In this document: piece by piece, positions 1-64,000 of the stretch
How positions within the stretch are numbered: position 1 is the stretch's first letter
How the letters are laid out: each line of letters begins with the position of its first letter
Origin: an uncultured Gammaproteobacteria bacterium
GTDB taxonomy: Bacteria; Pseudomonadota; Gammaproteobacteria; Enterobacterales; Psychrobiaceae
Direction: 5' to 3'
Length of the DNA: 64,000 bases
Assembly: GCA_913060565.1 (NCBI GenBank)
Contig: CAJXRU010000003.1
Coordinates: 1 to 64,000 of the forward strand
Notes under the pieces: generated by a model
Databases searched by the model: none
What the model saw: only the letters and a program-made list of their open reading frames with translations
What the model was told of the DNA's origin: nothing
Program-made: the position numbers and the translations under genes

Positions 1-34
1 GTCTCGTGGGCTCGGAGATGTGTATAAGAGACAG
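1..34 (+). other. Nextera transposase adapter (not genomic)
   Basis: The first 34 bases match the Illumina Nextera read-2 transposase adapter. Its 19-bp Tn5 mosaic end, AGATGTGTATAAGAGACAG, lies at 16-34. This is library sequence left on a contig end, so genomic sequence starts at base 35. The stub gene that follows reads sensibly right up to base 35 and not into the adapter. Confidence 0.97.
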
Positions 35-84
35 ATATTAACGCGTTCTTTAGGAGCTACTGAGCCCCCCTTTTTTTTACTCAT
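35..84 (-). CDS. tssB: type VI secretion sheath small subunit TssB/VipA, N-terminal stub
   Basis: Read on the minus strand from ATG at 84, this encodes MSKKKGGSVAPKERVN before the adapter ends it. The SVAPKER(V/I)NI segment near the start is characteristic of the TssB/VipA/ImpB small sheath protein of the type VI secretion contractile tail. A good ribosome site (AGGGAG, 5 nt before the ATG) supports the start. TssB with TssC forms the contractile sheath in the cytoplasm, and tssB is normally followed by tssC and other T6SS genes, which would lie off this contig. Only 16 complete codons are visible, so the assignment rests on a short but distinctive match. Confidence 0.72.
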
Positions 85-365
85 AACATCTCCCTGAGAT
101 ATAAGAATGTTTAGCAATCAAATTAAGCTTAAAAAGTAATCAAACAAGATTTGATCGTTCGAAAAATCTTTACGGGCTAGTAATTTATCATTACTTGCTA
201 CTTTAATAAAACACTTTAGCTCTAGCTATACGCGACTTTTGCTTAAGTTAACCAACTGAATGTAATTTTTTTGTTATATATCAACAATCAAAACCATAGA
301 TATCATTAACAAAAGATTAACGAAAAAAATAACTTCTGAAAGTTAGCAAAAGACATCACATAAAC

Positions 366-387
366 ATATCCCTCTTAAGAGGGATAT
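366..387. promoter_or_regulatory. 22-bp perfect palindrome, probable operator
   Basis: The half-site ATATCCCTCTT is followed directly by its exact reverse complement, with no spacer. There is no T-run on either side, so it is not a typical terminator. It lies about 150 bp upstream of the sigma54-type promoter and about 280 bp from the tssB start. Its position suggests an operator for a dimeric regulator. The regulator is unknown. Confidence 0.5.
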
Positions 388-417
388 AAGGATATTTCTA
401 GTTAACCGTTCATAATG

Positions 418-475
418 TGTACGCAGCATCGTACATTCGGACAATAACGGACACTTTGCAGCGTCCGAGCGGACA
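418..475 (+). promoter_or_regulatory. candidate enhancer sites for the sigma54 activator
   Basis: Three direct CGGACA copies (438-443, 448-453, 470-475) surround a GTCCG inverted copy (463-467). An inverted repeat TGTACG-N6-CGTACA lies at 418-435. Repeated dyads 65-120 bp upstream of a -24/-12 promoter are the usual layout for binding sites of NtrC-type enhancer-binding proteins. The regulator encoded at 5217-6515 is the obvious candidate, but binding is inferred. Confidence 0.5.
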
Positions 476-539
476 TTTCCCAATACAACAATTAAATATT
501 AACACTTTAAAAACAATAACTTAATTAATTATTCATTAT

Positions 540-555
540 TGGCACACAACTCGCA
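540..555 (+). promoter_or_regulatory. sigma54 (-24/-12) promoter of the export operon
   Basis: TGGCAC and TCGCA are spaced so that the invariant GG and GC are exactly 10 nt apart, as in the consensus TGGCACG-N4-TTGCW. The one deviation in the -12 box is TC instead of TT. Transcription would start near 566, leaving a leader of about 28 nt before the adaptor gene. The same operon encodes a sigma54-dependent activator, which supports the call. Confidence 0.72.
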
Positions 556-593
556 AACATAGGGCATACGCATGACAATAAAATGAGAACACC

Positions 594-1862
594 ATGATTA
601 ATGGAACAGATGGACAAGACGAAGTAATCACGACAACTGCAAATGCTAAACCGTGGAAAAAGATTGCAATTAGCACTGTTGTCATTATGGGCTTAGCTTG
701 GGTGAGTCTACCGACACTTAGCCAATGGGTTAACAGCACACCAAGCGTTGAATCTCAGTCAGTGATGAAAGCAACTGCATTTACCGGCACTCTGGTTCGT
801 GATATCGCAGTCAACGGTAAGTTGGTTGCGGCAAACGCGCCAACACTTTATAGCTCAGAAGCAGGACAAGTAACCTTACTTGCTAAGCCAGGTGATATCG
901 TTGCGCAAAACGATATTGTCGCAACAATCTTAAGCCCTGAACTTCAATCTCAAATCAAACAAGCCAATGCCAAGCTCGAGCGATTAAAAATTGATGCGAA
1001 TCGCGGCGAGTTACGTGACAGTGAAGCGCAATTAGATCTTGAGCGCAGCCTAGACACAGCGAAGGTTCGTTTAAACGCAAGTAGCCGTGAGTTAAAACGC
1101 GCTGAAATTTCATTTGATAAGCAAGTTATCAGTGAACTGGATTTAGTGACTAAACGAGATTCGAAATTAGAAAATGAATTGCTATTTAAACATGCTCAAA
1201 AACGTGTTGAGCTGGCTAAGAAACGTCTTGAATTTGAAAATCAAACACGAGACTTCTCGGTAAAAAGCCAACAATTAGTGGTTGATGAGCTGCAACGCCG
1301 CGCAGAATTACTCAGTGTACGTGCGCCTGTTGCAGGTGTCGTTGGTAATTGGTTAGTGCAGAAGAAAGAACGTGTATCTAACACACAAGCCATCATGACG
1401 GTGGTGGATTTAACACAATACGAGGCAGAGCTTAATGTACCTGAATTTTATGCGGACGATTTAGGATTAGGTCTTGATGTTCAAATGAAAATTGCTGGCA
1501 AATCACTCATTGGAAAAGTCATTTCTATATCGCCAGAAGTTAAAAATAGCCAAGTCATGGTACGTGTATCAATTGCACATAATGAAGAGTTAAAACTTCG
1601 TCAGAATCAACGCCTGAATGCACGAATCGAGTTTGAGAAAAAAGATAACGTGTTGATGGTCAAACGTGGTGGTTTCTTATCAACAGATGGCGGCCGCTCT
1701 GCCTATGTCGTCAATGATCAGTTTGCAACTAAACAACCGATTTCGATTGGCTCGCAAAGTGTCGAGTTCGTGGAAATTACCTCCGGTTTAAAGGCGGGTG
1801 ACGAGGTCATTATCTCATCAACGCAAGAATTTGATACACACCCTACTGTTTCACTAGATTAA
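594..1862 (+). CDS. HlyD/MacA-family periplasmic adaptor subunit
   Basis: This 422-residue membrane-fusion protein should link the inner-membrane ABC transporter encoded next to an outer-membrane channel. It has one N-terminal transmembrane segment at about 24-43. A split lipoyl-like domain follows (about 75-112 and 240-265), interrupted by a long charged coiled-coil hairpin (about 113-235), then beta-barrel and membrane-proximal domains. It is first in the operon, directly downstream of the sigma54-type promoter. No TolC-like gene is in the window, so a shared outer-membrane partner is likely. The substrate is unknown; antimicrobial peptides, macrolides or lipids are typical of relatives. 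Confidence 0.88.
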   Translation: MINGTDGQDEVITTTANAKPWKKIAISTVVIMGLAWVSLPTLSQWVNSTPSVESQSVMKATAFTGTLVRDIAVNGKLVAANAPTLYSSEAGQVTLLAKPGDIVAQNDIVATILSPELQSQIKQANAKLERLKIDANRGELRDSEAQLDLERSLDTAKVRLNASSRELKRAEISFDKQVISELDLVTKRDSKLENELLFKHAQKRVELAKKRLEFENQTRDFSVKSQQLVVDELQRRAELLSVRAPVAGVVGNWLVQKKERVSNTQAIMTVVDLTQYEAELNVPEFYADDLGLGLDVQMKIAGKSLIGKVISISPEVKNSQVMVRVSIAHNEELKLRQNQRLNARIEFEKKDNVLMVKRGGFLSTDGGRSAYVVNDQFATKQPISIGSQSVEFVEITSGLKAGDEVIISSTQEFDTHPTVSLD

Positions 1863-1894
1863 TAATTAATAATAACGAATTAGGAAGAAAAATT

Positions 1895-2608
1895 ATGCTT
1901 AACATGAACAACATCAGCCGAATTTATCGCAGCGATACCATTCAAACACATGCACTACGTGATTTTAGTTTAGACGTAAAAGCAGGCGAATTTGTCGCAG
2001 TAACAGGGCCGTCTGGTTCGGGCAAGTCAACATTCCTAAATGTTGCCGGCTTACTCGATGGCTTTGACCAAGGATCGTACGAATTAGACGGTGTTAACAT
2101 TCAGGGGTTAAACGATGACGAATTATCGCGATTACGTAACGAGAAAATTGGCTTTATTTTTCAAAACTATAATCTCATTCCGGACTTTAACCTGTTTGAT
2201 AATATTGATATGCCATTACGTTATCGCGGTTTTAATGCTGCCGAGCGAAAACGCCGTATTGCTAATGCCTTAGAACAAGTCGGATTAGCAAGTCGCGCAA
2301 ACTATTTACCAAGCCAACTATCTGGCGGCCAACAACAACGTGTCGCTATCGCCAGAGCACTCGCAGGTGAGCCAAAAATCCTGCTTGCCGATGAGCCAAC
2401 AGGTAACCTTGATTCACTCATGGCTCGTCAAGTAATGGAGTTGTTACACACTTTAAATGAAGCTGGCAGTACCATTATTATGGTTACTCACGATCCAGAG
2501 CAAGCACGTAGTGTTGGTCGTAATGTACAGGTGATTGATGGACAAATTACTGATCACAGTGTGTACGCGCCTGAAAAAAATAACGCGCCTATCGAAGTTA
2601 ACGCTTAA
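1895..2608 (+). CDS. MacB/LolD-type ABC transporter ATPase
   Basis: This 237-residue ATPase powers the two permeases that follow. Walker A is GPSGSGKST with Lys44, the signature motif is LSGGQQQR, and Walker B is [13 protein letters not shown]. The GNLDS extension after Walker B is typical of the MacB/LolD/FtsE group, which drives mechanotransmission rather than classical translocation. AGGAAG precedes the ATG at a proper distance. The gene lies 32 nt after the adaptor gene and 9 nt before the first permease. Confidence 0.93.
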
Positions 2609-2617
2609 GGAATTATC

Positions 2618-3907
2618 ATGGAAATGTTTAATTATTACCTAAAATTAAGCGTAAGAAATTTAAAGCGAAATCGCTTGTTTTTTATCTTAATGATTTCAAC
2701 ATTGGCCGTTGGTGTTGGTGTTTTTTTAGCGAATATCGCCATTATTAAATCAATGGCTAACGATCCTATTCCTCACAAAAGCGATCGAATATTCAACGTC
2801 ACCTTGAATATTTGGCCTAACGAAAACCCTAGTGCTCGATTACGTGAAACCATGCGTTATGACGATGCAATGCATATCCTTAAAAATGAGATTGCAACAA
2901 ATACACTAGTGCATTATCAATCAAAGGTTTATACACGCGACATCAACTCAGATAATTTGTCTCGCTATCCTGCCGTTGTAAGAGCAACCACACCAGACTT
3001 TTTCCCGATGATGGATGCCCCTTTTGCATTTGGCGGAGCATGGACAGAAGATCATGCTAAACAAGTTGTCATTGGTGATTCATTAAATCAGCAAGTATTT
3101 AATGGCGGTGATAGCGTAGGAAAAACCATTGAAATTGATGGAAAATCTTTTGAAGTTGTTGGGGTATTAAAACCATGGGTTGTTAAACCAATGTTCTATC
3201 ATGTCACTGGCACGCAAGCATTTGATATCAGTGATGACATCTTTGCACCTATCGAGACTGCGATGGATAGTGAATGGGCAATCAACGTTCAAAGCTCTCA
3301 AACAGAGCAAATAGATTCAGTGTCAGATAACCGCGGCAAGAACGGTTTTTTCATCCAAGCATTTGTGCAATTAGATACGCCACATCAAAAATTGGCAATG
3401 CAACAATACTTGGATAACTACTCACAACACAGAAAAGAGCAAGGCGATTTCTTACGCGCTAACGACAACCGTTTATTAGACGTAAATCAATGGCTAGAAC
3501 ATCATAACGTTGTTGACGAGCGCATGCTGGCTTTCGCTATAGCCACGTCTCTATTCTTAGCAGTGTGTATATTTAACGCCAGTAGTTTATTGCTTGCTCG
3601 TTATCACAGTGCACGTTTCGAAACAGGTCTTCGCCGCGCAATAGGTGCTCGTATTAAGGATATTTTTTACCAAGGACTAGTAGAGAGCATGATTATTGGT
3701 TTGTGTTGTGCCGCTTTAGCACTCGTATTTGGCTGGTTGTTCTTAAAGATATCGATGACGTTATTTCCAAAGCTTCAGTACACAAGTGATATCGATGCGT
3801 CACTCATTATATTTGGTGTCATTATTGCCCTTACAACTTCATTCATTAGCATGATTTATCCACTGATTCGTTCATGCCAAACGTCGTTATCAACCACTTT
3901 AAAATAA
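2618..3907 (+). CDS. FtsX/MacB-family ABC permease, first of a pair
   Basis: This 429-residue permease has the MacB layout: one transmembrane helix near the N-terminus (about 20-42), a large periplasmic domain (about 45-300) and three C-terminal helices. The FtsX-type sequence around TGLRRAIGARIKDI lies just after the second helix. Unlike MacB, the ATPase is a separate polypeptide. The next gene encodes a second, diverged permease, so the transporter is probably a heterodimer. The start follows AAGGAATTATC, a sound ribosome site. Confidence 0.88.
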   Translation: MEMFNYYLKLSVRNLKRNRLFFILMISTLAVGVGVFLANIAIIKSMANDPIPHKSDRIFNVTLNIWPNENPSARLRETMRYDDAMHILKNEIATNTLVHYQSKVYTRDINSDNLSRYPAVVRATTPDFFPMMDAPFAFGGAWTEDHAKQVVIGDSLNQQVFNGGDSVGKTIEIDGKSFEVVGVLKPWVVKPMFYHVTGTQAFDISDDIFAPIETAMDSEWAINVQSSQTEQIDSVSDNRGKNGFFIQAFVQLDTPHQKLAMQQYLDNYSQHRKEQGDFLRANDNRLLDVNQWLEHHNVVDERMLAFAIATSLFLAVCIFNASSLLLARYHSARFETGLRRAIGARIKDIFYQGLVESMIIGLCCAALALVFGWLFLKISMTLFPKLQYTSDIDASLIIFGVIIALTTSFISMIYPLIRSCQTSLSTTLK

Positions 3908-3916
3908 GGCCTTACC

Positions 3917-5158
3917 ATGAATATTAAAGCGCTCCTAAAAGCATTACGCCTTAGAAAATTTGCTACGGCACTATTATTACTTCAATTAAGCCTAACGATT
4001 GGTTTAATGGTCAATACAGTTATATTAACCGCCAGTGCCATCGAAAAATTAAAACGACCATTGGGGTTTGACGTTGAACAGCTCATTACCGTTGAGTTAC
4101 TGCCAACTTCAGGCGCTTTTCGTGATACAGACTATTATCGTTCTATTGCCAAGCAAGATATTGAGAAAATTAGTGCATTAGACGGTGTTATTAGCGTTGC
4201 GCATTACAATCAATTGCCGATTCAAAACGGTGGCTGGAATGGCAATGTACAAGCGGCAGATTTACCTGAAGACGCAATTTTACCGCGTGAATTACAATAC
4301 GTTCCAAAGTTCTTTAGTAGCGAAATTGGACTAGAAAACCTTGGCGTCGAGATTATTGAAGGCCGAGCCTTAACAACACTTGATGATTTTACTGATAGAT
4401 TCTATTCAGATAATCGTGGCAGTAGCGACGATACCAATATTATCTTGACAGAATCACTTGCCAAAGCCGTGTTTCCAAACAAATCAGCGATTGGTGAGCT
4501 AACCAATAGCGGCCGTGTTGTTGGCATTGCAAAGGACTTCGTTATTAGCCCTAATCATACTCGCGGGAATTCAAAATACTTCGGCGTATTTTCAAGCTTT
4601 ATGTATTCGCAGTCTGATTTCATTCAAAACTACGTAGTACGTGTAGAGCCAGGCAAGGTAGCACAAGTTCAAGCGCAATTACGTGACACCATTTTATCAG
4701 TACAACCTGAACGCGATATCATCAGAGTACAAAGCATGAGTACAAGGCTTAAAAAGTTTTATAGTCAAGAATCTGGTTTAGCGAGCTTATTTGGTTTACT
4801 TTCGATTCTTATGATCATAGTTACCGTTGTAAGTAGTTTTGCTCATGCACATTTTCACGTGACGCAGCAACGTAAGTTCATCGGCATTCGCCGCGCGCTT
4901 GGCGCCAGAAAAAAGGACATCATGCTGTATGTATTTAGTGAAAATTGGCTATTAAATTTTGGCGCAAGCTTACTAGGCATTGCAACAATGATTGGACTGA
5001 ATGTCGCTTTATCACAAGTAATAACTATCGATAAGCCAGACGTATTATTGTATGCTCTAGCCGTAACTATTGTCTTTGCAGCAGGTACCTTAGCCACTTG
5101 GTTACCGGCTTATAAAACAACAAAAATTTCGCCAGTTATCGCAACTCGCACTCTATAA
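3917..5158 (+). CDS. FtsX/MacB-family ABC permease, second of a pair
   Basis: This 413-residue protein has the same architecture as its neighbour: an N-terminal helix at about 17-38, a periplasmic domain, then three helices from about 290. The FtsX motif KFIGIRRALGARKKDI sits after the second helix. Overall similarity to the first permease is low outside this motif and the helix pattern, which fits a heterodimeric transporter. It starts 9 nt after the previous stop with AAGG upstream. A GC-rich hairpin follows, then the regulatory genes. Confidence 0.88.
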   Translation: MNIKALLKALRLRKFATALLLLQLSLTIGLMVNTVILTASAIEKLKRPLGFDVEQLITVELLPTSGAFRDTDYYRSIAKQDIEKISALDGVISVAHYNQLPIQNGGWNGNVQAADLPEDAILPRELQYVPKFFSSEIGLENLGVEIIEGRALTTLDDFTDRFYSDNRGSSDDTNIILTESLAKAVFPNKSAIGELTNSGRVVGIAKDFVISPNHTRGNSKYFGVFSSFMYSQSDFIQNYVVRVEPGKVAQVQAQLRDTILSVQPERDIIRVQSMSTRLKKFYSQESGLASLFGLLSILMIIVTVVSSFAHAHFHVTQQRKFIGIRRALGARKKDIMLYVFSENWLLNFGASLLGIATMIGLNVALSQVITIDKPDVLLYALAVTIVFAAGTLATWLPAYKTTKISPVIATRTL

Positions 5159-5169
5159 ATAATAATAAA

Positions 5170-5193
5170 TGTCGCCACTTCGCAGTGGCGACA
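5170..5193 (+). terminator. hairpin between transporter and regulator genes
   Basis: Perfect 10-bp arms, TGTCGCCACT and its complement, enclose a TCGC loop. No U-tract follows, so it is more likely an mRNA-stabilising or partial-termination hairpin that sets transporter versus regulator expression than a full terminator. Confidence 0.5.
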
Positions 5194-5216
5194 AATAAGA
5201 ACAGCAGGAATTGTTA

Positions 5217-6515
5217 ATGAAGCGGATCCTAGTGGTTGATGACAACCATGATATTTTAGACGCTCTAGATTTATTACTTAGCCTACATGATTATCAAGTA
5301 GTAACCGCCAGTACTGTAAAAGACGCTGTTATCACAGCAACTAATCAACAGATAGACCTAATCATTCAAGACATGAATTTTAGTCAAGGCACCACATCCG
5401 GCGCTGAAGGGAAATCTCTTTTTTATCAATTTAAAGATATAACACCCGAGACGCCAATTATTGTTATCACGGCGTGGAGCCAATTAGAAACAGCTATTGA
5501 ACTCGTAAAATCAGGCGCTGCCGACTACTTACCTAAACCGTGGAACGACACAAAATTACTGCAAACAATTAGTGAAAATGTTCAACAGAGTACGCCAGTA
5601 AAGTCACAAAAAGCATCATCAGCAACTAACCAACTGATTATTGAAAGTGCACCGATGAAGCAACTCATCGCCATGGCGGGTAAAGTTGCAGCGAGTGATA
5701 TCAGCGTACTCATTACCGGTGCCAATGGCAGTGGTAAAGAGCGTATTGCTGATTATATTCATCAGAATTCCCCGCGCAGTGCTCAACCCTTTATCAAGGT
5801 CAATATGGGAGCGCTCGCCAGTGAATTAATGGAAGCTGAGTTATTTGGCGCCGAAAAAGGTGCATACACTGGTGCTACATCGATGCGCCAAGGTCGTTTT
5901 GAAGCTGCTGATGGTGGCACATTATTCCTAGATGAAATCGGAAATTTACCATTGGCAGGACAAATGAAATTGCTGCGGGTACTGCAAACAGGCCAATTTG
6001 AACGCGTTGGCTCAAGTGAAACTATCAGTGTTGATGTTCGTGTTGTCAGTGCAACAAATAGTGACCTGCTACAAGCCATCAAAGATAATCTATTTCGCGA
6101 AGATTTATACTATCGGCTCAATGTTGTTGAGCTGAATTTACCGCCCCTCAATCAGCGTCAAGATGACATACTTCCCCTCACTCATCACTTTATAGGCAGT
6201 GATTATCAACTAAGTGAAGAAGTAAAGCAGTTACTCCCTAGACAGCCGTGGCATGGCAATGTACGTGAATTAGAAAATCACTGTAAACGCGCCGTGGTAC
6301 TGTGTAATGACCACTTGTTACTCAGTGAACACTTTATGTTAGACAGTCGTGTCTCGTCACCCGTAAAAATAGACGATGATAAAACGCTATTAAAATCGGT
6401 ATTAGATAAACATCAATGGGTGATTGCGCGTGCAGCCAATGAATTAGGCATGAGTCGACAAGCATTGTATCGCCGCATCGAAAAGCATCAAATCAGCCAA
6501 AACTCGGAAAGCTAA
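5217..6515 (+). CDS. sigma54-dependent response regulator (NtrC family)
   Basis: This 432-residue activator has a receiver domain (1-125: acidic pair D8-D9, phospho-acceptor D52, conserved lysine in LPKPW), an AAA+ domain with Walker A GANGSGKE and GAYTGA in place of the usual GAFTGA sigma54-contact loop, and a C-terminal Fis-type helix-turn-helix ending in SRQALYRRIEKH. ATG at 5217 is chosen because AGGAA lies 6 nt upstream; an in-frame TTG at 5211 is less likely. The kinase gene follows after one base. It most likely activates the sigma54-type promoter in front of the adaptor gene. Confidence 0.93.
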   Translation: MKRILVVDDNHDILDALDLLLSLHDYQVVTASTVKDAVITATNQQIDLIIQDMNFSQGTTSGAEGKSLFYQFKDITPETPIIVITAWSQLETAIELVKSGAADYLPKPWNDTKLLQTISENVQQSTPVKSQKASSATNQLIIESAPMKQLIAMAGKVAASDISVLITGANGSGKERIADYIHQNSPRSAQPFIKVNMGALASELMEAELFGAEKGAYTGATSMRQGRFEAADGGTLFLDEIGNLPLAGQMKLLRVLQTGQFERVGSSETISVDVRVVSATNSDLLQAIKDNLFREDLYYRLNVVELNLPPLNQRQDDILPLTHHFIGSDYQLSEEVKQLLPRQPWHGNVRELENHCKRAVVLCNDHLLLSEHFMLDSRVSSPVKIDDDKTLLKSVLDKHQWVIARAANELGMSRQALYRRIEKHQISQNSES

Positions 6516-6516
6516 T

Positions 6517-7797
6517 ATGTGGTTAATTATTGCATTGGGCGTACTCCACATTGGTGTCATGACAAGTGTTTACTTCTTTGGCGTCCAATATCCTATAACG
6601 ACGATGAGCTTTTTTCTGTGTTCACTCATAGCCACTTTTGAGCTACTTAAGCGACAATTAAAACGTCATCAAATTATTCTGCAAAGTCTCGATCATGGAT
6701 TACAAAGCTTACGAGACAATGATTTTTCAGTGAGCCTGAACCATCAAAAAGAAAAAAGCTATAACCCACTCATTGAGGCATTTAATCAAACAAGTGCCAA
6801 TTTAAGAGATGAGCGTCAACGACTTTACCAACGTGAAATGATGTTAGATAAAGTGCTTAATGCATCCCCAATGGTCACCATCTTGGTGGATCACCGCGAT
6901 ACCATTGTGTTCACGAATAACAGTGCTCAACAAGCATTTGAGTTAAACGGCTCTATTGTCGGACGGCAATGGACAGGCTTGGTTAATTCTCTTGCACCGG
7001 AGTTTCAACATGCGTTAAATCATCACGGTGAAACGATTTTTACATTAACCGACAGCCAAGGCGCACAACAAGCGTGGCACGTCACTAACTCTAGCGTCAC
7101 CATCCACCAAGCGCGCCATAAACTCTTTTTACTTAAAACGATTACCCAAGAGTTATCGAAACAAGAAGTCGCGACATGGAAAAAAGTCATCAGCGTCATC
7201 AGCCATGAACTCAATAATTCTATCGCGCCGATTAGTTCGATGTGTCACAGCGGAGAGCTGCTAGCTAAAAACCTTGATGAACCGCGCTTAAACCGCGTCT
7301 TTAATACCATTAGTGGCCGTGTGAATCACCTCAATGATTTCATTAAGGGGTATGCCACGTTAACTAAGGTTAAGCTCCCCCACAAGCAACCAATTATGTG
7401 GCCAGCGTTGGTTGAGCAGTTACAAACACTTTATCCGTTTGAACTGCTCAGTGCCTTGCCAAGTACCTCAATTGATGGTGATCTCGCTCAACTTGAACAG
7501 GTATTTATTAACGTACTCAAAAACGCTCATGAAGCCGATGCAAGTGGAAAAATCAGCATGAATTTTGATACGACAGCTCATGGCCTTGAAATAACCATTA
7601 ATGATAATGGCAGCGGAATGTCTGCTGAAGTGATTCAAAATGCGCTACTGCCCTTTTATTCAACAAAACATTCAGGCACGGGTTTAGGGTTGGCACTTTG
7701 CCGTGAAATTATTGAAGCCCATGAAGGAAAGTTAATATTTAATAATCGTGATCAAGGCGGTTTAAGTGTACTAATTATCCTACCACTCATTGACTGA
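6517..7797 (+). CDS. PAS-domain sensor histidine kinase (NtrY-like)
   Basis: This 426-residue kinase has two closely spaced N-terminal transmembrane helices (about 1-21 and 24-43) with almost no periplasmic loop. It probably senses something in the membrane or cytoplasm. A linker and PAS domain (about 110-205) lead to the HisKA box with phospho-acceptor His230 in SHELNNS. The ATPase domain has the N box NVLKNAHEA, DNGSGM and GTGLGLALC. It starts one base after the regulator stop, so it is co-translated with its partner. Confidence 0.92.
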   Translation: MWLIIALGVLHIGVMTSVYFFGVQYPITTMSFFLCSLIATFELLKRQLKRHQIILQSLDHGLQSLRDNDFSVSLNHQKEKSYNPLIEAFNQTSANLRDERQRLYQREMMLDKVLNASPMVTILVDHRDTIVFTNNSAQQAFELNGSIVGRQWTGLVNSLAPEFQHALNHHGETIFTLTDSQGAQQAWHVTNSSVTIHQARHKLFLLKTITQELSKQEVATWKKVISVISHELNNSIAPISSMCHSGELLAKNLDEPRLNRVFNTISGRVNHLNDFIKGYATLTKVKLPHKQPIMWPALVEQLQTLYPFELLSALPSTSIDGDLAQLEQVFINVLKNAHEADASGKISMNFDTTAHGLEITINDNGSGMSAEVIQNALLPFYSTKHSGTGLGLALCREIIEAHEGKLIFNNRDQGGLSVLIILPLID

Positions 7798-7848
7798 TAA
7801 TAGTTTTCATTTAGAATATTGCTAAATATTAGAGTATTTGGTAGCACT

Positions 7849-8229
7849 ATGATTGAACACGCATCACTTAAGACGCTTAAAAAGCAGAGTAAATCGCAGG
7901 TAAAATCTCTTGAAAAAGCGATCTACAAAGCTGTAAAGAAGCGTTTAAAGTCTCAAGCCATTGAAGCGGTATCTCTTGATGAAATGAGCCAACTTGATAT
8001 TGATGAGCTCGCAAATAGTATTGCTAAACAGCTGGTACCCACTAACCCTAAGCCAGCTTCAAATGATACTGCAATCATTGAGACGGTAAGTCCAATCAAC
8101 GTAAAACCAAGTTCGATGAGCTTCGCGTTAACGCCTTATAAAAATTCTCCCTGCAAACAGTGCCCAGCAAAATCAGGCGGTTTATGTGCCTGTGCGGTTA
8201 AAGCCCAAAAGCATAAAAAAGTAAGCTAA
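7849..8229 (+). CDS. small lysine-rich protein with C-terminal cysteine motif
   Basis: I do not recognise this 126-residue protein. The first 60 residues are very lysine-rich and helical. A low-complexity linker follows, and the C-terminus has a tight cysteine cluster, CKQCPAKSGGLCAC, that could bind zinc or an Fe-S cluster. ATG at 7849 is preferred over an in-frame TTG at 7819. It lies about 50 nt after the kinase gene on the same strand and may be co-transcribed, but a role in that system is not shown. Confidence 0.6.
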   Translation: MIEHASLKTLKKQSKSQVKSLEKAIYKAVKKRLKSQAIEAVSLDEMSQLDIDELANSIAKQLVPTNPKPASNDTAIIETVSPINVKPSSMSFALTPYKNSPCKQCPAKSGGLCACAVKAQKHKKVS

Positions 8230-8310
8230 TTAACGTTCAGTTTCTATTCATAATCATTCAACTACATTGCCTATCTAATTGTAATTACTACGATAAAAGA
8301 AAGGACTCAA

Positions 8311-8838
8311 ATGTATAAAACACTCGTCATCGCATCGATAATGCTCTCATCTTTTTCAGCTAACGCAACGCCAGAAAATGATAATTTAACAACTCAAGAA
8401 AACGATAACTCACCATATTTTTCTTTTGGAATAGGCATTGGGTACAATTATGCGGGCCTAGGCTTTAATGTCGCCTTGGTAAGCGAAACCGATTTTAAAT
8501 ATATTGCTCTTGGATGCTCTAGTGTTACTAGTTACAGTCGAGATTGTGATTCCTTTGGTGTAGGTTGGATCAAAAGTGATATCTTTGACTTTGGTAATAA
8601 TAAACACGGTTTAGGACTATTTCTGTATTCTGAGTCTGATAACGTATTAGTGAAAAAAGACGCTGCTAACAGTCGTTATCGGAGTAATAGAATTTATGAA
8701 TACGGTGTGCAGTACACCTACTATATGAACGAAATCAATAATGCAGGCTTCAACTTCGGCGTTCATTTAGGGGACTCATATAGTAAACACCGTGACGAGG
8801 GATACAGTTTAGGATTGCAGGTTGGGTATCAATTTTAG
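8311..8838 (+). CDS. small secreted beta-barrel-like outer-membrane protein
   Basis: This 175-residue protein has a clear signal peptide with cleavage after SANA (about residue 20). Alternating hydrophobic/polar strands follow, and it ends in GYQF, the aromatic C-terminus typical of outer-membrane beta-barrels. It shares segments with the gene at 9251-9814 (LGFxVxLxSExD, YEYGxxY, GYQF), so the two are paralogues. AAAGGA lies upstream of the start. No named family is recognised. Confidence 0.7.
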   Translation: MYKTLVIASIMLSSFSANATPENDNLTTQENDNSPYFSFGIGIGYNYAGLGFNVALVSETDFKYIALGCSSVTSYSRDCDSFGVGWIKSDIFDFGNNKHGLGLFLYSESDNVLVKKDAANSRYRSNRIYEYGVQYTYYMNEINNAGFNFGVHLGDSYSKHRDEGYSLGLQVGYQF

Positions 8839-9250
8839 TTAGTTTTCAGCGAAGCATCGAGGCGTTTATTGCCAAGTTTTACGGACATTATGGTTTGTTG
8901 ATTCATAACCATAATATTAGGGCCTGTTGATCTTTGGTGAAGGTTTTTGCAGCGAATTGTTCGGGCTTTATACAAGGCAGAGCCTGTGACGCTTAGCGGG
9001 CTAAGCTAGCACGCGATAACGCCGTAGAAATCACGAACAAACGCTGTCCTTCGGATGCAATGACAAGACATTTTCGCCGCGTTTTTCGTCGCTCGCCTAG
9101 GTAAACTAGACCACGCTCCTCATGCCTTGCGAAAAAGCCTTGTCAATTGCACAAAATTCATCCTCGAAAGATCAACAGGCCCTAGTAAATTCAGTTTTAA
9201 TTCATCTGACTTAGCAATAATCGTTATCTCTTTATTTCACTGGAGATATT
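8839..9250. other. gene-free gap holding a MITE-like element
   Basis: This gap separates the two paralogous outer-membrane genes. The first part has a weak AT-rich hairpin (TTATGGTT at 8888-8895 with AACCATAA at 8907-8914). Most of the rest is the inverted-repeat element at 8920-9182. The last ~65 bases should hold the promoter of the next gene; AACACT-like elements are not convincing. No open frame is credible. Confidence 0.7.
8920..9182. mobile_element. MITE-like element with TA flanks (IS630/Tc1-mariner type)
   Basis: This 263-bp element has perfect terminal inverted repeats, GGGCCTGTTGATCTTT at the left and its reverse complement at the right. A TA dinucleotide lies immediately outside each end, the target duplication expected of IS630/Tc1-mariner transposition. 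It has no open frame. An internal inverted repeat (9057-9077 against 9129-9150) shows near-complementary arms. Size, ends and lack of coding capacity fit a non-autonomous element mobilised in trans; no transposase is in the window. Confidence 0.82.
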
Positions 9251-9814
9251 ATGCATAAATTATTTTTATTGACCACATTATTAATCTTATCCTTCTCTTG
9301 CGTAGCAATCGATAGTTTAATCATCACTAAATCAGTTGTGCTAAGCGCCACATCAGATATAAAACCTAAATTCTCTCTTCATCACATTACGCAACAACCA
9401 GAAAACCAATTAGGATTTGATGTTTCCTTGCTTAGTGAACGCGATATGAGTTTTGCTGTAATGACATGCGAAAATCTAAACAAACATGTTGTAAATAGCT
9501 CTTCTACTGAAGTCTGCACAAACGGTAACGCGCCATGGATTGAAAATAGCATTCATAATAAAACAACTAATCACCACGGAATTGGAATTTTCATCAATTC
9601 AAAAAAGAACTTACTGACTAAATTTATTGATTACGAGTTTATTGCAGAATCAGACATTACTTATGAATACGGCTTAGGCTATAACTATAACTCACCTTAC
9701 GACGGGAACAGTAGCTTACAATTTGCAGCTCACCTTTATAGGTACAATGATAAACGTATCAATAATTCAAACGATTCCTCAGGTATTAGCGTTCAATTAG
9801 GCTATCAATTTTAA
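9251..9814 (+). CDS. small outer-membrane protein, paralogue of the gene at 8311
   Basis: This 187-residue protein has an N-terminal signal sequence (about 1-19, ending SCVA), a strand-rich body and the C-terminal GYQF of an outer-membrane beta-barrel. It aligns with the upstream paralogue through LGFDVSLLSERD and TYEYGLGYNY but is clearly diverged. The ribosome site is GGAGAT. The MITE-like element lies between the two copies, consistent with insertion after duplication. Function unknown. Confidence 0.68.
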   Translation: MHKLFLLTTLLILSFSCVAIDSLIITKSVVLSATSDIKPKFSLHHITQQPENQLGFDVSLLSERDMSFAVMTCENLNKHVVNSSSTEVCTNGNAPWIENSIHNKTTNHHGIGIFINSKKNLLTKFIDYEFIAESDITYEYGLGYNYNSPYDGNSSLQFAAHLYRYNDKRINNSNDSSGISVQLGYQF

Positions 9815-9835
9815 TGATATTTTATAGTAACTTTT

Positions 9836-9844
9836 TGCTATACT
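9836..9844 (+). promoter_or_regulatory. extended -10 promoter of the Nudix gene
   Basis: TGCTATACT is an extended -10 element, followed by a GC-rich GCGCCGCC stretch at the expected start region. Transcription would begin near 9851, about 25 nt before the ATG at 9876. The -35 is poor. Confidence 0.5.
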
Positions 9845-9875
9845 GCGCCGCCTTTAATATTTGATATCACTGTTT

Positions 9876-10391
9876 ATGCGCCTGTTAAAAACTGCAATTC
9901 ATCCTGATGCTAATCCACAATCATCAACAATGTTTCATCGCCGTGCTGCTCGCGCTATCGTCCTCAATGGTGAGAATATTTTAATGCTCTATACCGAGCG
10001 TTATCATGATTACACCTTACCCGGTGGCGGCGTAGATGAAGGCGAAGATATCATTGAAGGGCTTATTCGAGAACTTAAAGAAGAGACGGGCGCTAAAGAC
10101 ATCGATGACATAGTACCATTTGGACGCTATGAAGAATTTCGTCCTTGGTATAAGAATGATTTTGATACCGTTCACATGGATTCTTACTGCTTTACATGCT
10201 CAGTTCACAACGAGCTTGGTGAAACTCAATTAGAAGATTATGAAATACACAACGGCATGCGCCCAGTGTGGCTTAATATTCACGAAGCGATTGCCCACAA
10301 CGAACATACATTGGCGAACAGCGATAAAAAGGGCTTATCCATCGAACGTGAAACCTTTTTGCTAAAACTCATTGTTAACGAGTTATTGTAA
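9876..10391 (+). CDS. Nudix hydrolase
   Basis: This protein of about 171 residues carries a complete Nudix box, with G-x5-E-x7-REL-x-EE-x-G read from GGVDEGE through LIRELKEETGA. It binds the catalytic divalent metal and hydrolyses a nucleoside diphosphate linked to another moiety. Substrate cannot be told from sequence; the YGRY/EEF region resembles ADP-ribose- and (d)NTP-type members of the ADPRase-like branch only loosely. ATG at 9876 is chosen over a TTG at 9861; a further ATG at 9930 is possible. It converges on dadA with 7 nt between. Confidence 0.82.
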   Translation: MRLLKTAIHPDANPQSSTMFHRRAARAIVLNGENILMLYTERYHDYTLPGGGVDEGEDIIEGLIRELKEETGAKDIDDIVPFGRYEEFRPWYKNDFDTVHMDSYCFTCSVHNELGETQLEDYEIHNGMRPVWLNIHEAIAHNEHTLANSDKKGLSIERETFLLKLIVNELL

Positions 10392-10398
10392 GTTACTC

Positions 10399-11652
10399 TC
10401 ATTGATAACGAGTTAGTTGATAATCCTGTTCATTAATCTCTGTCTGCTGTTGCAGCATTTGATCACACAGTAACTTTGCAGAGCCACACGCCATCGTCCA
10501 ACCCAAGGTGCCGTGACCTGTATTAATGTAAAGGTTCTGTATCACTGTTTTACCAATGATTGGCGTGCCATCGGGCGTCATTGGGCGTAATCCACTCCAA
10601 AAACTCGCTTGCTTTATGTCGCCTGCTTGTGGAAATAAATCATTAAATACCTTGGTTAGTGTCGCTGTGCGTTTGGGCACAACAGATAAATCAAAACCAC
10701 ATAACTGCGCAGTGCCAGCAACTCTCACGCGATCGTCAAATCGCGTGAGTGCGACTTTAAATGATTCGTCCATCACCGTCGAGATTGGTGCTTTGTTTTC
10801 ATTATCTAACGGCACCGTCATTGAATAACCTTTCACAGGATAAACGGGTAAGTCTAACCCCAAAGGTTTGAGTAGTTCCGCCGAGTAACTGCCTAATGCG
10901 ACGACGTAGTTATCTGCTGTTAGTAAACCATCATCGGTCATTACACCATGGATAACGCCACTGTCATGAACAATGTTGTTAATAGTGGTATTAAATTTAA
11001 ATTCTACCCCTGCCGCTTTCGCCATTGCCGTCAATTGCTGGCTAAATAGCTCACAATCTCCCGTTTCATCATTAGGTAATAACAGACCACCAGCCATATC
11101 ACAGCGACGAGATATTAACCCCGGTTCTCGTTCAAGACATTGCTGTGGCGTCAGTAACGAAAATTCAGTGCCATTTTCACGTAACAGCGCCATGTCATTA
11201 TCAAGCGCATCTGTTTGTTGTTGCTGCCGAAATAGCTGTAATGTCCCCTGTTGACGACCTTGATATTGAATATTTGTTGCTGTGCGAAGTTCAGTCAGGC
11301 ACTGGCGACTGTAATTAGCTAAGGTCAGCATTCTTGCCTTATTAATTTGATACCGATTCACATCGCAATTAACAAACAGTTGCCACATCCATTGATACAT
11401 TGACGATGATAGATTGGGATTAATAACCAATGGAGAATGTTCAGATGCCATCCATTTGATTGCTTTTAGCGGAATACCTGGAGCTGCCCACGGAGAACTA
11501 TAGCCATAAGAAATCTGTCCCGCATTCGCAAAACTTGTTTCTTGAGCACTACTTGATTGACGATCAACAACACAGACCTCAAAGCCTGCTTTAGCCAAGT
11601 ACCATGCACTGGTTAATCCAACAATTCCACTACCTAACACTAAAACTTTCAT
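10399..11652 (-). CDS. dadA: D-amino acid dehydrogenase, DadA-like FAD oxidoreductase
   Basis: This 417-residue flavoprotein oxidises D-amino acids (classically D-alanine) to 2-oxo acids and ammonia and passes electrons to the respiratory chain. The N-terminal dinucleotide motif VLGSGIVGLTSAWYLAKAGF binds FAD. The C-terminal SGLRPMTPDGTPIIG and NTGHGTLGWTMACGS are characteristic of DadA. ATG at 11652 starts the FAD fold directly; an in-frame GTG 54 nt upstream would add unmatched residues. The LysR gene next door is divergent and probably controls it. Related glycine or D-hydroxyproline oxidases remain possible. Confidence 0.85.
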   Translation of the reverse strand: MKVLVLGSGIVGLTSAWYLAKAGFEVCVVDRQSSSAQETSFANAGQISYGYSSPWAAPGIPLKAIKWMASEHSPLVINPNLSSSMYQWMWQLFVNCDVNRYQINKARMLTLANYSRQCLTELRTATNIQYQGRQQGTLQLFRQQQQTDALDNDMALLRENGTEFSLLTPQQCLEREPGLISRRCDMAGGLLLPNDETGDCELFSQQLTAMAKAAGVEFKFNTTINNIVHDSGVIHGVMTDDGLLTADNYVVALGSYSAELLKPLGLDLPVYPVKGYSMTVPLDNENKAPISTVMDESFKVALTRFDDRVRVAGTAQLCGFDLSVVPKRTATLTKVFNDLFPQAGDIKQASFWSGLRPMTPDGTPIIGKTVIQNLYINTGHGTLGWTMACGSAKLLCDQMLQQQTEINEQDYQLTRYQ

Positions 11653-11732
11653 TACTTTACCCACTGCTAATTTAAATGCAGTGTGAAATAAACTATTGCT
11701 GATCACAAACCATATAAATTACTATCAGGCTA

Positions 11733-11743
11733 TAGTTAAACTA
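11733..11743. promoter_or_regulatory. candidate LysR-type box between dadA and its regulator
   Basis: TAGTT-A-AACTA is a short dyad fitting the T-N11-A pattern of LysR-type regulators. It is 26 bp from the regulator start and about 80 bp from dadA, where autoregulation plus activation would be expected. The motif is short, so this is tentative. Confidence 0.35.
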
Positions 11744-11768
11744 CAAGCAATATAATTAAACAAACTCA

Positions 11769-12677
11769 ATGAAGATTAACGCGAATTTATTATCACAACT
11801 TTTTACTTTCGAGAAAACGGCGCATTGCACCAGTTTCACACAGGCGGCTAATGTGCTCAATGTAACGACGGGCGCAGTTAGCCAACAAATTCGAGGGCTA
11901 GAATCCACACTTGGACTCTTACTTTTTGAGCGCCATTCTCGTGGTATCAGCATCACTGATTCGGGAGTAATATTACGCGATGCAGTAAATAGTGGTATCG
12001 CTATTATTGAATCGACTTTGATAGAACTCAGGCGAGATAGTGAACAAAATTCAGAAATCCATTTAAAGCTCACACCATCTTTTGCCTACAAATGGCTGGT
12101 GCCCCGTTTGGAGTCTTTCTATAAGCAGTATCCTCATATAACCATTACAACCTATGCAGAAAGTGGCTTAGTTAACTATCAGGAACATAATTACGACTTA
12201 GCTATCGACTATCAACAAACACCTTTTAACAATCCCAACGCTCAGCTATTACTTGCAGAACAATTACTACCAGTCATGAGTCCTAATTATTTACAACAAC
12301 TTCAGTGGCCTGAGCAAATAGCTCATATTTCACAAGAACACTGGCAGCATGCTAATTTACTCCATGACGCTATGGTTTGGCCAAATGCCGACAAAACAGC
12401 GGAATGGCAGTCATGGTTTGTGAACAACCAACTATCAATGACTCAATGTAGCCACTATTTCTTTAATCGCACCGACATGTCGATGGCCGCCGCGGAAGCG
12501 GGTGTTGGTATTGCGCTAGCGCGCATGGCGTTAATAATCGATGAATTAACAAGCAAACGACTCGTCAGTCCATTTACGCCAATAAGCGCCGATGCGGGTT
12601 ATTATCTCATTGAGCACAAGCCATCTGTTGCCACTCAATGTTTTAAAGCATGGTTATTAGCCCAACTTCAAGCTTGA
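11769..12677 (+). CDS. LysR-family regulator divergent from dadA (GcvA/DsdC-like)
   Basis: This 302-residue LysR-type regulator has an N-terminal winged helix-turn-helix (SFTQAANVLNVTTGAVSQQI, about 21-40) and a periplasmic-binding-fold effector domain from about 90. VSQQIRGLE and LLFERHSRG resemble the GcvA/DsdC/AmpR branch, which often controls amino acid genes. It is divergent from dadA with about 115 bp between, so it likely senses a D-amino acid and controls dadA. That link is inferred from position. Confidence 0.88.
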   Translation: MKINANLLSQLFTFEKTAHCTSFTQAANVLNVTTGAVSQQIRGLESTLGLLLFERHSRGISITDSGVILRDAVNSGIAIIESTLIELRRDSEQNSEIHLKLTPSFAYKWLVPRLESFYKQYPHITITTYAESGLVNYQEHNYDLAIDYQQTPFNNPNAQLLLAEQLLPVMSPNYLQQLQWPEQIAHISQEHWQHANLLHDAMVWPNADKTAEWQSWFVNNQLSMTQCSHYFFNRTDMSMAAAEAGVGIALARMALIIDELTSKRLVSPFTPISADAGYYLIEHKPSVATQCFKAWLLAQLQA

Positions 12678-12764
12678 ATTCAACGCTAAGCTTGTTAAGC
12701 TAAAGCAAATAACTTAAGTTCAGATTAAAATCTGTTTGATTAAATAACAACAAAGGAAAACGGA

Positions 12765-13157
12765 ATGAATTTTGAAAAATTACTCAACAACTTCGACATG
12801 GGTGTTTGCGTAGATCAACTGCAACGTGAAGCCTTAGTTGACTTAGTATTATTATTCGTTGAAATCGACGGCGTGGTTGAAGATAAAGAAATGGAATACA
12901 CCTTCGAATGGGTGAGCTCATTAAAATGGAAAGGTGAAATGTCACCGGTTGATTACGTTAAATCAATTAGTATTGCAGCTCGCGACGCCATTGAAACAGA
13001 CCGTATTGAAGAGTTTATTCGCCACCGTTGTAAGCACATCATCGACTCACCAGCCAAATCGCTCGCTATCGAGCTAGCAAAAGGTGTTTCAATGTCAGAT
13101 GGCCATTTAGATCCACGAGAAGAAAAAGCCATCGAATTTTTAGAAGGTTGTTTGTAA
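12765..13157 (+). CDS. TerB-like small acidic protein
   Basis: This 130-residue, strongly acidic, all-helical protein resembles the TerB/TerB-like fold. Acidic segments DLVLLFVEIDGVVEDKE and MSDGHLDPREEKAIEFL look like the two metal-binding loops of that fold (D-G-x-x-x-x-E spacing). No other ter genes are nearby, so tellurite resistance should not be assumed. AAAGGAAAACGG gives a strong ribosome site. Confidence 0.65.
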   Translation: MNFEKLLNNFDMGVCVDQLQREALVDLVLLFVEIDGVVEDKEMEYTFEWVSSLKWKGEMSPVDYVKSISIAARDAIETDRIEEFIRHRCKHIIDSPAKSLAIELAKGVSMSDGHLDPREEKAIEFLEGCL

Positions 13158-13172
13158 TTACTTCTTAAAAAT

Positions 13173-13204
13173 AAAAAGTCGGCAATTTAAATTGCCGACT
13201 TTTT
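13173..13204. terminator. bidirectional terminator between the TerB-like gene and proA
   Basis: The stem AAAAAGTCGGCAATTT and its perfect complement end in a T-run in both directions. The two flanking genes converge here. Confidence 0.9.
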
Positions 13205-13210
13205 GTTTGC

Positions 13211-14470
13211 TTACTCTCTAATCAAATAATCCCCAACACCAATCCACTTGTAAGTAGTTAACTCTTTCAATCCCATCGGGCCACGGGCGTGGAGTTTTTG
13301 GGTACTAACAGCTACTTCAGCGCCTAAACCAAATTGGCTACCGTCGGTAAAACGTGTGCTGCTATTAACGTACACAGCCGCAGAGTTTACTTGATTCACG
13401 AACTGCTCGGCGCATTGCAGATTATTCGTTAAAATACCATCCGAATGTTGACTTGAATGCTCTCGAATATGAGTAATCGCCTCATCAATATTAGCAACAA
13501 CTTTCACGGTGAGCGTGAGTGATAACCACTCAGTATCAAAATCATCATCGCCAAGCGCTTCAACATTACAATCAAGTGGTTGTAGTAGAGCTAAGGCTTT
13601 GTCGTCAGCTTTAATCAATACGTTATCGTCTTTTAGACGAGCAGCTAGCTTTGTTAACACGTCGCTAGCGATAGCTTCGTCCACCAGCAATACATCTAGC
13701 GCGTTACAAACGCTTGGACGCTGTACTTTGGCGTTGTGAACAATCTCAATTGATTTGTCGATGTCACAGCTTCGCTCTGTAAATAAGTGACATATGCCAA
13801 TACCACCCGTAATCACCGGGATAGTACTCTGTTCGACACACAAACGGTGCAAACCTTTCCCGCCACGTGGGATAATCATGTCGACGTACTTATCAAGTTT
13901 TAACAATTGACCAATGAGTGCGCGATCAGTATTTTCAATATACTGAATAGAGGCACTTGGTAATTTAGCCGCCACCAGTGCTTGCTCGATAATGGTTAAC
14001 AACGCCAAATTACTATTAATGGTTTCTTTACCACCACGCAATATGGCAGCATTACCTGTTTTTAGCGCCAGTGCAGCAATATCGATAGTCACATTAGGAC
14101 GCGCTTCATAAATAACGCCCATCACACCAATTGGCACACGGCGTTTTGATAAGCGCAGTCCATTATCTAATACTTTTGATTCTGTTTCTTCACCCACAGG
14201 ATCATCAAGCTGGCATAACCGCAGTACATCATCTGCCATCGCATTTAAACGTTCTTCATTTAATAACAAGCGATCGATTAACGACTCATCTAAGCCAGCT
14301 TGCTGTGCCGCTACAATATCAATACTATTGGCAGCAAGAATAGTGGGCTGCTTTTCTTTTAATCCTCGGGCTAACAATGTTAATAACTCATTTTTTTGCT
14401 GAGTCGACGCGGTTGCTAATTGATAACTTGCTTGCTGCGCTTTTTGCCCCATTGACATTAACGTGCTCAT
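13211..14470 (-). CDS. proA: gamma-glutamyl phosphate reductase
   Basis: This 419-residue enzyme reduces L-glutamyl 5-phosphate to glutamate semialdehyde with NADPH, the second step of proline synthesis. It covers the full ProA length. Marker segments include [20 protein letters not shown] near residue 100 and [15 protein letters not shown], whose cysteine is the catalytic residue. AGGAG lies upstream of the ATG. It is the second gene of proBA, 22 nt after proB. Confidence 0.97.
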
Positions 14471-14492
14471 TTACTGCTCCTATCTAAACTGT

Positions 14493-15611
14493 TTAACGTG
14501 ATGACTTGATCACTAAATTATTACGATGTACCACCACTTTGCCGTAGGCATAACCAAGAATTTCTTCAATATTATCTGAATGTTGCCCTTTAATTCGCAT
14601 TAAATCATTGCTGCTATAGCGCGTTAACCCACGCGCTATTTCACTGCCTAGTTCGTTATGCAAAATTACCATATCACCGCGATCAAAACGTCCTTTAATG
14701 GCAACGATACCTTTGGCTAATAAACTGCTGCCTTTTTCAATAACCGCATTAGTGGCGCCTTTGTCTAACGAAATGCTACCAACAGGTCCGGGCCCAGCAA
14801 GCAGCCAACGTTTACGACTTTCCAGTGGATTATTAGATGGCTTAAATCGAGTACCAACCGTTTTACCTTCGCAAATGTCATTAATTACATCAGGTTGTTG
14901 CCCAGCGGCAATAATCACAGTGGCACCACTGCGACGTGCTAATTGAGCTGCTTGTAATTTAGTTGCCATACCGCCAGTACCTAATGACGTGCCACTATCG
15001 CCAGCAATGTCACGTAATGCGTCATCAATCTCATCAACCTCGGAGATCAGCTTAGCGTCTGGGTTGGTGCGGGGATTAGCATCATATAGGCCTGCTTGAT
15101 CGGTGAGTAGTAGCAATAAGTCGGCATCGGCAAGACCAACCATTAAGGCAGACAGATTATCATTATCTCCGACCTTAATTTCGTTAGTGGCAACTGCATC
15201 ATTCTCATTGATGACAGGAATAATCTTGTTTTTTAGCAATGTTTCTAACATGTCACGGGCATTGAGGTAACGTTCACGATCATCAAGATCAGCACGCGTT
15301 AACAGCATTTGTCCAACGTGGAGGCCATAAATATTAAATAGGTTTTCCCATGTTTGAATTAACTGACTTTGCCCAACGGCGGCTAACATTTGTTTACTTG
15401 CCATAGAGTCGTCAACTGTGGGGTATCCTAAACGCTCACGACCTGCAGCAATGGCACCCGAGGTACAAAGTACAATCTCACAGCCTTTAGCTTGCAAGTT
15501 CGCCATTTGACGCACTAGCTCTACCATTTGTGCACGATCAAGTGCATCTCCACCCGATGTTAAAACACTGGTACCTAATTTAACGACAATCCGTTGATAT
15601 TTACTGATCAC
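14493..15611 (-). CDS. proB: glutamate 5-kinase
   Basis: This 372-residue kinase phosphorylates glutamate with ATP, the first and feedback-regulated step of proline synthesis. It has the amino-acid-kinase domain ([12 protein letters not shown] at the N-terminus, [18 protein letters not shown]) and a C-terminal PUA domain from about 275, as in long-form ProB. The start is GTG, placed where ProB proteins normally begin. It heads the proBA operon; its promoter should lie in 15612-15767. Confidence 0.97.
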
Positions 15612-15767
15612 TTATTTCTCTGCTGGACTAAAAAATTGATGATTATTTATACCTTGAATATATCTAATGCAGCAAGTAATAAAAACGGCTAAAAGCTAAT
15701 AACACCAAGGTTTTTGGCATATAGAGAAAATAACTTAAACGTATACAATATAAATCTGTTAAGACAG

Positions 15768-16658
15768 TTAATTAATAGGTAGATACAACTCAAATTCTTG
15801 CTGGTGCATTGCAACTTCTGGGTACATTGCTAAACGCTTCACAAATAATGGATGCTCAGAGCAGTCTTCACCGCTCTGTGGTAACCATTGACCATACAAA
15901 AATGAGATGGCTTGTGCCATATCTTCATTACTGCCAATGAATCTTAATGTTGCACAACGACATTGCGCTAACGTTGCATTGACAACCCCACTCTCATTTT
16001 CCGCAATTGGCGACGATACAGAACAGGCAACATCAAAGCGATATTCACTCGCCGGCACTGTTTGGGGATCATGATACAAAACATTAAACGTATCACTCAC
16101 TTTAGGTGATAAATTTCCTTGCGCCTTACGCCACGCAATGAATGTTGACACTGTTTTCATGACTAGTGCTGGCTGACCTTGATGAGTTAGACAAGCAATT
16201 GGGGTCGTTGGAAAATCTATAATGCTAACTTGCTGGATATTAAATGAATTATTCACTGATATAGTCCTTAAATTAAATGCGCTTTGAGTCTGTTGTTTAG
16301 CATGCCACTTTCGCCACGGGGTCGATTTTCTAAAGCGAAGAGGACTTTGCCCCATATACTTTTTAAATGCCCGGCTAAACGCTTCTTGGCTTTGAAAGTG
16401 TCCTCTAAACGCAATATTGCAAATATCACCTTGTCTAAACGCGAGCTCATAAGCGCTACGCTCTAACCTAAGCTGTTGAATATATTGAATCGGGGACACG
16501 CCCATCACAGCAGTAAATTGTCGTTGAAAATGATACTTAGAAAAATGTGCAACCTTTGCTAGGTCGCCTAAATTCATCGAACAATCTAAATGTTGGTGAA
16601 TATAATCAACAACTTGTTTAAACCGTGCTTGGTATCGCTGTTTGTTTTCTACATGCAT
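15768..16658 (-). CDS. AraC-family regulator with GyrI-like effector domain
   Basis: This 296-residue protein has the Rob/SbmC arrangement: an AraC-type double helix-turn-helix at the N-terminus (VVDYIHQHLDCSMNLGDLAKV through AFSRAFKKYMGQSPLRFR) and a GyrI-like ligand-binding domain from about 150 to the end. ATG at 16658 is selected because AGGA sits 9 nt upstream (AGGAAAACAG then ATG); the frame is open further up only to a TTG at 16739. Relatives respond to amphipathic or toxic compounds. No obvious target is adjacent. Confidence 0.85.
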   Translation of the reverse strand: MHVENKQRYQARFKQVVDYIHQHLDCSMNLGDLAKVAHFSKYHFQRQFTAVMGVSPIQYIQQLRLERSAYELAFRQGDICNIAFRGHFQSQEAFSRAFKKYMGQSPLRFRKSTPWRKWHAKQQTQSAFNLRTISVNNSFNIQQVSIIDFPTTPIACLTHQGQPALVMKTVSTFIAWRKAQGNLSPKVSDTFNVLYHDPQTVPASEYRFDVACSVSSPIAENESGVVNATLAQCRCATLRFIGSNEDMAQAISFLYGQWLPQSGEDCSEHPLFVKRLAMYPEVAMHQQEFELYLPIN

Positions 16659-16825
16659 CTGTTTTCCTAACGATGTAATTTTACTGCTCAAATTAGAATA
16701 GCGAGATAATTTAGCAATTTCTTGATTGAAGTTGCGCAATATTATACGCCTGATAAAAATGCCATAAAGTTGTCATATTTTCCTTTTAAGCTTTCACTGT
16801 TGCTGAGAAAGTTAATGAGATATGT

Positions 16826-18307
16826 ATGCAAGAGATTAAGCACATAGTAGCTATTGATATTGGATCTAATAATATTCAAATGATCATCGCGAAAGAACAC
16901 GCTGGGCGATTAATTATTGTCGAACACCAAACTCAACCAATAAATTTAGCCCTTGGATTAGATGACGAAAAAAGGCTCTCATCTACAGCAATTAAATCAG
17001 CCGTTACTTGTTTACGCGAGTTTTCATGTGCATTTTCTCGACTTTCACAAACCAATATTCGAATCGTAGCGACGCATAGCCTGCGTCAAGCACGCAACAA
17101 ATCGGAGTTTATCAGCGCTGCGGCCAAAGTAATGCCCTATCCAATTGAAATTATCGATGGCAAAACAGCAGCGCAATTGATATTTGACGGCGTTGCCCAT
17201 ACACATCAACTCGATTCACGGGCACTCATTATTGATATTGGTGGCGGGAGCACAGAACTCATCATTGGTAAACAATTCACCCCGTCATTAACCAGCAGCT
17301 TACCTATTGGTTCATCCGGTATTAGAAAGCGTTTCTTTAACACAGGAAAGATTACCCATCATGATTATCAGCAAGCATCACAGTTCATTGACGAACAATT
17401 AGCCAATATTACTGCTCGCTTTAAACATTTTGGCTGGCAGCAAGCGCTTGGCACATCAGAAACAATTCATTTAGTTTGTAGAGCCTTAGAGCAACTATTT
17501 GCCAGTCCATTAATCACACTTAATAGTCTTGTAAAATTAAGAAAAAAACTATTATTTTGGAATGCTGTTGATGCCATCACACTGCACGGATTTACAAGCG
17601 ATGAAAAATGGTTACTTAGTAGTGCGGTTTGTATCTTAGAATCGATTGTAAAACAACTTAATATTACCCAATTAACTTATTGCAATGCAGCGCTTAAAGA
17701 CGGCGTCCTATACGGACTTGCCACCTCGCTTCAAAAAAGCGATGTTCGAACAAAAACAATCGAAAGCCTAGTCAATCTTTATCACACCGACGTGCAATAC
17801 AGTGAGCGTATAATCAAACAGCTTAACAAATTCGTCGTTCAAATAACGACACCAATGACAACGTTAGAATGGCAGTCTGTTTACACAGCCGCTAAATTAC
17901 ATGAAGTTGGGCTAACAATTAATTCAAAAAATAGTCATTTGCATAGCGCCTACATAATTGAGCATAGCGACTTACTTGGCTTTAACGAAGAAGAGCGACA
18001 ATTAATAACGCTATTGATACGCCATCAGCACCAACATATTCAGCAGTTGCCCGCAGTGTTGCCTATCCCCCATGAACGCTTTATTACCCTGCTAAGTTTG
18101 TTTCGATTAGCCATAATTTGCACAATCGGACGACTGAACGCGCCGCCAATTCCATTACGCATTCATGTAAATGCACACATTATTGAAGGTGAGTTATCAC
18201 CATCTTTATCAGGTTTTCATGGACTACTAGCCAAATTAAATGAAGAACGAAAACAAATAGAAGAAACAGGGATAGCGCTAAGATTTCGTTGCCAAACCGT
18301 AGCCTGA
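16826..18307 (+). CDS. Ppx/GppA-family exopolyphosphatase or pppGpp phosphatase
   Basis: This 493-residue protein has the ASKHA-fold signatures AIDIGSNNIQMIIA at the N-terminus and IIDIGGGSTELIIG (about 137-150). A C-terminal HD-like helical region (from about 320, with KLHEVGLTI and HSAYIIEHSDLLGF) is typical of the E. coli Ppx/GppA length class. It degrades polyphosphate chains or converts pppGpp to ppGpp. Sequence alone does not separate the two. It is divergent from the AraC/GyrI gene and is not next to ppk. Confidence 0.88.
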   Translation: MQEIKHIVAIDIGSNNIQMIIAKEHAGRLIIVEHQTQPINLALGLDDEKRLSSTAIKSAVTCLREFSCAFSRLSQTNIRIVATHSLRQARNKSEFISAAAKVMPYPIEIIDGKTAAQLIFDGVAHTHQLDSRALIIDIGGGSTELIIGKQFTPSLTSSLPIGSSGIRKRFFNTGKITHHDYQQASQFIDEQLANITARFKHFGWQQALGTSETIHLVCRALEQLFASPLITLNSLVKLRKKLLFWNAVDAITLHGFTSDEKWLLSSAVCILESIVKQLNITQLTYCNAALKDGVLYGLATSLQKSDVRTKTIESLVNLYHTDVQYSERIIKQLNKFVVQITTPMTTLEWQSVYTAAKLHEVGLTINSKNSHLHSAYIIEHSDLLGFNEEERQLITLLIRHQHQHIQQLPAVLPIPHERFITLLSLFRLAIICTIGRLNAPPIPLRIHVNAHIIEGELSPSLSGFHGLLAKLNEERKQIEETGIALRFRCQTVA

Positions 18308-18413
18308 TTTAAAATTTAATTAACTCATAAAATTAGCTCAAACTTCTTAGGGTATTTGTAACCTATTTTATGATATGCTGCGCCAGCATTATCGTTTAAA
18401 GGACTAACTAGCA

Positions 18414-19592
18414 ATGCTTAATCAACTAATCCAAAAGCTATCAATCGTTTCTCTAATCGCCATCGTGGCGGGTTGTGCCACCACTCATTCGCCTCAGATT
18501 GCAGTTTATAATAAGAAAGTTGATTTTCAACTTCCACCTATTGCTGTGTATGCCAATCAGTTATCAAAAGATTTACAAGAAAACTGTCAGGTATTTGCTG
18601 ATGAATCAGCCTTAAACTACTGTCGAATAAATCAAGTTGATACATCTCATTACACGGCGCAATTTACTGATTCAAAACTTTTTTCACAAGTACATGAAGC
18701 TAGTGACAACATCGAATATTCTATCGCGATAGCAACCGCTAGCTTAGACAATGAAAGCGCTGGAGAGATATCTCAGGCAGCGTTATCTGGACTGAGTTTA
18801 TTATTAATTCCCATGACCAATGAGATGAATGTGCAAGCACAAGTGTCTATTTATTGGCGTAATTTAAAAATCAAACAATACAATTACAATTTACCATTTG
18901 TCAGTCAACAATCATTGTTTACGGATCCTAAAGAGGCCAATACCCAATTTTCTAAAAGCTTGGTTTCTCATATCATTAAAGATCTCCAACAAGATAATAC
19001 CTTATCTAATCGCTACTTAACGCAGGTATTAAAATCGAGCAACTATGAAGAAGATTTAACCGTTCCTCAAACAATAGCTGGTTTTGATTTTATGGGGCAA
19101 TACATCTACAACGACCCGCTACTTGGCAGCGTCTCTACTTACGCGAATAAAGATTATCACAGTGATAAAATTGATTTGTACGTCTATCCAATCCGCAAAG
19201 TTAATCTTGATGGCGAATCAGACTTGTTGGCACAAGAATCTAAAAATATTGAAAACGAATTTAATAGCGTAGCCAAACAATTAGAATGGACTGATGTGAG
19301 TTTTACAGCGCCAAAGACTTTAACGGTAACTCATGAGCAGCAGAAAATATCAGGACTTTATTTTCAGGGGGAATACCAACAAAAACTTGGAGAAAAAGGA
19401 TTCACCTCAGTCTATCTCTTTAAATTAAAAGATAAATTTGTTAAATTCCGTGCCACTTTCCCTGAGCAATTTATTACTCCTGCTATTAGTGATATTTTTT
19501 CAAAAATTAACGTACCTGATGAATCAGTGTTTATGAAAAAACTACGAAGCCAAGGCAGAAAGCAGCAAAAGAACAAAAACAACGAAGGATAA
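18414..19592 (+). CDS. uncharacterised lipoprotein
   Basis: This 392-residue protein begins with a lipoprotein signal (LIAIVAGC, lipid Cys21), so it is exported and anchored, probably to the outer membrane. The rest is a soluble alpha/beta protein with a basic lysine/glutamine-rich C-terminal tail. I recognise no domain. The next gene, also a lipoprotein, starts 6 nt downstream, so the two are an operon. An ATG with AAAGGACTAACTAGCA upstream marks the start. Confidence 0.72.
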   Translation: MLNQLIQKLSIVSLIAIVAGCATTHSPQIAVYNKKVDFQLPPIAVYANQLSKDLQENCQVFADESALNYCRINQVDTSHYTAQFTDSKLFSQVHEASDNIEYSIAIATASLDNESAGEISQAALSGLSLLLIPMTNEMNVQAQVSIYWRNLKIKQYNYNLPFVSQQSLFTDPKEANTQFSKSLVSHIIKDLQQDNTLSNRYLTQVLKSSNYEEDLTVPQTIAGFDFMGQYIYNDPLLGSVSTYANKDYHSDKIDLYVYPIRKVNLDGESDLLAQESKNIENEFNSVAKQLEWTDVSFTAPKTLTVTHEQQKISGLYFQGEYQQKLGEKGFTSVYLFKLKDKFVKFRATFPEQFITPAISDIFSKINVPDESVFMKKLRSQGRKQQKNKNNEG

Positions 19593-19598
19593 TAATCT

Positions 19599-20252
19599 GT
19601 GAACAAAATAATAATTCCATTAATCGCACTTGCGCTAACGGCTTGTCAGTCAACTGCCCCTAACAAAGTGTTGAGTGAATCTCTTGGTATTCAAATTAAA
19701 TCGATTTATCAAAGCTATAACTCAGGTAATAAGCTAAAAGCTATAAACGCAGCGAAAGTGTTAAAACCACAAACACCATACGATAAAGCTTATATTAACT
19801 ATATGCTTGGTTTGATGTTTTCAAACTCACAAGAGCCTCTTAAAGGAATGCCTTACTTAAAAAAAGCGCTATTATCGAATGAGTTGAATAAACCGAATAA
19901 TCAACGTGCACATCAAGCACTATCAACTTTAGTCACCAATGCTTATTACGAAAGTAAAGCATCAAACAATTTAAAGTCATTGGTCAGCAGGAAACCAATT
20001 GTGCGCATTGACCCTCACTATCCTATCGATGCTGCAAGAAATGGTATTGAAGGACATGTAATGATGAGTTTTGATATATTGCCAAATGGTAGTATCGATA
20101 ATATTTTTATCGTTCAATCGTCCCCTCAAGGAGTCTTTGATAATGAGGCACGCAAAGCACTAAAACGTTGGAAATATCTACCTAAAAAAATTGATGATCA
20201 GGTTACTGGCTACAAAGATCAAACGGTTAGGTTAGACTTCACGTTAGACTAA
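19599..20252 (+). CDS. lipoprotein with TonB C-terminal domain
   Basis: This 217-residue protein starts at GTG and has a lipoprotein signal (LIALALTAC, Cys16). A helical middle (about 30-120) resembles TPR pairs. A TonB-type C-terminal domain follows (about 128-217: PHYPIDAARNGIEGHVMMSFDI and RKALKRWKYLP). Real TonB is anchored in the inner membrane by a helix and has a Pro-rich spacer; both are absent. A structural or cell-wall-linked role is therefore more likely than energy transduction. It forms an operon with the preceding lipoprotein. Confidence 0.8.
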   Translation: MNKIIIPLIALALTACQSTAPNKVLSESLGIQIKSIYQSYNSGNKLKAINAAKVLKPQTPYDKAYINYMLGLMFSNSQEPLKGMPYLKKALLSNELNKPNNQRAHQALSTLVTNAYYESKASNNLKSLVSRKPIVRIDPHYPIDAARNGIEGHVMMSFDILPNGSIDNIFIVQSSPQGVFDNEARKALKRWKYLPKKIDDQVTGYKDQTVRLDFTLD

Positions 20253-20260
20253 CTCAGACA

Positions 20261-20293
20261 AGCAGCACCAGTTAAACTGGGGCTGCTTTTTTT
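20261..20293 (+). terminator. Rho-independent terminator after the lipoprotein pair
   Basis: AGCAGC-A-CCAGTT pairs with AACTGG-G-GCTGCT around a short loop and is followed by seven or more T residues. The converging YcaO gene ends just beyond. Confidence 0.88.
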
Positions 20294-20297
20294 CCTG

Positions 20298-22481
20298 CTA
20301 TTTACCAGCACGCTCTGCACGTGCTTTGTGCAGCTTGTTATAGCTATTAAGCAAACGTTGATGTCGGTCTAAACCGTCTAAATCCATATTTGTTGGCTCT
20401 AATCCGTAAAAACGTACATCACCATTAATGCTACCAATAATTGCTTCCATCACATCAATACCGAACATACGATTAAGATTGTGAATAAAGTCTTTTATTT
20501 CTAAATCATCATTTAACGCAATCTCAAGAACGGTATTCATTGCTTGATAGAACAAGCCACGTTCAACACTATTATCGTTATATTGTAAGAATGATCCAAC
20601 CTGCTCAATGGCTTCTTCAAAGTCACCAAGCGCTAAGTTGATTAAGATTTTTAGCTCTAAAATAGTTAACTGTCCCCAGTTAGTATTCTCATCGAACTCA
20701 ATACCAATCAGAGTCTTAATATCGGTGTAGTTGTCTAACTCGCTCGCTTCTAAACGTTCAAGTAAATTGGCAATACCATCATCATCTAATGCATGAATAT
20801 TTAAGATATCTTCACGATAGTTAATCGCCTTATTGGTGTTATCCCAAATAAGATCGTCCACCATGTACACTTCTGAGTAGTCTGGCACTAAGATGCGACA
20901 GGCAACGCCAATATCAGTATATTCAGCAACATAAGCTTCTTTACCAATATCAGCCAAGATAGCGAACATATTGTCACACTCTTGCTCAGTAGTACCCGAG
21001 AAATCCCAGTGGCAGAAATCATATTCGGCTTTATCGCTAAAGAAACGCCATGAAATAACCCCAGTTGAATCGATGAAGTGATCAACAAAGTTCTCTGGCT
21101 CACTGACTGCAGCGCTTTCAAAGGTTGGTTTAGGCACGTCATTTAATCCTTCGAAACTACGTCCTTGTAGTAACTCGGTTAAACTGCGCTCTAGTGCCAC
21201 TTCAAAACTTGGATGACCGCCGAATGACGCAAAAACACCACCGGTTTTAGGATTCATTAATGTCACACACATCACAGGGAACACACCGCCTAGTGACGCG
21301 TCTTTTACGACAATTGGAAAGCCTTGTGCTTCAAGCGCATCAATACCCGCTTTGATGCTAGGGTATTGCGTGATAATGTCTTTTGGTACTTCTGGCAGTA
21401 CAATCTCTTCACTAATGATTTGTTTTTTAACTGCACGCTCAAATATTTCAGACAAACACTGCACTTTCGCTTCAGCCAAATTATTGCCTGCGCTCATGCC
21501 GTTGCTTAAAAATAAGTTTTCAACCAAATTTGACGGGAAATAAACTGTTTCGCCATCGCTATGACGTTGATAAGGCAATGCACAAATACCACGTTCAACA
21601 TTACCAGAGTTCGTATCTGTTAGGTGTGAAGCGCGAAGCTCTCCCTCAGGATCGTAAATATCACGGCTATAGTCATCTAATATACCGCTAGGTAATGAAT
21701 CGTCATCTCCGCCTTTAAACCACTTTTCATTCGGGTAATGCACAAAATCACGACCAGCAATATCACGGCCAAAGAATTGATCGTTATAAAAGAAGTTACA
21801 GTTGAGGCGTTCAATAAATTCACCCAGCGCAGAGCACAATGCGCTTTCTTTTGTCGCGCCTTTACCATTGGTAAAACACATGTGAGATGCCGCATCACGT
21901 ATATGAAGTGACCATACATTAGGGACAATATTACGCCACGAAGCGATTTCTATTTTCATGCCTAAATCAGACAAAATCTTAGTCATCTGCTTGATGGTTT
22001 CTTCAAGCGGTAAATCTTTACCCTCGATAAACGTCTGGCTGCCATCGTCTGGCAACTCCATCAACATGGCATCAGATTCATTTTTAAGATTAGTCACCGC
22101 TTCAACGATAAATTCAGGCTGGTTTTGCACCACGCGCTTCACCGTACAACGGTCAATAGCACGCAAAATACCAGTGCGATCACGTTCGCTTATGCTATCT
22201 GGCAATTGCACCTGAATTTTAAAAGTTTGCTGATATCTATTTTCAGGATCAACAATGTTATTTTGCGACACTGAAATACCATCAGTTGGAATATCTCTCG
22301 AATTACAATAAACCTTGACGAAATAAGCGGCACACATGGCTGAAGATGCTAAGAAGTAATCAAATGGTCCCGGCGCGCTGCCGTCTCCTTTATAACGGAT
22401 CGGCTGATCAGCAATAACAGTGAAGTCATCAAATTTAGCTTCAAGTCGAAGATTATCGAGAAAATTTACGTTGATTTCCAT
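20298..22481 (-). CDS. ycaO: OsmC-YcaO fusion protein
   Basis: This 727-residue protein joins an OsmC/Ohr-like domain (1-about 135, with the PGPFDYFLASSAMCAA segment carrying one redox-type Cys) to a YcaO domain (about 160-575). A C-terminal helical TPR-like tail follows, as in E. coli YcaO. YcaO domains activate backbone amides with ATP. The E. coli protein has been linked to RimO-dependent methylthiolation of ribosomal protein S12. Nothing nearby looks like a RiPP precursor or azoline dehydrogenase, so a housekeeping role is more likely than natural-product synthesis. The fusion recurs in marine gammaproteobacteria. Confidence 0.88.
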   Translation of the reverse strand: MEINVNFLDNLRLEAKFDDFTVIADQPIRYKGDGSAPGPFDYFLASSAMCAAYFVKVYCNSRDIPTDGISVSQNNIVDPENRYQQTFKIQVQLPDSISERDRTGILRAIDRCTVKRVVQNQPEFIVEAVTNLKNESDAMLMELPDDGSQTFIEGKDLPLEETIKQMTKILSDLGMKIEIASWRNIVPNVWSLHIRDAASHMCFTNGKGATKESALCSALGEFIERLNCNFFYNDQFFGRDIAGRDFVHYPNEKWFKGGDDDSLPSGILDDYSRDIYDPEGELRASHLTDTNSGNVERGICALPYQRHSDGETVYFPSNLVENLFLSNGMSAGNNLAEAKVQCLSEIFERAVKKQIISEEIVLPEVPKDIITQYPSIKAGIDALEAQGFPIVVKDASLGGVFPVMCVTLMNPKTGGVFASFGGHPSFEVALERSLTELLQGRSFEGLNDVPKPTFESAAVSEPENFVDHFIDSTGVISWRFFSDKAEYDFCHWDFSGTTEQECDNMFAILADIGKEAYVAEYTDIGVACRILVPDYSEVYMVDDLIWDNTNKAINYREDILNIHALDDDGIANLLERLEASELDNYTDIKTLIGIEFDENTNWGQLTILELKILINLALGDFEEAIEQVGSFLQYNDNSVERGLFYQAMNTVLEIALNDDLEIKDFIHNLNRMFGIDVMEAIIGSINGDVRFYGLEPTNMDLDGLDRHQRLLNSYNKLHKARAERAGK

Positions 22482-22701
22482 GAAATTATCCAGTGTGGTT
22501 AGTGCTATTTAGCAAAGGTATTTTATATGGTGGGGATTATCTTATTTTTTCACGCATTAGTCTTGGGTTTATTTATGAATAAGCTCGCTAAATAGAAATT
22601 TTAAATACAGTACTTCAAAGGAAATATTAAATCGCGTTTGATTTACAAATTAAGTAATTTTAAATACGCACATATTAGTCGAACATACATGCGTAAAAAA
22701 G

Positions 22702-23325
22702 TTAAGGTTTAAGTTTGATAATTGGCATTAAAACAGTTGTCCAATAAGGATCACAACTTCCATTACACGTTTGAATTTTTGCAGCTTTAATAATTTGTCG
22801 AAAATCGGCGCTCATTACAACGGTTATTTTTTCAACTGAACTTTTTGTCCCTTTTGAAAAGTTGCTAGTCTCTTTCGAATAATTATTTACAGATAATGGT
22901 GGGTGTTTTTTTTCTAAGTTAGTATCTAACTCTTTTAATTTTATTTTCGAATCCAATGTATTCTTTTTACTTGCTAGGTAATACCACTTTCTAGCAGTTT
23001 TCAGATTCTTATCTTTGTATAACCCATTCTCAAAAAAGTAGCCTAGTTGATACTGAGCACCAGGCTCTCCAGATCTAGCGGCTTTAGCAAGATAACGATT
23101 TGCCTTTTCTATATTTTTTCCAATTCCGGCTCCCTCATAAAGCATTATAGCTATAGCAAATTCAGCTAATGAAGATCCTTGTTCGGCATATTTCCTTAAT
23201 AGAATATACTCAGATTTACAATCCAACTTACACATTTTCAAGAGTCTAGACTCCTCCTGCTTAACTTCATTAGAAAATGTAAGATTAGTTATACATAGTA
23301 AAATAAAACTCAATAAAACTTTCAT
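22702..23325 (-). CDS. secreted Sel1-repeat protein
   Basis: This 207-residue protein has a signal peptide (about 1-18) and two to three Sel1-like repeats at about 40-125 (AEFAIAIMLYEGAGIGKNIEKANRYL, AQYQLGYFFENG). Such repeats form helical solenoids for protein contacts. The C-terminus is low-complexity and then carries a Cys pair (CNGSC). It is AT-rich relative to its neighbours. The gene 12 nt upstream on the same strand is a small lipoprotein, so they form a pair. Function unknown. Confidence 0.72.
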   Translation of the reverse strand: MKVLLSFILLCITNLTFSNEVKQEESRLLKMCKLDCKSEYILLRKYAEQGSSLAEFAIAIMLYEGAGIGKNIEKANRYLAKAARSGEPGAQYQLGYFFENGLYKDKNLKTARKWYYLASKKNTLDSKIKLKELDTNLEKKHPPLSVNNYSKETSNFSKGTKSSVEKITVVMSADFRQIIKAAKIQTCNGSCDPYWTTVLMPIIKLKP

Positions 23326-23336
23326 AAATTCTTCCT

Positions 23337-23903
23337 TTAGTCACATTTTGAATGGTTCAATCGCTCGGGCAATTTCTTATCTGTAATCGAACCTTCAAAT
23401 CCTTTATTCATACCACTAACGGTATTTCGAAAGCTACAAGAGCTAATCCCAATTTTATCTAATCTCGTTAAACGTTGGCCTGAGATAGCGATAGTTTCTA
23501 TTGGCGTTTCTAAATCTACAGCAGGAATATCAAAATCCGACAATGCTGAAACAGTAGATATAATCTGTTTTGTATTAACATCTTCAACCCAAACATAGAT
23601 ATAGCCATTTTCCTCCTTACTATTTAATTTATAGCTTGAATTTTCATTCACTTTAATTCTCATAGTATGAAAACTCTGAATGGCGGTCTCATCAGTGATA
23701 GATTTTAATCGCTCGACCTCAATTAAGTACGAACCAGCCTTCTTAATAGGTTTTTTAATGACCTTTCCATTAACGGTAATCAAGGTTAATAACACCTTTG
23801 TAGGTTCAGTGAAAAAAGCATTTTCTATTTTAATTTGAGTTTGACTTGTTGACGCGCAACCAGACAAAATTACAACAATAATTACTGTAATAATTCTTAA
23901 CAT
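23337..23903 (-). CDS. small orphan lipoprotein
   Basis: This 188-residue protein has a lipoprotein signal (VVILSGC, Cys16). The body looks beta-rich, and a cysteine-containing C-terminus ends in SKCD. AAGGAC upstream supports the start. It is transcribed ahead of the Sel1 gene with 11 nt between. No family recognised; it may be an accessory envelope protein. Confidence 0.62.
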   Translation of the reverse strand: MLRIITVIIVVILSGCASTSQTQIKIENAFFTEPTKVLLTLITVNGKVIKKPIKKAGSYLIEVERLKSITDETAIQSFHTMRIKVNENSSYKLNSKEENGYIYVWVEDVNTKQIISTVSALSDFDIPAVDLETPIETIAISGQRLTRLDKIGISSCSFRNTVSGMNKGFEGSITDKKLPERLNHSKCD

Positions 23904-24048
23904 TTTAAGTCCTTTATTATGTGAAAGTTTTTCTACACTAGGTCAATAATCAAACAGACACAATAGAAATCATATATTTTACATTCACTTAACAATTACT
24001 CAACGTTTATGCAGGATGTTAGCTTTAATTTTGTTTGTCACACACACC

Positions 24049-24086
24049 TTGAATATATCAAATATCAAATATACAATTAAGCATAT
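24049..24086. promoter_or_regulatory. candidate ArsR operator and promoter region
   Basis: The dyad TTGA-ATATA-TCAA (24049-24061) and the following AT-rich TATCAAATAT repeats lie just upstream of the arsenic operon, where an ArsR repressor usually binds. TATATT at about 24084 could be a -10. The motif is AT-rich and its assignment rests on position. Confidence 0.4.
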
Positions 24087-24107
24087 ATTAAAGTTGAATC
24101 GACCGTT

Positions 24108-24908
24108 ATGACGACAAATCATCGAAAAAGCGTTTTATTTTTATGTACTGGAAATTCTGCACGCTCACAACTAGCGCAAGCCCTGTTAACGCATCGTGCT
24201 GGAGAGTTCTTTGAAGTGAGTAGCGCAGGAACCAAACCAGAAACAGTAGATCCACGGGCATTGAAAGTGCTTGATGATTTAGCCATTGATACCAGTACTC
24301 TCTATGCCAAATCATTTAGTGAGTTAGACGGACAACATTTTGATACCGTTATTACGCTATGTGACGATGCCCAAGCACAATGTCGTGAATATAAGAAAAC
24401 ATTTCAACAACTTGCGTGGCATTTACCCGATCCTAAGAGTCGTCATCAAGAGCATGCATTTGCTAAAACCTTACAAGAAATTGATGATTTGATTTCACTA
24501 TTTTTAGCGGCGGAGTTACCACAACTCAACACTACTGATGATCACGAATCAGCAATAGATTTAGAACCAACGGTTTTCTATAAATGCCTCACGGACGATA
24601 TCCGCTTAAAAGCCTTAATGCTAACTCATTATCACGGCGAGCTTTGCGTATGTGAATTAATGGCTGCGCTAGATGAAGACAGTCAACCCAAGTTATCTCG
24701 TAATCTGGCAGTGCTAAAAAAAGCCGACATTATTACTGGACGCAAGCACGGTCAGTGGGTGTTTTATCGTATCAATCCACAATTACCGCAATGGGCAAAA
24801 ACCGTTATTGCCCAAACAACCAGACACAACCTAGCGCTGATCAGCGATAGCATACATTCGCTAAAGTCGATGACTGATCGACCAAGTAAAAATAAATTCT
24901 GCGGTTAA
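24108..24908 (+). CDS. arsenate reductase-ArsR repressor fusion
   Basis: This 266-residue protein combines two functions. Residues 1-140 are a low-molecular-weight phosphatase-type arsenate reductase: CTGNSAR holds Cys13 and Arg19, and Cys85 and Cys92 match the redox pair of thioredoxin-coupled ArsC. Residues about 150-240 are an ArsR winged helix with the As(III)-sensing ELCVCEL pair (Cys180, Cys182) and NLAVLKKADIITGRKHGQWVFYRI. A further Cys lies at the C-terminus (FCG). It probably represses the operon and, on arsenite release, derepresses it. It heads the ars operon, 24 nt before GAPDH. ArsC-ArsR fusions are known. Confidence 0.85.
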   Translation: MTTNHRKSVLFLCTGNSARSQLAQALLTHRAGEFFEVSSAGTKPETVDPRALKVLDDLAIDTSTLYAKSFSELDGQHFDTVITLCDDAQAQCREYKKTFQQLAWHLPDPKSRHQEHAFAKTLQEIDDLISLFLAAELPQLNTTDDHESAIDLEPTVFYKCLTDDIRLKALMLTHYHGELCVCELMAALDEDSQPKLSRNLAVLKKADIITGRKHGQWVFYRINPQLPQWAKTVIAQTTRHNLALISDSIHSLKSMTDRPSKNKFCG

Positions 24909-24932
24909 GCACCGTATTTAATCGAGGTTTCT

Positions 24933-25940
24933 ATGACTATAAAAGTTGGAATTAACGGCTTTGGCCGTATGGGACGTTTAACAATGCGCGCCGCATTTGA
25001 CTGGCCTGAGTTTGAAGTTGTACAAATTAATGATCCTGCTGGCGACGCCAAAACATTGGCCCATTTACTGACATTTGATTCAGTACACGGCACTTGGCAT
25101 CACGAGGCGACAGCTAACGGCGATAATATGATTGTCGATGGCAAAACCATTGCCTGTACCCGAAATGTTGCCGTCAATGACACCGACTGGTCTGGCTGTG
25201 ATGTGGTGATTGAAGCGAGCGGTAAAATCAAGAAAAAAACCATGTTGCAAGCTTACTTAGATCAAGGTGTTAAGCGCGTGGTAGTAACAGCGCCAGTTAA
25301 AGAAGACGGCGTCTTAAATGTTGTGATGGGCGTTAACGATCATCTGTACAACAAAGATGAGTATCCAATTGTTACAGCCGCTTCTTGTACCACCAACTGT
25401 TTAGCGCCAGTAGTCAAAGTACTACACGAGAAAATCGGTATTAAGCACGGCAGCATGACCACCATTCACGATATCACCAACACCCAATCTATTTTAGATG
25501 CGCCACATAAAGATCTGCGCCGCGCCCGCGCCTGCGGCATGAGTTTGATCCCGACAACCACTGGCTCGGCAACCGCTATCACGCATATTTTCCCTGAGTT
25601 AAAAGGCAAACTAAACGGTCACGCCATTCGCATTCCACTAGCTAATGCATCGATTACCGACTGTGTGTTTGAGATGGATCGCGCAACGACCGCCGAAGAA
25701 GTGAATCAGTTAATGGCAGACGCAGCACAAGGTGAGCTTAAAGACATCTTAGGCTATGAAGAACGTCCACTAGTATCTATCGACTATCGTACCGACCCGC
25801 GCTCAAGTATTATTGACGCGCCGTCTACGATGATCGTTAACGACACCCAAGTTAAGCTATACGTGTGGTATGACAACGAGTGGGGCTACGCTAACCGCAC
25901 AGCAGAGTTAGTGAAACTAGTCGGACTAAACGATAAATAA
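24933..25940 (+). CDS. arsenate-linked glyceraldehyde-3-phosphate dehydrogenase
   Basis: This 335-residue NAD-dependent GAPDH has the dinucleotide fold [10 protein letters not shown] and catalytic SCTTNC with Cys152. It sits 2 nt before arsJ and after the ArsC-ArsR fusion. In such clusters the enzyme uses arsenate in place of phosphate to make 1-arseno-3-phosphoglycerate, which ArsJ exports. Glycolytic duty is unlikely because of this context. GAGG before the ATG is a good ribosome site. Confidence 0.9.
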
Positions 25941-25942
25941 TC

Positions 25943-27190
25943 ATGTTGAGTAAACTCGCTAGTCTGCCGCAAAGCCTAAAGCAATATCTGATTATTACCG
26001 GAAATTACTGGGGCTTTACGCTAACCGATGGTGCGCTGCGAATGTTGGTGGTATTACACTTCCACCAACTTGGTTATGAAGCGCTTGCCATTGCGATGCT
26101 ATTTTTGTTCTATGAAATCTTTGGCGTAATTACTAATCTAGTCGGTGGTTATTTGGGGGCAAAATGGGGCTTAAATCGCACCATGAATATTGGCCTTGCC
26201 CTGCAAGTAATTGCCCTACTCATGCTCGCCGTACCTAATGAATACCTCACGATTGTTTATGTCATGGCGGCGCAAGCATTGTCTGGTATTGCTAAAGATC
26301 TCAACAAAATGAGTGCCAAAAGCTCCATTAAGTTCTTGGTTTCAGGTAACGAGAACAACAAGCTCTATCAGTGGATTGCATTACTAACAGGCTCTAAAAA
26401 CGCATTAAAAGGTGTCGGTTTTTTCTTAGGCGGTGTGTTACTAACAGTCCTTGGTTTTAGCAACGCCATGATTGCCATGGCAACATTTTTATTTGTGTTG
26501 TGGTGCTTTAGTTTATATGCCCTGCAAGGTGACATTGGCAAAGCAAAGAACAAACCAAAATTCAAAGAGATGCTATCAAAGAGTCGCTCTATCAATGTGT
26601 TGTCGGCGGCAAGGCTGTTTTTGTTTGGCGCCCGTGACGTGTGGTTTGTTGTCGCGCTCCCCGTGTTTTTAGCGCAAATTTTTGATTGGAATCACTGGTG
26701 GGTTGGCGGCTTTATGGCGATTTGGGTTATTGCTTATGGCATTGTTCAATCTATTGCGCCTAAAATCACTGGCAATGGTGAGCATGGAAAAAGTGCGCCA
26801 TCAGGCAGCGCAGCTGTGAAATGGGCTGCTTTACTTACGCTCATTCCCGCTTTAATTGCTGTGGCGTTAACCATGGACTTTTACATCAAAGCGAGTTTGA
26901 TCGGCGGCCTATTAATCTTTGGAGCTCTGTTTGCTGTGAATTCGTCATTGCACAGTTATTTGATTGTTCGTTTTGCTGGTAATGACGGCGTGTCTCTTGA
27001 TGTTGGCTTCTATTACATGGCCAATGCAATGGGCCGCTTGGTAGGCACTGTGTTATCAGGATGGATATATCAAGCATATGGTTTAACTACATGCTTGTGG
27101 GTTTCAACTGCCTTTATCGCATTGGCAGCCTTACTTTCATTAAAGCTACCATCACATGACAACGATATACCACAAGCCAAGACTCATTAG
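25943..27190 (+). CDS. arsJ: ArsJ organoarsenical exporter
   Basis: This 415-residue major-facilitator protein has about 11-12 transmembrane helices. It opens with the ArsJ-like YLIITGNYWGFTLTDGALRM. It exports 1-arseno-3-phosphoglycerate, which breaks down outside the cell to arsenate. It is directly after the GAPDH gene with 2 nt between, so co-transcribed. Its stop codon overlaps the end of the converging rof gene by 4 bp. No arsB or acr3 is present here. Confidence 0.9.
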   Translation: MLSKLASLPQSLKQYLIITGNYWGFTLTDGALRMLVVLHFHQLGYEALAIAMLFLFYEIFGVITNLVGGYLGAKWGLNRTMNIGLALQVIALLMLAVPNEYLTIVYVMAAQALSGIAKDLNKMSAKSSIKFLVSGNENNKLYQWIALLTGSKNALKGVGFFLGGVLLTVLGFSNAMIAMATFLFVLWCFSLYALQGDIGKAKNKPKFKEMLSKSRSINVLSAARLFLFGARDVWFVVALPVFLAQIFDWNHWWVGGFMAIWVIAYGIVQSIAPKITGNGEHGKSAPSGSAAVKWAALLTLIPALIAVALTMDFYIKASLIGGLLIFGALFAVNSSLHSYLIVRFAGNDGVSLDVGFYYMANAMGRLVGTVLSGWIYQAYGLTTCLWVSTAFIALAALLSLKLPSHDNDIPQAKTH

Positions 27191-27435
27191 CGAAAGTTTA
27201 CTAACGACAGATGCGGGTTTTCAATATTGACCTGCATTGAATCAAGTTGTGAGAGAACGACCAACGTACTCTCACAGTCCACATCTACCGCAATACATTC
27301 TTCATTGTCAGCATTGCGTTTAGTATCGCGTGCAATTCCAGTAACTGACTGACCATCAACAAGTGTCAATGTCACTGGATAGTGAAACATACATACAATT
27401 TCAATGGTGTCGTATAAATTACAAGAAATAGGCAT
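27187..27435 (-). CDS. rof: Rho-binding antiterminator Rof (YaeO)
   Basis: This 82-residue protein resembles Rof: PISCNLYDTIEI at the N-terminus, an Sm-like beta-barrel with VTLTLVDGQSVTGIARDT, and a C-terminal LSQLDSMQV. Rof binds Rho hexamers and relieves Rho-dependent termination. ATG at 27435 is preferred to an in-frame TTG at 27441. Its 3' end overlaps arsJ by 4 bp in a convergent arrangement. Confidence 0.8.
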   Translation of the reverse strand: MPISCNLYDTIEIVCMFHYPVTLTLVDGQSVTGIARDTKRNADNEECIAVDVDCESTLVVLSQLDSMQVNIENPHLSLVNFR

Positions 27436-27463
27436 AACCAAACTACATCAATTTAAAATCATA

Positions 27464-28333
27464 TTATTTAATAACCTGCTCAATTTGTACATCACTCTTA
27501 AAATTAATAATAACTGCCGCAATAATCAATAATGCAATAGACCAGAACAGGCTACTTGACCACACCACATAACCAAAGAACGAAAGAAATATGGCTGATA
27601 ATAAAGGGGTTGAAAAGCTCAGCGACGAAATCAATGATTTATCGCCTTGCTTTAAACCAGCATCCCATAAATAAAACGCGCCGCCGACGGGTCCTAATCC
27701 TAACAGTACAATGGCTAAAGTAACCGACCACGATAGCTCAAAGGCCCAAGATTCTGTGATAATACTGATAACTAATGCACCGATAGCAACGCCTAAACAT
27801 TGCCAGTTCATATCATTTGAATTCGACTGATTGATCGATAAATACCATGAATAAAACGCCCATATAACAGCGCAACTTGATGCCAATACATAACCAATAA
27901 AGTGTTGTGAGCCGAATCTAAGGTTTTCCCAGCCTAATACAACAGAAACAGCTAACAACCCAACGCAACCACCAACAAATGATTGTAATCTTTTTCCCTT
28001 TTTGGCTACCAAGAGCGCCAATAGCATAGGCCACAAATACCCGATTAAACTCACTTCTATAACAGGAGCGTGATTCAATGCAATGAAATAACACGCGTGA
28101 AATCCGAGTAAGCAAACCACACCAATAAGCCCTGCCCGCCAGTTAAAATGAGATTTTTTGGGCCTTTTTTTACCCTGATAAAAATTTAACAACGGCATAA
28201 TTAGTGCGGCGATAGAAAAGCACATTGATAACAGTAAAAACGGCGGTACTTCATTCGCTTCTTTTGCCAATAGCGCTAAAGCTCCCCACATTAAAATCGC
28301 AATAATTGCGTAGAAATTACCTAACATTCTCAT
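27464..28333 (-). CDS. EamA/DMT-family transporter
   Basis: This protein of about 289 residues has ten transmembrane helices and duplicated EamA halves (first GNFYAIIAILMWGALALLAKE, second IGYVLASSCAVIWAFYSWYL). It likely exports metabolites or amino acids. The frame is open upstream, but ATG at 28333 (or 28327) follows GAAGGGGAAT and begins the first helix. Longer starts would run into the AraC gene, which ends at 28425. The two are in tandem, so the regulator may control it. Confidence 0.82.
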   Translation of the reverse strand: MRMLGNFYAIIAILMWGALALLAKEANEVPPFLLLSMCFSIAALIMPLLNFYQGKKRPKKSHFNWRAGLIGVVCLLGFHACYFIALNHAPVIEVSLIGYLWPMLLALLVAKKGKRLQSFVGGCVGLLAVSVVLGWENLRFGSQHFIGYVLASSCAVIWAFYSWYLSINQSNSNDMNWQCLGVAIGALVISIITESWAFELSWSVTLAIVLLGLGPVGGAFYLWDAGLKQGDKSLISSLSFSTPLLSAIFLSFFGYVVWSSSLFWSIALLIIAAVIINFKSDVQIEQVIK

Positions 28334-28424
28334 ATTCCCCTTCGTTAACAATAACCATATTATTAACGGTAATGGATAGGTAAAAAGTGCAGAAAAGACG
28401 GTTCTAAATGCAGTAAAGCTGAAA

Positions 28425-29138
28425 CTACTGTGTCGGTGAATGTCCGAAGAAACTTTTAAATTGACGGCTAAATGCAGAGCTGTCTTGGTAACCGACTTGC
28501 ACAGCCACAATAGCGATAGGCATATCAGTGTGGGTAATTAGTGCTTTCGCTTTATGCATACGGCATTGACGAATATATTGCTGTACTGTCATTTCAAGGC
28601 TTTGTTTAAACACCACCTTAAATTGTGTTGCACTTAAACACGCTAACTTAGCTAACTCATCGATGATTAATGGGTCAGATAAATGGTCATGAATTTTTGC
28701 TAAGACAGGTTCTAGCCGCTTGTCGACGCGCTTAATATTTTTTTGCTGACTTAATAGCTGATAGAACAACTCAAATGCGCTTTGTTCAACCGCTTGATTA
28801 ATCTGTGAATTTAATTGCTGCTCAAGAAATTGCGTAAAAGATAATAGTGCACTATCGATGGTAATTTTTTCATCACTCGCTTGCATAATATTGCCAGGTA
28901 AACTCGGCATATCCACAACAATAAATCGCGCGGCTTCATGCGCACTAAACTCATGAAGTTCCCCTGCGCGTATGATGACACAATCACCAACGCCAATTAA
29001 CCCCGAGAACTTTCCCACCCGAATATCAATTACGCCGTGTAATGGCAGTACCAACTGATGATATTCGTGATAATGACTGCGAAATATTTTGGTATAAGAT
29101 CTAATTGAAAAGTACTGAGACATCTCTCGTTTCACCAT
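28425..29138 (-). CDS. AraC-family regulator with cupin sensor domain
   Basis: This 237-residue regulator has an N-terminal cupin (YHEYHQLVLPLHGVIDIRVG, about 23-42) and a C-terminal AraC helix-turn-helix pair (LAKLACLSATQFKVVFKQ, IAIVAVQVGYQDSSAFSRQFK). It precedes the EamA transporter on the same strand. This arrangement is common for regulators of small-molecule exporters, so it probably controls it. ATG at 29138 lacks a clear ribosome site; ATG at 29123 is an alternative. Confidence 0.87.
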   Translation of the reverse strand: MVKREMSQYFSIRSYTKIFRSHYHEYHQLVLPLHGVIDIRVGKFSGLIGVGDCVIIRAGELHEFSAHEAARFIVVDMPSLPGNIMQASDEKITIDSALLSFTQFLEQQLNSQINQAVEQSAFELFYQLLSQQKNIKRVDKRLEPVLAKIHDHLSDPLIIDELAKLACLSATQFKVVFKQSLEMTVQQYIRQCRMHKAKALITHTDMPIAIVAVQVGYQDSSAFSRQFKSFFGHSPTQ

Positions 29139-29166
29139 TTGAGTGCAATAGTTTGCCTATTCTATC

Positions 29167-29195
29167 TTCTGCTACTGACAGTTCAGACGTATAAT
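29167..29195 (+). promoter_or_regulatory. candidate sigma70 promoter of tapT
   Basis: A perfect TATAAT (29190-29195) lies 17 nt after a weak TTCTGC -35. Transcription would begin about 20 bp upstream of the ATG at 29226. Confidence 0.5.
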
Positions 29196-29225
29196 ACATT
29201 CACTATTTAATACTATGATTAGATT

Positions 29226-29963
29226 ATGCACGCCGTTCAACGTTTATTCCATTACCGTAAGAGCATTAGCACCAAACCGTTTAGAGCAAGAGGTTATAAT
29301 GTAGAGCGTTGTGATGACTGCCGCATTGCCCTTAAATTTTGCATTTGTCAGTACAAACCAACCTGTCGCAGCAACGCCGCCTTTCTACTATTAATGTGGG
29401 ATGATGAGGTATTAAAACCCAGCAATACAGGTCGGTTAATCGCTGATTTAATTGATGATACACATGCATTTATTTGGCGCCGTACAGAAATCGATGAAAC
29501 GCTATTGGCACTCATTAATAGTCCCCATTATCAACCCTATGTTGTTTTTCCAGCGGCTTATGCCCACAAAGAACAAACAATTGTTCATCAAGTAAATTCA
29601 ATCGACGCACCAGCAAAGCAGCCATTATTTATATTACTTGATGGCAGCTGGCGTGAAGCTAAGAAAATGTTTAGAAAAAGCCCCTACCTTAGCCAATTTC
29701 CAGTGTTATCCATTAACTTAAGTACACAAAACGAACGTTATCGCCTGCGTAAAGCAACAAGCGACGATCGCTTAGCAACCGCCGAAGTCGCTGCGCATGT
29801 ATTAAGAAGCTTTGGGGAAGAAGATAATGGAAATCTACTAGATTTATGGTTTGATACATTTAATCAACGTTATCAAGAAGGCGCCAGTGCGCGTCATGAC
29901 CGTTCGTGTGACGCCCTAGCAACACTTATTGAGCATACACAATTGAATAAAACGACAATTTAA
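29226..29963 (+). CDS. tapT: tRNA-uridine aminocarboxypropyltransferase (DTW family, TapT)
   Basis: This 245-residue protein has the DTW-domain hallmarks: a cysteine cluster near the N-terminus (CDDCRIALKFCIC) that could hold zinc, and LDGSWREAKKMFRKSPYL, a form of the D-x-(S/T)-W motif. Family members install the aminocarboxypropyl group on uridine 47 of tRNA from S-adenosylmethionine. Length is that of E. coli TapT plus a short basic N-terminus. Confidence 0.87.
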   Translation: MHAVQRLFHYRKSISTKPFRARGYNVERCDDCRIALKFCICQYKPTCRSNAAFLLLMWDDEVLKPSNTGRLIADLIDDTHAFIWRRTEIDETLLALINSPHYQPYVVFPAAYAHKEQTIVHQVNSIDAPAKQPLFILLDGSWREAKKMFRKSPYLSQFPVLSINLSTQNERYRLRKATSDDRLATAEVAAHVLRSFGEEDNGNLLDLWFDTFNQRYQEGASARHDRSCDALATLIEHTQLNKTTI

Positions 29964-30112
29964 CTACCAACTTCATACAAACAGAGGAAAATAGCAGCAT
30001 AAAGAACACATATTAAACACTCGTTTAATTATCAATTACAAGCTTGCTACATTTAGGGTATATTGCGCCACTTTTGAGCATTTGCTCTAACTCCAAATAG
30101 TAAGTAATTTTT

Positions 30113-31645
30113 ATGTCTAACATTTCATTTAGCAAGTATTCGCTAATCGCTCTAGGTGTCGCTTGTGCGTTTACATCATCGACTAATGCAGCGGGTTTTA
30201 AACTCTTCGAACAATCCACTAGTGCCATGGGCAATGCCTATGCTGGTCGAGGCGCACAAATCACCGACGCTAGCATTGGCTTTACCAACCCAGCAGCACT
30301 TTCACAACTAAAGCAAGCTCATTGGGTATTAGGTCTTAACGTAGCTAACGTTGATGGCGAGTTTAAAAATGCTAGTGCGACAAGTGCTCAGGGAATGCCT
30401 GTAGCAGGTCCTGATTCAGGCAGTTTAACGAATGTTTCACCCATTCCGCACTTCCATTACGTGCAGCCAATGAATGAAAAGTTCACGCTAGGATTTTCAG
30501 TCGCTGTGCCATTTGGCACTTCTAGCGAATACAACGATGACTTCGTTGGTCGTTATTTCGCACAAGAAACTCAATTACAAGTGCTAGCGATTCAACCATC
30601 ATTGAGCTACCAAATAAACGATAAACTAAGCATTGGTGGTGCTATTGCCCTAAATTATGCCAAAGGCACGTTAAGTAAATACAAAGATCACAGTGGCTTA
30701 TGTGAACTTGGTACTGGCATCAACGGTCAATATACTCAACTAAGCCGAGGCACATTTAACGAAGTTGCACAGCCAGCTTATTGTGAAAGTCAATATGAAG
30801 TATCTGGCGATGATCTTCAGCCAAGCTTTACCTTAGGCCTGCATTATCAATTAACAGAATCGACTAAATTGGGTATCAGCTACCACTCAGCGGTAAATTA
30901 CACACTAAAAGGCGACTCAACAATTAATAACACACCCATCACTGGAGAATTTGTTCAATATACGCAAACCCCTGAACAATATTGGACTGCGCCAACGATT
31001 CCAGGTGTTGTAGATGGCGCAAAGTTACCCGTTGTTGACCTAACGACAGGTAAATTAGCAGTATCGCCAGAGAAAGTTGAGAAATCGCAACTAGGATTGG
31101 ATACGCCACAAAGCGCGGTTATTAGCTTCGATACCCAGATGACAGATCGTTTGTCACTACAATGGACGGCAACTTGGACCCAGTGGAGCAAGTTTACAGA
31201 TATTTCTGTACTGTCAGACGATACACAACCAAGTATCAGCCCAAGCAGTCAGCAACCACAGAACTTAAATGCTCAAGGCTATATAGGCTATATTCCCGAA
31301 CACTGGAACGACGCATGGGCGTATGCATTTGGTGCAACTTACCAACTAAACAATCAGTGGACGGTTAAGACAGGTATTGCCCAAGATAATTCACCAGTGA
31401 ATAGCGATTATCGCAGCGCGCGTATTCCTGCTAATGATCGTACTTGGTTTACTGTTGGTGGACATTATCAAGGTAATCAGCCTTGGAGCCTTGATTTAGC
31501 AGCAGGCGTTATGTTTATGAAAGACACAACCGTTATCGATCGTGAATATAATGCACAGGATGAAGTGATTTATAACAGCGGCTACCAAGCGGATTACAAC
31601 ATCAACGCCTATGTTGTTTCTGTCCAGTTCAACTACCCGCTTTAA
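30113..31645 (+). CDS. FadL/TodX-family outer-membrane transporter
   Basis: This 510-residue porin carries long-chain fatty acids or other hydrophobic compounds across the outer membrane. A signal peptide ends at STNA (about residue 26). The mature N-terminus AGFKLFEQSTSAMGNAYAGRGA and GFTNPAAL are the conserved hatch residues. The final residues VQFNYPL complete the barrel. It is monocistronic, followed by a terminator. Hydrocarbon or fatty acid uptake is plausible; the substrate is inferred. Confidence 0.9.
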   Translation: MSNISFSKYSLIALGVACAFTSSTNAAGFKLFEQSTSAMGNAYAGRGAQITDASIGFTNPAALSQLKQAHWVLGLNVANVDGEFKNASATSAQGMPVAGPDSGSLTNVSPIPHFHYVQPMNEKFTLGFSVAVPFGTSSEYNDDFVGRYFAQETQLQVLAIQPSLSYQINDKLSIGGAIALNYAKGTLSKYKDHSGLCELGTGINGQYTQLSRGTFNEVAQPAYCESQYEVSGDDLQPSFTLGLHYQLTESTKLGISYHSAVNYTLKGDSTINNTPITGEFVQYTQTPEQYWTAPTIPGVVDGAKLPVVDLTTGKLAVSPEKVEKSQLGLDTPQSAVISFDTQMTDRLSLQWTATWTQWSKFTDISVLSDDTQPSISPSSQQPQNLNAQGYIGYIPEHWNDAWAYAFGATYQLNNQWTVKTGIAQDNSPVNSDYRSARIPANDRTWFTVGGHYQGNQPWSLDLAAGVMFMKDTTVIDREYNAQDEVIYNSGYQADYNINAYVVSVQFNYPL

Positions 31646-31657
31646 TATTTATTTGCG

Positions 31658-31682
31658 AAAGCCCAGTGTTGACTGGGCTTTA
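31658..31682 (+). terminator. terminator after the FadL-like gene
   Basis: AAAGCCCAGT and its complement flank a short GTTG loop, followed by TTTATATT. A minus-strand gene converges here, so it may act in both directions. Confidence 0.75.
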
Positions 31683-31692
31683 TATTCCCAAA

Positions 31693-32256
31693 CTACTGAA
31701 AAGTATTACTACCTAACTCATCAGCATAGCCAACGCTAATTGAAAACGCGGCATCAGTGCTCGTTTTAAATTCAATACCAGTAGAAACTTTATAGCTCTT
31801 TTGCAATTCACTTTGGCGCTGATTGTTATGATCTAACGTCGCATCAAAAACAGCCGTTTGTAAAGCAACAAAGGGTAGGATCTTATCGTTAAAGCCAGCA
31901 TATTTTAATGAGGTGCCCGCAACAATTCCATATTGCTTGATGTCACCAAACACCTTTGTGCTCTCTTCGTTAGTCACGTAAAAATCTGATTGCTGAGCAT
32001 TTAAGGCAAGACTATTTGTTAATAGCCAATCCGCAGCTAGCTGATAATCTTTAGCAATTCCAACAGCTAAATTAGGTGCTAACGAAAACTTGTATTGATC
32101 ACTTAATCCAAACATTTTTTGCGCTGGCTGACTAACACTAACGTCAACAAATGAATAAACACCTTCTTCTGCTGATGCAGCAAAACTGGTCATAGCACCA
32201 GCGACGAATACACTGGAAATTGATACTAAAAATATAAGCTTTTTATTTAGATTCAT
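31693..32256 (-). CDS. small envelope protein linked to an XRE-DUF2975 cassette
   Basis: This 187-residue protein has a signal peptide (about 1-29, ending SFAASA) and an extracytoplasmic, strand-rich body that may form an outer-membrane barrel. ATG at 32256 is selected for its AGGAAGAAGAAC ribosome site. The gene overlaps the XRE gene by 14 bp, so it is co-translated and transcribed last in that cassette. No family recognised. Confidence 0.62.
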   Translation of the reverse strand: MNLNKKLIFLVSISSVFVAGAMTSFAASAEEGVYSFVDVSVSQPAQKMFGLSDQYKFSLAPNLAVGIAKDYQLAADWLLTNSLALNAQQSDFYVTNEESTKVFGDIKQYGIVAGTSLKYAGFNDKILPFVALQTAVFDATLDHNNQRQSELQKSYKVSTGIEFKTSTDAAFSISVGYADELGSNTFQ

Positions 32257-32470
32257 GTTCTTCTTCCTCTGATTGATAAATAAGAATATCGCCTGGCGAG
32301 CACGATAATGTTTCACATATGGCGTTTAATGTAGAAAATCGAACAGCCTTCGCGCGACCACTTTTTAATACCGATAAATTTTGAGGCGTGATCCCAACAG
32401 CGCTTGCTAAGTCATTTAGTTTCATTTTCCGTTTGGCCAGCATTACATCAAGCTCAATTATAATAGCCAT
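32243..32470 (-). CDS. XRE-family small helix-turn-helix protein
   Basis: This 75-residue Cro/CI-type regulator is essentially one helix-turn-helix domain (MKLNDLASAVGITPQNLSVLKSGRAKAVRFSTLNAICETL). Paired with a DUF2975 membrane protein it forms a very common cassette of unknown purpose. It starts at the stop of the DUF2975 gene (1-bp overlap) and shares 14 bp with the downstream envelope gene, so all three are one operon. Confidence 0.9.
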   Translation of the reverse strand: MAIIIELDVMLAKRKMKLNDLASAVGITPQNLSVLKSGRAKAVRFSTLNAICETLSCSPGDILIYQSEEEEHESK

Positions 32471-33042
32471 TAGATAACCAGCTCCTGTTCTTCCTTAAGC
32501 ATTATCGCTTGTTTCATTACAGCGGCCATTGCCAAAATAATTAATCCATAAAGCAGATAAGAAAACTCTGTTGAAGAGATATTAAGGTGCAGTGAGAGTG
32601 AATCGGATAAGCCAATAAGCCTAATACTCATTGTAACGAATACAGGATAAAGGAGATTAAGCGCAATCCAGCCAAATAATGTTGCGCCAATGTATTTCAG
32701 ATACTTCGCATGAGCCAACGAAAAAACCTTTCCTTGCTCGAATAACGAAAATAACTTAAACACAAAAAGATAAATCAGCATATTAGGCAACAATTGGGCG
32801 CTGCCGAGAATCGCTAAAAAATTGAATTGTTCTGCTTGAAGCTCTTTAGCCAAAGACAGCCAAGTACCTGTCACAGAATAATTAACTAATACCGAAAGCA
32901 CACCAAATTCTTGAGAGAGTACATAATGGCCATTATTCACTGTTCCCCATCCCAGTAACACCAAATGAGAAACAACTTTACTCATTATAACTATGACCAA
33001 AAGCAATTTTATTAGGTTGCAGGTTTTCTTAAACTTAATCAT
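32470..33042 (-). CDS. DUF2975-family membrane protein
   Basis: This 190-residue protein has four predicted transmembrane helices (about 12-32, 50-75, 100-125, 150-175). Its position directly upstream of a small XRE regulator is the normal DUF2975 layout. The membrane protein may sense a signal and modulate the regulator; this is inferred. ATG at 33042 is preferred to a TTG at 33054. Confidence 0.75.
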   Translation of the reverse strand: MIKFKKTCNLIKLLLVIVIMSKVVSHLVLLGWGTVNNGHYVLSQEFGVLSVLVNYSVTGTWLSLAKELQAEQFNFLAILGSAQLLPNMLIYLFVFKLFSLFEQGKVFSLAHAKYLKYIGATLFGWIALNLLYPVFVTMSIRLIGLSDSLSLHLNISSTEFSYLLYGLIILAMAAVMKQAIMLKEEQELVI

Positions 33043-33158
33043 CTTTAACGTCAATTAATTCGAATTGATGTTAAAAATAACACACAACAACCTAAAAACA
33101 ATAGTTATTTATCGATAAACGATAAAAAAACAAAGATGGTAAATTTGATTAATGACAT

Positions 33159-33181
33159 AAAAAAGCCCTGCAAACAGGGCT
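33159..33181 (-). terminator. terminator of the chemoreceptor gene
   Basis: On the minus strand AGCCCTG and CAGGGCT form a stem followed by six T residues, 50 nt after the chemoreceptor stop codon. Confidence 0.88.
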
Positions 33182-33231
33182 AAATAGTTAAAGAATAGAC
33201 GAATCCGACTGATGGATTCTAACTAACGATA

Positions 33232-34929
33232 TTAGGTTCTAAACTGATGAACATGCTGACGTAAGTCGCCTAAACCAGATGTAATAATTTCATTCGCTTT
33301 GGATGTATTTAGGGCACCATCACTGGTTGCCGTAGCAATATTAGTAATACTCGCCAAATTATTATTCACTTCGGTAGCAACGGCTGATTGCTCTTCTGCC
33401 GCAGTTGCTATTTGTGCATTGAGCGCCGAAATATTATTTACTATTTGCGATACTTCTTCAAAGGCATCCGTTGCTTCGCGGCTTTTATCTAAACACTTTT
33501 CGGTGCTCTCACTACCTTTATCCATACAGGCTACAGCGTTTTTAGCTTCTTCTTGCAGCCCTTCAACCAATGTTTGAATATCACCTGTTGAACTTTGTGT
33601 GCGCTGAGCAAGGGAGCGAACTTCATCAGCAACAACCGCAAATCCACGACCAGACTCTCCAGCACGTGCAGCTTCAATTGCTGCATTAAGTGCTAACAAA
33701 TTCGTTTGTTCGGCAATTGCTCGAATGGTATCTAACACCATACCTATGCCATCAGTCTTCTCAGCTAAACTACCTATAGTCGACGATGCTGTTTCAATTT
33801 CTTGAGCGAGCTGCTGCACAATTTGATGAGAGTCTTCTGCGGACTTTTGACCGTTGTTAACACTATCTCTTACATTACCAGCCATTTGAGATGCATTATT
33901 GGTATTAGTCGCTACGTCATGTGTTGCACTATTCATTTGATTAACAGATGAAGCAACCATTTCGATTTCATTCCGCTGTTTTTCAATGTTATCTAACGTT
34001 GTTAACATTTCTCCACTGGCCGTTTTAGACGATGAATCTAACACTTCAACTGATGAGGTAATGTCATTAATAATATGGCGAAGTTTGACGATAAAAATAT
34101 TGAAAGAACGTGCAATGTCACCTGTTTCATCCTGATAGCGCTCAGATAAAGACTGTGTTAAATCACCATCACCAGTCGCAATTTGCTCCATTCGTTCATT
34201 CAAGGTAATTAACGGTCGAGAAATAGACTTTGCAATGTAATATGGCAATGAAATAGTGATGATAAAACTGAATATCAATAGTCCTGCAATTAATCGAATG
34301 CCCGCTATTTCATCGTGCTCTGCCTGACGTGCAGCTGTTAATGTAAACTGCTGAATAGAGTCAAGCATTTCAATAAGATCATGGTCGATGTCGTCTCGAT
34401 GTTCTTCAACCAAATCGATTGAATCGTTCAAATTTTGATTGTCAACATTAGAGAAAATCATGCCAAGCGTCTGATTAGCTTCTACTTTTAGTTTATTATA
34501 GTTTTCTTCAACACGCTCAATACGCGTTAACAATGCTTTATATTCAATAACTGCTGCTTGAGAATGAAGTTTAGGGATACCCGCTTCAATAAATGCTTCA
34601 ATCTCATCAAATTCTCGCGTTGATTTCAAAACCAATTTTTCAATATCGACTTTTAAAGCGTCAACATCTGCGCGTTGCTGGGCGGCGGACGAAACTCGTG
34701 ACAGACCACTTCGCAACACACGTTCGAATAAAACGGCTTCTTGAAGCTGATGCTCGGTTAATCGAGTTAACATACCCGTTAATGGAATGTCTTCTTCAGC
34801 GATATCGACAAGCTCAACGCCTATTTTAGCCATTTGTGAATAACCGACACCGCCGACTAAACAAATCAAAAGAAGCTGAACGGCGCCTAAGATATAAACT
34901 TTCTGAGATATTTTGATTTTAGATAACAT
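33232..34929 (-). CDS. methyl-accepting chemotaxis protein
   Basis: This 565-residue receptor has an N-terminal helix (about 10-30), a helical periplasmic domain (about 35-210), a second helix (about 213-235), HAMP (about 237-290) and the signalling domain. The conserved hairpin tip [19 protein letters not shown] is followed by [18 protein letters not shown]. The helical-bundle sensor resembles 4HB-type domains; ligand unknown. A minus-strand terminator follows the stop. A flagellar or type IV pilus target cannot be inferred here. Confidence 0.95.
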
Positions 34930-35305
34930 CGTTGATTCGTCTCTACAATTAATTAGTAACTCTGCAATTAAGCAACTATTTAAACAATCATCTAAGTCTT
35001 ATGCTGGCTTAGTATTCATAAGTAGACCGGTAAAAATAAGGTGACTACCTAGTCGTCATATTCCGTTAATTGACATAGATCACAAAATTATTCTAAAGCG
35101 TTTCAGCATAAAGTACACCAAAAACCACATTGCAATGCCAAGTGGTCAATTAGACAGCTAAAACCCAATACTAAAACACTATAAAACAACCAATTTAAAT
35201 ACAAACAACGTATTAAGATATTAGCCATTCATATTAGTTTTTTCGGCAAGCAGTCATAAATGTTTAGAAAAATCTAATATACCTGACTTATTAATTGTCG
35301 AGCTA
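34930..35305. other. gene-free gap between chemoreceptor and ChaN-like gene
   Basis: No credible gene is seen. It must contain the minus-strand promoter of the chemoreceptor and the 3' region of the ChaN-like gene. I find a CRP-like site (35069-35084, listed separately) but no clear sigma28 (flagellar) promoter. Confidence 0.6.
35069..35084. promoter_or_regulatory. candidate CRP site
   Basis: ATTGACATAGATCACA matches 12 of 16 positions of the CRP consensus TGTGATCTAGATCACA; the right half-site TCACA is perfect. It lies about 140 bp upstream of the chemoreceptor start. No other evidence for regulation. Confidence 0.35.
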
Positions 35306-36271
35306 TTACAAACAAGTTATGTTACTGCGCTTATGTCCCCCCATTACTATGGCACGCTCTTCTTTATTTACCCACATTGGTGGTAGTGGTTGAATGACTA
35401 ATCGGTAATCAGAAATATTAGTCTTTTCAGACTCAGTAACGGCGCTAATATTAATAAATGATGTTTGAGCACGACGCTTCTTTAATTCAGCACCCGTACC
35501 CAGCCCATTTAATACATGAAACCTACCAGCAATATGCATAATACGATGTTCAGGGAATTGATTTAGATAATTAGCCATCGATTCGGCCATGGTAGCGTCC
35601 CACGCCATTTGTGCACCAAACATTTGAGCGATTCGAGCATCTGTTAGTGTCATGCCACGCATATTACTCAGGAATTTTTGACGATATGGCGAATCAGAAA
35701 TATCGATATTTTGGGCGATTAATTGTCGTTGTTCATTGGATAATTTTTCCACATACTCAGGTCCTTGTCGTCCAATACATTTCACAATATTTCTCGGAGC
35801 GTTGGCAGCAATGACAGGTAATGATTGTTTTCTAGCAATCTCAACCAGCGGACGATAGTCACTTTTATAATTATCCCAAACCTTGGTATGTTTAATTAAC
35901 GTGCTTTCCCCAACCTTACCTGTGACATATTGTGATAATACATCCTGATCGGCGCGTGTGAATTGTTCCATCGACAAAGCAAGCGGCTTTTCTAAATAGG
36001 CAAGATGAGCCATTAGCTGAGCTTGAAATAGATGAACGCCTGGGTGCGCATGAAACTCTCCCACCATAAAAACATCTACATCGGCGTTATCGGCAACCAA
36101 TTGGGCAATACTAACTTCATTACCGTTAGGTGATAACAACGTATAATCGTACAAACTAGCGACAGACTGCGCTACTTCCTTTGATACATCGATTTTTGAT
36201 GTAGTTTGACAGCCACATAGCAATGCGATTGTAAGCGCACTTATGATAGGGAGTTTTAATAGCGAATTCAT
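35306..36271 (-). CDS. ChaN-family haem-binding-type lipoprotein
   Basis: This 321-residue lipoprotein has a signal ending in LLCGC (Cys21). It contains the ChaN-type core GEFHAHPGVHLFQAQLM with the two His, SMEQFTRADQ, and APRNIVKCIGRQG. ChaN-like proteins bind haem at a dimer interface and are proposed to take part in haem or iron uptake. It is transcribed alone, 79 nt beyond the end of tesA on the same strand. Confidence 0.83.
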   Translation of the reverse strand: MNSLLKLPIISALTIALLCGCQTTSKIDVSKEVAQSVASLYDYTLLSPNGNEVSIAQLVADNADVDVFMVGEFHAHPGVHLFQAQLMAHLAYLEKPLALSMEQFTRADQDVLSQYVTGKVGESTLIKHTKVWDNYKSDYRPLVEIARKQSLPVIAANAPRNIVKCIGRQGPEYVEKLSNEQRQLIAQNIDISDSPYRQKFLSNMRGMTLTDARIAQMFGAQMAWDATMAESMANYLNQFPEHRIMHIAGRFHVLNGLGTGAELKKRRAQTSFINISAVTESEKTNISDYRLVIQPLPPMWVNKEERAIVMGGHKRSNITCL

Positions 36272-36351
36272 TTTATTGTTCCAACAATCAATTAAACTCT
36301 TATTCTAAAAAGAAAACGCCGCCAATACAAATGAAAACCATTATCATTAAT

Positions 36352-36987
36352 TTATAAGTAGTTTTTAAAATACTTAACAATCTCTTTTGCAATAATCGGC
36401 TGTGCTTTTTCATTTGGGTGAATTTGATCCGCTTGCATTAGCTCAGGCTTCACGGCAACTGATTCAATAAAAAATGGCATTAAGGAGATGTCTTCTTTTG
36501 CGGCAAGCTTAGGATATAAGCCAGTAAACATCGATGTATAACGTTTACCTAGGTTTGGCGGTATTTGAATTTGTGTAACTATGACCTTGATTCCTTTATC
36601 TTTACCCATCTTTACCATCGCGCTTAAATTGTTACGAATTGTATTGATCGGGTAGCCACGAAGACCGTCATTGCCACCAAGTTCAATCCATAATACGTCA
36701 ACCTTATTCTTCTCTAACAGCCTAGCCAGCCTGGCTTTCCCGCCACCAGTTGTTTCACCGCTCGCACTAAAATTTAATAATCTAAAATCGGGATAAGTTT
36801 TTATCAATTCTTTTTCAGCAATTGAAGCCCATCCTTTGGATGCTTGCATTCCGTAGCTAGCGCTGAGACTATCCCCTAACAATAAAACATTAGTAGCGTG
36901 GACTGGCACCACGGTAGCAACCCCAAGAAAAACGCATAGGTAGGCACGGCGAATGAGTGAAGAACAAGTTTCAAGCGATATCATCAT
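36352..36987 (-). CDS. tesA: TesA-type multifunctional acyl-CoA thioesterase / lysophospholipase
   Basis: This 211-residue secreted GDSL hydrolase has a signal peptide (ending VPVHA, about 31) and the four SGNH blocks: GDSLSASYG with the catalytic Ser, SGETTGG, GGNDGLRG and the C-terminal DQIHPN with the catalytic Asp/His. ATG at 36987 (or the adjacent 36984) is the only sensible start and gives an E. coli-like leader. It overlaps the divergent ybbA gene by 35 bp. TesA hydrolyses thioesters and lysophospholipids in the periplasm. Confidence 0.93.
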   Translation of the reverse strand: MMISLETCSSLIRRAYLCVFLGVATVVPVHATNVLLLGDSLSASYGMQASKGWASIAEKELIKTYPDFRLLNFSASGETTGGGKARLARLLEKNKVDVLWIELGGNDGLRGYPINTIRNNLSAMVKMGKDKGIKVIVTQIQIPPNLGKRYTSMFTGLYPKLAAKEDISLMPFFIESVAVKPELMQADQIHPNEKAQPIIAKEIVKYFKNYL

Positions 36988-37672
36988 AGTAAAAAATCTT
37001 ATTAAACAAGTGGCAGTAAATAACTCAACATTAGAGATACTTAAGTCTATCTCATTAAATGTCAAGCAAGGTCAATCAATTGCCATCGTTGGCGCATCTG
37101 GCTCAGGCAAATCAACCTTACTTGGATTGCTCGCTGGATTAGATAGTTCAACCAGTGGCGAAATCTGGTTAGATGATGCCCCACTTCACGAACTAAATGA
37201 AGAGCAACGTACCGAACTTCGTGCTAAAAAAGTTGGCTTTATTTTCCAATCATTTTTATTACTGCCTGCACTGACAGCATTAGAAAACGTGATGTTGCCA
37301 GCACAACTCGCCGGATTTGAGAATGCAGAACAAAAAGCAAAAGAGTTACTTGATAAGGTTGGATTAAGCCATCGTGACGATCATTACCCTAACCAACTAT
37401 CGGGTGGTGAACAGCAACGTGTTGCTATTGCCCGCGCCTTTATTTGCCAACCTAAAATTTTGTTTGCTGACGAACCAACGGGCAACTTAGATGGCGCTAA
37501 TGGCAAACGTATTGAAGAACTTCTATTTGAATTAAATCAACAGCTCAATACTACACTGGTGTTAGTAACCCATGATCCAAAACTGGCTCAAAATTGCCAG
37601 CGTATTATCACCATGGACGATGGTCAAATCAGTGAAGATGTTAAAGAAGAGGAGTTGTCGGATGTGGTTTAA
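36953..37672 (+). CDS. ybbA: ABC transporter ATPase YbbA
   Basis: This 239-residue MacB/LolD-type ATPase has Walker [10 protein letters not shown], signature LSGGEQQR, and [12 protein letters not shown]. It pairs with the large permease that follows, whose start overlaps its stop by 11 nt. The divergent neighbour tesA is conserved from E. coli. ATG at 36953 follows an AGG-rich stretch; no later start would keep the first strand IIIVKNL, so the 5' ends of the two genes overlap. Confidence 0.92.
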
Positions 37673-40199
37673 ACCTGCAACCGCGCTCCTTAAACAACAA
37701 ATTAAGCGCGGTGAACTCACCATATTCATCTTAGCCATTGCTTTGGCAGTCACCTCGGTGTTCTCACTAAGCGGCTTTGGTGAACGATTAAATCAAGCCT
37801 TGGTTGCTAAAGGTAGTAACTTTTTAGCAGCAGATCGCGTGTTATCATCTGCTCATGCCATTGACGACAGTGTGCTAGCAAAAGCCAATGATTATCAAGT
37901 TAAGGCGGCCGAATACTTAAGCTTTAATTCAATGGTATTCCATGGCGATGAAATGCTCCTTGCTTTTACCAAAGCGGTAAAAGGGCCTTATCCCCTACGT
38001 GGTGAACTAAAAATTAGCGACAAAGCACTGACAAACGATCCATTGGATACCCAAGGCGTTGTCAAATACGGCCCGCCACCGCAAGGTGAAGTGTGGGTAT
38101 CACCGGAGTTATTAGTACGCTTTGACGCTGTCATTGGTGATGATGTTGAGGTGGGCGACACTAACCTAAAAGTTACAGGCATTGTGACGCAAGAGCCTGA
38201 TGGTTCGTTCTCAATCTTTAACTCCAGCCCGACAATTTTCATCAACGATTTAGACGTTGCTGCAACCAACATCGTGCAGCCAGGTAGCCGCGTTTATTAC
38301 AACTATCTTTACAGTGGCGATGATGATGCTCTAAGTGATTTTTATCAGGCCATAAAACCCGATTTAAAAACTAACCAAAATTGGCAAGACATCAAGGGAG
38401 AGCAGTCGCCATTAGCTAACTCTCTCAAACGTGCTAATCAATTTTTATTACTCTCTAGTTTGCTTGGCATTATTTTGGCTGCGACGGCAATCTCTGTCAC
38501 CGCATCCCGATTTAGTCAACATCAACTAGACACCGTTGCGCTGTTAAAAACGTTAGGAACCAACGATAGCACTATTCGTAAAATTTTCGTTTTCCAGTTA
38601 ACTACTCTAGCCCTTATTGGTATGTCACTTGGCTTAATTGCAGGCTACGCGTTGCAAGAAGGCGCACTTGGCCTCGTACAGCATTATTTACCGCAATCGC
38701 TACCGAAAGATTTACCTGGTTTAGGTTTTAAACCATTATTGATTGCTGTCAGTACCGGCGCAATTTGTGCAGCATTGTTTTCACTAACGCCAATGTTACG
38801 CTTGTTTAGCGTCCCTGTGATGCGTGTTATAAAACGTGATATGGCGAGTGCGCCATTTGCCCTTTGGAAAAATGGATTAGTGTTTGGCGGTGCCATTTTC
38901 GCGTTGCTACTCACCTACTCTCAGGACATTGTGTTATCACTTATTACGCTAACGATAGCGGCTATTATCGCGTTAGTACTCAGCGCAATGGCATGGATAA
39001 TTATTCGAATGGCTCGCGGCAAACAATTTAGTGCAGCTAGCCCATTTAAGCTAGCAATGGCATCGCTTTATCAACGAGCCAATCAAGCCAGTATGCAAAT
39101 TGCCAGCATCGCAACCGCCATCATGTTGATGTTGATTGTCTTATTGCTTCGCAATGAGTTAATTGATGAATGGCAAAACCAAATTCCTGAAGGCACCGCC
39201 AATCACTTTCTTGGCAATGTCACCCCAGATCAAGTTGATCAAATTGACAGCTTAATGAAAAAGTATGACGTTGAAACCAGCGATCTCTACCCAATCATTC
39301 GTGGTCGAGTATCAATGATTAACGACGATAAAGTGGGTGGTTATGATAGTGAAGGTAATGCTGAAGATGAGCGTAAGCGTTCTGGGCGTCGTGGTTTTGG
39401 CCGTGAACTCAGCTTAACTTGGCGCGACGCTAAGCCGGATGGTAATCCAATTACACAGGGTCAGTGGTGGGATGAATCTGACACGACATTACAAGTGTCA
39501 GTAGAGTCAGATGCCGCCGAACGTCTTGAAATTAAAATTGGTGACACCTTAACCACCTTAGTTGGCGAAGAAGTCGTCGTCGCAACAGTAACTAGTTTCC
39601 GTGATGTGCATTGGCGCTCAATGCGTCCTAATTTTATGCTTATTTTCAATCGCGCCGCACTAGGCGATATGCCATCTACTTATATTTCATCGTTTTACGT
39701 TGATAAAGATCAGCATCCTTTATTAAGGGATTTATTGCGGGATTACCCGACAATTTCGCTGATAAAGATTGATCGCTTGATTAAACAATTACGTGAAATT
39801 ATCGAACAAGTATCACTGGCCTTGTCATACATTATGTTCTTAGTAGTGTGTGCGGCAATCTTAGTATTGTTGGTGCAAATCCAAGCAAGCTACCAACAAC
39901 GACATCAAGATCTTGTTATCTTACGTACCCTAGGCGCAGGTAAAAAACTACTGCAGCGTTCAATTGCTATTGAATTTCTGATTTCAGGGGCATTAGCTGG
40001 ATTCATCGCCGCATTAACAACGGAGCTAGCGTTATGGCTAATTCAAACCTTTGTTATTGAAATGACTTGGAAACCGCATCCAACATTATGGCTACTAGCC
40101 ACCGCTGTTGGCAGCGTCTTTGTGGCGTTAATCGGTACACGAGCGTGTAAACTGCTAACCAAACTGCCGCCAAATGAGTTAATTCGAAATCTGTCATAG
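37662..40199 (+). CDS. ybbP: ABC permease YbbP
   Basis: This 845-residue permease has two FtsX units: helices and cytoplasmic contact segments at about 18-40 and 275-420, then a second set after about 700 (ASYQQRHQDLVILRTLGAGKKLLQ). Large periplasmic domains lie between. It works with YbbA; export of lipids or another substrate is proposed for this type but not known. ATG at 37662 is preferred because GGAG precedes it and the upstream extension matches nothing. Overlap with ybbA suggests translational coupling. Confidence 0.9.
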   Translation: MWFKPATALLKQQIKRGELTIFILAIALAVTSVFSLSGFGERLNQALVAKGSNFLAADRVLSSAHAIDDSVLAKANDYQVKAAEYLSFNSMVFHGDEMLLAFTKAVKGPYPLRGELKISDKALTNDPLDTQGVVKYGPPPQGEVWVSPELLVRFDAVIGDDVEVGDTNLKVTGIVTQEPDGSFSIFNSSPTIFINDLDVAATNIVQPGSRVYYNYLYSGDDDALSDFYQAIKPDLKTNQNWQDIKGEQSPLANSLKRANQFLLLSSLLGIILAATAISVTASRFSQHQLDTVALLKTLGTNDSTIRKIFVFQLTTLALIGMSLGLIAGYALQEGALGLVQHYLPQSLPKDLPGLGFKPLLIAVSTGAICAALFSLTPMLRLFSVPVMRVIKRDMASAPFALWKNGLVFGGAIFALLLTYSQDIVLSLITLTIAAIIALVLSAMAWIIIRMARGKQFSAASPFKLAMASLYQRANQASMQIASIATAIMLMLIVLLLRNELIDEWQNQIPEGTANHFLGNVTPDQVDQIDSLMKKYDVETSDLYPIIRGRVSMINDDKVGGYDSEGNAEDERKRSGRRGFGRELSLTWRDAKPDGNPITQGQWWDESDTTLQVSVESDAAERLEIKIGDTLTTLVGEEVVVATVTSFRDVHWRSMRPNFMLIFNRAALGDMPSTYISSFYVDKDQHPLLRDLLRDYPTISLIKIDRLIKQLREIIEQVSLALSYIMFLVVCAAILVLLVQIQASYQQRHQDLVILRTLGAGKKLLQRSIAIEFLISGALAGFIAALTTELALWLIQTFVIEMTWKPHPTLWLLATAVGSVFVALIGTRACKLLTKLPPNELIRNLS

Positions 40200-40223
40200 A
40201 TTTCGATATTAATGAAAAAATTA

Positions 40224-40256
40224 GGGAAGAGCTGCCTATGCACTCTTCCCTTTTTT
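40224..40256 (+). terminator. terminator after ybbP
   Basis: GGGAAGAG and CTCTTCCC form a perfect 8-bp stem around an 11-nt loop, followed by six T residues. Confidence 0.92.
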
Positions 40257-40329
40257 ATCTATCCTCACCATATAAATAATTTAGAGCATTTATTGATATA
40301 AATGAATAACTAAGCTAGTAATAGCCGTT

Positions 40330-40413
40330 TTAGATTGGCGTTTCACACACAGCATCCCACCCTAAATATGCATAGATAATCGCAACAGCGCATAGCCATG
40401 CATTCCAAACCAT
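40330..40413 (-). CDS. possible 27-residue membrane peptide
   Basis: In the gap between ybbP and the arginase-family gene, a minus-strand frame from ATG reads MVWNAWLCAVAIIYAYLGWD and then AVCETPI before the stop: one hydrophobic segment with many aromatic residues. The frame stays open about 28 codons further upstream (VIKPDAGGNYKQAVKAS). No ribosome site is evident. It may be a small membrane protein, a remnant of a longer gene, or chance. Confidence 0.22.
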   Translation of the reverse strand: MVWNAWLCAVAIIYAYLGWDAVCETPI

Positions 40414-40493
40414 ACTGGCTTTCACAGCTTGCTTGTAATTCCCCCCGCATCTGGTTTAATAACCGCTAAATTATCAGTTACTTCGGAGTTATC

Positions 40494-41606
40494 ATGGCGA
40501 ATTGGTCAGTACTTAACGACAAAATTAATCAGTATTTATGCCCACCGGGCAATGGTGTATTTACAGTAAATACAGCAAAAGAGCGTAAAGCATCGTTACA
40601 CACAGCGCTTTATGGCAGCACTGATAATGTTGAGGGCGCATGGCGCAATCAAGTTGACGCACTAGCTGAAGATAATCGTCCTGTTGTACTCGGTGTTTGT
40701 AGTGACACTGGCGGCGGTATCTTGCGTGGCGCTAACTGGGGACCACTGTTTTTACGCCAAACTATGCTAAGTGATGACTATGATGTCGATTACTTTGATG
40801 TGGGTGATGTGCGTGTTATTCCGCATTTATTACATGACAAATATCTCAACGACGCAACTATCACAAACTGTCGCAAAGCGTTATATGGCGATAGTGAGTC
40901 ATTACTTCCAGTAAGTTCATTGTCTATCACCGAAGATTTTTGTGATGAGTTCTACCGTGCTTTTCCACATAAAACCTTATTTGCCATTGGCGGCGATCAC
41001 TCAGTAAGTTATCCATTAGTTCGTAGCTATTTACGCGCCAAACAGGATCAAGGAGTAAAAGCAGCGCTTATTCATTTTGATGCTCACACTGACTTATTAG
41101 TTGAGCGCCTTGGCATCGATATTTGTTTTGGCTCTTGGGTGACACATATCCTGGATGATTTACCATCACGTGATATGGCGTTCCAATTTGGAATTCGCTC
41201 AAGTGGTCGCGATCGTGGTCACTGGGAAGACAGTTTTGGCGTAAACCAATTCTGGACCCATGAAATCATGGAGCGCGGTGCGCAATCTATCGTTGATGAG
41301 ACGATTGAAAAACTCAAAACTGCTGGCATTGAAGAGCTTTATGTCAGCTTTGACATTGACGCCCTAGATGCACATTTTGCAGCGGCTACTGGCACACCTG
41401 AGCCAGATGGATTGAATCCAGAACAAGCATTGTTAATTTTAAGTGAGCTTAACAAGCACTTTAAAATTACTGGTGCTGATATGGTGGAAATTGCCCCATT
41501 CTTAAACACTAACGAAGATGGCGGTAACGACCGCGAGAAAACGTTAAAAGCTGGTAGTCAAATCAGTGAACTCCTAATTAATGCACTCGCTGAAAACAGC
41601 AAGTAA
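40494..41606 (+). CDS. arginase/agmatinase/formimidoylglutamase-family hydrolase
   Basis: This 370-residue ureohydrolase carries the binuclear manganese ligands in GGDHS, HFDAHTDLL and SFDIDALDAHFAAATGTPEP. It removes urea, or a formamide from formimidoylglutamate, from a guanidino- or formimino-type substrate. The N-terminal 80 residues extend beyond typical arginase. No hut or arginine genes are adjacent, so the exact substrate is open. GGAG before the ATG fits a strong start. Confidence 0.85.
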   Translation: MANWSVLNDKINQYLCPPGNGVFTVNTAKERKASLHTALYGSTDNVEGAWRNQVDALAEDNRPVVLGVCSDTGGGILRGANWGPLFLRQTMLSDDYDVDYFDVGDVRVIPHLLHDKYLNDATITNCRKALYGDSESLLPVSSLSITEDFCDEFYRAFPHKTLFAIGGDHSVSYPLVRSYLRAKQDQGVKAALIHFDAHTDLLVERLGIDICFGSWVTHILDDLPSRDMAFQFGIRSSGRDRGHWEDSFGVNQFWTHEIMERGAQSIVDETIEKLKTAGIEELYVSFDIDALDAHFAAATGTPEPDGLNPEQALLILSELNKHFKITGADMVEIAPFLNTNEDGGNDREKTLKAGSQISELLINALAENSK

Positions 41607-41623
41607 TGTTAACTTAGGTTATG

Positions 41624-41650
41624 AATGGCACCACTTAGGTGCCATTTTTA
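41624..41650. terminator. terminator between converging genes
   Basis: AATGGCACC pairs with GGTGCCATT around ACTTA and is followed by T residues on the plus strand. Confidence 0.85.
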
Positions 41651-41656
41651 TATCAA

Positions 41657-42346
41657 TTAATTTTCATTCAATATCGGATCATCGCCATACTTATTTTTCC
41701 CCTCAGTGCCTTTAAAGAAGCCTAGATAAACCAAGCAAAATAATGGGCCAATTACCGGTATCAATAACCCCCAAGCGCACCAACCAGAGCGGTTGCAGTC
41801 ATGAAATCGTTTAATACTAGTAACGATATTTATCCAAGTAAATATTGCTGCTGTTGCCATAAAAAACACACCAGAAAATATTTCGTAAGCCACATTATTC
41901 TCAGGAATACGCCAGTCGGTCATATATCTCATAATAACGATAAAGCCGTTTAGTGTAATTGCAGTTAGCAACCAGTAAACACTGCGAGATACTCGTCCTC
42001 GCCAAGAAAAAAGCAAACGATCAAGTGGGCTAACTTTCAACCGATAATGTGCCCACAACCCTGTTAAGAACACCATAAGAAGTACCTGAGTACTAAACTC
42101 AGTCATCATGTATGTCATTTGATAGTAATTACCAAGGTTAATGAATAGAAGCTCACTCCCCACTAAATAGCGCAAGCTTTGCAATAGGGTATAAATACTT
42201 GCCATCAACCAAATTGCAATTGTTGTAACTAACCAACGTCTTGCAACAAAAGGCTTAATGTTCAAAATGATAATTAGGAAGATGATGTAAACAACAGATT
42301 GATAAACATCGCTTACAAAGTGAAAGATTTGCTCCATGTCTTGCAT
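41657..42346 (-). CDS. DUF805-domain membrane protein with N-terminal extension
   Basis: This 229-residue protein has a C-terminal DUF805 domain (GRVSRSVYWLL to FFKGTEGKNKYGDDP, including IKRFHDCNRSGW), preceded by about 110 residues with extra transmembrane helices. DUF805 proteins are usually about 120 residues, so the front half is unusual. ATG at 42346 with AAGG 6 nt upstream is preferred over GTG at 42373. Function unknown. Confidence 0.8.
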   Translation of the reverse strand: MQDMEQIFHFVSDVYQSVVYIIFLIIILNIKPFVARRWLVTTIAIWLMASIYTLLQSLRYLVGSELLFINLGNYYQMTYMMTEFSTQVLLMVFLTGLWAHYRLKVSPLDRLLFSWRGRVSRSVYWLLTAITLNGFIVIMRYMTDWRIPENNVAYEIFSGVFFMATAAIFTWINIVTSIKRFHDCNRSGWCAWGLLIPVIGPLFCLVYLGFFKGTEGKNKYGDDPILNEN

Positions 42347-42444
42347 GACTAGCCTTAGTATTCGAGTAAACACTAAGCATAGTAAAAAACCGCTGAAACT
42401 TAATTTAATTCCAACGGCTTATACTACGAATATTAATTGAATAA

Positions 42445-43875
42445 CTAGTGACCTAAAAAGATAAACTTCGCAATGCAAAGCGCAGTGATTACCCAAACAC
42501 CATTTGAAATCTGATCAAACTTGCCTGTCCCCGCTTTAAGCGCCGTGTAGGTAACAAAGCCAATCGCGATACCGTTGGCGATAGAAAAAGTTAACGCCAT
42601 CATCACTGTTGTTATAACGGCAGGTGCAACTTCGGTTAAATCGTCCCATTCAATGCGTGCCAGCGCCGTCATCATGACCATGGCTACGTAAATCAGTGCG
42701 CCATTAACAGCAAACCCCGGCAACGTTTGCGCTAATGGTAAAAAGAATACGCCTAATAAAAACAGTACGCCGATAGTGACAGCTGTTAAGCCTGTGCGGC
42801 CACCAGCTTGAACGCCAGCAGCAGATTCAACATAAGAAGTTACTGGTGGACAACCAAACGCTGTGCCAATGACAGATGCTGTAGAGTCAGCTTTTAGCGA
42901 TTTACTTAGTCCTTCAATATTGCCGTTTTCATCTTGTAGGTTCGCCTTTTGCGCAACCCCCATTAATGTACCAGCAGTATCAAAAATATTAACGAATAAG
43001 AAAGTAATGATGACAGGGATCATCGCAACCTGCATTGCCCCCATAATATCGACTTTCCAGAAAATGGGTGCAATCGCGCTAAAATCGGGCAACGCAAATA
43101 GTCCACCAGCAGGATAAGCAACAAAACCTGATTCAGGCGCAAAACTTTTCGCTGCCTCAGCAACGGTAAAGAAATCGCTAGGCATAACTATCGCCATGAT
43201 AAACGCAACAAACGTGGTAATTGCGATGCCAATAAACACCGCACCAAATACACGACGGTAGCTCAAAATAGCAATCAATAAAAAGCTAAGTAAACCTAGC
43301 GCTGGCGCTTCAGGACCATAGGCACCAAAACCAAAGTGTGTTAAATCTCCTAACGCAACAACATTGTCGCCGTTTGGTACGACAATGCCCGTGAAACGCA
43401 AACCAATAAACCCAAGGAATAAACCGACACCGGCGGTCATTGCAAGACGTAAGCTCATGGGAATACTATCGAGCATCCACTCTCTTAATCTTGTGACACT
43501 CATTAATACAAAGAGCACTCCTGATAAGAAAACAGCGCCAAGAGCGACTTCCCATGTGTAATTCATTTGCAGCACAACCGTAAAGGTAAAAAAGGCGTTT
43601 AACCCCATACCCGGTGCCAAGCCAACGGGCCAATTGGCATAAATTCCCATTAAAATGGTCGCAATTGCAGCCCCTAAACAAGTCGCTAAAAACAAACCAT
43701 CGAACGGCATACCCGTTTTCGACATAATACTTGGGTTTAAAAACATGATGTATGACATGGTGACAAAAGTTGTCAGGCCGGCCATTAATTCCGTTTTTAC
43801 GTTAGTTTTGTGGGCACTTAGTTTAAATAATTTTTCGAGTAACGAAGATGATTGAGACTGCTGCTGGTCTGCCAT
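42445..43875 (-). CDS. NCS2-family purine permease (AzgA/GhxP-like)
   Basis: This 476-residue transporter has 12-14 helices and AzgA-type motifs (KTELMAGLTTFVTMSYIMFLNPSI, GLAPGMGLNAFFTF, FVNIFDTAGTLMGVA). These distinguish adenine/guanine/hypoxanthine:proton symporters from UraA-type transporters. It likely imports a purine base. The start follows AAAGGAAC. It precedes no purine enzyme in this window. Confidence 0.92.
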   Translation of the reverse strand: MADQQQSQSSSLLEKLFKLSAHKTNVKTELMAGLTTFVTMSYIMFLNPSIMSKTGMPFDGLFLATCLGAAIATILMGIYANWPVGLAPGMGLNAFFTFTVVLQMNYTWEVALGAVFLSGVLFVLMSVTRLREWMLDSIPMSLRLAMTAGVGLFLGFIGLRFTGIVVPNGDNVVALGDLTHFGFGAYGPEAPALGLLSFLLIAILSYRRVFGAVFIGIAITTFVAFIMAIVMPSDFFTVAEAAKSFAPESGFVAYPAGGLFALPDFSAIAPIFWKVDIMGAMQVAMIPVIITFLFVNIFDTAGTLMGVAQKANLQDENGNIEGLSKSLKADSTASVIGTAFGCPPVTSYVESAAGVQAGGRTGLTAVTIGVLFLLGVFFLPLAQTLPGFAVNGALIYVAMVMMTALARIEWDDLTEVAPAVITTVMMALTFSIANGIAIGFVTYTALKAGTGKFDQISNGVWVITALCIAKFIFLGH

Positions 43876-43895
43876 TTGCCGTTCCTTTTGATGGG

Positions 43896-44999
43896 CTAGG
43901 TCAATAATTCGAAATCATGATTCACAAACGTTTGACCATTAACAATAATAGAAAGACGATGTCCGCCAACATGAAAGACGCGGGTAGTGATTACTTTGAA
44001 AGACTGTTTGCGCTGAATATGCATACTACTGGAAGCTGCATAGTCTCGTTCACTAATCTTAAAAACTTTAGGGGCTAACTGACCATTCTTTTTACGATAA
44101 TGAATGGCATACTCCAATCGCACTTTTCGCGATTTGATATCGTGGTTGGTTACATCAAATTCAAACGCGAGCGACTCCCCTATGTGAAGCGCGTCACATT
44201 CTACCACCAAATTATCCACTGATAAATGCTCACAGGACAATCCATAGAAAGATAATATCGCCGGATGCCCTTGTTTTAATAGGGTTCTACAGGCGTGTTT
44301 AATTAATTTGTCTGTATTAACTGACTCTCCGCCGTATTGATGTGCAAAATTCACCACAAAATCAGGGTTATCTTTGGCAATGTCGTTTAGATTATTAGCA
44401 ACGCTGCGCCTAACGACCTCATCGTTATCATCACGTAATGTCGTTAATATTGATAACAATGGCGCTGGATTGGCTTTGTATGCATGCAGAGCCATTGCCC
44501 ATGGCAATCGAGGACGTGATCCTTCACTGGCTAAACGCCTTACACTTGGATGAGCATGTCTACTCCATTCAATCATTTGCGCTAACATTGGCTCGGGGTA
44601 TTTAACCAAGAATGGGCGCACAGCAAATTCACAACTGGTAAATTTGGTAATACGCTCAAAAGCGACAATAGCAGTCTCATATTCATCGAGTCCAAATTGT
44701 TCGATGTAATGAGGGAAAAACATGTATTCAACACTCTTTTCAGCAATGCCCTTGTTTTCTAATGCATCGATAATTGCAATAATCTGTTTGGCAGCAACGT
44801 CAAAATCATCATCAAGAAAATAATGCAATACGGTGCTAGTATGAGCCATTCTCGCTTTAAGTTCCATGTCATTAAAAGATTCATCAAAAATCTTATTGAT
44901 GAAAGTATCCGAAGAAAAGCCTTCAATCACATTATCAACAACCTCAGCAAATTGCTGATAGAACGCCTGATTATAAATATCTTTAAATAATTCACTCAC
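43896..44999 (-). CDS. AlkC-like DNA glycosylase with Ig-like C-terminal domain
   Basis: This 367-residue protein is an all-helical HEAT-like repeat protein (about 1-255: HPSVRRLASEGSRPRLPWA, VRRSVANNLNDIAKDNPDFV). A C-terminal beta-rich domain (about 260-367) resembles the immunoglobulin-like domain found in some AlkC glycosylases. AlkC excises N3-methylcytosine and N1-methyladenine. The SEGSRPRLPWA segment is the clearest family sign. It lies 20 nt upstream of the purine permease on the same strand. Confidence 0.85.
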   Translation of the reverse strand: MSELFKDIYNQAFYQQFAEVVDNVIEGFSSDTFINKIFDESFNDMELKARMAHTSTVLHYFLDDDFDVAAKQIIAIIDALENKGIAEKSVEYMFFPHYIEQFGLDEYETAIVAFERITKFTSCEFAVRPFLVKYPEPMLAQMIEWSRHAHPSVRRLASEGSRPRLPWAMALHAYKANPAPLLSILTTLRDDNDEVVRRSVANNLNDIAKDNPDFVVNFAHQYGGESVNTDKLIKHACRTLLKQGHPAILSFYGLSCEHLSVDNLVVECDALHIGESLAFEFDVTNHDIKSRKVRLEYAIHYRKKNGQLAPKVFKISERDYAASSSMHIQRKQSFKVITTRVFHVGGHRLSIIVNGQTFVNHDFELLT

Positions 45000-45041
45000 T
45001 TTAATATTCCATTAATCACTCTAACAACTACTTCAAAAATC

Positions 45042-45066
45042 AAAAAAGGGGACATTAAAGTCCCCC
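45042..45066 (-). terminator. terminator of the ECF/anti-sigma/PDZ operon
   Basis: On the minus strand, GGGGAC pairs with GTCCCC around a 6-nt loop and is followed by six T residues, 20 nt after the PDZ gene stop. Confidence 0.85.
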
Positions 45067-45087
45067 ACACCTACTAAAATATTAATT

Positions 45088-46548
45088 CTATTCCCACACT
45101 GGCAACGGAACTGCGTCTGGGCGAAATTTTCTGCTTTTTTCTACTTCATCTTTGCGCTCTTTCCATATTTTAAATTCCTTATACTTTTTAAACAGCTTTA
45201 TTGCGCGCTCCTTTGAGGAGAAATTTATTGTAAATTTATACTCAGGTAATACATTACGAGCTAACTTACTAGTCAATAATATCTCACTATTTTCACGTTT
45301 AACTAAGAATGTAAAAACTTCATTATTTTTTAATTGATTTAGTTTATTAGACAAACTCCTTACGTCCCCTTGAAATCCAATATCATTAAGTTGAATAATT
45401 TTATCTCCTGGCTCTAAGCCAATCCTAGAAGCGGGACTATTCTTGTCAATCTGCTCAACTATAAATGCTGGATAACTATCATTATTATCAAAATTTCCAC
45501 TCATTCCGAACTTGATATCAGAATGCTTCTTTCTAGATATAACAATATTTTTTCTATCAATCCCATGTTTTAAAATATATTGATTAATTTCAATGATAAG
45601 TTTACTTAACTTGACCGACATATCAGTACCAATAGCAACGTGTTGTACTAATGTTTGTTTAGCAAGGTTTTCATTTGAAAACGTATAAATAAACTCAGGT
45701 ATAATTTCCGGTATATAAATTCCTGAAAGAGCTATTTCACGCCCATCTCGTTTAATAAGTACATTCAAAGAATCATTTATTTCTAATGTTTTTAGATATT
45801 TAAATATAAAATTAGATTCTAAATCTGTATCAGGTAAATATCTATTTCCTAATTTCAATAATTCGTCACCAGCCCTAAGTCCTAGTGCGGCGGCCTGAGA
45901 GTTCGGCGTAACAGCAACGATCTTAGTAGGTTTATCATATGCGCCTGTTATGGCGCCAAAATACATCACGCTTGTAAATGGTACAAAATTTATTTTTGTG
46001 TCTCTATTTTCTTTTTTTAACTCAGCCATCGCTTTATCCAATCGATATAACAGTTCATTTGGAAGTTGAATATCATTGATTGTTGGGCTTCCGGCTATAG
46101 CTAGTTTATCACCTTTAAGGTTACAACTAAGTTTTTCAACACTCTTGATTTCTATTTTGTTCCCATTACCGACTCCATTCAGCGTATATAGTCTGCCTCC
46201 TTCGATGTTCATAAATAAATCGATGGCTTGAGGCTCATTCCACGATAAAGCTCTTGTGGTCGTATGTAGCGTTTCAATTCGATTCAACTTATTAAGAGTA
46301 TGAGTTCTTGAATAATTAGCCCAATCCTTAGCGAGCCATTTAAATATCGTGACCGTGTGTTGTCCTGGATGAAAGAACTCACTTGACTTTTTATATTGTT
46401 TAATATTACCAACATTATTCGCCAAAACTTGATAGTGATAATGATCATTTGAAGATTCAAACTGAACTTGCGAGCATTGATTTTCTCCCCCTTGAACTTG
46501 CAAACTAAATAAAGATGCTAAGAAACCAATTTTATAAATAACTTTCAT
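45088..46548 (-). CDS. secreted double-PDZ protein
   Basis: This 486-residue exported protein has a signal peptide (KVIYKIGFLASLFSLQVQGG) and two PDZ-like domains (about 190-275 around IVAVTPNSQAAALGLRAGDELLKLG, and 355-435 around VEQIDKNSPASRIGLEPGDK). No protease domain is apparent. The first ~180 residues carry two Cys that could form a disulphide. ATG at 46548 has an ideal AGGGAG site. The start overlaps the anti-sigma gene by 17 bp, so it is the third gene of that operon. PDZ domains usually bind C-termini; here they may present or sense misfolded envelope proteins. Confidence 0.78.
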   Translation of the reverse strand: MKVIYKIGFLASLFSLQVQGGENQCSQVQFESSNDHYHYQVLANNVGNIKQYKKSSEFFHPGQHTVTIFKWLAKDWANYSRTHTLNKLNRIETLHTTTRALSWNEPQAIDLFMNIEGGRLYTLNGVGNGNKIEIKSVEKLSCNLKGDKLAIAGSPTINDIQLPNELLYRLDKAMAELKKENRDTKINFVPFTSVMYFGAITGAYDKPTKIVAVTPNSQAAALGLRAGDELLKLGNRYLPDTDLESNFIFKYLKTLEINDSLNVLIKRDGREIALSGIYIPEIIPEFIYTFSNENLAKQTLVQHVAIGTDMSVKLSKLIIEINQYILKHGIDRKNIVISRKKHSDIKFGMSGNFDNNDSYPAFIVEQIDKNSPASRIGLEPGDKIIQLNDIGFQGDVRSLSNKLNQLKNNEVFTFLVKRENSEILLTSKLARNVLPEYKFTINFSSKERAIKLFKKYKEFKIWKERKDEVEKSRKFRPDAVPLPVWE

Positions 46549-47050
46549 TTGTAACTCCCTGTTGTAAATCAATAATTTTTTGTATTGTCAAGCGACGCTG
46601 TTTCAAGTAATTCTTTTGCTTGTCAATTGACTCGACTGAAATTAACTTATTTTCGATACGCCAAAGCTCTTCATAAACTTCAGCTTGTTGATAATTCATC
46701 ACTTGATTTTGCGTTATTTGCAATTCTAACGACCTGTTTTGCGAAATCAGTAAATCTATATCCTGATGTAATAAGTGAGTTTTCCATGTCATTATTCCTA
46801 CAAAACCGACAAGAATAGATGCAGCAACACTCATAAAAACATTAATTTTTTTGCTTCCGTTACCTTTTCTCGTTGATTCAATTCGCTCCCAAATATAAGG
46901 AGGAGGTATAAGTAACTGACTAGAGTTCTTGCTATTAGCCATACTTTGCAACAGTTCAAGGTTTTCTTGACAAAGTTGACACTCATTTAAGTGCTTCCTA
47001 TCGTCATCACAAATACCACTTATCATTTTTTCTTCATCAACATGATTCAT
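46532..47050 (-). CDS. zinc-finger anti-sigma factor
   Basis: This 172-residue single-span membrane protein starts 14 bp inside the sigma-factor gene. The N-terminus has HLNECQLCQ, an H-x3-C-x2-C pattern of ZAS (zinc anti-sigma) domains. A transmembrane helix lies at about 74-92. The C-terminal half is a periplasmic coiled coil (DIDLLISQNRSLELQITQNQ). It probably binds and inhibits the ECF sigma factor and senses an envelope signal through its coiled coil. Confidence 0.83.
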   Translation of the reverse strand: MNHVDEEKMISGICDDDRKHLNECQLCQENLELLQSMANSKNSSQLLIPPPYIWERIESTRKGNGSKKINVFMSVAASILVGFVGIMTWKTHLLHQDIDLLISQNRSLELQITQNQVMNYQQAEVYEELWRIENKLISVESIDKQKNYLKQRRLTIQKIIDLQQGVTNESYL

Positions 47051-47561
47051 GACTTTTCTCCAATGTGAGCCTCAACTTTTTAAGGCATCTAGAAACAATA
47101 GATTTAGAGTAACTTTCACTTTTATTCATAAAATGGGATATTTCTACATGCGAATATTCTTCGATAATAAATAACCAAATCACAATGCGGTGCTCGACAG
47201 GTAAAGATGCAAGCAAAACTTCTAACTTATCTGACTCATCAGTTAATTCCTTTGCTACACAATCAAACTGAGTGTGCGAATCTACAATGTCAAACTTGTG
47301 GCGTTTGACATAATTAAGTGCTTTATTAATTGCAATTTTTTTACTCCATGCCACGAAATTTGCGGTGATATCTAATTTTGATACTGCATCAAATATTTGA
47401 ATAAAAGTGTCATGCAATAAATCGTTAGCGATCTCTCTATCACGACAAATTTTTACAAGCGCCGTATAAATTATTGGCGAGAGAGATATATAACAAGCTT
47501 CTTGTGCCGCTTTGTCACCTGCTTTTAATTTTTTAATTAATCGCTCATCAATATTAATCAA
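47037..47561 (-). CDS. ECF-type RNA polymerase sigma factor
   Basis: This 174-residue sigma70-family factor has region 2 (REIANDLLHDTFIQIFDAV, then FVAWSKKIAINKALNYVKRH) and region 4 (LPVEHRIVIWLFIIEEYSHVEISHFMNKSESYSKSIVSRCLKKLR). It lacks region 3, as ECF factors do. Overlap with the anti-sigma gene supports joint control. The operon likely regulates itself; a promoter should lie in 47562-47683. Confidence 0.92.
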   Translation of the reverse strand: MINIDERLIKKLKAGDKAAQEACYISLSPIIYTALVKICRDREIANDLLHDTFIQIFDAVSKLDITANFVAWSKKIAINKALNYVKRHKFDIVDSHTQFDCVAKELTDESDKLEVLLASLPVEHRIVIWLFIIEEYSHVEISHFMNKSESYSKSIVSRCLKKLRLTLEKSHESC

Positions 47562-47683
47562 TTTCCTTTCCTATGAATTCGATCCCTATATATATAACAA
47601 CCGAGAGTACCAATTCGTCGCATTATTTTGGAATAAACTTAGAAATATTCCGTTGTAAACATTAAAGCATTGAATTTAAAAGA

Positions 47684-47720
47684 TAAAAAAAGCCCGTTTG
47701 ATTTTCACCAAACGGGCTTT
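47684..47720 (-). terminator. terminator after the DUF6702 gene
   Basis: AAAGCCCGTTTG and its complement flank an 8-nt loop. On the minus strand a T-run follows. It terminates the aminopeptidase/DUF6702 operon before the ECF sigma operon. Confidence 0.9.
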
Positions 47721-47735
47721 ACATTGCAAGTGTCG

Positions 47736-48227
47736 TTATTTTATTTGTTGAACACGGGTATTATTATCAAACAATAAACTGCCCGATAAAGAAGGTGACT
47801 CGTAATTCACACGATTTTTCTGATTAACGAAATAATCCGTTAATAGTCGGTGATAGACAGTCACTCCCTTTAAGTTTTTTAGTCCTTCAATTTCTTGATA
47901 AATGAATGTTTCATTTACCCCAGGCTCAATACCGATTAGCGTCAATGATAAGTCTTTACCATCTTTGTCTTTCAGCATAAAACCTTGCTCAATATAATCT
48001 TGAACCATTTTTAGGTAGACGTCACTATCAGCAGCAATGCGCTGTTGATGCTTGTCACTTAACATGTTTTCCAAGTCATGACTGGTAATACGATGAATCA
48101 CTTCAATACTATTGGTATGTTCGTTCACTATAATTTCAGTCGAGCCAACAAAGAACTTATGCGCCATAGTTTGAGACATGCCAAGCCATAGCGTCATCAA
48201 TAAAATAACAACATTACGCATCATCAT
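47736..48227 (-). CDS. DUF6702-family secreted protein
   Basis: This 163-residue protein has a signal peptide ending in MAHKFF. Relatives start the mature part with a similar His-Lys segment. It is the second gene of an operon with the M1 aminopeptidase, with a 1-bp overlap (TAATG), so the two are translationally coupled. The order is common in Alteromonadales. Its function is unknown. Confidence 0.8.
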   Translation of the reverse strand: MMMRNVVILLMTLWLGMSQTMAHKFFVGSTEIIVNEHTNSIEVIHRITSHDLENMLSDKHQQRIAADSDVYLKMVQDYIEQGFMLKDKDGKDLSLTLIGIEPGVNETFIYQEIEGLKNLKGVTVYHRLLTDYFVNQKNRVNYESPSLSGSLLFDNNTRVQQIK

Positions 48228-50617
48228 TAAGCCGCTTTCTTAGCTTTTTCAGCGTCTTTTTTACCGTCTTTCTCTTCGTCTTTATCAGTCTTAAGCTTTT
48301 GGTTGTATTTTTCCATTAGGCTCTTAGACTTCTTACGTTTGTATAACTGTAAGCGAGACTCGATAGCACGTTGTGGCCAGTAGTTGTTGTTAACATCAAC
48401 ATCAGCAGTTTCCCAGTATGGGTCAAGCTCAATTGACGCAATCTCTTTGTCAGTAACTAATAACTTAGAAACTTTCTCAGTATTTTTACGCCAGATCTGT
48501 GCCGATGTACGAACAACTTCGTCGCTACCGTCAGTGTAAACAAGCTTTAAGATGATTGGCATAACCAAGCCACCTTTGTTGCTAAAGTCTACTGCGTACA
48601 TGTTTTTGCCATTTTTCAATAGCTCTAACTGCCAATCTTCAAGTTTCTTTTGAGAACCGTTGTACTTGTTGCGGTCGCTATTCGTTACTGTGAACTTGTC
48701 GTTTTCGTTGTAGAAATCTAATAGCTCAGGCTTAGCATCAGTACGGCGCTTCATGCCTTTATTACGCATGTCGCTGATGTCCATTGGTCGCTTATTGAAT
48801 TGCTCACGATCCCAAACTTTTTCAACTTCTGGATCTTGATTACCAACGTGCATTTTAGTGACTTTATCTAAAGAGATATCAACGTGATCTGTTGTGTAGA
48901 ACCAACCACGGAAGAACCAATCTAGATCAACAGCTGATGCATCTTCCATAGTACGGAAGAAATCTGCTGGTGTAGGACGTTTAAACTTCCAACGTTCTGC
49001 GTACTCTTTAAAGGCGTAATCGAATAACTCACGGCCCATAATAGTTTCACGAAGAATGTTTAATGCAGTCGCTGGTTTACCATAAGCATTATTACCAAAC
49101 TGTAAGATAGACTCACTGTTTGTCATAATTGGCACTTGGTAAGAGCTCTTCATGTAGTTTGTAATGTTACGTGCAGGTCCACGACGTGATGGGTAGTTTT
49201 CTTCCCATGCTTGTGCCGCTAGGTATTCAACGAATGAGTTCAAACCTTCATCCATCCAAGTCCACTGACGCTCATCAGAGTTAACAATCATTGGGTAGTA
49301 GTTATGACCAACTTCATGAATGATAACGCCAATTAAACCGTATTTAGTACGACGTGAATACGTTTTCTCACCAGTCTTCTTATCCAAAGTAGGACGAGGA
49401 CCATTAAAGGTGATCATTGGGTATTCCATGCCGCCAACAGGACCGTTAACCGAGATAGAAACAGGGTATGGGTATTGTAGGCTGTACTTGTTGTACTCTT
49501 CGATGGTGTGAATGATCGCTTCAGTAGAATAGCGTTCCCACAACGGGTTACCTTCTTTCGGGTAGTACGACATTGCCATCGTGTCTACGCCTTTTTCGCT
49601 ATAACCTTGTGCATCCCAAATGAATTTACGAGAAGACGCCCAAGCAAAATCACGAACGTTTTCAGCTTTAAAGCGCCACGTTTTAGTTTTGTTAGTGCCT
49701 TCTTTTTCGTTCTCAATTGCTTCTTCTTCAGTCACAATGATTACAGGCTTTTTAGCTGTTTTCGCTTTATCTAAACGCTTACGCTGTTTAGAGCTTAGAA
49801 CACGGCTTGCGTTATCTAACTCACCTGTTGCTGCAACAATGTGATCAGCAGGTACAGTGATAGAAACATCGTAATCACCAAATTCTAAAGCAAACTCACC
49901 GTTGCCTAAGAATTGTTTGTTTTGCCAGCCTTTAGCATCGTAGTAAGCCGCCATACGAGGGAACCATTGCGCCACTTCGTATAGGTAGTTACCATCTTCT
50001 TTAAAGTACTCGTAACCAGCACGGCCACCTAATACTTTCTGTTCTTTCATGTTGTAATCCCAATCGATGCTGAACTCGAAAGATTTACCAGAACGAAGTG
50101 GTTTAGGCAGGTCGATACGCATCATTGTATCGTTGATAACGAATTTTAGTTTGCGACCATTTTCACCTTGAACAACGCGTGTGATGTTGTAACCACCATC
50201 AAACTCTTCTGCACGAACTAGGTTACGCATTGAACTAAATGACGTTTTAGGATTTGATTTATTTGACCAACTCGTTGTCTTCGTTTTTGACGCCGTTGAG
50301 TTACGGTTAAAACGGTTTTGATCTAACTGTAACCAAAGATAAGTTAATGTATCTGGCGAGTTATTTGTGTAGTTAATTGTTTCAGAAGCGGTTAAACGCT
50401 GCTTCTTATCATCAAGCTTAACTTTAATGACATAATCAGCTTCTTGTTGCCAATATTTATGTCCCGGCGCGCCTGAACCAGTACGATAAACGTTTGGCGT
50501 TGGCAGTAGCTCGTCTAGTTGACGAAACTTATCTTCAAATGGTTTGCCTTTAGCCATTAGTGGTGCAGTAACTACCACTGATAAGCTAAGTAACAAACCG
50601 CTAACTAGTTTGTTCAT
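48227..50617 (-). CDS. M1-family metallopeptidase
   Basis: This 796-residue secreted zinc peptidase has a signal peptide (about 1-22), the GGMEYPM substrate motif and HEVGH (His434-His438) with Glu457, an HExxH-x18-E gluzincin site. It is likely a periplasmic or outer-membrane-linked aminopeptidase. The last ~40 residues are highly Lys/Asp/Glu-rich (SLMEKYNQKLKTDKDEEKDG). It is coupled to a DUF6702 gene. No ERAP-type C-terminal domain is recognised. Confidence 0.9.
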   Translation of the reverse strand: MNKLVSGLLLSLSVVVTAPLMAKGKPFEDKFRQLDELLPTPNVYRTGSGAPGHKYWQQEADYVIKVKLDDKKQRLTASETINYTNNSPDTLTYLWLQLDQNRFNRNSTASKTKTTSWSNKSNPKTSFSSMRNLVRAEEFDGGYNITRVVQGENGRKLKFVINDTMMRIDLPKPLRSGKSFEFSIDWDYNMKEQKVLGGRAGYEYFKEDGNYLYEVAQWFPRMAAYYDAKGWQNKQFLGNGEFALEFGDYDVSITVPADHIVAATGELDNASRVLSSKQRKRLDKAKTAKKPVIIVTEEEAIENEKEGTNKTKTWRFKAENVRDFAWASSRKFIWDAQGYSEKGVDTMAMSYYPKEGNPLWERYSTEAIIHTIEEYNKYSLQYPYPVSISVNGPVGGMEYPMITFNGPRPTLDKKTGEKTYSRRTKYGLIGVIIHEVGHNYYPMIVNSDERQWTWMDEGLNSFVEYLAAQAWEENYPSRRGPARNITNYMKSSYQVPIMTNSESILQFGNNAYGKPATALNILRETIMGRELFDYAFKEYAERWKFKRPTPADFFRTMEDASAVDLDWFFRGWFYTTDHVDISLDKVTKMHVGNQDPEVEKVWDREQFNKRPMDISDMRNKGMKRRTDAKPELLDFYNENDKFTVTNSDRNKYNGSQKKLEDWQLELLKNGKNMYAVDFSNKGGLVMPIILKLVYTDGSDEVVRTSAQIWRKNTEKVSKLLVTDKEIASIELDPYWETADVDVNNNYWPQRAIESRLQLYKRKKSKSLMEKYNQKLKTDKDEEKDGKKDAEKAKKAA

Positions 50618-50844
50618 CTGTAGATCTCTCTCAAGTTAGAATTATTTTAATTGTATACACTTTAAAAAAAGTGGCTCTTTATACCATATAGCCACCTTTA
50701 ATGCTGAAATAAAGTGTTTCTAAATATGTGTTACAACGTAACAATTATTAATAAGAGTGAGATGATAGGATTATTGAGTAAGCTAGGATTCATTTTTTCA
50801 AAATTATAGTACAATCAATACACTACAATAGACATTGGTTATCC

Positions 50845-52248
50845 ATGCGAAAATTATCATTATCAAACAAACGATTAGCTAGATTTAAAATCAGCTTAGT
50901 CTCTTCGTTACTTGTAATACTTTCGGGCTGTGCTCATCAAAACTTCATGGAAGAAGGGAAAAAATATGCACAAAGTAACCAATATGAAGCTGCTGTTGAA
51001 CAATTTACGCTAGCATTAAATGAAGAGCCAGATGACGCCAACACCAAACAACAACTGACATTAGCTCAATCCCAACTTAATCAATGGGCAACAGCATTAA
51101 CCCCTGCTGCAGATAATGCTTATCAACTCAAAAATCTTGGCAAAGCGCTACTGCTCTATGGGAAAAGTGCCCAGATTACTAAAAATCCGCATTCAGTTAA
51201 GCGCTATAAAGCAATATATGAGCAATTGCGCAACAAGAGCATTATTAAGGCAAAAGTAAAATCTAACGCGCTGGGCTTTAACGATACAATCCTAAATAGC
51301 ATTGACGGAATCAAATATAGTGATTCGGCGACGTCTATCATGGCATTCTCTCAATCAAATCCAGTATTTGAGATCCAGCAATCGAGGCAAGATGCTGTTA
51401 CGCAATATATTAGCGGCTCACAACTAATTGCCAACCCAGCGCTTGTTGAGCTACAACACGAACTACAAGATATTCGTAATCGCCGCCGTCATTACGAACG
51501 TGATATGAGCAATTTACGTCATCAAGCACAATCTCAACGTAATGAAGTTCAAAACATTTCAAGCCAATTACAACGGGCTGAAATGAAAATGACTGCCAGT
51601 AACCTTTCTAACAACCAACGCGCCTCATACAATCAAGAAGTTAACAGCTTAAGAAGTCAGTTAAACTCAGCTAAACAACAAGAGCGCACCTCAACACGTG
51701 ATTTTGACCACGCTAAAAGTGACTATCGCCGGTTAGGTGATAAAATGCAGCATTTAGCAACAGACATTTCGTTAACGCCTGCCGTTGTTGAAGTGCCTGT
51801 CTATTCTGATTACGTCTATCAAGAGTTTAAGCAAACCAATAGCCTCGATGGTGTGCTCTATTTAAATATCAATAACGTTGTTCGTACAGCAGGTGTTGCG
51901 GTTGCCTCAACGGATGTTAGCCACCCTGCTCATCCAACAATTGATTTAGCAGCAAACCCCCTTGATGTGTTATCACAACAACAACTTACACCTCAATATT
52001 CTCAAGAACGTTACAAAATAGGTTTACGACTTATAAATGAGCTTATTGCCGAACATAAAGCTTCTTATCTATATCAAGCACAAGACTCAAGCAATTTAGA
52101 GCACAAGATGACTCTTTTAGTACAACATGGCTTGATCACACATGATGGCGCATCTTCAAACGCCGCTAATATGCTAAATCAGATGTTAGTTAATGAGTTT
52201 GGCCAAGGTGGAATTTTTAACATAAACCAACTTTTACACCTCTATTAA
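50845..52248 (+). CDS. TPR and coiled-coil lipoprotein
   Basis: This 467-residue protein has a lipoprotein signal (VSSLLVILSGC, Cys29), TPR-like repeats (about 33-100: AQSNQYEAAVEQFTLALNEEPDD), and a long coiled coil at about 205-315 (ELQDIRNRRRHYERDMSNLR, SLRSQLNSAKQQERTST). A compact domain follows. The repeats suggest a scaffold in the outer membrane or periplasm. Function unknown. The next 90 bases carry the promoter of the tRNA locus. Confidence 0.75.
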   Translation: MRKLSLSNKRLARFKISLVSSLLVILSGCAHQNFMEEGKKYAQSNQYEAAVEQFTLALNEEPDDANTKQQLTLAQSQLNQWATALTPAADNAYQLKNLGKALLLYGKSAQITKNPHSVKRYKAIYEQLRNKSIIKAKVKSNALGFNDTILNSIDGIKYSDSATSIMAFSQSNPVFEIQQSRQDAVTQYISGSQLIANPALVELQHELQDIRNRRRHYERDMSNLRHQAQSQRNEVQNISSQLQRAEMKMTASNLSNNQRASYNQEVNSLRSQLNSAKQQERTSTRDFDHAKSDYRRLGDKMQHLATDISLTPAVVEVPVYSDYVYQEFKQTNSLDGVLYLNINNVVRTAGVAVASTDVSHPAHPTIDLAANPLDVLSQQQLTPQYSQERYKIGLRLINELIAEHKASYLYQAQDSSNLEHKMTLLVQHGLITHDGASSNAANMLNQMLVNEFGQGGIFNINQLLHLY

Positions 52249-52340
52249 TAGGGAAAGGTTATTTTTATTGCGATTACCGTACAAAAATTAGCGGTAGCGC
52301 TCATTTTTGACTCACTTGATAAGTTTTTAAAAATTAGTGG

Positions 52341-52368
52341 TTGCAAATAAAATTAAATTCTCTATTAT
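52341..52368 (+). promoter_or_regulatory. stable-RNA-type promoter of the tRNA-fMet locus
   Basis: TTGCAA, 16 nt spacer and TATTAT are followed by a GC-rich GCGCCC discriminator typical of stringently controlled tRNA and rRNA promoters. The first decayed tRNA copy begins about 45 bp after it, so it drives the whole array. Confidence 0.7.
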
Positions 52369-52413
52369 AGCGCCCATCTCAACGGCACAGGTCGAAGAGA
52401 TAAAAATTGTGAT

Positions 52414-52511
52414 TGCGGGATGGAGCAGTCTGGTATTAAAACCAGTCGGGTTCAACTTACTTTTACAAGAGAAGTCGAAGGTCGTTAGTTCAAATCTAAC
52501 AATGTTCGCAT
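52414..52511 (+). pseudogene. decayed tRNA-fMet copy 1
   Basis: TGCGGGATGGAGCAGTCTGG and CGAAGGTCGTTAGTTCAAAT match the intact initiator tRNA 104 and 83 nt downstream exactly. Between them, the D-arm 3' strand and the anticodon loop are replaced by 21 extra bases; no CAT anticodon remains. The acceptor 3' end is lost, replaced by ACAATG-TTCG-CATTGT. It cannot fold as a tRNA. The transcript still begins here because the array promoter is upstream. Confidence 0.88.
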
Positions 52512-52517
52512 TGTGTT

Positions 52518-52594
<77 letters not shown>

Positions 52595-52622
52595 ATCACT
52601 ACTCTTTTTAAAGAGAATAAAT

Positions 52623-52646
52623 AATCGCCTCAAGGCGATTTTTTTA
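52623..52646 (+). terminator. terminator of the tRNA-fMet gene
   Basis: AATCGCC-TCAA-GGCGATT gives a tight GC stem followed by six T residues, 28 nt after the CCA end. Confidence 0.9.
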
Positions 52647-52686
52647 TGCCTGTAGAAAAGTAAACAGAGCAAAGAGCATCAAATCA

Positions 52687-52818
52687 GAGCAGTCTGACTC
52701 TTTATTTTCTGAGAAAGTCGTCGAGCTCAACTCCCCCTTCTTTAAATAAAGAGTGAAAAAAATCGAAGGTCGTTGTTGGCTTTCACTCTTCATAAATAGA
52801 AAGTAGCTCCCGTATCTA
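52687..52818 (+). pseudogene. decayed tRNA-fMet copy 2
   Basis: Segments GAGCAGTCTG, GTCG-GAGCTCA, CGAAGGTCGTT and TAGCTCCCG recur in tRNA order but are separated by insertions in each loop region. The end reads CGTATCTAATCACT against CGCATCCAATCACT in the intact gene. The following bases keep the same layout (ACTCTTTT...AAAGAGAA...TTTTTATG...TAGAAAAGTAAA), so the whole transcription unit including its terminator was duplicated and then decayed. No anticodon CAT remains. Confidence 0.82.
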
Positions 52819-53114
52819 ATCACTTAACTCTTTTAAAAGAGAAACAAATCATCCTTTAGTTTCTATAGATAGGAGATTTTTATGTTTTTAGAAAAGTAAA
52901 ACGCTGACTACAGCTTTACGTACATCAACCAATTCAAATAAATCATTCTCTAAACGCCCCCCAATTGACCATCAAATACTTACAACGTAAACATTAATTT
53001 ACATAGTAAATCACTAATTGAGATACAGTGTTTCATAAAACAACATATCAATTATAGTTTTCGACATACAATCAATACCTTAAATAACAATAACTAACTA
53101 GTAACCTCATTTTT

Positions 53115-53141
53115 AGCCTTAACTTTGAGTAGGCTTTTTTT
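53115..53141 (+). terminator. hairpin with T-run upstream of the ilvE promoter
   Basis: AGCCT and AGGCT flank an 11-nt loop and are followed by seven T residues. It probably ends transcription from upstream before the ilvE promoter. Confidence 0.55.
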
Positions 53142-53167
53142 AATTTATAAAATTCACTGTTTGGTAA

Positions 53168-53196
53168 TTCCAATTCCTAACACTCGACACTATAAT
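53168..53196 (+). promoter_or_regulatory. candidate ilvE promoter
   Basis: A perfect TATAAT (53191-53196) lies 17 nt after a weak TTCCAA. Transcription would start near 53203, leaving a ~75-nt leader. A short frame in the leader (53236-53262, MTVNDFYR) is not rich in branched-chain residues. Confidence 0.5.
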
Positions 53197-53277
53197 CATT
53201 GGGTATTTCGTGCATTTGCGGCCTTTAGAGAGCAAATGACAGTTAATGATTTTTATAGATAGTTCTTGGAGTAAGTA

Positions 53278-54273
53278 ATGGCAGCGTTTGGTACAGTTTT
53301 CATGCCTGAAATGGCAATTTCTAATTTTGACGGTGAAAAATGGACTGATGCGCAACTCGTCCCAAGTGACAGCCTTACATTTCACCCTGGTGCTCATGTG
53401 CTTCACTATGCAAGCACATGTTTTGAAGGGTTAAAAGCATTTCGTCACGCAGATGGTTCAATTAAGCTATTTCGCATGGACAAAAACATTGCTCGTTTTG
53501 CACAAAGCAGTGATTTATTATCATTACCAGCAATTGATACAGCAGCCACAGAAAAAATGATTAAAGACGTGGTGAATCGTTTTGCTGATGAAGTACCAGA
53601 GCCACCGGGTTCAATGTACATTCGACCAACACATATCGGTACAGAAGCTGCAATCGGTAAAGCCGCTGCACCATCAATGGCATCATGCCAATATGTTTTA
53701 TTATCACCAGTAGGTAACTACTTCTCGAGCGACGCTGGCACACTGCGTTTATTACTTGATGAAACAGGTATGCGCTGTGCACCGCACAACGGCATGATCA
53801 AAAGCGGTGGTAACTACGCAAGTGCGCTACGTCCTATCATGCAAGCACGTGATGAGTTTAAAGCTGACCAAGTACTGTTTTGTCCAAATGGTGATGTTCA
53901 AGAAACTGGCGCAGCCAACTTCTTGTTAATCGACAACGATGAAATCATCACAAAAGCATTAGACGAGAGCTTCTTACACGGTGTAACCCGCGACTCAATT
54001 CTTACGCTAGCGCGTGATATGGGAATGAAAGTATCTGAGCGTGAATTAACAGTTACCGAACTGCTAGAACGTGCAGCTAAGCCAGGATGTGAAGCAGCAC
54101 TATCAGGTACAGCAGCCGTATTAGCCCCTGTTGGCACCTTCATTCACAACGGTAAAGAACATATCGTTGGTGACGGTAAAGAAGGTCCTCGCACTCAAGC
54201 ATTGCGTAAAGCAATGAACGACATTCAATGGGGTCTTGCTGAAGACAAGCACAACTGGTTAGTGAGTATCTAA
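53278..54273 (+). CDS. ilvE: branched-chain amino acid aminotransferase
   Basis: This 331-residue PLP-dependent transaminase (fold-type IV) makes or degrades leucine, isoleucine and valine from their 2-oxo acids with glutamate. Catalytic Lys175 is in MIKSGGNYASALRPI. GDVQETGAANFL and RDSILTLARDMGM are conserved, and length and motifs fit the BCAT group rather than the shorter E. coli IlvE. GGAG precedes the ATG. Confidence 0.93.
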   Translation: MAAFGTVFMPEMAISNFDGEKWTDAQLVPSDSLTFHPGAHVLHYASTCFEGLKAFRHADGSIKLFRMDKNIARFAQSSDLLSLPAIDTAATEKMIKDVVNRFADEVPEPPGSMYIRPTHIGTEAAIGKAAAPSMASCQYVLLSPVGNYFSSDAGTLRLLLDETGMRCAPHNGMIKSGGNYASALRPIMQARDEFKADQVLFCPNGDVQETGAANFLLIDNDEIITKALDESFLHGVTRDSILTLARDMGMKVSERELTVTELLERAAKPGCEAALSGTAAVLAPVGTFIHNGKEHIVGDGKEGPRTQALRKAMNDIQWGLAEDKHNWLVSI

Positions 54274-54288
54274 TTAGCCCACACTTTC

Positions 54289-54323
54289 CTAAGCGGCCAT
54301 GACAAGTTTTAATGACCGCTTAG
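54289..54323. terminator. hairpin between ilvE and the DEAD-box gene
   Basis: CTAAGCGG-C-CAT pairs with ATG-A-CCGCTTAG around an 11-nt loop. The genes on either side converge. The U-tract is weak in both directions. Confidence 0.6.
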
Positions 54324-54331
54324 TTATATTG

Positions 54332-55567
54332 TTACCTTCTCTCTGGCTTTTCTTTTTTAAACCCACCAGCTTGCTTTCTTTTGGCCGTTCGGCGATTGGC
54401 TTTTTTATCTTTAGGGCCGCGTTTACTTTCCCCTGTTGATGGTTTATCGGTAACAGGAAAATTCTCAAGCGATTGCAGTGGTAACTCACGTTTAGTTAAT
54501 GTGCGAATAGCTGCTAATGCCTTTGCTTCGCCATGACATACTAATGAAATTGCCACGCCTGATTTTCCAGCGCGCGCAGTCCGGCCAACACGGTGCACAT
54601 AAACAGGCGCATTGTCAGGTAAATCAAGATTAATCACGACTGGCAGTGAATCGATATCAATGCCGCGAGCCAATACATCCGTTGCCACCAGCACATTGAG
54701 TTTTTTATTGTGGAAATCGGCAAGCGTCTGTTGGCGCTCACTTTGCGCTTTTTCACCGTGAAGCGCTGCAACATTAAGCCCCGCTTTTTTGAGTTTTTTA
54801 GCCACAGAGTCAACGCTATCTTTCGCGTTAATGAATACTAGCGCCTGTTGCCAATTATTCTCGGTTAACAGTGCAATCAAGGCTTTTGCTTTACTGCCTT
54901 TATTGATTAGATAAAGTTGCTCGTTAATACTTTCAACAACGGTGTTTGCTTCATTGGCTTCAATTTTTTGAGGTTGTTGTAAAATCTGCTGTGCTAATTT
55001 CTCTAACTTGGGTGCCAATGTCGCTGAAAACATCATGGTTTGACGATTTTCACGTGGCAAATGTGCCACTATCTTCTCAATGTCTTTTAAAAAGCCCATG
55101 TCTAACAAACGATCAGCTTCATCGAGTACCAAGCTTTGAAGGTGAGCAACAGGCAATAGCTGTTGTTCTAATAAATCGAGTAATCGTCCCGGCGTTGCAA
55201 CAACAATGCGCGCGCCTTGATTAACATGAGCAACTTGAGCGCTTTGATCAACTCCGCCACATAAAGTGACTATCTGTTGTCCTAACGGCTTTGCAATCTC
55301 TAACAGCGATGATGACACCTGCTGTGCCAGCTCTCGCGTTGGCACTATCACTAATGCTTCGATGCCTTGTGCTTTACCCGTTAACGACTCAATAATCGGT
55401 AAACCAAAGGCCAGTGTTTTGCCACTGCCGGTTTGCGCTAGTGCTAATACATCGTTTTTGGAAAGTGCGACAGGAATAGCTAACGCTTGAATAGGCGTTG
55501 GGTGTTTAAGTGATGTTGGTAATGCATCGACAATTGAAGGTGATAAACCAAGCTGTGAGAACGTCAT
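54332..55567 (-). CDS. DEAD-box RNA helicase (RhlE-like)
   Basis: This 411-residue helicase has the full set of motifs: Q motif HPTPIQ, AQTGSGKT, PTRELAQQ, VLDEADRLL, SAT, ARGIDI and HRVGRTARAG. The C-terminal tail (about 375-411) is rich in Lys and Arg (PKDKKANRRTAKRKQAGGFK), typical of RhlE/SrmB-type ribosome-assembly or RNA-decay helicases. ATG at 55567 is preferred to a GTG three codons upstream. Confidence 0.93.
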   Translation of the reverse strand: MTFSQLGLSPSIVDALPTSLKHPTPIQALAIPVALSKNDVLALAQTGSGKTLAFGLPIIESLTGKAQGIEALVIVPTRELAQQVSSSLLEIAKPLGQQIVTLCGGVDQSAQVAHVNQGARIVVATPGRLLDLLEQQLLPVAHLQSLVLDEADRLLDMGFLKDIEKIVAHLPRENRQTMMFSATLAPKLEKLAQQILQQPQKIEANEANTVVESINEQLYLINKGSKAKALIALLTENNWQQALVFINAKDSVDSVAKKLKKAGLNVAALHGEKAQSERQQTLADFHNKKLNVLVATDVLARGIDIDSLPVVINLDLPDNAPVYVHRVGRTARAGKSGVAISLVCHGEAKALAAIRTLTKRELPLQSLENFPVTDKPSTGESKRGPKDKKANRRTAKRKQAGGFKKEKPERR

Positions 55568-55630
55568 GGGAGACACTAATAAAGAGAAGAAGTGTTAAGT
55601 CTAATGAAGTGGTTTATGGAAGTAAATAAA

Positions 55631-55670
55631 TGTCAGGTAACTTGGCAGTCTAAAGCCAAGTTTCCTGACA
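55631..55670 (-). terminator. long hairpin after frmA
   Basis: TGTCAGG-T-AACTTGGC and its complement form a 16-bp stem with one mismatch; on the minus strand TTTATTTA follows. It is 17 nt past the frmA stop. Confidence 0.7.
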
Positions 55671-55686
55671 TAGTATTCAATAACGT

Positions 55687-56871
<1,185 letters not shown>

Positions 56872-56924
56872 TCAGTCAATGATAATATCACCAATTAACA
56901 AAACACCTTTACCAGAGAGTAATA

Positions 56925-57803
56925 ATGGAATGGCAAGGTATCAGCGAATTTGTCGCTGTCGCACAAACACAAAGCTTCACCCAAGCAGCGCAAAAACTTA
57001 ATGTGTCGACGGCTCACGTCTCAAGACATATCAATGCATTAGAATCTCGCCTCAATATTAAGCTTTTCTATCGCACCACGCGCAATGTGTCGCTGACTCA
57101 AGAAGGTGAGATTTTTTATCATCGGTGCCATCATATTCTTAACGAATTACAAGACGCACAGCTCGCCCTCACTAATCTACAAAGCAAGCCACAAGGTCAC
57201 ATCAAGCTAACGGCTCCCATTACCTTTGGTGAACAAATTATTTTACCATTGGTCAATGACTTCTCAGTCCGTTACCCCGATGTAACAGTGCAAGCTCATC
57301 TAACTAACAAACGCATCGACATTATTGAAGAAGGTTTTGATTTAGCTATTCGTATTGGCGCTTTAGAAGACTCCTCACTAATTGCCACCAAATTATCGAG
57401 TCGTCAAAACTATCTTTGCGCTTCCCCTGCTTATATAAAGCAACATGGTCAACCTCAAACCATTAACGAATTACAACACCATAACTGTTTATTAGGCTCG
57501 CAGAATTATTGGCGCTTAAAAGACGGTAATAAAGTCAAACAAATTCAAGTAAAAGGTACTCATCAATATAACAATGGTTACGCATTGCTAGATGCCGTAA
57601 AAAAAGATTTAGGCATTGCTCAATTGCCGCAATATTATGTTGACCGCTATTTAGCGCAGAACGAATTGATAGTGGTGTTAGAAAACCATCAAGAACCACA
57701 AGAGCATATTTGGGCAGTAAGACCCCATAATCGCCAGCTTTCACCGAAGATAAAATCGCTGATTGACTACCTGCAACAACAAATAAATTCACCTGACAAA
57801 TAG
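56925..57803 (+). CDS. LysR-family regulator divergent from frmA
   Basis: This 292-residue regulator has the winged helix-turn-helix near the N-terminus (QSFTQAAQKLNVSTAHVSRHI) and an effector-binding domain from about 90. The features FYRTTRNVSLTQEG and IKLTAPITFGEQ place it in the large CrgA-like group. With its divergent position and 107 bp between starts, it probably regulates frmA in response to formaldehyde; this is inferred. Confidence 0.9.
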   Translation: MEWQGISEFVAVAQTQSFTQAAQKLNVSTAHVSRHINALESRLNIKLFYRTTRNVSLTQEGEIFYHRCHHILNELQDAQLALTNLQSKPQGHIKLTAPITFGEQIILPLVNDFSVRYPDVTVQAHLTNKRIDIIEEGFDLAIRIGALEDSSLIATKLSSRQNYLCASPAYIKQHGQPQTINELQHHNCLLGSQNYWRLKDGNKVKQIQVKGTHQYNNGYALLDAVKKDLGIAQLPQYYVDRYLAQNELIVVLENHQEPQEHIWAVRPHNRQLSPKIKSLIDYLQQQINSPDK

Positions 57804-57818
57804 AAACCGAATCATTAA

Positions 57819-57832
57819 TTGATTAAAGTCAA
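57819..57832. promoter_or_regulatory. upstream FNR-like site of ompW
   Basis: TTGAT-TAAA-GTCAA matches the FNR/Anr consensus TTGAT-N4-ATCAA at nine of ten informative positions. Its centre lies 41 bp upstream of the second, perfect site. Confidence 0.65.
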
Positions 57833-57859
57833 AGAATTTGCGCCACCACGCTCCATAAA

Positions 57860-57900
57860 TTGATTTGAATCAAGTGTTTATTTTTATACGGGAGGATAAT
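57860..57900 (+). promoter_or_regulatory. class II FNR promoter of ompW
   Basis: TTGAT-TTGA-ATCAA at 57860-57873 is a perfect FNR box. A -10 GATAAT lies at 57895-57900. With transcription starting near 57908 the box is centred at about -41.5, the exact class II activator position. ompW is FNR-activated in E. coli, so the fit is good. Confidence 0.82.
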
Positions 57901-57951
57901 TCCCTCATCAGATAACACACTACAAATTCAAGAAAATTTCGGAGATAACTC

Positions 57952-58656
57952 ATGAAAAAAACATTAACTAATATTGCAATCGTAGCGGCACTAGCGGCAA
58001 CTTCTTCAGTAGCAATGGCTAACAAAGCTGGTGACATGATCGCTCGTGTTGGCGCAGTTAACGTAACGCCATCAAGCGACAAAGCAACTATCTATGCTGG
58101 TGGTAATAAAGTTGATTTAGGCGCAGGTGCTTTAACAGCTTCTGTAGAAAGCGAAACTCAACTTGGTCTTAACTTTGTTTACTTCGCAACAGACAAAATC
58201 GCCGTTGAATTATTAGCAGCAACACCTTTTTCTCATGATCTAAAAGTTCACAGTGGCAGCACTGAATTAGATCTTGGCAAAACAAAACACTTACCGCCAA
58301 CGTTAAGTGCTTTATACTACCTAAACGCGCCAAGCGATAAGTTCCAACCATATGTTGGTCTTGGCCTTAACTACACGGTATTTTTCGAAGAAGAGTTTGC
58401 ACCTGGCGTAACAGGCGCTGGTTCAGTAGGCGGTCTAAACCTAACCGACTTAAAACTTAAAAACTCTTGGGGGCTAAGCGCACAAGTTGGTTTTGATTAC
58501 CACTTAAACGAAAAATGGCTAGTAAATGCTTCAGCTCGTTACATTGACATCGATACTACCGCTACATTCAAAGCTATCGACGGTAGCGTACCGGGTAAAG
58601 TTGAAGTATCAATCGACCCTATGGTTTACATGGTATCTGTTGGATACAAGTTCTAA
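57952..58656 (+). CDS. ompW: OmpW-family outer-membrane protein
   Basis: This 234-residue 8-stranded beta-barrel has a signal peptide ending in VAMA (about 23), and the OmpW features RVGAVNVTPSSDK, LNFVYFATDKIAVELLAATPF and YYLNAPSDKFQPYVGLGLNY. It ends in VSVGYKF. It is a narrow channel for small hydrophobic molecules. The strong FNR promoter suggests expression under low oxygen. ATG with GGAGATAACTC upstream. Confidence 0.95.
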   Translation: MKKTLTNIAIVAALAATSSVAMANKAGDMIARVGAVNVTPSSDKATIYAGGNKVDLGAGALTASVESETQLGLNFVYFATDKIAVELLAATPFSHDLKVHSGSTELDLGKTKHLPPTLSALYYLNAPSDKFQPYVGLGLNYTVFFEEEFAPGVTGAGSVGGLNLTDLKLKNSWGLSAQVGFDYHLNEKWLVNASARYIDIDTTATFKAIDGSVPGKVEVSIDPMVYMVSVGYKF

Positions 58657-58693
58657 TACGTCTGTATTACAACATAAATAAATGATTTGCTCA

Positions 58694-58720
58694 GGGCGCT
58701 TACTCATAGCGCCCTTTTTT
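58694..58720 (+). terminator. terminator after ompW
   Basis: GGGCGCT and AGCGCCC flank a 7-nt loop and are followed by six T residues. Confidence 0.93.
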
Positions 58721-58783
58721 GATCCCTTTCTTAACTAATTCTTATCTTAAATCAACCTTAATAAAAATAGATCTCATTAACAC

Positions 58784-58813
58784 TTGATTACATGAATGAT
58801 AAGAATTATCATT
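58784..58813 (+). promoter_or_regulatory. Fur-controlled promoter of the imelysin cluster
   Basis: TTGATT (58784-58789), 17 nt and TATCAT (58807-58812) form a sigma70 promoter. A Fur box AATGATAA-GAA-TTATCATT (58795-58813) with perfect 8-bp arms overlaps the spacer and -10, matching 14 of 15 positions of the TGATAATnATTATCA core. Iron-replete repression is expected. Confidence 0.88.
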
Positions 58814-58925
58814 TGCGCGTTTTTTATCATCTTTAATACCGACATGTCTTTAAAAATGTTAAGAGCATCTTTAAAGACATTTCTGGAAACATTAATTTTT
58901 AAGCAACATGAAAGGAATTGCTAAC

Positions 58926-60314
58926 ATGAATTTGAAAGATCTAACTAAAGTAAGTGCTGCCGTTGTTCTAGGCTTAAGCCTTGCCGCTTGTAGTGGCGAC
59001 GACGGAAAAAATGGAACGAACGGTACCGATGGAACTAACGGTACAAATGGTACTGATGGCAAAACAACATTTGTTGCCCGTGCTGACGTTATCAAAACCA
59101 ATGCGAACATTGCTTACGCATCTTATTCAGATTCATTGATCACAGCGGTTGCTCTAAAAGAATCATTAGACACGTTAGTCGCTAACCCAACAGCTCAAAA
59201 CTTTACCGATGCTAAACAAGCTTGGTTAGACGCTCGCGAACCGTACGGTCAAACTGAAGTTTATCGTTTCCGTGAGGGTCCAATCGATTTTGAAAACGCT
59301 GATGGCACAACAGGCCCTGAAGGCGCGATCAATGCTTGGCCACTAGGTGAAGCATTAATCGATTACATCTCTACATCACCAGCAGTTAACGGTAACGCAT
59401 TCCAAGAAGATGACAGCCGCGCAATTAGCAGCAACATCATTGCTGACACAACAACTTACCCAATCATCAATAAAGCGACCGTTACTGGTTTATTCGAAAC
59501 CAATGAAGATGAGCGTAATGTAACAACGGGTTACCACGCGATTGAATTTTTATTATGGGGCCAAGACTTAAACGCTGATTTGGGGTCGTCACAAACAACT
59601 CGTGATGCCACTGCAGGTAACCGTCCACTCACCGACTTTAATACAACTGGTGGTTGTACTTCAGGTACTGGTAATGCAATGGCAGATAACATCTGTGAAC
59701 GTCGTGGCCAATACCTACAAGTTGCCGCTGATATCTTGATTGAAGACTTAACAACTGTTGTTAAAGCATGGGAACCAGCAACTGGTGAACATTACAAAAC
59801 GTTTGTTGCCGGTGGCGATGCATCGTTAGCACTTATCTTAGAAGGCATGGGCCGTTTAAGCTACGGTGAACTAGCAGGTGAGCGTATTAATGTTGCTCTA
59901 ATTAACAACTCTCAAGAAGACGAGCACTCTTGTTTCTCAGATAACACACACCGTGATATCTACCTAAATGCAAAAGGCGTACAAAACAGCTTCAACGCTT
60001 CTTATACACGTGTAAACGGTGAAGAAATTAGCGGCGCTTCTATCTACGATCTACTACTGACAGAAGGTCATCCTGAACTTGCTAACCAACTTCGCGGTTC
60101 TCTAGAAGCAACAATGGCTGCAGCCTCTGTTATCGATACTAAAGCGAAAACAGGTATGCCATTTGATTTACTTATTCAATCAGGTATCGATCAAGAAAAC
60201 GTAATTGCGGTAATCAAAGCATTAGTCGCTCAAACTGATGACATCGAAGAAGCTATCAAAGCACTTAATGTTACAACTAATGATTTACGTCAAGATACTG
60301 AAGAAAAGATCTAA
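58926..60314 (+). CDS. imelysin-family (M75) lipoprotein, first copy
   Basis: This 462-residue lipoprotein (LSLAAC, Cys22) has a Gly-Thr/Asp/Asn-rich collagen-like linker (about 26-42, GTNGTDG repeats). An imelysin domain follows, with the GxHxxE signature GYHAIEF (Gly202, His204, Glu207). Imelysin/IrpA proteins are iron-regulated outer-membrane or periplasmic proteins; some are described as insulin-cleaving, others as non-catalytic metal-binding. ATG at 58926 is chosen for AAAGGA 8 nt upstream. The Fur-controlled promoter lies directly ahead. A hairpin separates it from the next gene. Confidence 0.88.
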   Translation: MNLKDLTKVSAAVVLGLSLAACSGDDGKNGTNGTDGTNGTNGTDGKTTFVARADVIKTNANIAYASYSDSLITAVALKESLDTLVANPTAQNFTDAKQAWLDAREPYGQTEVYRFREGPIDFENADGTTGPEGAINAWPLGEALIDYISTSPAVNGNAFQEDDSRAISSNIIADTTTYPIINKATVTGLFETNEDERNVTTGYHAIEFLLWGQDLNADLGSSQTTRDATAGNRPLTDFNTTGGCTSGTGNAMADNICERRGQYLQVAADILIEDLTTVVKAWEPATGEHYKTFVAGGDASLALILEGMGRLSYGELAGERINVALINNSQEDEHSCFSDNTHRDIYLNAKGVQNSFNASYTRVNGEEISGASIYDLLLTEGHPELANQLRGSLEATMAAASVIDTKAKTGMPFDLLIQSGIDQENVIAVIKALVAQTDDIEEAIKALNVTTNDLRQDTEEKI

Positions 60315-60640
60315 CGACAACGCTAACCATTATCGTTACCATACGCAGTATTGATTAGCGATGTAGTTGGTCTAACAAAGGGTTCACATTGTGAACCCTT
60401 TTGTCGTATCTATTCACGGATGAAGTGTAAGGTTTTACTTTTAGATTCATTACCTTATTAACAACATAAAAATACTAGAGACAATTTTGTCACAATCAAT
60501 CATTTAAACTAATAAGAATCACAAGCAATTGCAGTGTTATTTTAATTACTTAGGTAGCCAAATAACTGCGTGATCAGAAAACTTTGAATAACCATGAGCG
60601 CGCTCGTTAAAGAAAGCTTGCTCAATGTAGGAATGTAGCA
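60315..60640. other. gap before the di-haem oxidoreductase genes
   Basis: The region holds a hairpin at 60377-60402 and then the start region of the next gene. A 14-codon frame (60594-60638) ends 2 nt before the ATG of the di-haem gene and could couple translation, but it lacks a ribosome site. A second, weaker Fur-like stretch (about 60505-60522) is not convincing. GAGCGCGCTC at 60596-60605 is a small palindrome. Confidence 0.5.
60377..60402 (+). terminator. terminator after the first imelysin gene
   Basis: AAAGGGTTCAC and GTGAACCCTTT form a perfect 11-bp stem with a 3-nt loop and a short T-run. Some read-through to the di-haem genes is possible. Confidence 0.8.
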
Positions 60641-62317
60641 ATGAACAAACTGAGTACTATCACAGCCTCAATCACCTTAGCTCTAGCATTATCAGCCTGT
60701 GGTGGCGGAGGGAGCTCCTCTACTCCAGCTCCCACGCCTACGCCAGTTCCTACTCCTACACCGACTCCGGTACCGACTGTAGATCACAGTGGTTTAACGC
60801 CATTATCTAGTGACACGCCAGCCGTTGGAGAACACCTAACCGGTGGCCAAATCACGACTACAGTGCATACACATGATGCTTTTAGCCAGCGCCCAGCTCC
60901 GGTAAAACAAGACTTTCAATCTGATGGATTCTTTACCTCAGGTGATCATTTATTTAGAACTCCCCATCAAGGTCGCGGCCCTGTCATTAATGCAGGAAGC
61001 TGCCAAGGCTGTCATATCAACGACGGCAAAGGCGTCGTGCCAGCATCTCCAGATGAAGCCATGAAGAGCATGTTTTTAAAAATTAGCGATGCCCAAGGTA
61101 ATCCAGATCCTATTTATGGCGATCAAATTCAAACCTTTGCGCTTCAAGAAGAAAATAATGATGACGGCGCATTAGTGCTATCTCAACATGATGGTTCACT
61201 CAACGGCGACAAACTCTTTGGCGAAGCTTATGCATTTGTTGAATACGAGACAGTCACTGGCCAATATAGCGATGGCACCAGCTACGAATTACGCAAACCA
61301 ATCTACAAAGTAAAAGACTTAAGTTACGGTGACTTTAACGACACTGTTGCATTCTCAGCGCGTGTATCACCTGCCGTTTTTGGCTCAGGTTTATTAGAAG
61401 GTATTCCTAGCGAGAACCTCATTGCTTTAGCCGATCCTGATGATAGTAACAACGACGGTATTTCAGGCCGTGCTCATATGGTTACTAACGTAATGACAGG
61501 CGACAAAGAAGTGGGTCGTTTTGCCTATAAAGCGCAAAATCCACATGTTTTGCAACAAGCATCTGGCGCTTACCGTGGCGACATGGGAGTAACTAACTCA
61601 TTATTTATTGGCGAGCCTTGTACTGATAAACAAATAGCCTGTGTTACAGCAGCAGAACGAGAACAAACACAAGGTGATACTCCCGATATTGCTGATCGCC
61701 AACTGGCATTTGTTGAATTCTATAACAAGGTATTAGGCGTGCCTGTACGCCGTGGCTACGACTCAACTACCGAGATCTGGGATGACAATATCGTTGCAGG
61801 CCGTAAATTATTCTTTGATACAGGTTGTGTCGATTGCCACACGCCGCGTCACGTTACAGGTGACGTCGTCGACAGCCGCCTTGGCGGTATAGCACTAACA
61901 GAATTGCTACCTGAACCAAATAAAGTTGATTACCTATCAGAACAAACTTTTTACCCATACACCGACCTTTTACTGCATGACATGGGCGGCAGTTGTAAAG
62001 TTACCCGTGAACTTGAAGACGGCGCTAGCTGTGACGGCGGCGCAATGTGCTATTACGTGCAACGTTGTGATGGATTAGCCGATGACATGCCGATGGGCGA
62101 AGCGAGCGGTAGTGAATGGAAAACCCCTGCACTTTGGGGCACAGGTCTAGTACAAACCGTTAATGAAAATGCCACCTTCTTACACGACGGCCGTGCACGC
62201 AATCACGCCGAGGCTATTTTATGGCATGGCGGTGAAGGCGAAGCCGCTAAAACTAAATTTACTCAATTATCTCAAGGTGAACGTGAACAACTACTTGCGT
62301 TCTTAGGCTCACTCTAA
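60641..62317 (+). CDS. di-haem oxidoreductase lipoprotein, first copy
   Basis: This 558-residue protein has a lipoprotein signal (ALALSAC, Cys20), a Pro-Thr linker (about 29-47) and two CxxCH haem sites, Cys121-His125 (CQGCH) and Cys396-His400 (CVDCH). The pattern and length fit the DHOR/DUF1111 family, a group related to di-haem cytochrome c peroxidases. Function is not settled; thiol oxidation has been suggested. It is coupled to a second family member by 1-bp overlap (TAATG). The linkers resemble those of the last gene. Confidence 0.88.
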   Translation: MNKLSTITASITLALALSACGGGGSSSTPAPTPTPVPTPTPTPVPTVDHSGLTPLSSDTPAVGEHLTGGQITTTVHTHDAFSQRPAPVKQDFQSDGFFTSGDHLFRTPHQGRGPVINAGSCQGCHINDGKGVVPASPDEAMKSMFLKISDAQGNPDPIYGDQIQTFALQEENNDDGALVLSQHDGSLNGDKLFGEAYAFVEYETVTGQYSDGTSYELRKPIYKVKDLSYGDFNDTVAFSARVSPAVFGSGLLEGIPSENLIALADPDDSNNDGISGRAHMVTNVMTGDKEVGRFAYKAQNPHVLQQASGAYRGDMGVTNSLFIGEPCTDKQIACVTAAEREQTQGDTPDIADRQLAFVEFYNKVLGVPVRRGYDSTTEIWDDNIVAGRKLFFDTGCVDCHTPRHVTGDVVDSRLGGIALTELLPEPNKVDYLSEQTFYPYTDLLLHDMGGSCKVTRELEDGASCDGGAMCYYVQRCDGLADDMPMGEASGSEWKTPALWGTGLVQTVNENATFLHDGRARNHAEAILWHGGEGEAAKTKFTQLSQGEREQLLAFLGSL

Positions 62318-63747
62318 TGAGTAAAAAAGCATTAATGCTAATTGCAGTATTCATTGGCGTGGTTGCTATAACCGCCTTTGAATACCAGCGTAGCAAAGTT
62401 CCTGCTTTTGATATCAGTGAATTACAACCCGGTGGTGAGATGACGGTGGAACGATTGTCTCACAATACCTTTGTTGCTATTGGCGGCAATGTTGACCGCA
62501 TGAAAGAACTTGAATTTTGGAGCGGTTTTTCATTCTTTCGAGACCCTTGGGTTGTTGCACCAGCGAGTACCACTGGTCGCGACGGCGTTGGACCACTGTT
62601 TAATACCCGTTCGTGCATTACCTGTCATCACGACGGCGGTCGCGGCCCTATGTCACCAGTTGGCCTACACAAACCATCATCATTACTGATCCGCATTGGT
62701 AGCACGGTTGACGGTGTTAATGCTGTTGATCCTAACTATGGTGGCCAAATTCAGCCACGTTCTATCACCTTGCTTAACAAATCAGTGACAGAGCAGCCAC
62801 AAGGTGAAGCGATGCTGGATTTACAATATCAAACCATCAAAGGCCAATATGCCGATGGTTCAAGCTATGAGCTAATTAAACCAAGTTACACTCTGAGTCA
62901 TTTTAGCCATGGCCCACTTGCTAAAGATCTCGGTCTATCGCCGCGTTATGCGCCAAGCATTTACGGCATGGGATTACTCGACGCAATTAGCGATGCCGAT
63001 TTACTTGCCCAAGAAGATATCGACGACAAAAATAACGACGGCATATCTGCGCGCTATAACCGTGTGCTCGATCGCATTACAAACGAGCCTAAAGCCATTG
63101 GACGATTTGGTTTTAAAGCGCTACATCCATCGCTCGACCAACAAGTTGCCGCCGCCTTTGTTGGTGATATTGGTATCACTAATCCAATTTTTCCTGACGA
63201 AAACTGCACCGAAATTCAGGTTGGTTGTAAACAAGTGGCCAAAATTGGTCATCCAACAGACCTTGAAGCACCAGAGCGCGTGATGCGCCGCGTTAACGAC
63301 TTTAGTGCCTATATTGGTGTTCAACCTGCTCGCGACCTAACCGACAAAAACGTCCAACAAGGCCGCGGATTATTTTACCAAGCAGGCTGTAGCGACTGCC
63401 ATACGCCAAGCTACACCACCGATAAAAACTATCGCTTAACCGAACTAGCAGGCCAAAAAATTTGGCCATACACCGACCTTGCGCTCCACGACATGGGCGA
63501 AGGACTAAGTGACGGCATAACAGAATTTGATGCCAATGGCCGTGAATGGCGCACGCCACCGCTGTGGGGTATCGGCATGCAAAAAGAACTTTCAGCCACA
63601 GCGCGCTTTCTCCATGACGGCCGAGCGCGCTCAATCGAAGAAGCCATTTTATGGCACGGCGGTGAAGCAACAGCTTCACAGCAACAATTTATTCAAATGA
63701 GTAACGCACAGCGAGATTCTTTGCTGAGCTTTATCAACGCAATTTAG
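62317..63747 (+). CDS. di-haem oxidoreductase, second copy
   Basis: This 476-residue protein is a diverged paralogue of the preceding one. It lacks the lipobox and Pro-Thr linker. An N-terminal hydrophobic segment (about 4-20) could anchor it in the membrane, with haem sites CITCH (Cys100-His104) and CSDCH (Cys358-His362). The C-terminal half is the closest to its neighbour (WPYTDLALHDMG against YPYTDLLLHDMG). It starts at the stop of the first copy, so they are made together. The partner imelysin gene begins 11 nt downstream. Confidence 0.88.
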   Translation: MSKKALMLIAVFIGVVAITAFEYQRSKVPAFDISELQPGGEMTVERLSHNTFVAIGGNVDRMKELEFWSGFSFFRDPWVVAPASTTGRDGVGPLFNTRSCITCHHDGGRGPMSPVGLHKPSSLLIRIGSTVDGVNAVDPNYGGQIQPRSITLLNKSVTEQPQGEAMLDLQYQTIKGQYADGSSYELIKPSYTLSHFSHGPLAKDLGLSPRYAPSIYGMGLLDAISDADLLAQEDIDDKNNDGISARYNRVLDRITNEPKAIGRFGFKALHPSLDQQVAAAFVGDIGITNPIFPDENCTEIQVGCKQVAKIGHPTDLEAPERVMRRVNDFSAYIGVQPARDLTDKNVQQGRGLFYQAGCSDCHTPSYTTDKNYRLTELAGQKIWPYTDLALHDMGEGLSDGITEFDANGREWRTPPLWGIGMQKELSATARFLHDGRARSIEEAILWHGGEATASQQQFIQMSNAQRDSLLSFINAI

Positions 63748-63757
63748 GAACGACAGC

Positions 63758-64000
63758 ATGAAAAACTTACGCATTATTAGTACCTCAATCGCCCTTGCCT
63801 TAACACTTGCGGCGTGTGGTGGCGGTGGTTCTAGTAGCACACCCACTCCGACACCGACTCCAACGCCGACTCCAACGCCAACACCTACTGGTACGATCGA
63901 CGATCAATATGCGAGTTACTTAAGCGATCTTACCCAGAATCACATATTGCCGGGCTATGAAGCATTTCAAACCGAAAGTGCAAAGTTTGTCCTTGCAACT
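63758..64000 (+). CDS. imelysin-family lipoprotein, second copy (truncated by window end)
   Basis: The visible 81 residues have a lipoprotein signal (ALTLAAC, Cys20), a Gly/Ser and Thr-Pro repeat linker (about 21-45), and then LPGYEAFQTESAKF, which matches the start of imelysin domains. The gene continues beyond the window. ATG with AGGAACGACAGC upstream. Its position after two di-haem genes, and an imelysin at the head of the locus, indicate one iron-linked cluster. Confidence 0.82.
   Translation, partial: MKNLRIISTSIALALTLAACGGGGSSSTPTPTPTPTPTPTPTPTGTIDDQYASYLSDLTQNHILPGYEAFQTESAKFVLAT

Follow-up and report, generated by a model that had tools for sequence, protein, structure and literature searches.

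A predicted sigma54-dependent control region upstream of an ABC export operon encoding its own NtrC-type regulator and kinase

The window, a gammaproteobacterial stretch of 64,000 nucleotides that forms the start of contig G000:C3, carries between positions 366 and 593 what is very likely the region controlling an export module that is self-contained and positively autoregulated; this claim concerns the regulatory mechanism only and not the exported substrate. The six genes that follow (594-7797) encode an adaptor, an ATPase, two FtsX/MacB-fold permeases, an NtrC-type response regulator and a histidine kinase. We propose that the membrane-embedded kinase would phosphorylate the regulator, which would bind CGGACA/TGTCCG half-sites approximately 90-150 bp upstream of the transcription start and, once bound, would drive RNA polymerase-sigma54 at 539-555. 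The predicted transcript would cover the adaptor, the ATPase, both permeases and the regulator-kinase pair itself; because this pair would be transcribed from its own target promoter, the response to a signal would be steep, self-amplifying and confined to the operon. The signal may be an envelope-active substrate, perhaps sensed via the transporter, and the exporter would probably use a TolC-type channel, encoded at another locus, to remove a peptide or amphiphile that acts on the envelope.

The export operon and its upstream region

The features referred to below are as follows.
1-34, no strand: sequencing adapter (Nextera read-2 transposase sequence), not genomic, from direct reading
35-84, minus strand: 5′ end of tssB (T6SS sheath small subunit), a neighbour outside the system, from its translation MSKKKGGSVAPKERVN
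366-387, no strand: ATATCCCTCTTAAGAGGGATAT, a perfect palindrome of 22 bp lying between the export operon and tssB and found nowhere else in the genome
418-435, no strand: TGTACG-N6-CGTACA dyad, from the sequence, with similar elements in some relatives
438-475, no strand: candidate enhancer (UAS) with half-site TGTCCG/CGGACA, from its repeats, conservation in relatives and uniqueness in the genome
539-555, plus strand: predicted sigma54 -24/-12 promoter TTGGCACACAACTCGCA, from direct reading, shuffles and a similar conserved position in relatives
594-1862, plus strand: periplasmic adaptor, HlyD/MacA-type membrane fusion protein (PF13437 and TIGR01730 over cut-off)
1895-2608, plus strand: ABC ATPase of the MacB/LolD class, 237 aa (PF00005)
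2618-3907, plus strand: permease A, FtsX plus MacB periplasmic core domain, 429 aa (domains and AlphaFold model)
3917-5158, plus strand: permease B, FtsX plus MacB periplasmic core domain, 413 aa (domain matches)
5217-6515, plus strand: NtrC-type response regulator (PF00072 receiver, PF00158 sigma54 AAA+, PF02954 Fis-type HTH)
6517-7797, plus strand: histidine kinase (membrane hairpin lacking a periplasmic domain, HELNNS phospho-acceptor box, HATPase)

The last two genes of the operon bear out the original prediction that it encodes its own sigma54 activator and kinase. Indeed, the regulator combines a receiver, a sigma54 AAA+ domain with a GAFTGA-type loop and an HTH, and alignment indicates that it keeps this loop (as GAYTGA) together with the receiver aspartates and has SRQALYRR in the HTH. 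The transporter had been called MacAB-like, a description that stands for the fold and the adaptor but not for the chain organization. Like MacA-MacB-TolC, the operon has a HlyD/MacA-type adaptor and permeases with a MacB periplasmic core, and the AlphaFold model of permease A (pLDDT 81.5) has MacB 5gko as its top PDB match (E 3.7e-20), with LolC/E, YtrF, HrtB, YbbP and BceB as more distant matches to the predicted fold. Unlike single-chain MacB, however, the ATPase here is a separate, unfused chain accompanied by two different permeases, and the operon has its own sigma54 regulation. The adaptor scored far under the cut-off of the MacA equivalog model, and the best NCBIfam models for the ATPase (DarD, MacB and LolD) were each under cut-off. 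No outer-membrane channel gene lies within the six-gene operon. A known anti-phage system was considered and rejected, PADLOC having returned generic ATPase matches only. A separate observation concerns the cytosolic N-tail of the adaptor, where a motif M[IK]xDTSxQD precedes the membrane helix in approximately 90 loci, in operons both with and without a regulator; here it reads MINGTDGQDE (594-623).

Direct reading of TTGGCACACAACTCGCA gives TTGGCAC-N6-CGC, with GG at 541-542, GC at 553-554 and ten nucleotides between them, in a TGGCAY-N5-TTGCW context; the -24/-12 element with exact GG-N10-GC spacing that had been proposed is thus present. It is the single match to TTGGCAY-N6-YGCA in the 64 kb, shares the top score in the window, and outscores 100 Markov-shuffled versions of the upstream 330 bp. 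A match of this type nevertheless occurs in 28 of 100 shuffled windows, and therefore the sigma54 motif by itself is weak. From its position transcription is expected to start at approximately 566, and the genome encodes RpoN; a further sigma70 promoter may also serve the operon. Elsewhere in the window a sigma54-like match with an equal score (TGGCACCACGGTAGCA, 36904-36919) lies approximately 35 bp before ORF 36953, which is followed by another large FtsX/MacB permease (37572-40199); this match may be due to chance.

Upstream of the promoter, exact copies of CGGACA begin at 438, 448 and 470, and an inverted CGTCCG at 462-467 yields the arrangement CGTCCG-AG-CGGACA, in agreement with the repeats that had been noted there. 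While single CGGACA words are fewer in the window than expected, clusters of copies within 30 nt of each other number two against an expectation of 0.07, and at least two such clusters were found in none of 100 shuffles. The dyad at 418-435 is possibly an outer regulator site; TGTACG/CGTACA-like elements also adjoin CGGACA repeats in L003/L041 and L007/L045. NtrC-type control typically involves repeated dyad sites ahead of the target promoter, as found here, with binding itself predicted. The combination of enhancer and promoter occurs once in the whole 4.35 Mb genome, and across the genus the pattern finds the export operon plus two stray matches. A multi-gene regulon was therefore rejected, since the genome holds no second enhancer-promoter pair, and the circuit looks single-target and self-amplifying.

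Enhancer and promoter among related operons

To compare the intergenic region with that of related genomes, as had been suggested, we assembled 93 loci from 395 genomes of the same order together with named Psychrosphaera, Paraglaciecola, Alteromonas and Colwellia loci; 76 of these operons include the regulator gene and 17 do not. Both elements are conserved and track the regulator gene. At least two enhancer half-sites were found in 74/76 operons with the regulator versus 0/17 lacking it, and a significant sigma54 match, defined as one beating shuffles at 0.05 by an ad hoc score, in 61/76 versus 0/17. This comparison strongly supports the earlier claim of sigma54 control by the operon's own regulator. 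Several of the 15 promoters that were non-significant by this ad hoc score have GT replacing GC at -12. Similarly, a 6-mer count made with no preset motif ranked CGGACA first, repeated in 68 of the 76 upstream regions and thus well above its level in coding controls; it was not among the top 6-mers of coding controls or of regulator-less operons, in which the top words were exclusively A/T-rich. The Fisher p of 1e-16 for enhancer versus regulator is not a true probability, and such values overstate the case because the loci share ancestry, although the pattern itself is plain. On the adaptor tree, regulator presence or absence switched at least two times.

The same sites and promoter recur in 11 of 12 loci elsewhere in the class with adaptor identities of 32-40%, the exception being L165, which has no regulator in the stretch that was read. 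Gene order (adaptor, ATPase, permease A, permease B, regulator, kinase) is preserved amid unrelated neighbours, and therefore the conserved unit is the module itself. Its distribution is patchy, with relatives of the operon in 80/395 genomes of the order. L160 and L164, which belong to those 11 loci, were considered as examples of an enhancer lacking a regulator, but in each the regulator lies further downstream, past extra permease pairs. L160+L175 (G591:C8:696231-718238) carries six tandem permease A-B pairs and L164+L176 (G479:C1:831679-847751) four, set in each case between a single ATPase and the regulator and kinase, and both have the same enhancer and sigma54 promoter. In L057 (G009:C323 around 14478) a decayed copy, with an adaptor fragment containing stops, retains the half-sites and has lost the promoter GG, and in L139 the enhancer is retained with a regulator that has no recognisable recognition helix and whose C-terminus looks truncated or shifted.

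A paralogous operon in the same genome

A second such operon is present in the same genome (L054, G000:C35), with an adaptor 38% identical to that of the first and an enhancer built of TGTTCG/CGAACA. Its regulator has SRSALYRR where that of the 594-7797 operon has SRQALYRR, a replacement of Gln by Ser in the recognition helix. Across all loci, regulators with Gln are associated with CGGACA in 66 of 67 cases and with repeated CGAACA in none, whereas those with Ser are associated with CGAACA in 6 of 7 and with repeated CGGACA in none. On the tree the regulators with Ser form one clade and the Gln/Ser split has a single origin, and repeated, independent emergence of the Ser/CGAACA pair was accordingly rejected; the split therefore amounts to one evolutionary event rather than independent evidence of a recognition code. 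As judged from these sequences, the two paralogous operons probably form two insulated circuits within one genome.

Alternative explanations, sensing and relation to known systems

It might be argued that promoter and repeats arose by chance and that the operon is read from a sigma70 promoter. A sigma54 match alone would indeed be expected in 28% of shuffled windows, but the conservation of the sites and their co-occurrence with the regulator gene make this explanation exceedingly improbable. Only marginally more credible is the idea that the module protects the cell from, or serves, the neighbouring T6SS. A T6SS gene does adjoin the operon, as had been noted, with tssB starting divergently approximately 500 bp away. 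This gene is cut by the contig end, where bases 1-34 match the Nextera adapter; its remainder ends contig C58, which closes in the TssB frame inside a T6SS-type cluster, and the two systems most likely adjoin in this strain. However, in none of 23 related loci with flanking sequence did protein matching turn up a T6SS homologue beside the operon, and the best sigma54 score towards tssB in the shared intergenic region was 10.5, not a good match. The proposed link to T6SS killing or protection is therefore unsupported.

A more serious alternative, although still an unlikely one, is that the module exports a molecule made by the cell, such as a lipoprotein, a lipid or a secreted peptide, and serves normal envelope building rather than defence. 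LolCDE-type folds match too, a 2011 study tied sigma54 generally to the cell exterior and to envelope building (PMC3162934), and the four or six permease pairs of some relatives look as if meant for several substrates. Against this, the distribution among genomes of the order is patchy, no linked biosynthesis gene was recognised, and the top fold match is the efflux-type MacB. An inducible defence against envelope stress or peptides, as originally suggested, is a plausible role for the module.

How the kinase would be stimulated is suggested by its topology. In nearly all of 72 operons hydropathy places an N-terminal membrane hairpin of approximately 45-60 residues, too short a span by this measure to accommodate a periplasmic domain. 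Kinases of the Bce type likewise have two TM helices and lack an extracellular domain. Lacking a domain in the periplasm, the kinase may receive its signal through the transporter. One possibility, which we hold tentatively and by analogy, is Bce-like flux sensing, in which the working transporter would be the receptor that sets kinase activity and induction would follow transport demand. The hairpin-only kinases, the shared operon of transporter and kinase in all 72 cases, and the weaker match of the permease fold to BceB and BceABS complexes are consistent with such sensing. On the other hand, kinase-transporter contact is hypothetical, the cytoplasmic region before the H box could sense another signal, and the regulator is of a type unlike BceR. 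Flux sensing would extend the autoregulated export module proposed here, and the two can hold together. More speculative, and rather doubtful at present, is the suggestion that such operons represent a widespread Gram-negative counterpart of Bce, a sigma54 two-component switch whose sensor would be the exporter itself, with separate circuits in one cell insulated by a change of one residue in the recognition helix and of one base in the half-site, and with permease pairs multiplied (up to six) to widen the substrate range under one switch.

The module shares features with several known systems and differs from each. As in BceAB-BceRS of Firmicutes, an FtsX-type ABC transporter lies beside a hairpin kinase lacking an extracellular sensor domain, and the response regulator is predicted to control the transporter. 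Unlike that system, the present one is Gram-negative, includes an adaptor, uses a sigma54 activator instead of an OmpR-type regulator, and has two FtsX/MacB-core permeases in place of the single BceB permease of approximately 10 TM helices with a large extracellular domain; BceB structural matches rank well below MacB, and transporter sensing is hypothetical here. The adaptor and ATPase distantly resemble those of the darobactin exporter DarBCD (NF038010, NF038007), but the scores against cut-off were 79.7/450 bits for DarC, 260.8/375 for DarD and 20.4/700 for DarB, and the permeases are split here. No darobactin-type peptide gene was recognised. ZraSR, GlrKR and NtrBC are NtrC-family systems whose regulators have the receiver-AAA+-Fis architecture and upstream dyad half-sites. 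The regulator described here resembles them in both respects but has its own half-site, CGGACA/TGTCCG, and apparently a single operon as target.

A 2025 survey reports an enrichment of sigma54 promoters ahead of genes for COG0577 permeases, both in Gammaproteobacteria and in Bacteroidia, and presents it as the first evidence for an association of this kind (PMC12316311). These "antimicrobial peptide" permeases are of the same class as those described here and likewise have predicted sigma54 promoters in Gammaproteobacteria; the survey is a COG enrichment, and the passages found in it name no enhancer, cognate regulator or kinase for such operons. In the openly readable full-text literature, which leaves most subscription papers outside, we found no description of the enhancer, the regulator-kinase pair or the hairpin kinases, and in the literature searched the circuit, the enhancer and the kinase topology appear to be undescribed. 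A class of export operon previously tied to sigma54 by statistics only is now given an exact enhancer (CGGACA/TGTCCG), a cognate regulator, a promoter and natural controls in the form of regulator-less operons. The presence of both paralogous circuits in a single genome makes it simple to test how similar sigma54 activators avoid cross-talk, and the hairpin kinases provide a Gram-negative test case for transporter-coupled sensing.

Follow-up and report, generated by a model that had tools for sequence, protein, structure and literature searches.

The operon and its predicted products

In the 64,000-nucleotide stretch of DNA analyzed here (the window), three genes form one predicted transcription unit at 47561–45088 on the minus strand, which also carries all other features given below. 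The first gene (47037..47561) starts with TTG and encodes an ECF sigma factor of 174 aa, recognized by Pfam and TIGR02937; the second (46532..47050) encodes an anti-sigma factor of 172 aa, assigned by its position, an HLNECQLC motif, and its AlphaFold model; and the third (45088..46548) encodes an exported double-PDZ protein of 486 aa without a protease domain, assigned by Pfam, AlphaFold, and structure matches. A likely ribosome-binding site of the sigma gene, AGGAAAGG, lies at 47565..47572. The sigma and anti-sigma genes overlap by 14 bp and the anti-sigma and PDZ genes by 17 bp (46532–46548), with the PDZ gene running from an ATG at 46548 to a stop ending at 45088; an alternative, longer TTG start is possible at 46572. 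A terminator-like hairpin of 7 pairs, 5 of them GC, with a T run follows the PDZ gene (45047..45066), and a second one, which belongs to the upstream gene and consists of a 14-pair stem and a T run (47689..47720), sets the cassette apart from DUF6702/M1. The open reading frames lie where a preliminary description had placed an overlapping sigma/anti-sigma/double-PDZ operon, and the genes sit in one apparent promoter-to-terminator unit, consistent with the co-transcription assumed there. Moreover, since the same gene order is found again in relatives, the three-gene arrangement is more than chance.

For the sigma factor, Pfam matches Sigma70_r2 (7e-10) and Sigma70_r4 (9e-7), and TIGR02937 scores 61.6 bits against a cut-off of 42.9, which with regions 2 and 4 both present identifies an ECF sigma factor. 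Identity with RpoE of the sigma-E system was rejected at 41.2 bits for TIGR02939 against a cut-off of 236. Similarly, the anti-sigma factor is not RseA, as RseA_N (PF03872) is unmatched in it, and a separate RseA_N match lies elsewhere in the same genome, at C8; a standard RpoE system is excluded by the curated-model scores together with this separate RseA.

The anti-sigma factor matches no Pfam family, and no viral relatives of it were confirmed. Its AlphaFold model (pLDDT 81) shows cytoplasmic helices and a long helix, residues 71–112, that passes through the membrane and extends about 20 residues outside, followed by a helical hairpin (120–138/142–169) and a free tail, so that the modelled periplasmic part comes to about 79 residues in all. 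The long periplasmic coiled coil proposed earlier is thus borne out only in part. An HxxxCxxC motif in the cytoplasmic domain is characteristic of zinc-binding (ZAS) anti-sigma factors; it occurs in the window protein (HLNECQLC), in 15/24 of the related three-gene sets (triads) described below, and in 6/15 further operons.

The PDZ protein matches PDZ_6, PDZ_2, and PDZ of Pfam in two stretches, and no peptidase family is found in it by Pfam. Its AlphaFold model, based on 16 sequences (mean pLDDT 78, pTM 0.73), consists of a signal region, an N-terminal beta domain, two helix-plus-PDZ units, and a C-terminal helix. The beta domain, seen as strands at about residues 25–142 (46123..46476), contains Cys25, which is invariant among the 16 sequences, and Cys142, which is nearly so. 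PDZ1 spans about residues 190–285 (45694..45981) according to the model and the Pfam stretches, and PDZ2 about residues 334–430 (45259..45549) according to the model and a Z score of 14.1 to the DegS PDZ domain; an x-F-G-phi loop is retained in both. The closest solved folds are the PDZ domains of DegS, HtrA, AlgW, and DegP, with Z scores up to 14.1 over residues 347–433. A hidden protease was considered and rejected: the DegS model covers residues 349–425 only, at 26.4 bits against a cut-off of 423, and the top Foldseek hits, DegQ and DegP, reach TM-scores of about 0.2 over the whole model, with the match falling on PDZ2. An RseB/MucB-type co-regulator was likewise rejected, as the third gene has PDZ families only and no MucB_RseB domain. 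The absence of a protease domain by both Pfam and AlphaFold therefore bears out the earlier reading of an exported double-PDZ protein without protease.

Relatives, promoter, and exchange of the cassette

When named genomes were scanned with the sigma alignment, 79 loci were retained. Those closest to the window belong to Colwellia, Thalassotalea, Psychrosphaera, Paraglaciecola, and MAGs, and one of these close loci, L026, comes from a record titled Flavobacteriaceae. The triad set comprises 24 anti-sigma genes, including those of the window and its genus-mates. An initial order-level search with a single protein gave 4/295 matches; with 16 PDZ proteins as queries, a second search of the order hit 49/394 genomes at 1e-12, a number that is not a prevalence because it includes generic HtrA matches. 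Among the 26 loci read from the latter search (L112–L137), 9 encode trypsin-PDZ proteases, L129 reads like a Do-type protease, and L116 is apparently cut by a contig end; in all of the remaining loci (15/15), a related sigma gene adjoins the protease-free PDZ gene. The PDZ part precedes the beta domain in 14 of those 15, and the beta domain of the window protein is homologous to the C-terminal domain of these permuted proteins (hhalign 96%, E 4.5e-9; controls 0.4%). Across the class, an alignment of five rows used at E 1e-20 retrieved only the window's own genome (1/369).

The overlaps vary among these relatives. Because 6/24 triads are without the anti-sigma/PDZ overlap, and in most of the 15 further operons the genes show a gap or a contact of 1–4 bp, the argument that the overlaps fix the stoichiometry is weak.

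Several loci differ in their surroundings. Some genomes carry two triads. In L012, L021, L023, L025, and L112, the cassette stands immediately 5′ of rpsJ of the ribosomal protein operon, and L012 and L025 have it as a tandem pair. In one triad, a DUF3016 protein (L011:6848-7357) separates the anti-sigma and PDZ genes, and a lipoprotein-like gene comes thereafter. In two Nevskiales-type MAGs (L043:7127-8155 and L064:7138-8121), a different PDZ protein lies beside the sigma/anti-sigma pair, and the tails end in LEL.

A putative operon promoter with ECF-type −35 and −10 elements, TGCGAC-N16-TTGTT, lies at 47596..47622 and follows a conserved pattern. The strict pattern occurs upstream of 13/23 triad sigma genes, relaxed forms of it occur upstream of 16/23 and 18/23, and in 499,710 nt of triad-bearing records (both strands counted) the strict pattern is absent elsewhere. 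In the window's own genome, the strict pattern has 4 matches and a reversed control has 6, which leaves the site of the operon itself as the one credible match; the other three sites lie inside predicted ORFs, and a wider regulon was rejected. From the promoter pattern, we infer that the sigma factor would transcribe its own operon (autoregulation), with the PDZ protein as its main output.

Comparison with a genus-mate (G152, locus L013) reveals flanks with 80–98% DNA identity in most 100-nt pieces, with one intergenic piece at 73%. Between 45017 and 47416, the identity falls to 37–71%, with sharp edges, one of which is within the sigma gene. As judged from these alignments, most of the operon has undergone allelic exchange. 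Moreover, two genomes have an empty site (G041 and G125; L140 and L141), where the DUF6702 and HEAT-repeat genes adjoin without the cassette. The window's own genome also holds a decayed second copy (L099:4785-6590), in which the sigma factor has lost about 66 residues from its N-terminus and a frameshift interrupts the PDZ gene; the anti-sigma frame is still open.

The anti-sigma C-terminus and the split covariation

The anti-sigma factor ends in NESYL-COOH (46535..46549), a candidate PDZ ligand with a conserved Ile/Leu ending; the model places this tail as coil after the last helix, with three residues at low confidence. All triad anti-sigma factors end in Ile or Leu (24/24, compared with 15/121 background ORFs), and so do 35/39 related anti-sigma factors when the 15 further operons, 11 of whose anti-sigma factors end in Ile, are added to the 24 triads. 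The exceptions are the short PDZ-linked anti-sigma factors of L126, L128, L132, and L135, which end in EE, RP, SK, and TQ; these four rule out a universal tail and show that the arrangement can do without it. In 18/24 triads, the tail codons are or may be overlapped by the start of the PDZ gene, which there determines, or could determine, part of the tail sequence. Nevertheless, the non-overlapping triads still end in Ile or Leu in 6/6 cases, and the same ending is found in 13/13 anti-sigma factors that are mutually less than 40% identical and whose genes have an overlap of at most 1 nt.

The ending extends further. In distant, mostly Bacteroidota loci, 41/59 post-sigma genes end in Ile or Leu compared with 68/456 in the background, and 13/20 do so among distant loci without overlap. 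A protease-free PDZ gene was observed in hardly any of those operons; the tail is thus not private to PDZ operons, and it may be read there by a housekeeping PDZ protein. L091 (3182-4972) and other Bacteroidota loci like it encode an M28 peptidase that carries a PDZ domain at its C-terminus. Its gene lies upstream of a related sigma/anti-sigma pair, at a distance of about 1 kb, and this protein is possibly the reader of the Ile/Leu-ending anti-sigma factor in those loci. Judging by this distribution, the tail probably predates the PDZ-triad family, which may have come to employ it together with a PDZ protein of its own.

Covariation was assessed from pairwise identities by Mantel and rank correlations in 19 double-PDZ triads, using MAFFT alignments and keeping uncertain starts. 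The cytoplasmic half of the anti-sigma factor correlates with the sigma factor at rho 0.56, a value reached in 0/2000 permutations, and with the PDZ protein at rho 0.19 (238/2000). For the periplasmic half, with the tail omitted, rho is 0.70 with the PDZ protein (0/2000) and 0.32 with the sigma factor (65/2000), and the two halves of the anti-sigma factor correlate with each other at 0.19. The crossover falls in the membrane helix. When close pairs are dropped, the correlations with the PDZ protein are 0.68 for the periplasmic half and 0.13 for the cytoplasmic half; in subsamples, the periplasmic excess with the PDZ protein is kept in 500/500 and the cytoplasmic excess with the sigma factor in 423/500. 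DNA distance alone fails to explain such a break within one gene, and a recombination hotspot there could. Collectively, the covariation supports a functional tie of the anti-sigma factor, through its periplasmic half, to the PDZ protein. The preliminary description had offered two roles for the PDZ protein, guarding the anti-sigma factor or acting as a chaperone under sigma control; the covariation lends support to a tie with the anti-sigma factor and the conserved promoter to control by the sigma factor, so that this interpretation is partly supported.

A proposed protease-free envelope-sensing module

In the sigma-E scheme, as outlined in PMC8103513, the PDZ domain of DegS reads OMP C-termini and RseB acts on RseA. 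The E. coli RpoE-RseA-RseB system with DegS and RseP resembles the window operon in combining an ECF sigma factor, a single-pass anti-sigma factor, and a periplasmic third product in one operon, and in the share that PDZ domains have in sensing C-termini, again as described in PMC8103513. In contrast, the window sigma factor scores below the RpoE cut-off, its anti-sigma factor has no RseA_N, and its third protein is a PDZ protein instead of MucB/RseB and has no protease. The earlier comparison with DegS and RseB consequently stands as an analogy only, because the genome has a separate RseA and separate DegS-like proteases. The PDZ tandems of HtrA, DegP, DegQ, DegS, and RseP share the PDZ fold and provide the closest structures for residues 347–433, but the window protein is without a trypsin or metalloprotease domain, has an extra beta domain, and is encoded with a sigma/anti-sigma pair. 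Bacteroidota ECF sigma/anti-sigma pairs with a downstream gene for a conserved protein of about 350 aa are alike in containing the closest sigma factors outside the family and in anti-sigma layout and Ile/Leu tails; however, their downstream gene does not encode the PDZ protein, and some have an M28 peptidase-PDZ gene upstream (L091). Among the titles and abstract openings searched, no paper describing the arrangement of a sigma factor, an anti-sigma factor, and a protease-free PDZ protein was found.

The operon, its promoter, the linkage, the split covariation, and the tail conservation were established computationally. We give about an even chance to a self-contained envelope-sensing module in which the PDZ protein reads the anti-sigma factor and the sigma factor closes a feedback loop. 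The cytoplasmic half of the single-pass anti-sigma factor would hold the sigma factor, and the PDZ protein would read the periplasmic half, that is, stalk, helical hairpin, and C-terminal tail, by binding to it, with its groove probably taking the hydrophobic C-terminus as ligand. Clients, presumably exposed hydrophobic C-termini or unfolded envelope proteins, would occupy the PDZ protein, shift the state of the anti-sigma factor, and thereby free the sigma factor, which would then transcribe its own operon and raise the amount of PDZ protein. As for the direction of control, the free PDZ protein would stabilize, not destabilize, the anti-sigma factor.

A purely downstream role is unlikely, yet it deserves weight: the PDZ protein might act in the periplasm as a chaperone or in quality control, produced under the sigma factor but taking no part in sensing, and housekeeping DegS-like, RseP, or Prc proteases would read the tail and cleave the anti-sigma factor. 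The DegS-like proteases of this genome, the frequent Ile/Leu endings of distant anti-sigma factors without such a PDZ partner, and a promoter that places the PDZ gene among the sigma targets all agree with it. However, the periplasmic half covaries far more closely with the PDZ protein than with its own cytoplasmic half (0.70 versus 0.19), which is unexpected for a mere output, and the linkage in 15/15 loci also argues against it. More doubtful is an adaptor role, in which the client-bound PDZ protein would hand the anti-sigma factor to a protease and so act as a positive regulator. PDZ repeats bind C-termini and could hold both substrate and enzyme, and the same covariation and tail results fit; nevertheless, no protease gene is constant across the operons, and positive autoregulation through an activator would require another off-switch.

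Recombination might also produce the two blocks without contact between the anti-sigma factor and the PDZ protein, if cassettes swapped parts with a breakpoint hotspot in the membrane-helix codons. Cassettes do exchange, as the sharp boundary against the genus-mate and the empty sites indicate. However, without a functional link there is no explanation for why breakpoints would fall in the membrane helix rather than at the junction of the anti-sigma and PDZ genes, and the single boundary directly observed breaks within the sigma gene instead; we consider this account very improbable. In the most likely reading, the PDZ protein serves the anti-sigma factor as its partner in the periplasm and is at the same time the main product of the sigma factor.

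More tentatively, and with somewhat less confidence than for the sensing module itself, the triads may represent a protease-free sensing class of autonomous, horizontally exchanged modules, in which the anti-sigma factor would be chimeric, with the membrane helix linking a half for transcription to a half for sensing, and would be gated by a PDZ protein that holds its hydrophobic C-terminus. If so, genomes with two or more modules would have parallel sensors with differing client specificities. The predicted contact, the anti-sigma C-terminus in the PDZ groove, is simple and testable, and the naturally divergent sigma/anti-sigma/PDZ sets would be usable for orthogonal circuits. The PDZ domains that detect misfolded C-termini in the sigma-E paradigm belong to proteases, whereas here, throughout an order of bacteria, linkage and covariation connect a protease-free PDZ protein with the periplasmic half of an anti-sigma factor. 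The co-divergence of the PDZ protein with the outer half of the anti-sigma factor suggests an undescribed way of sensing envelope trouble in marine bacteria.
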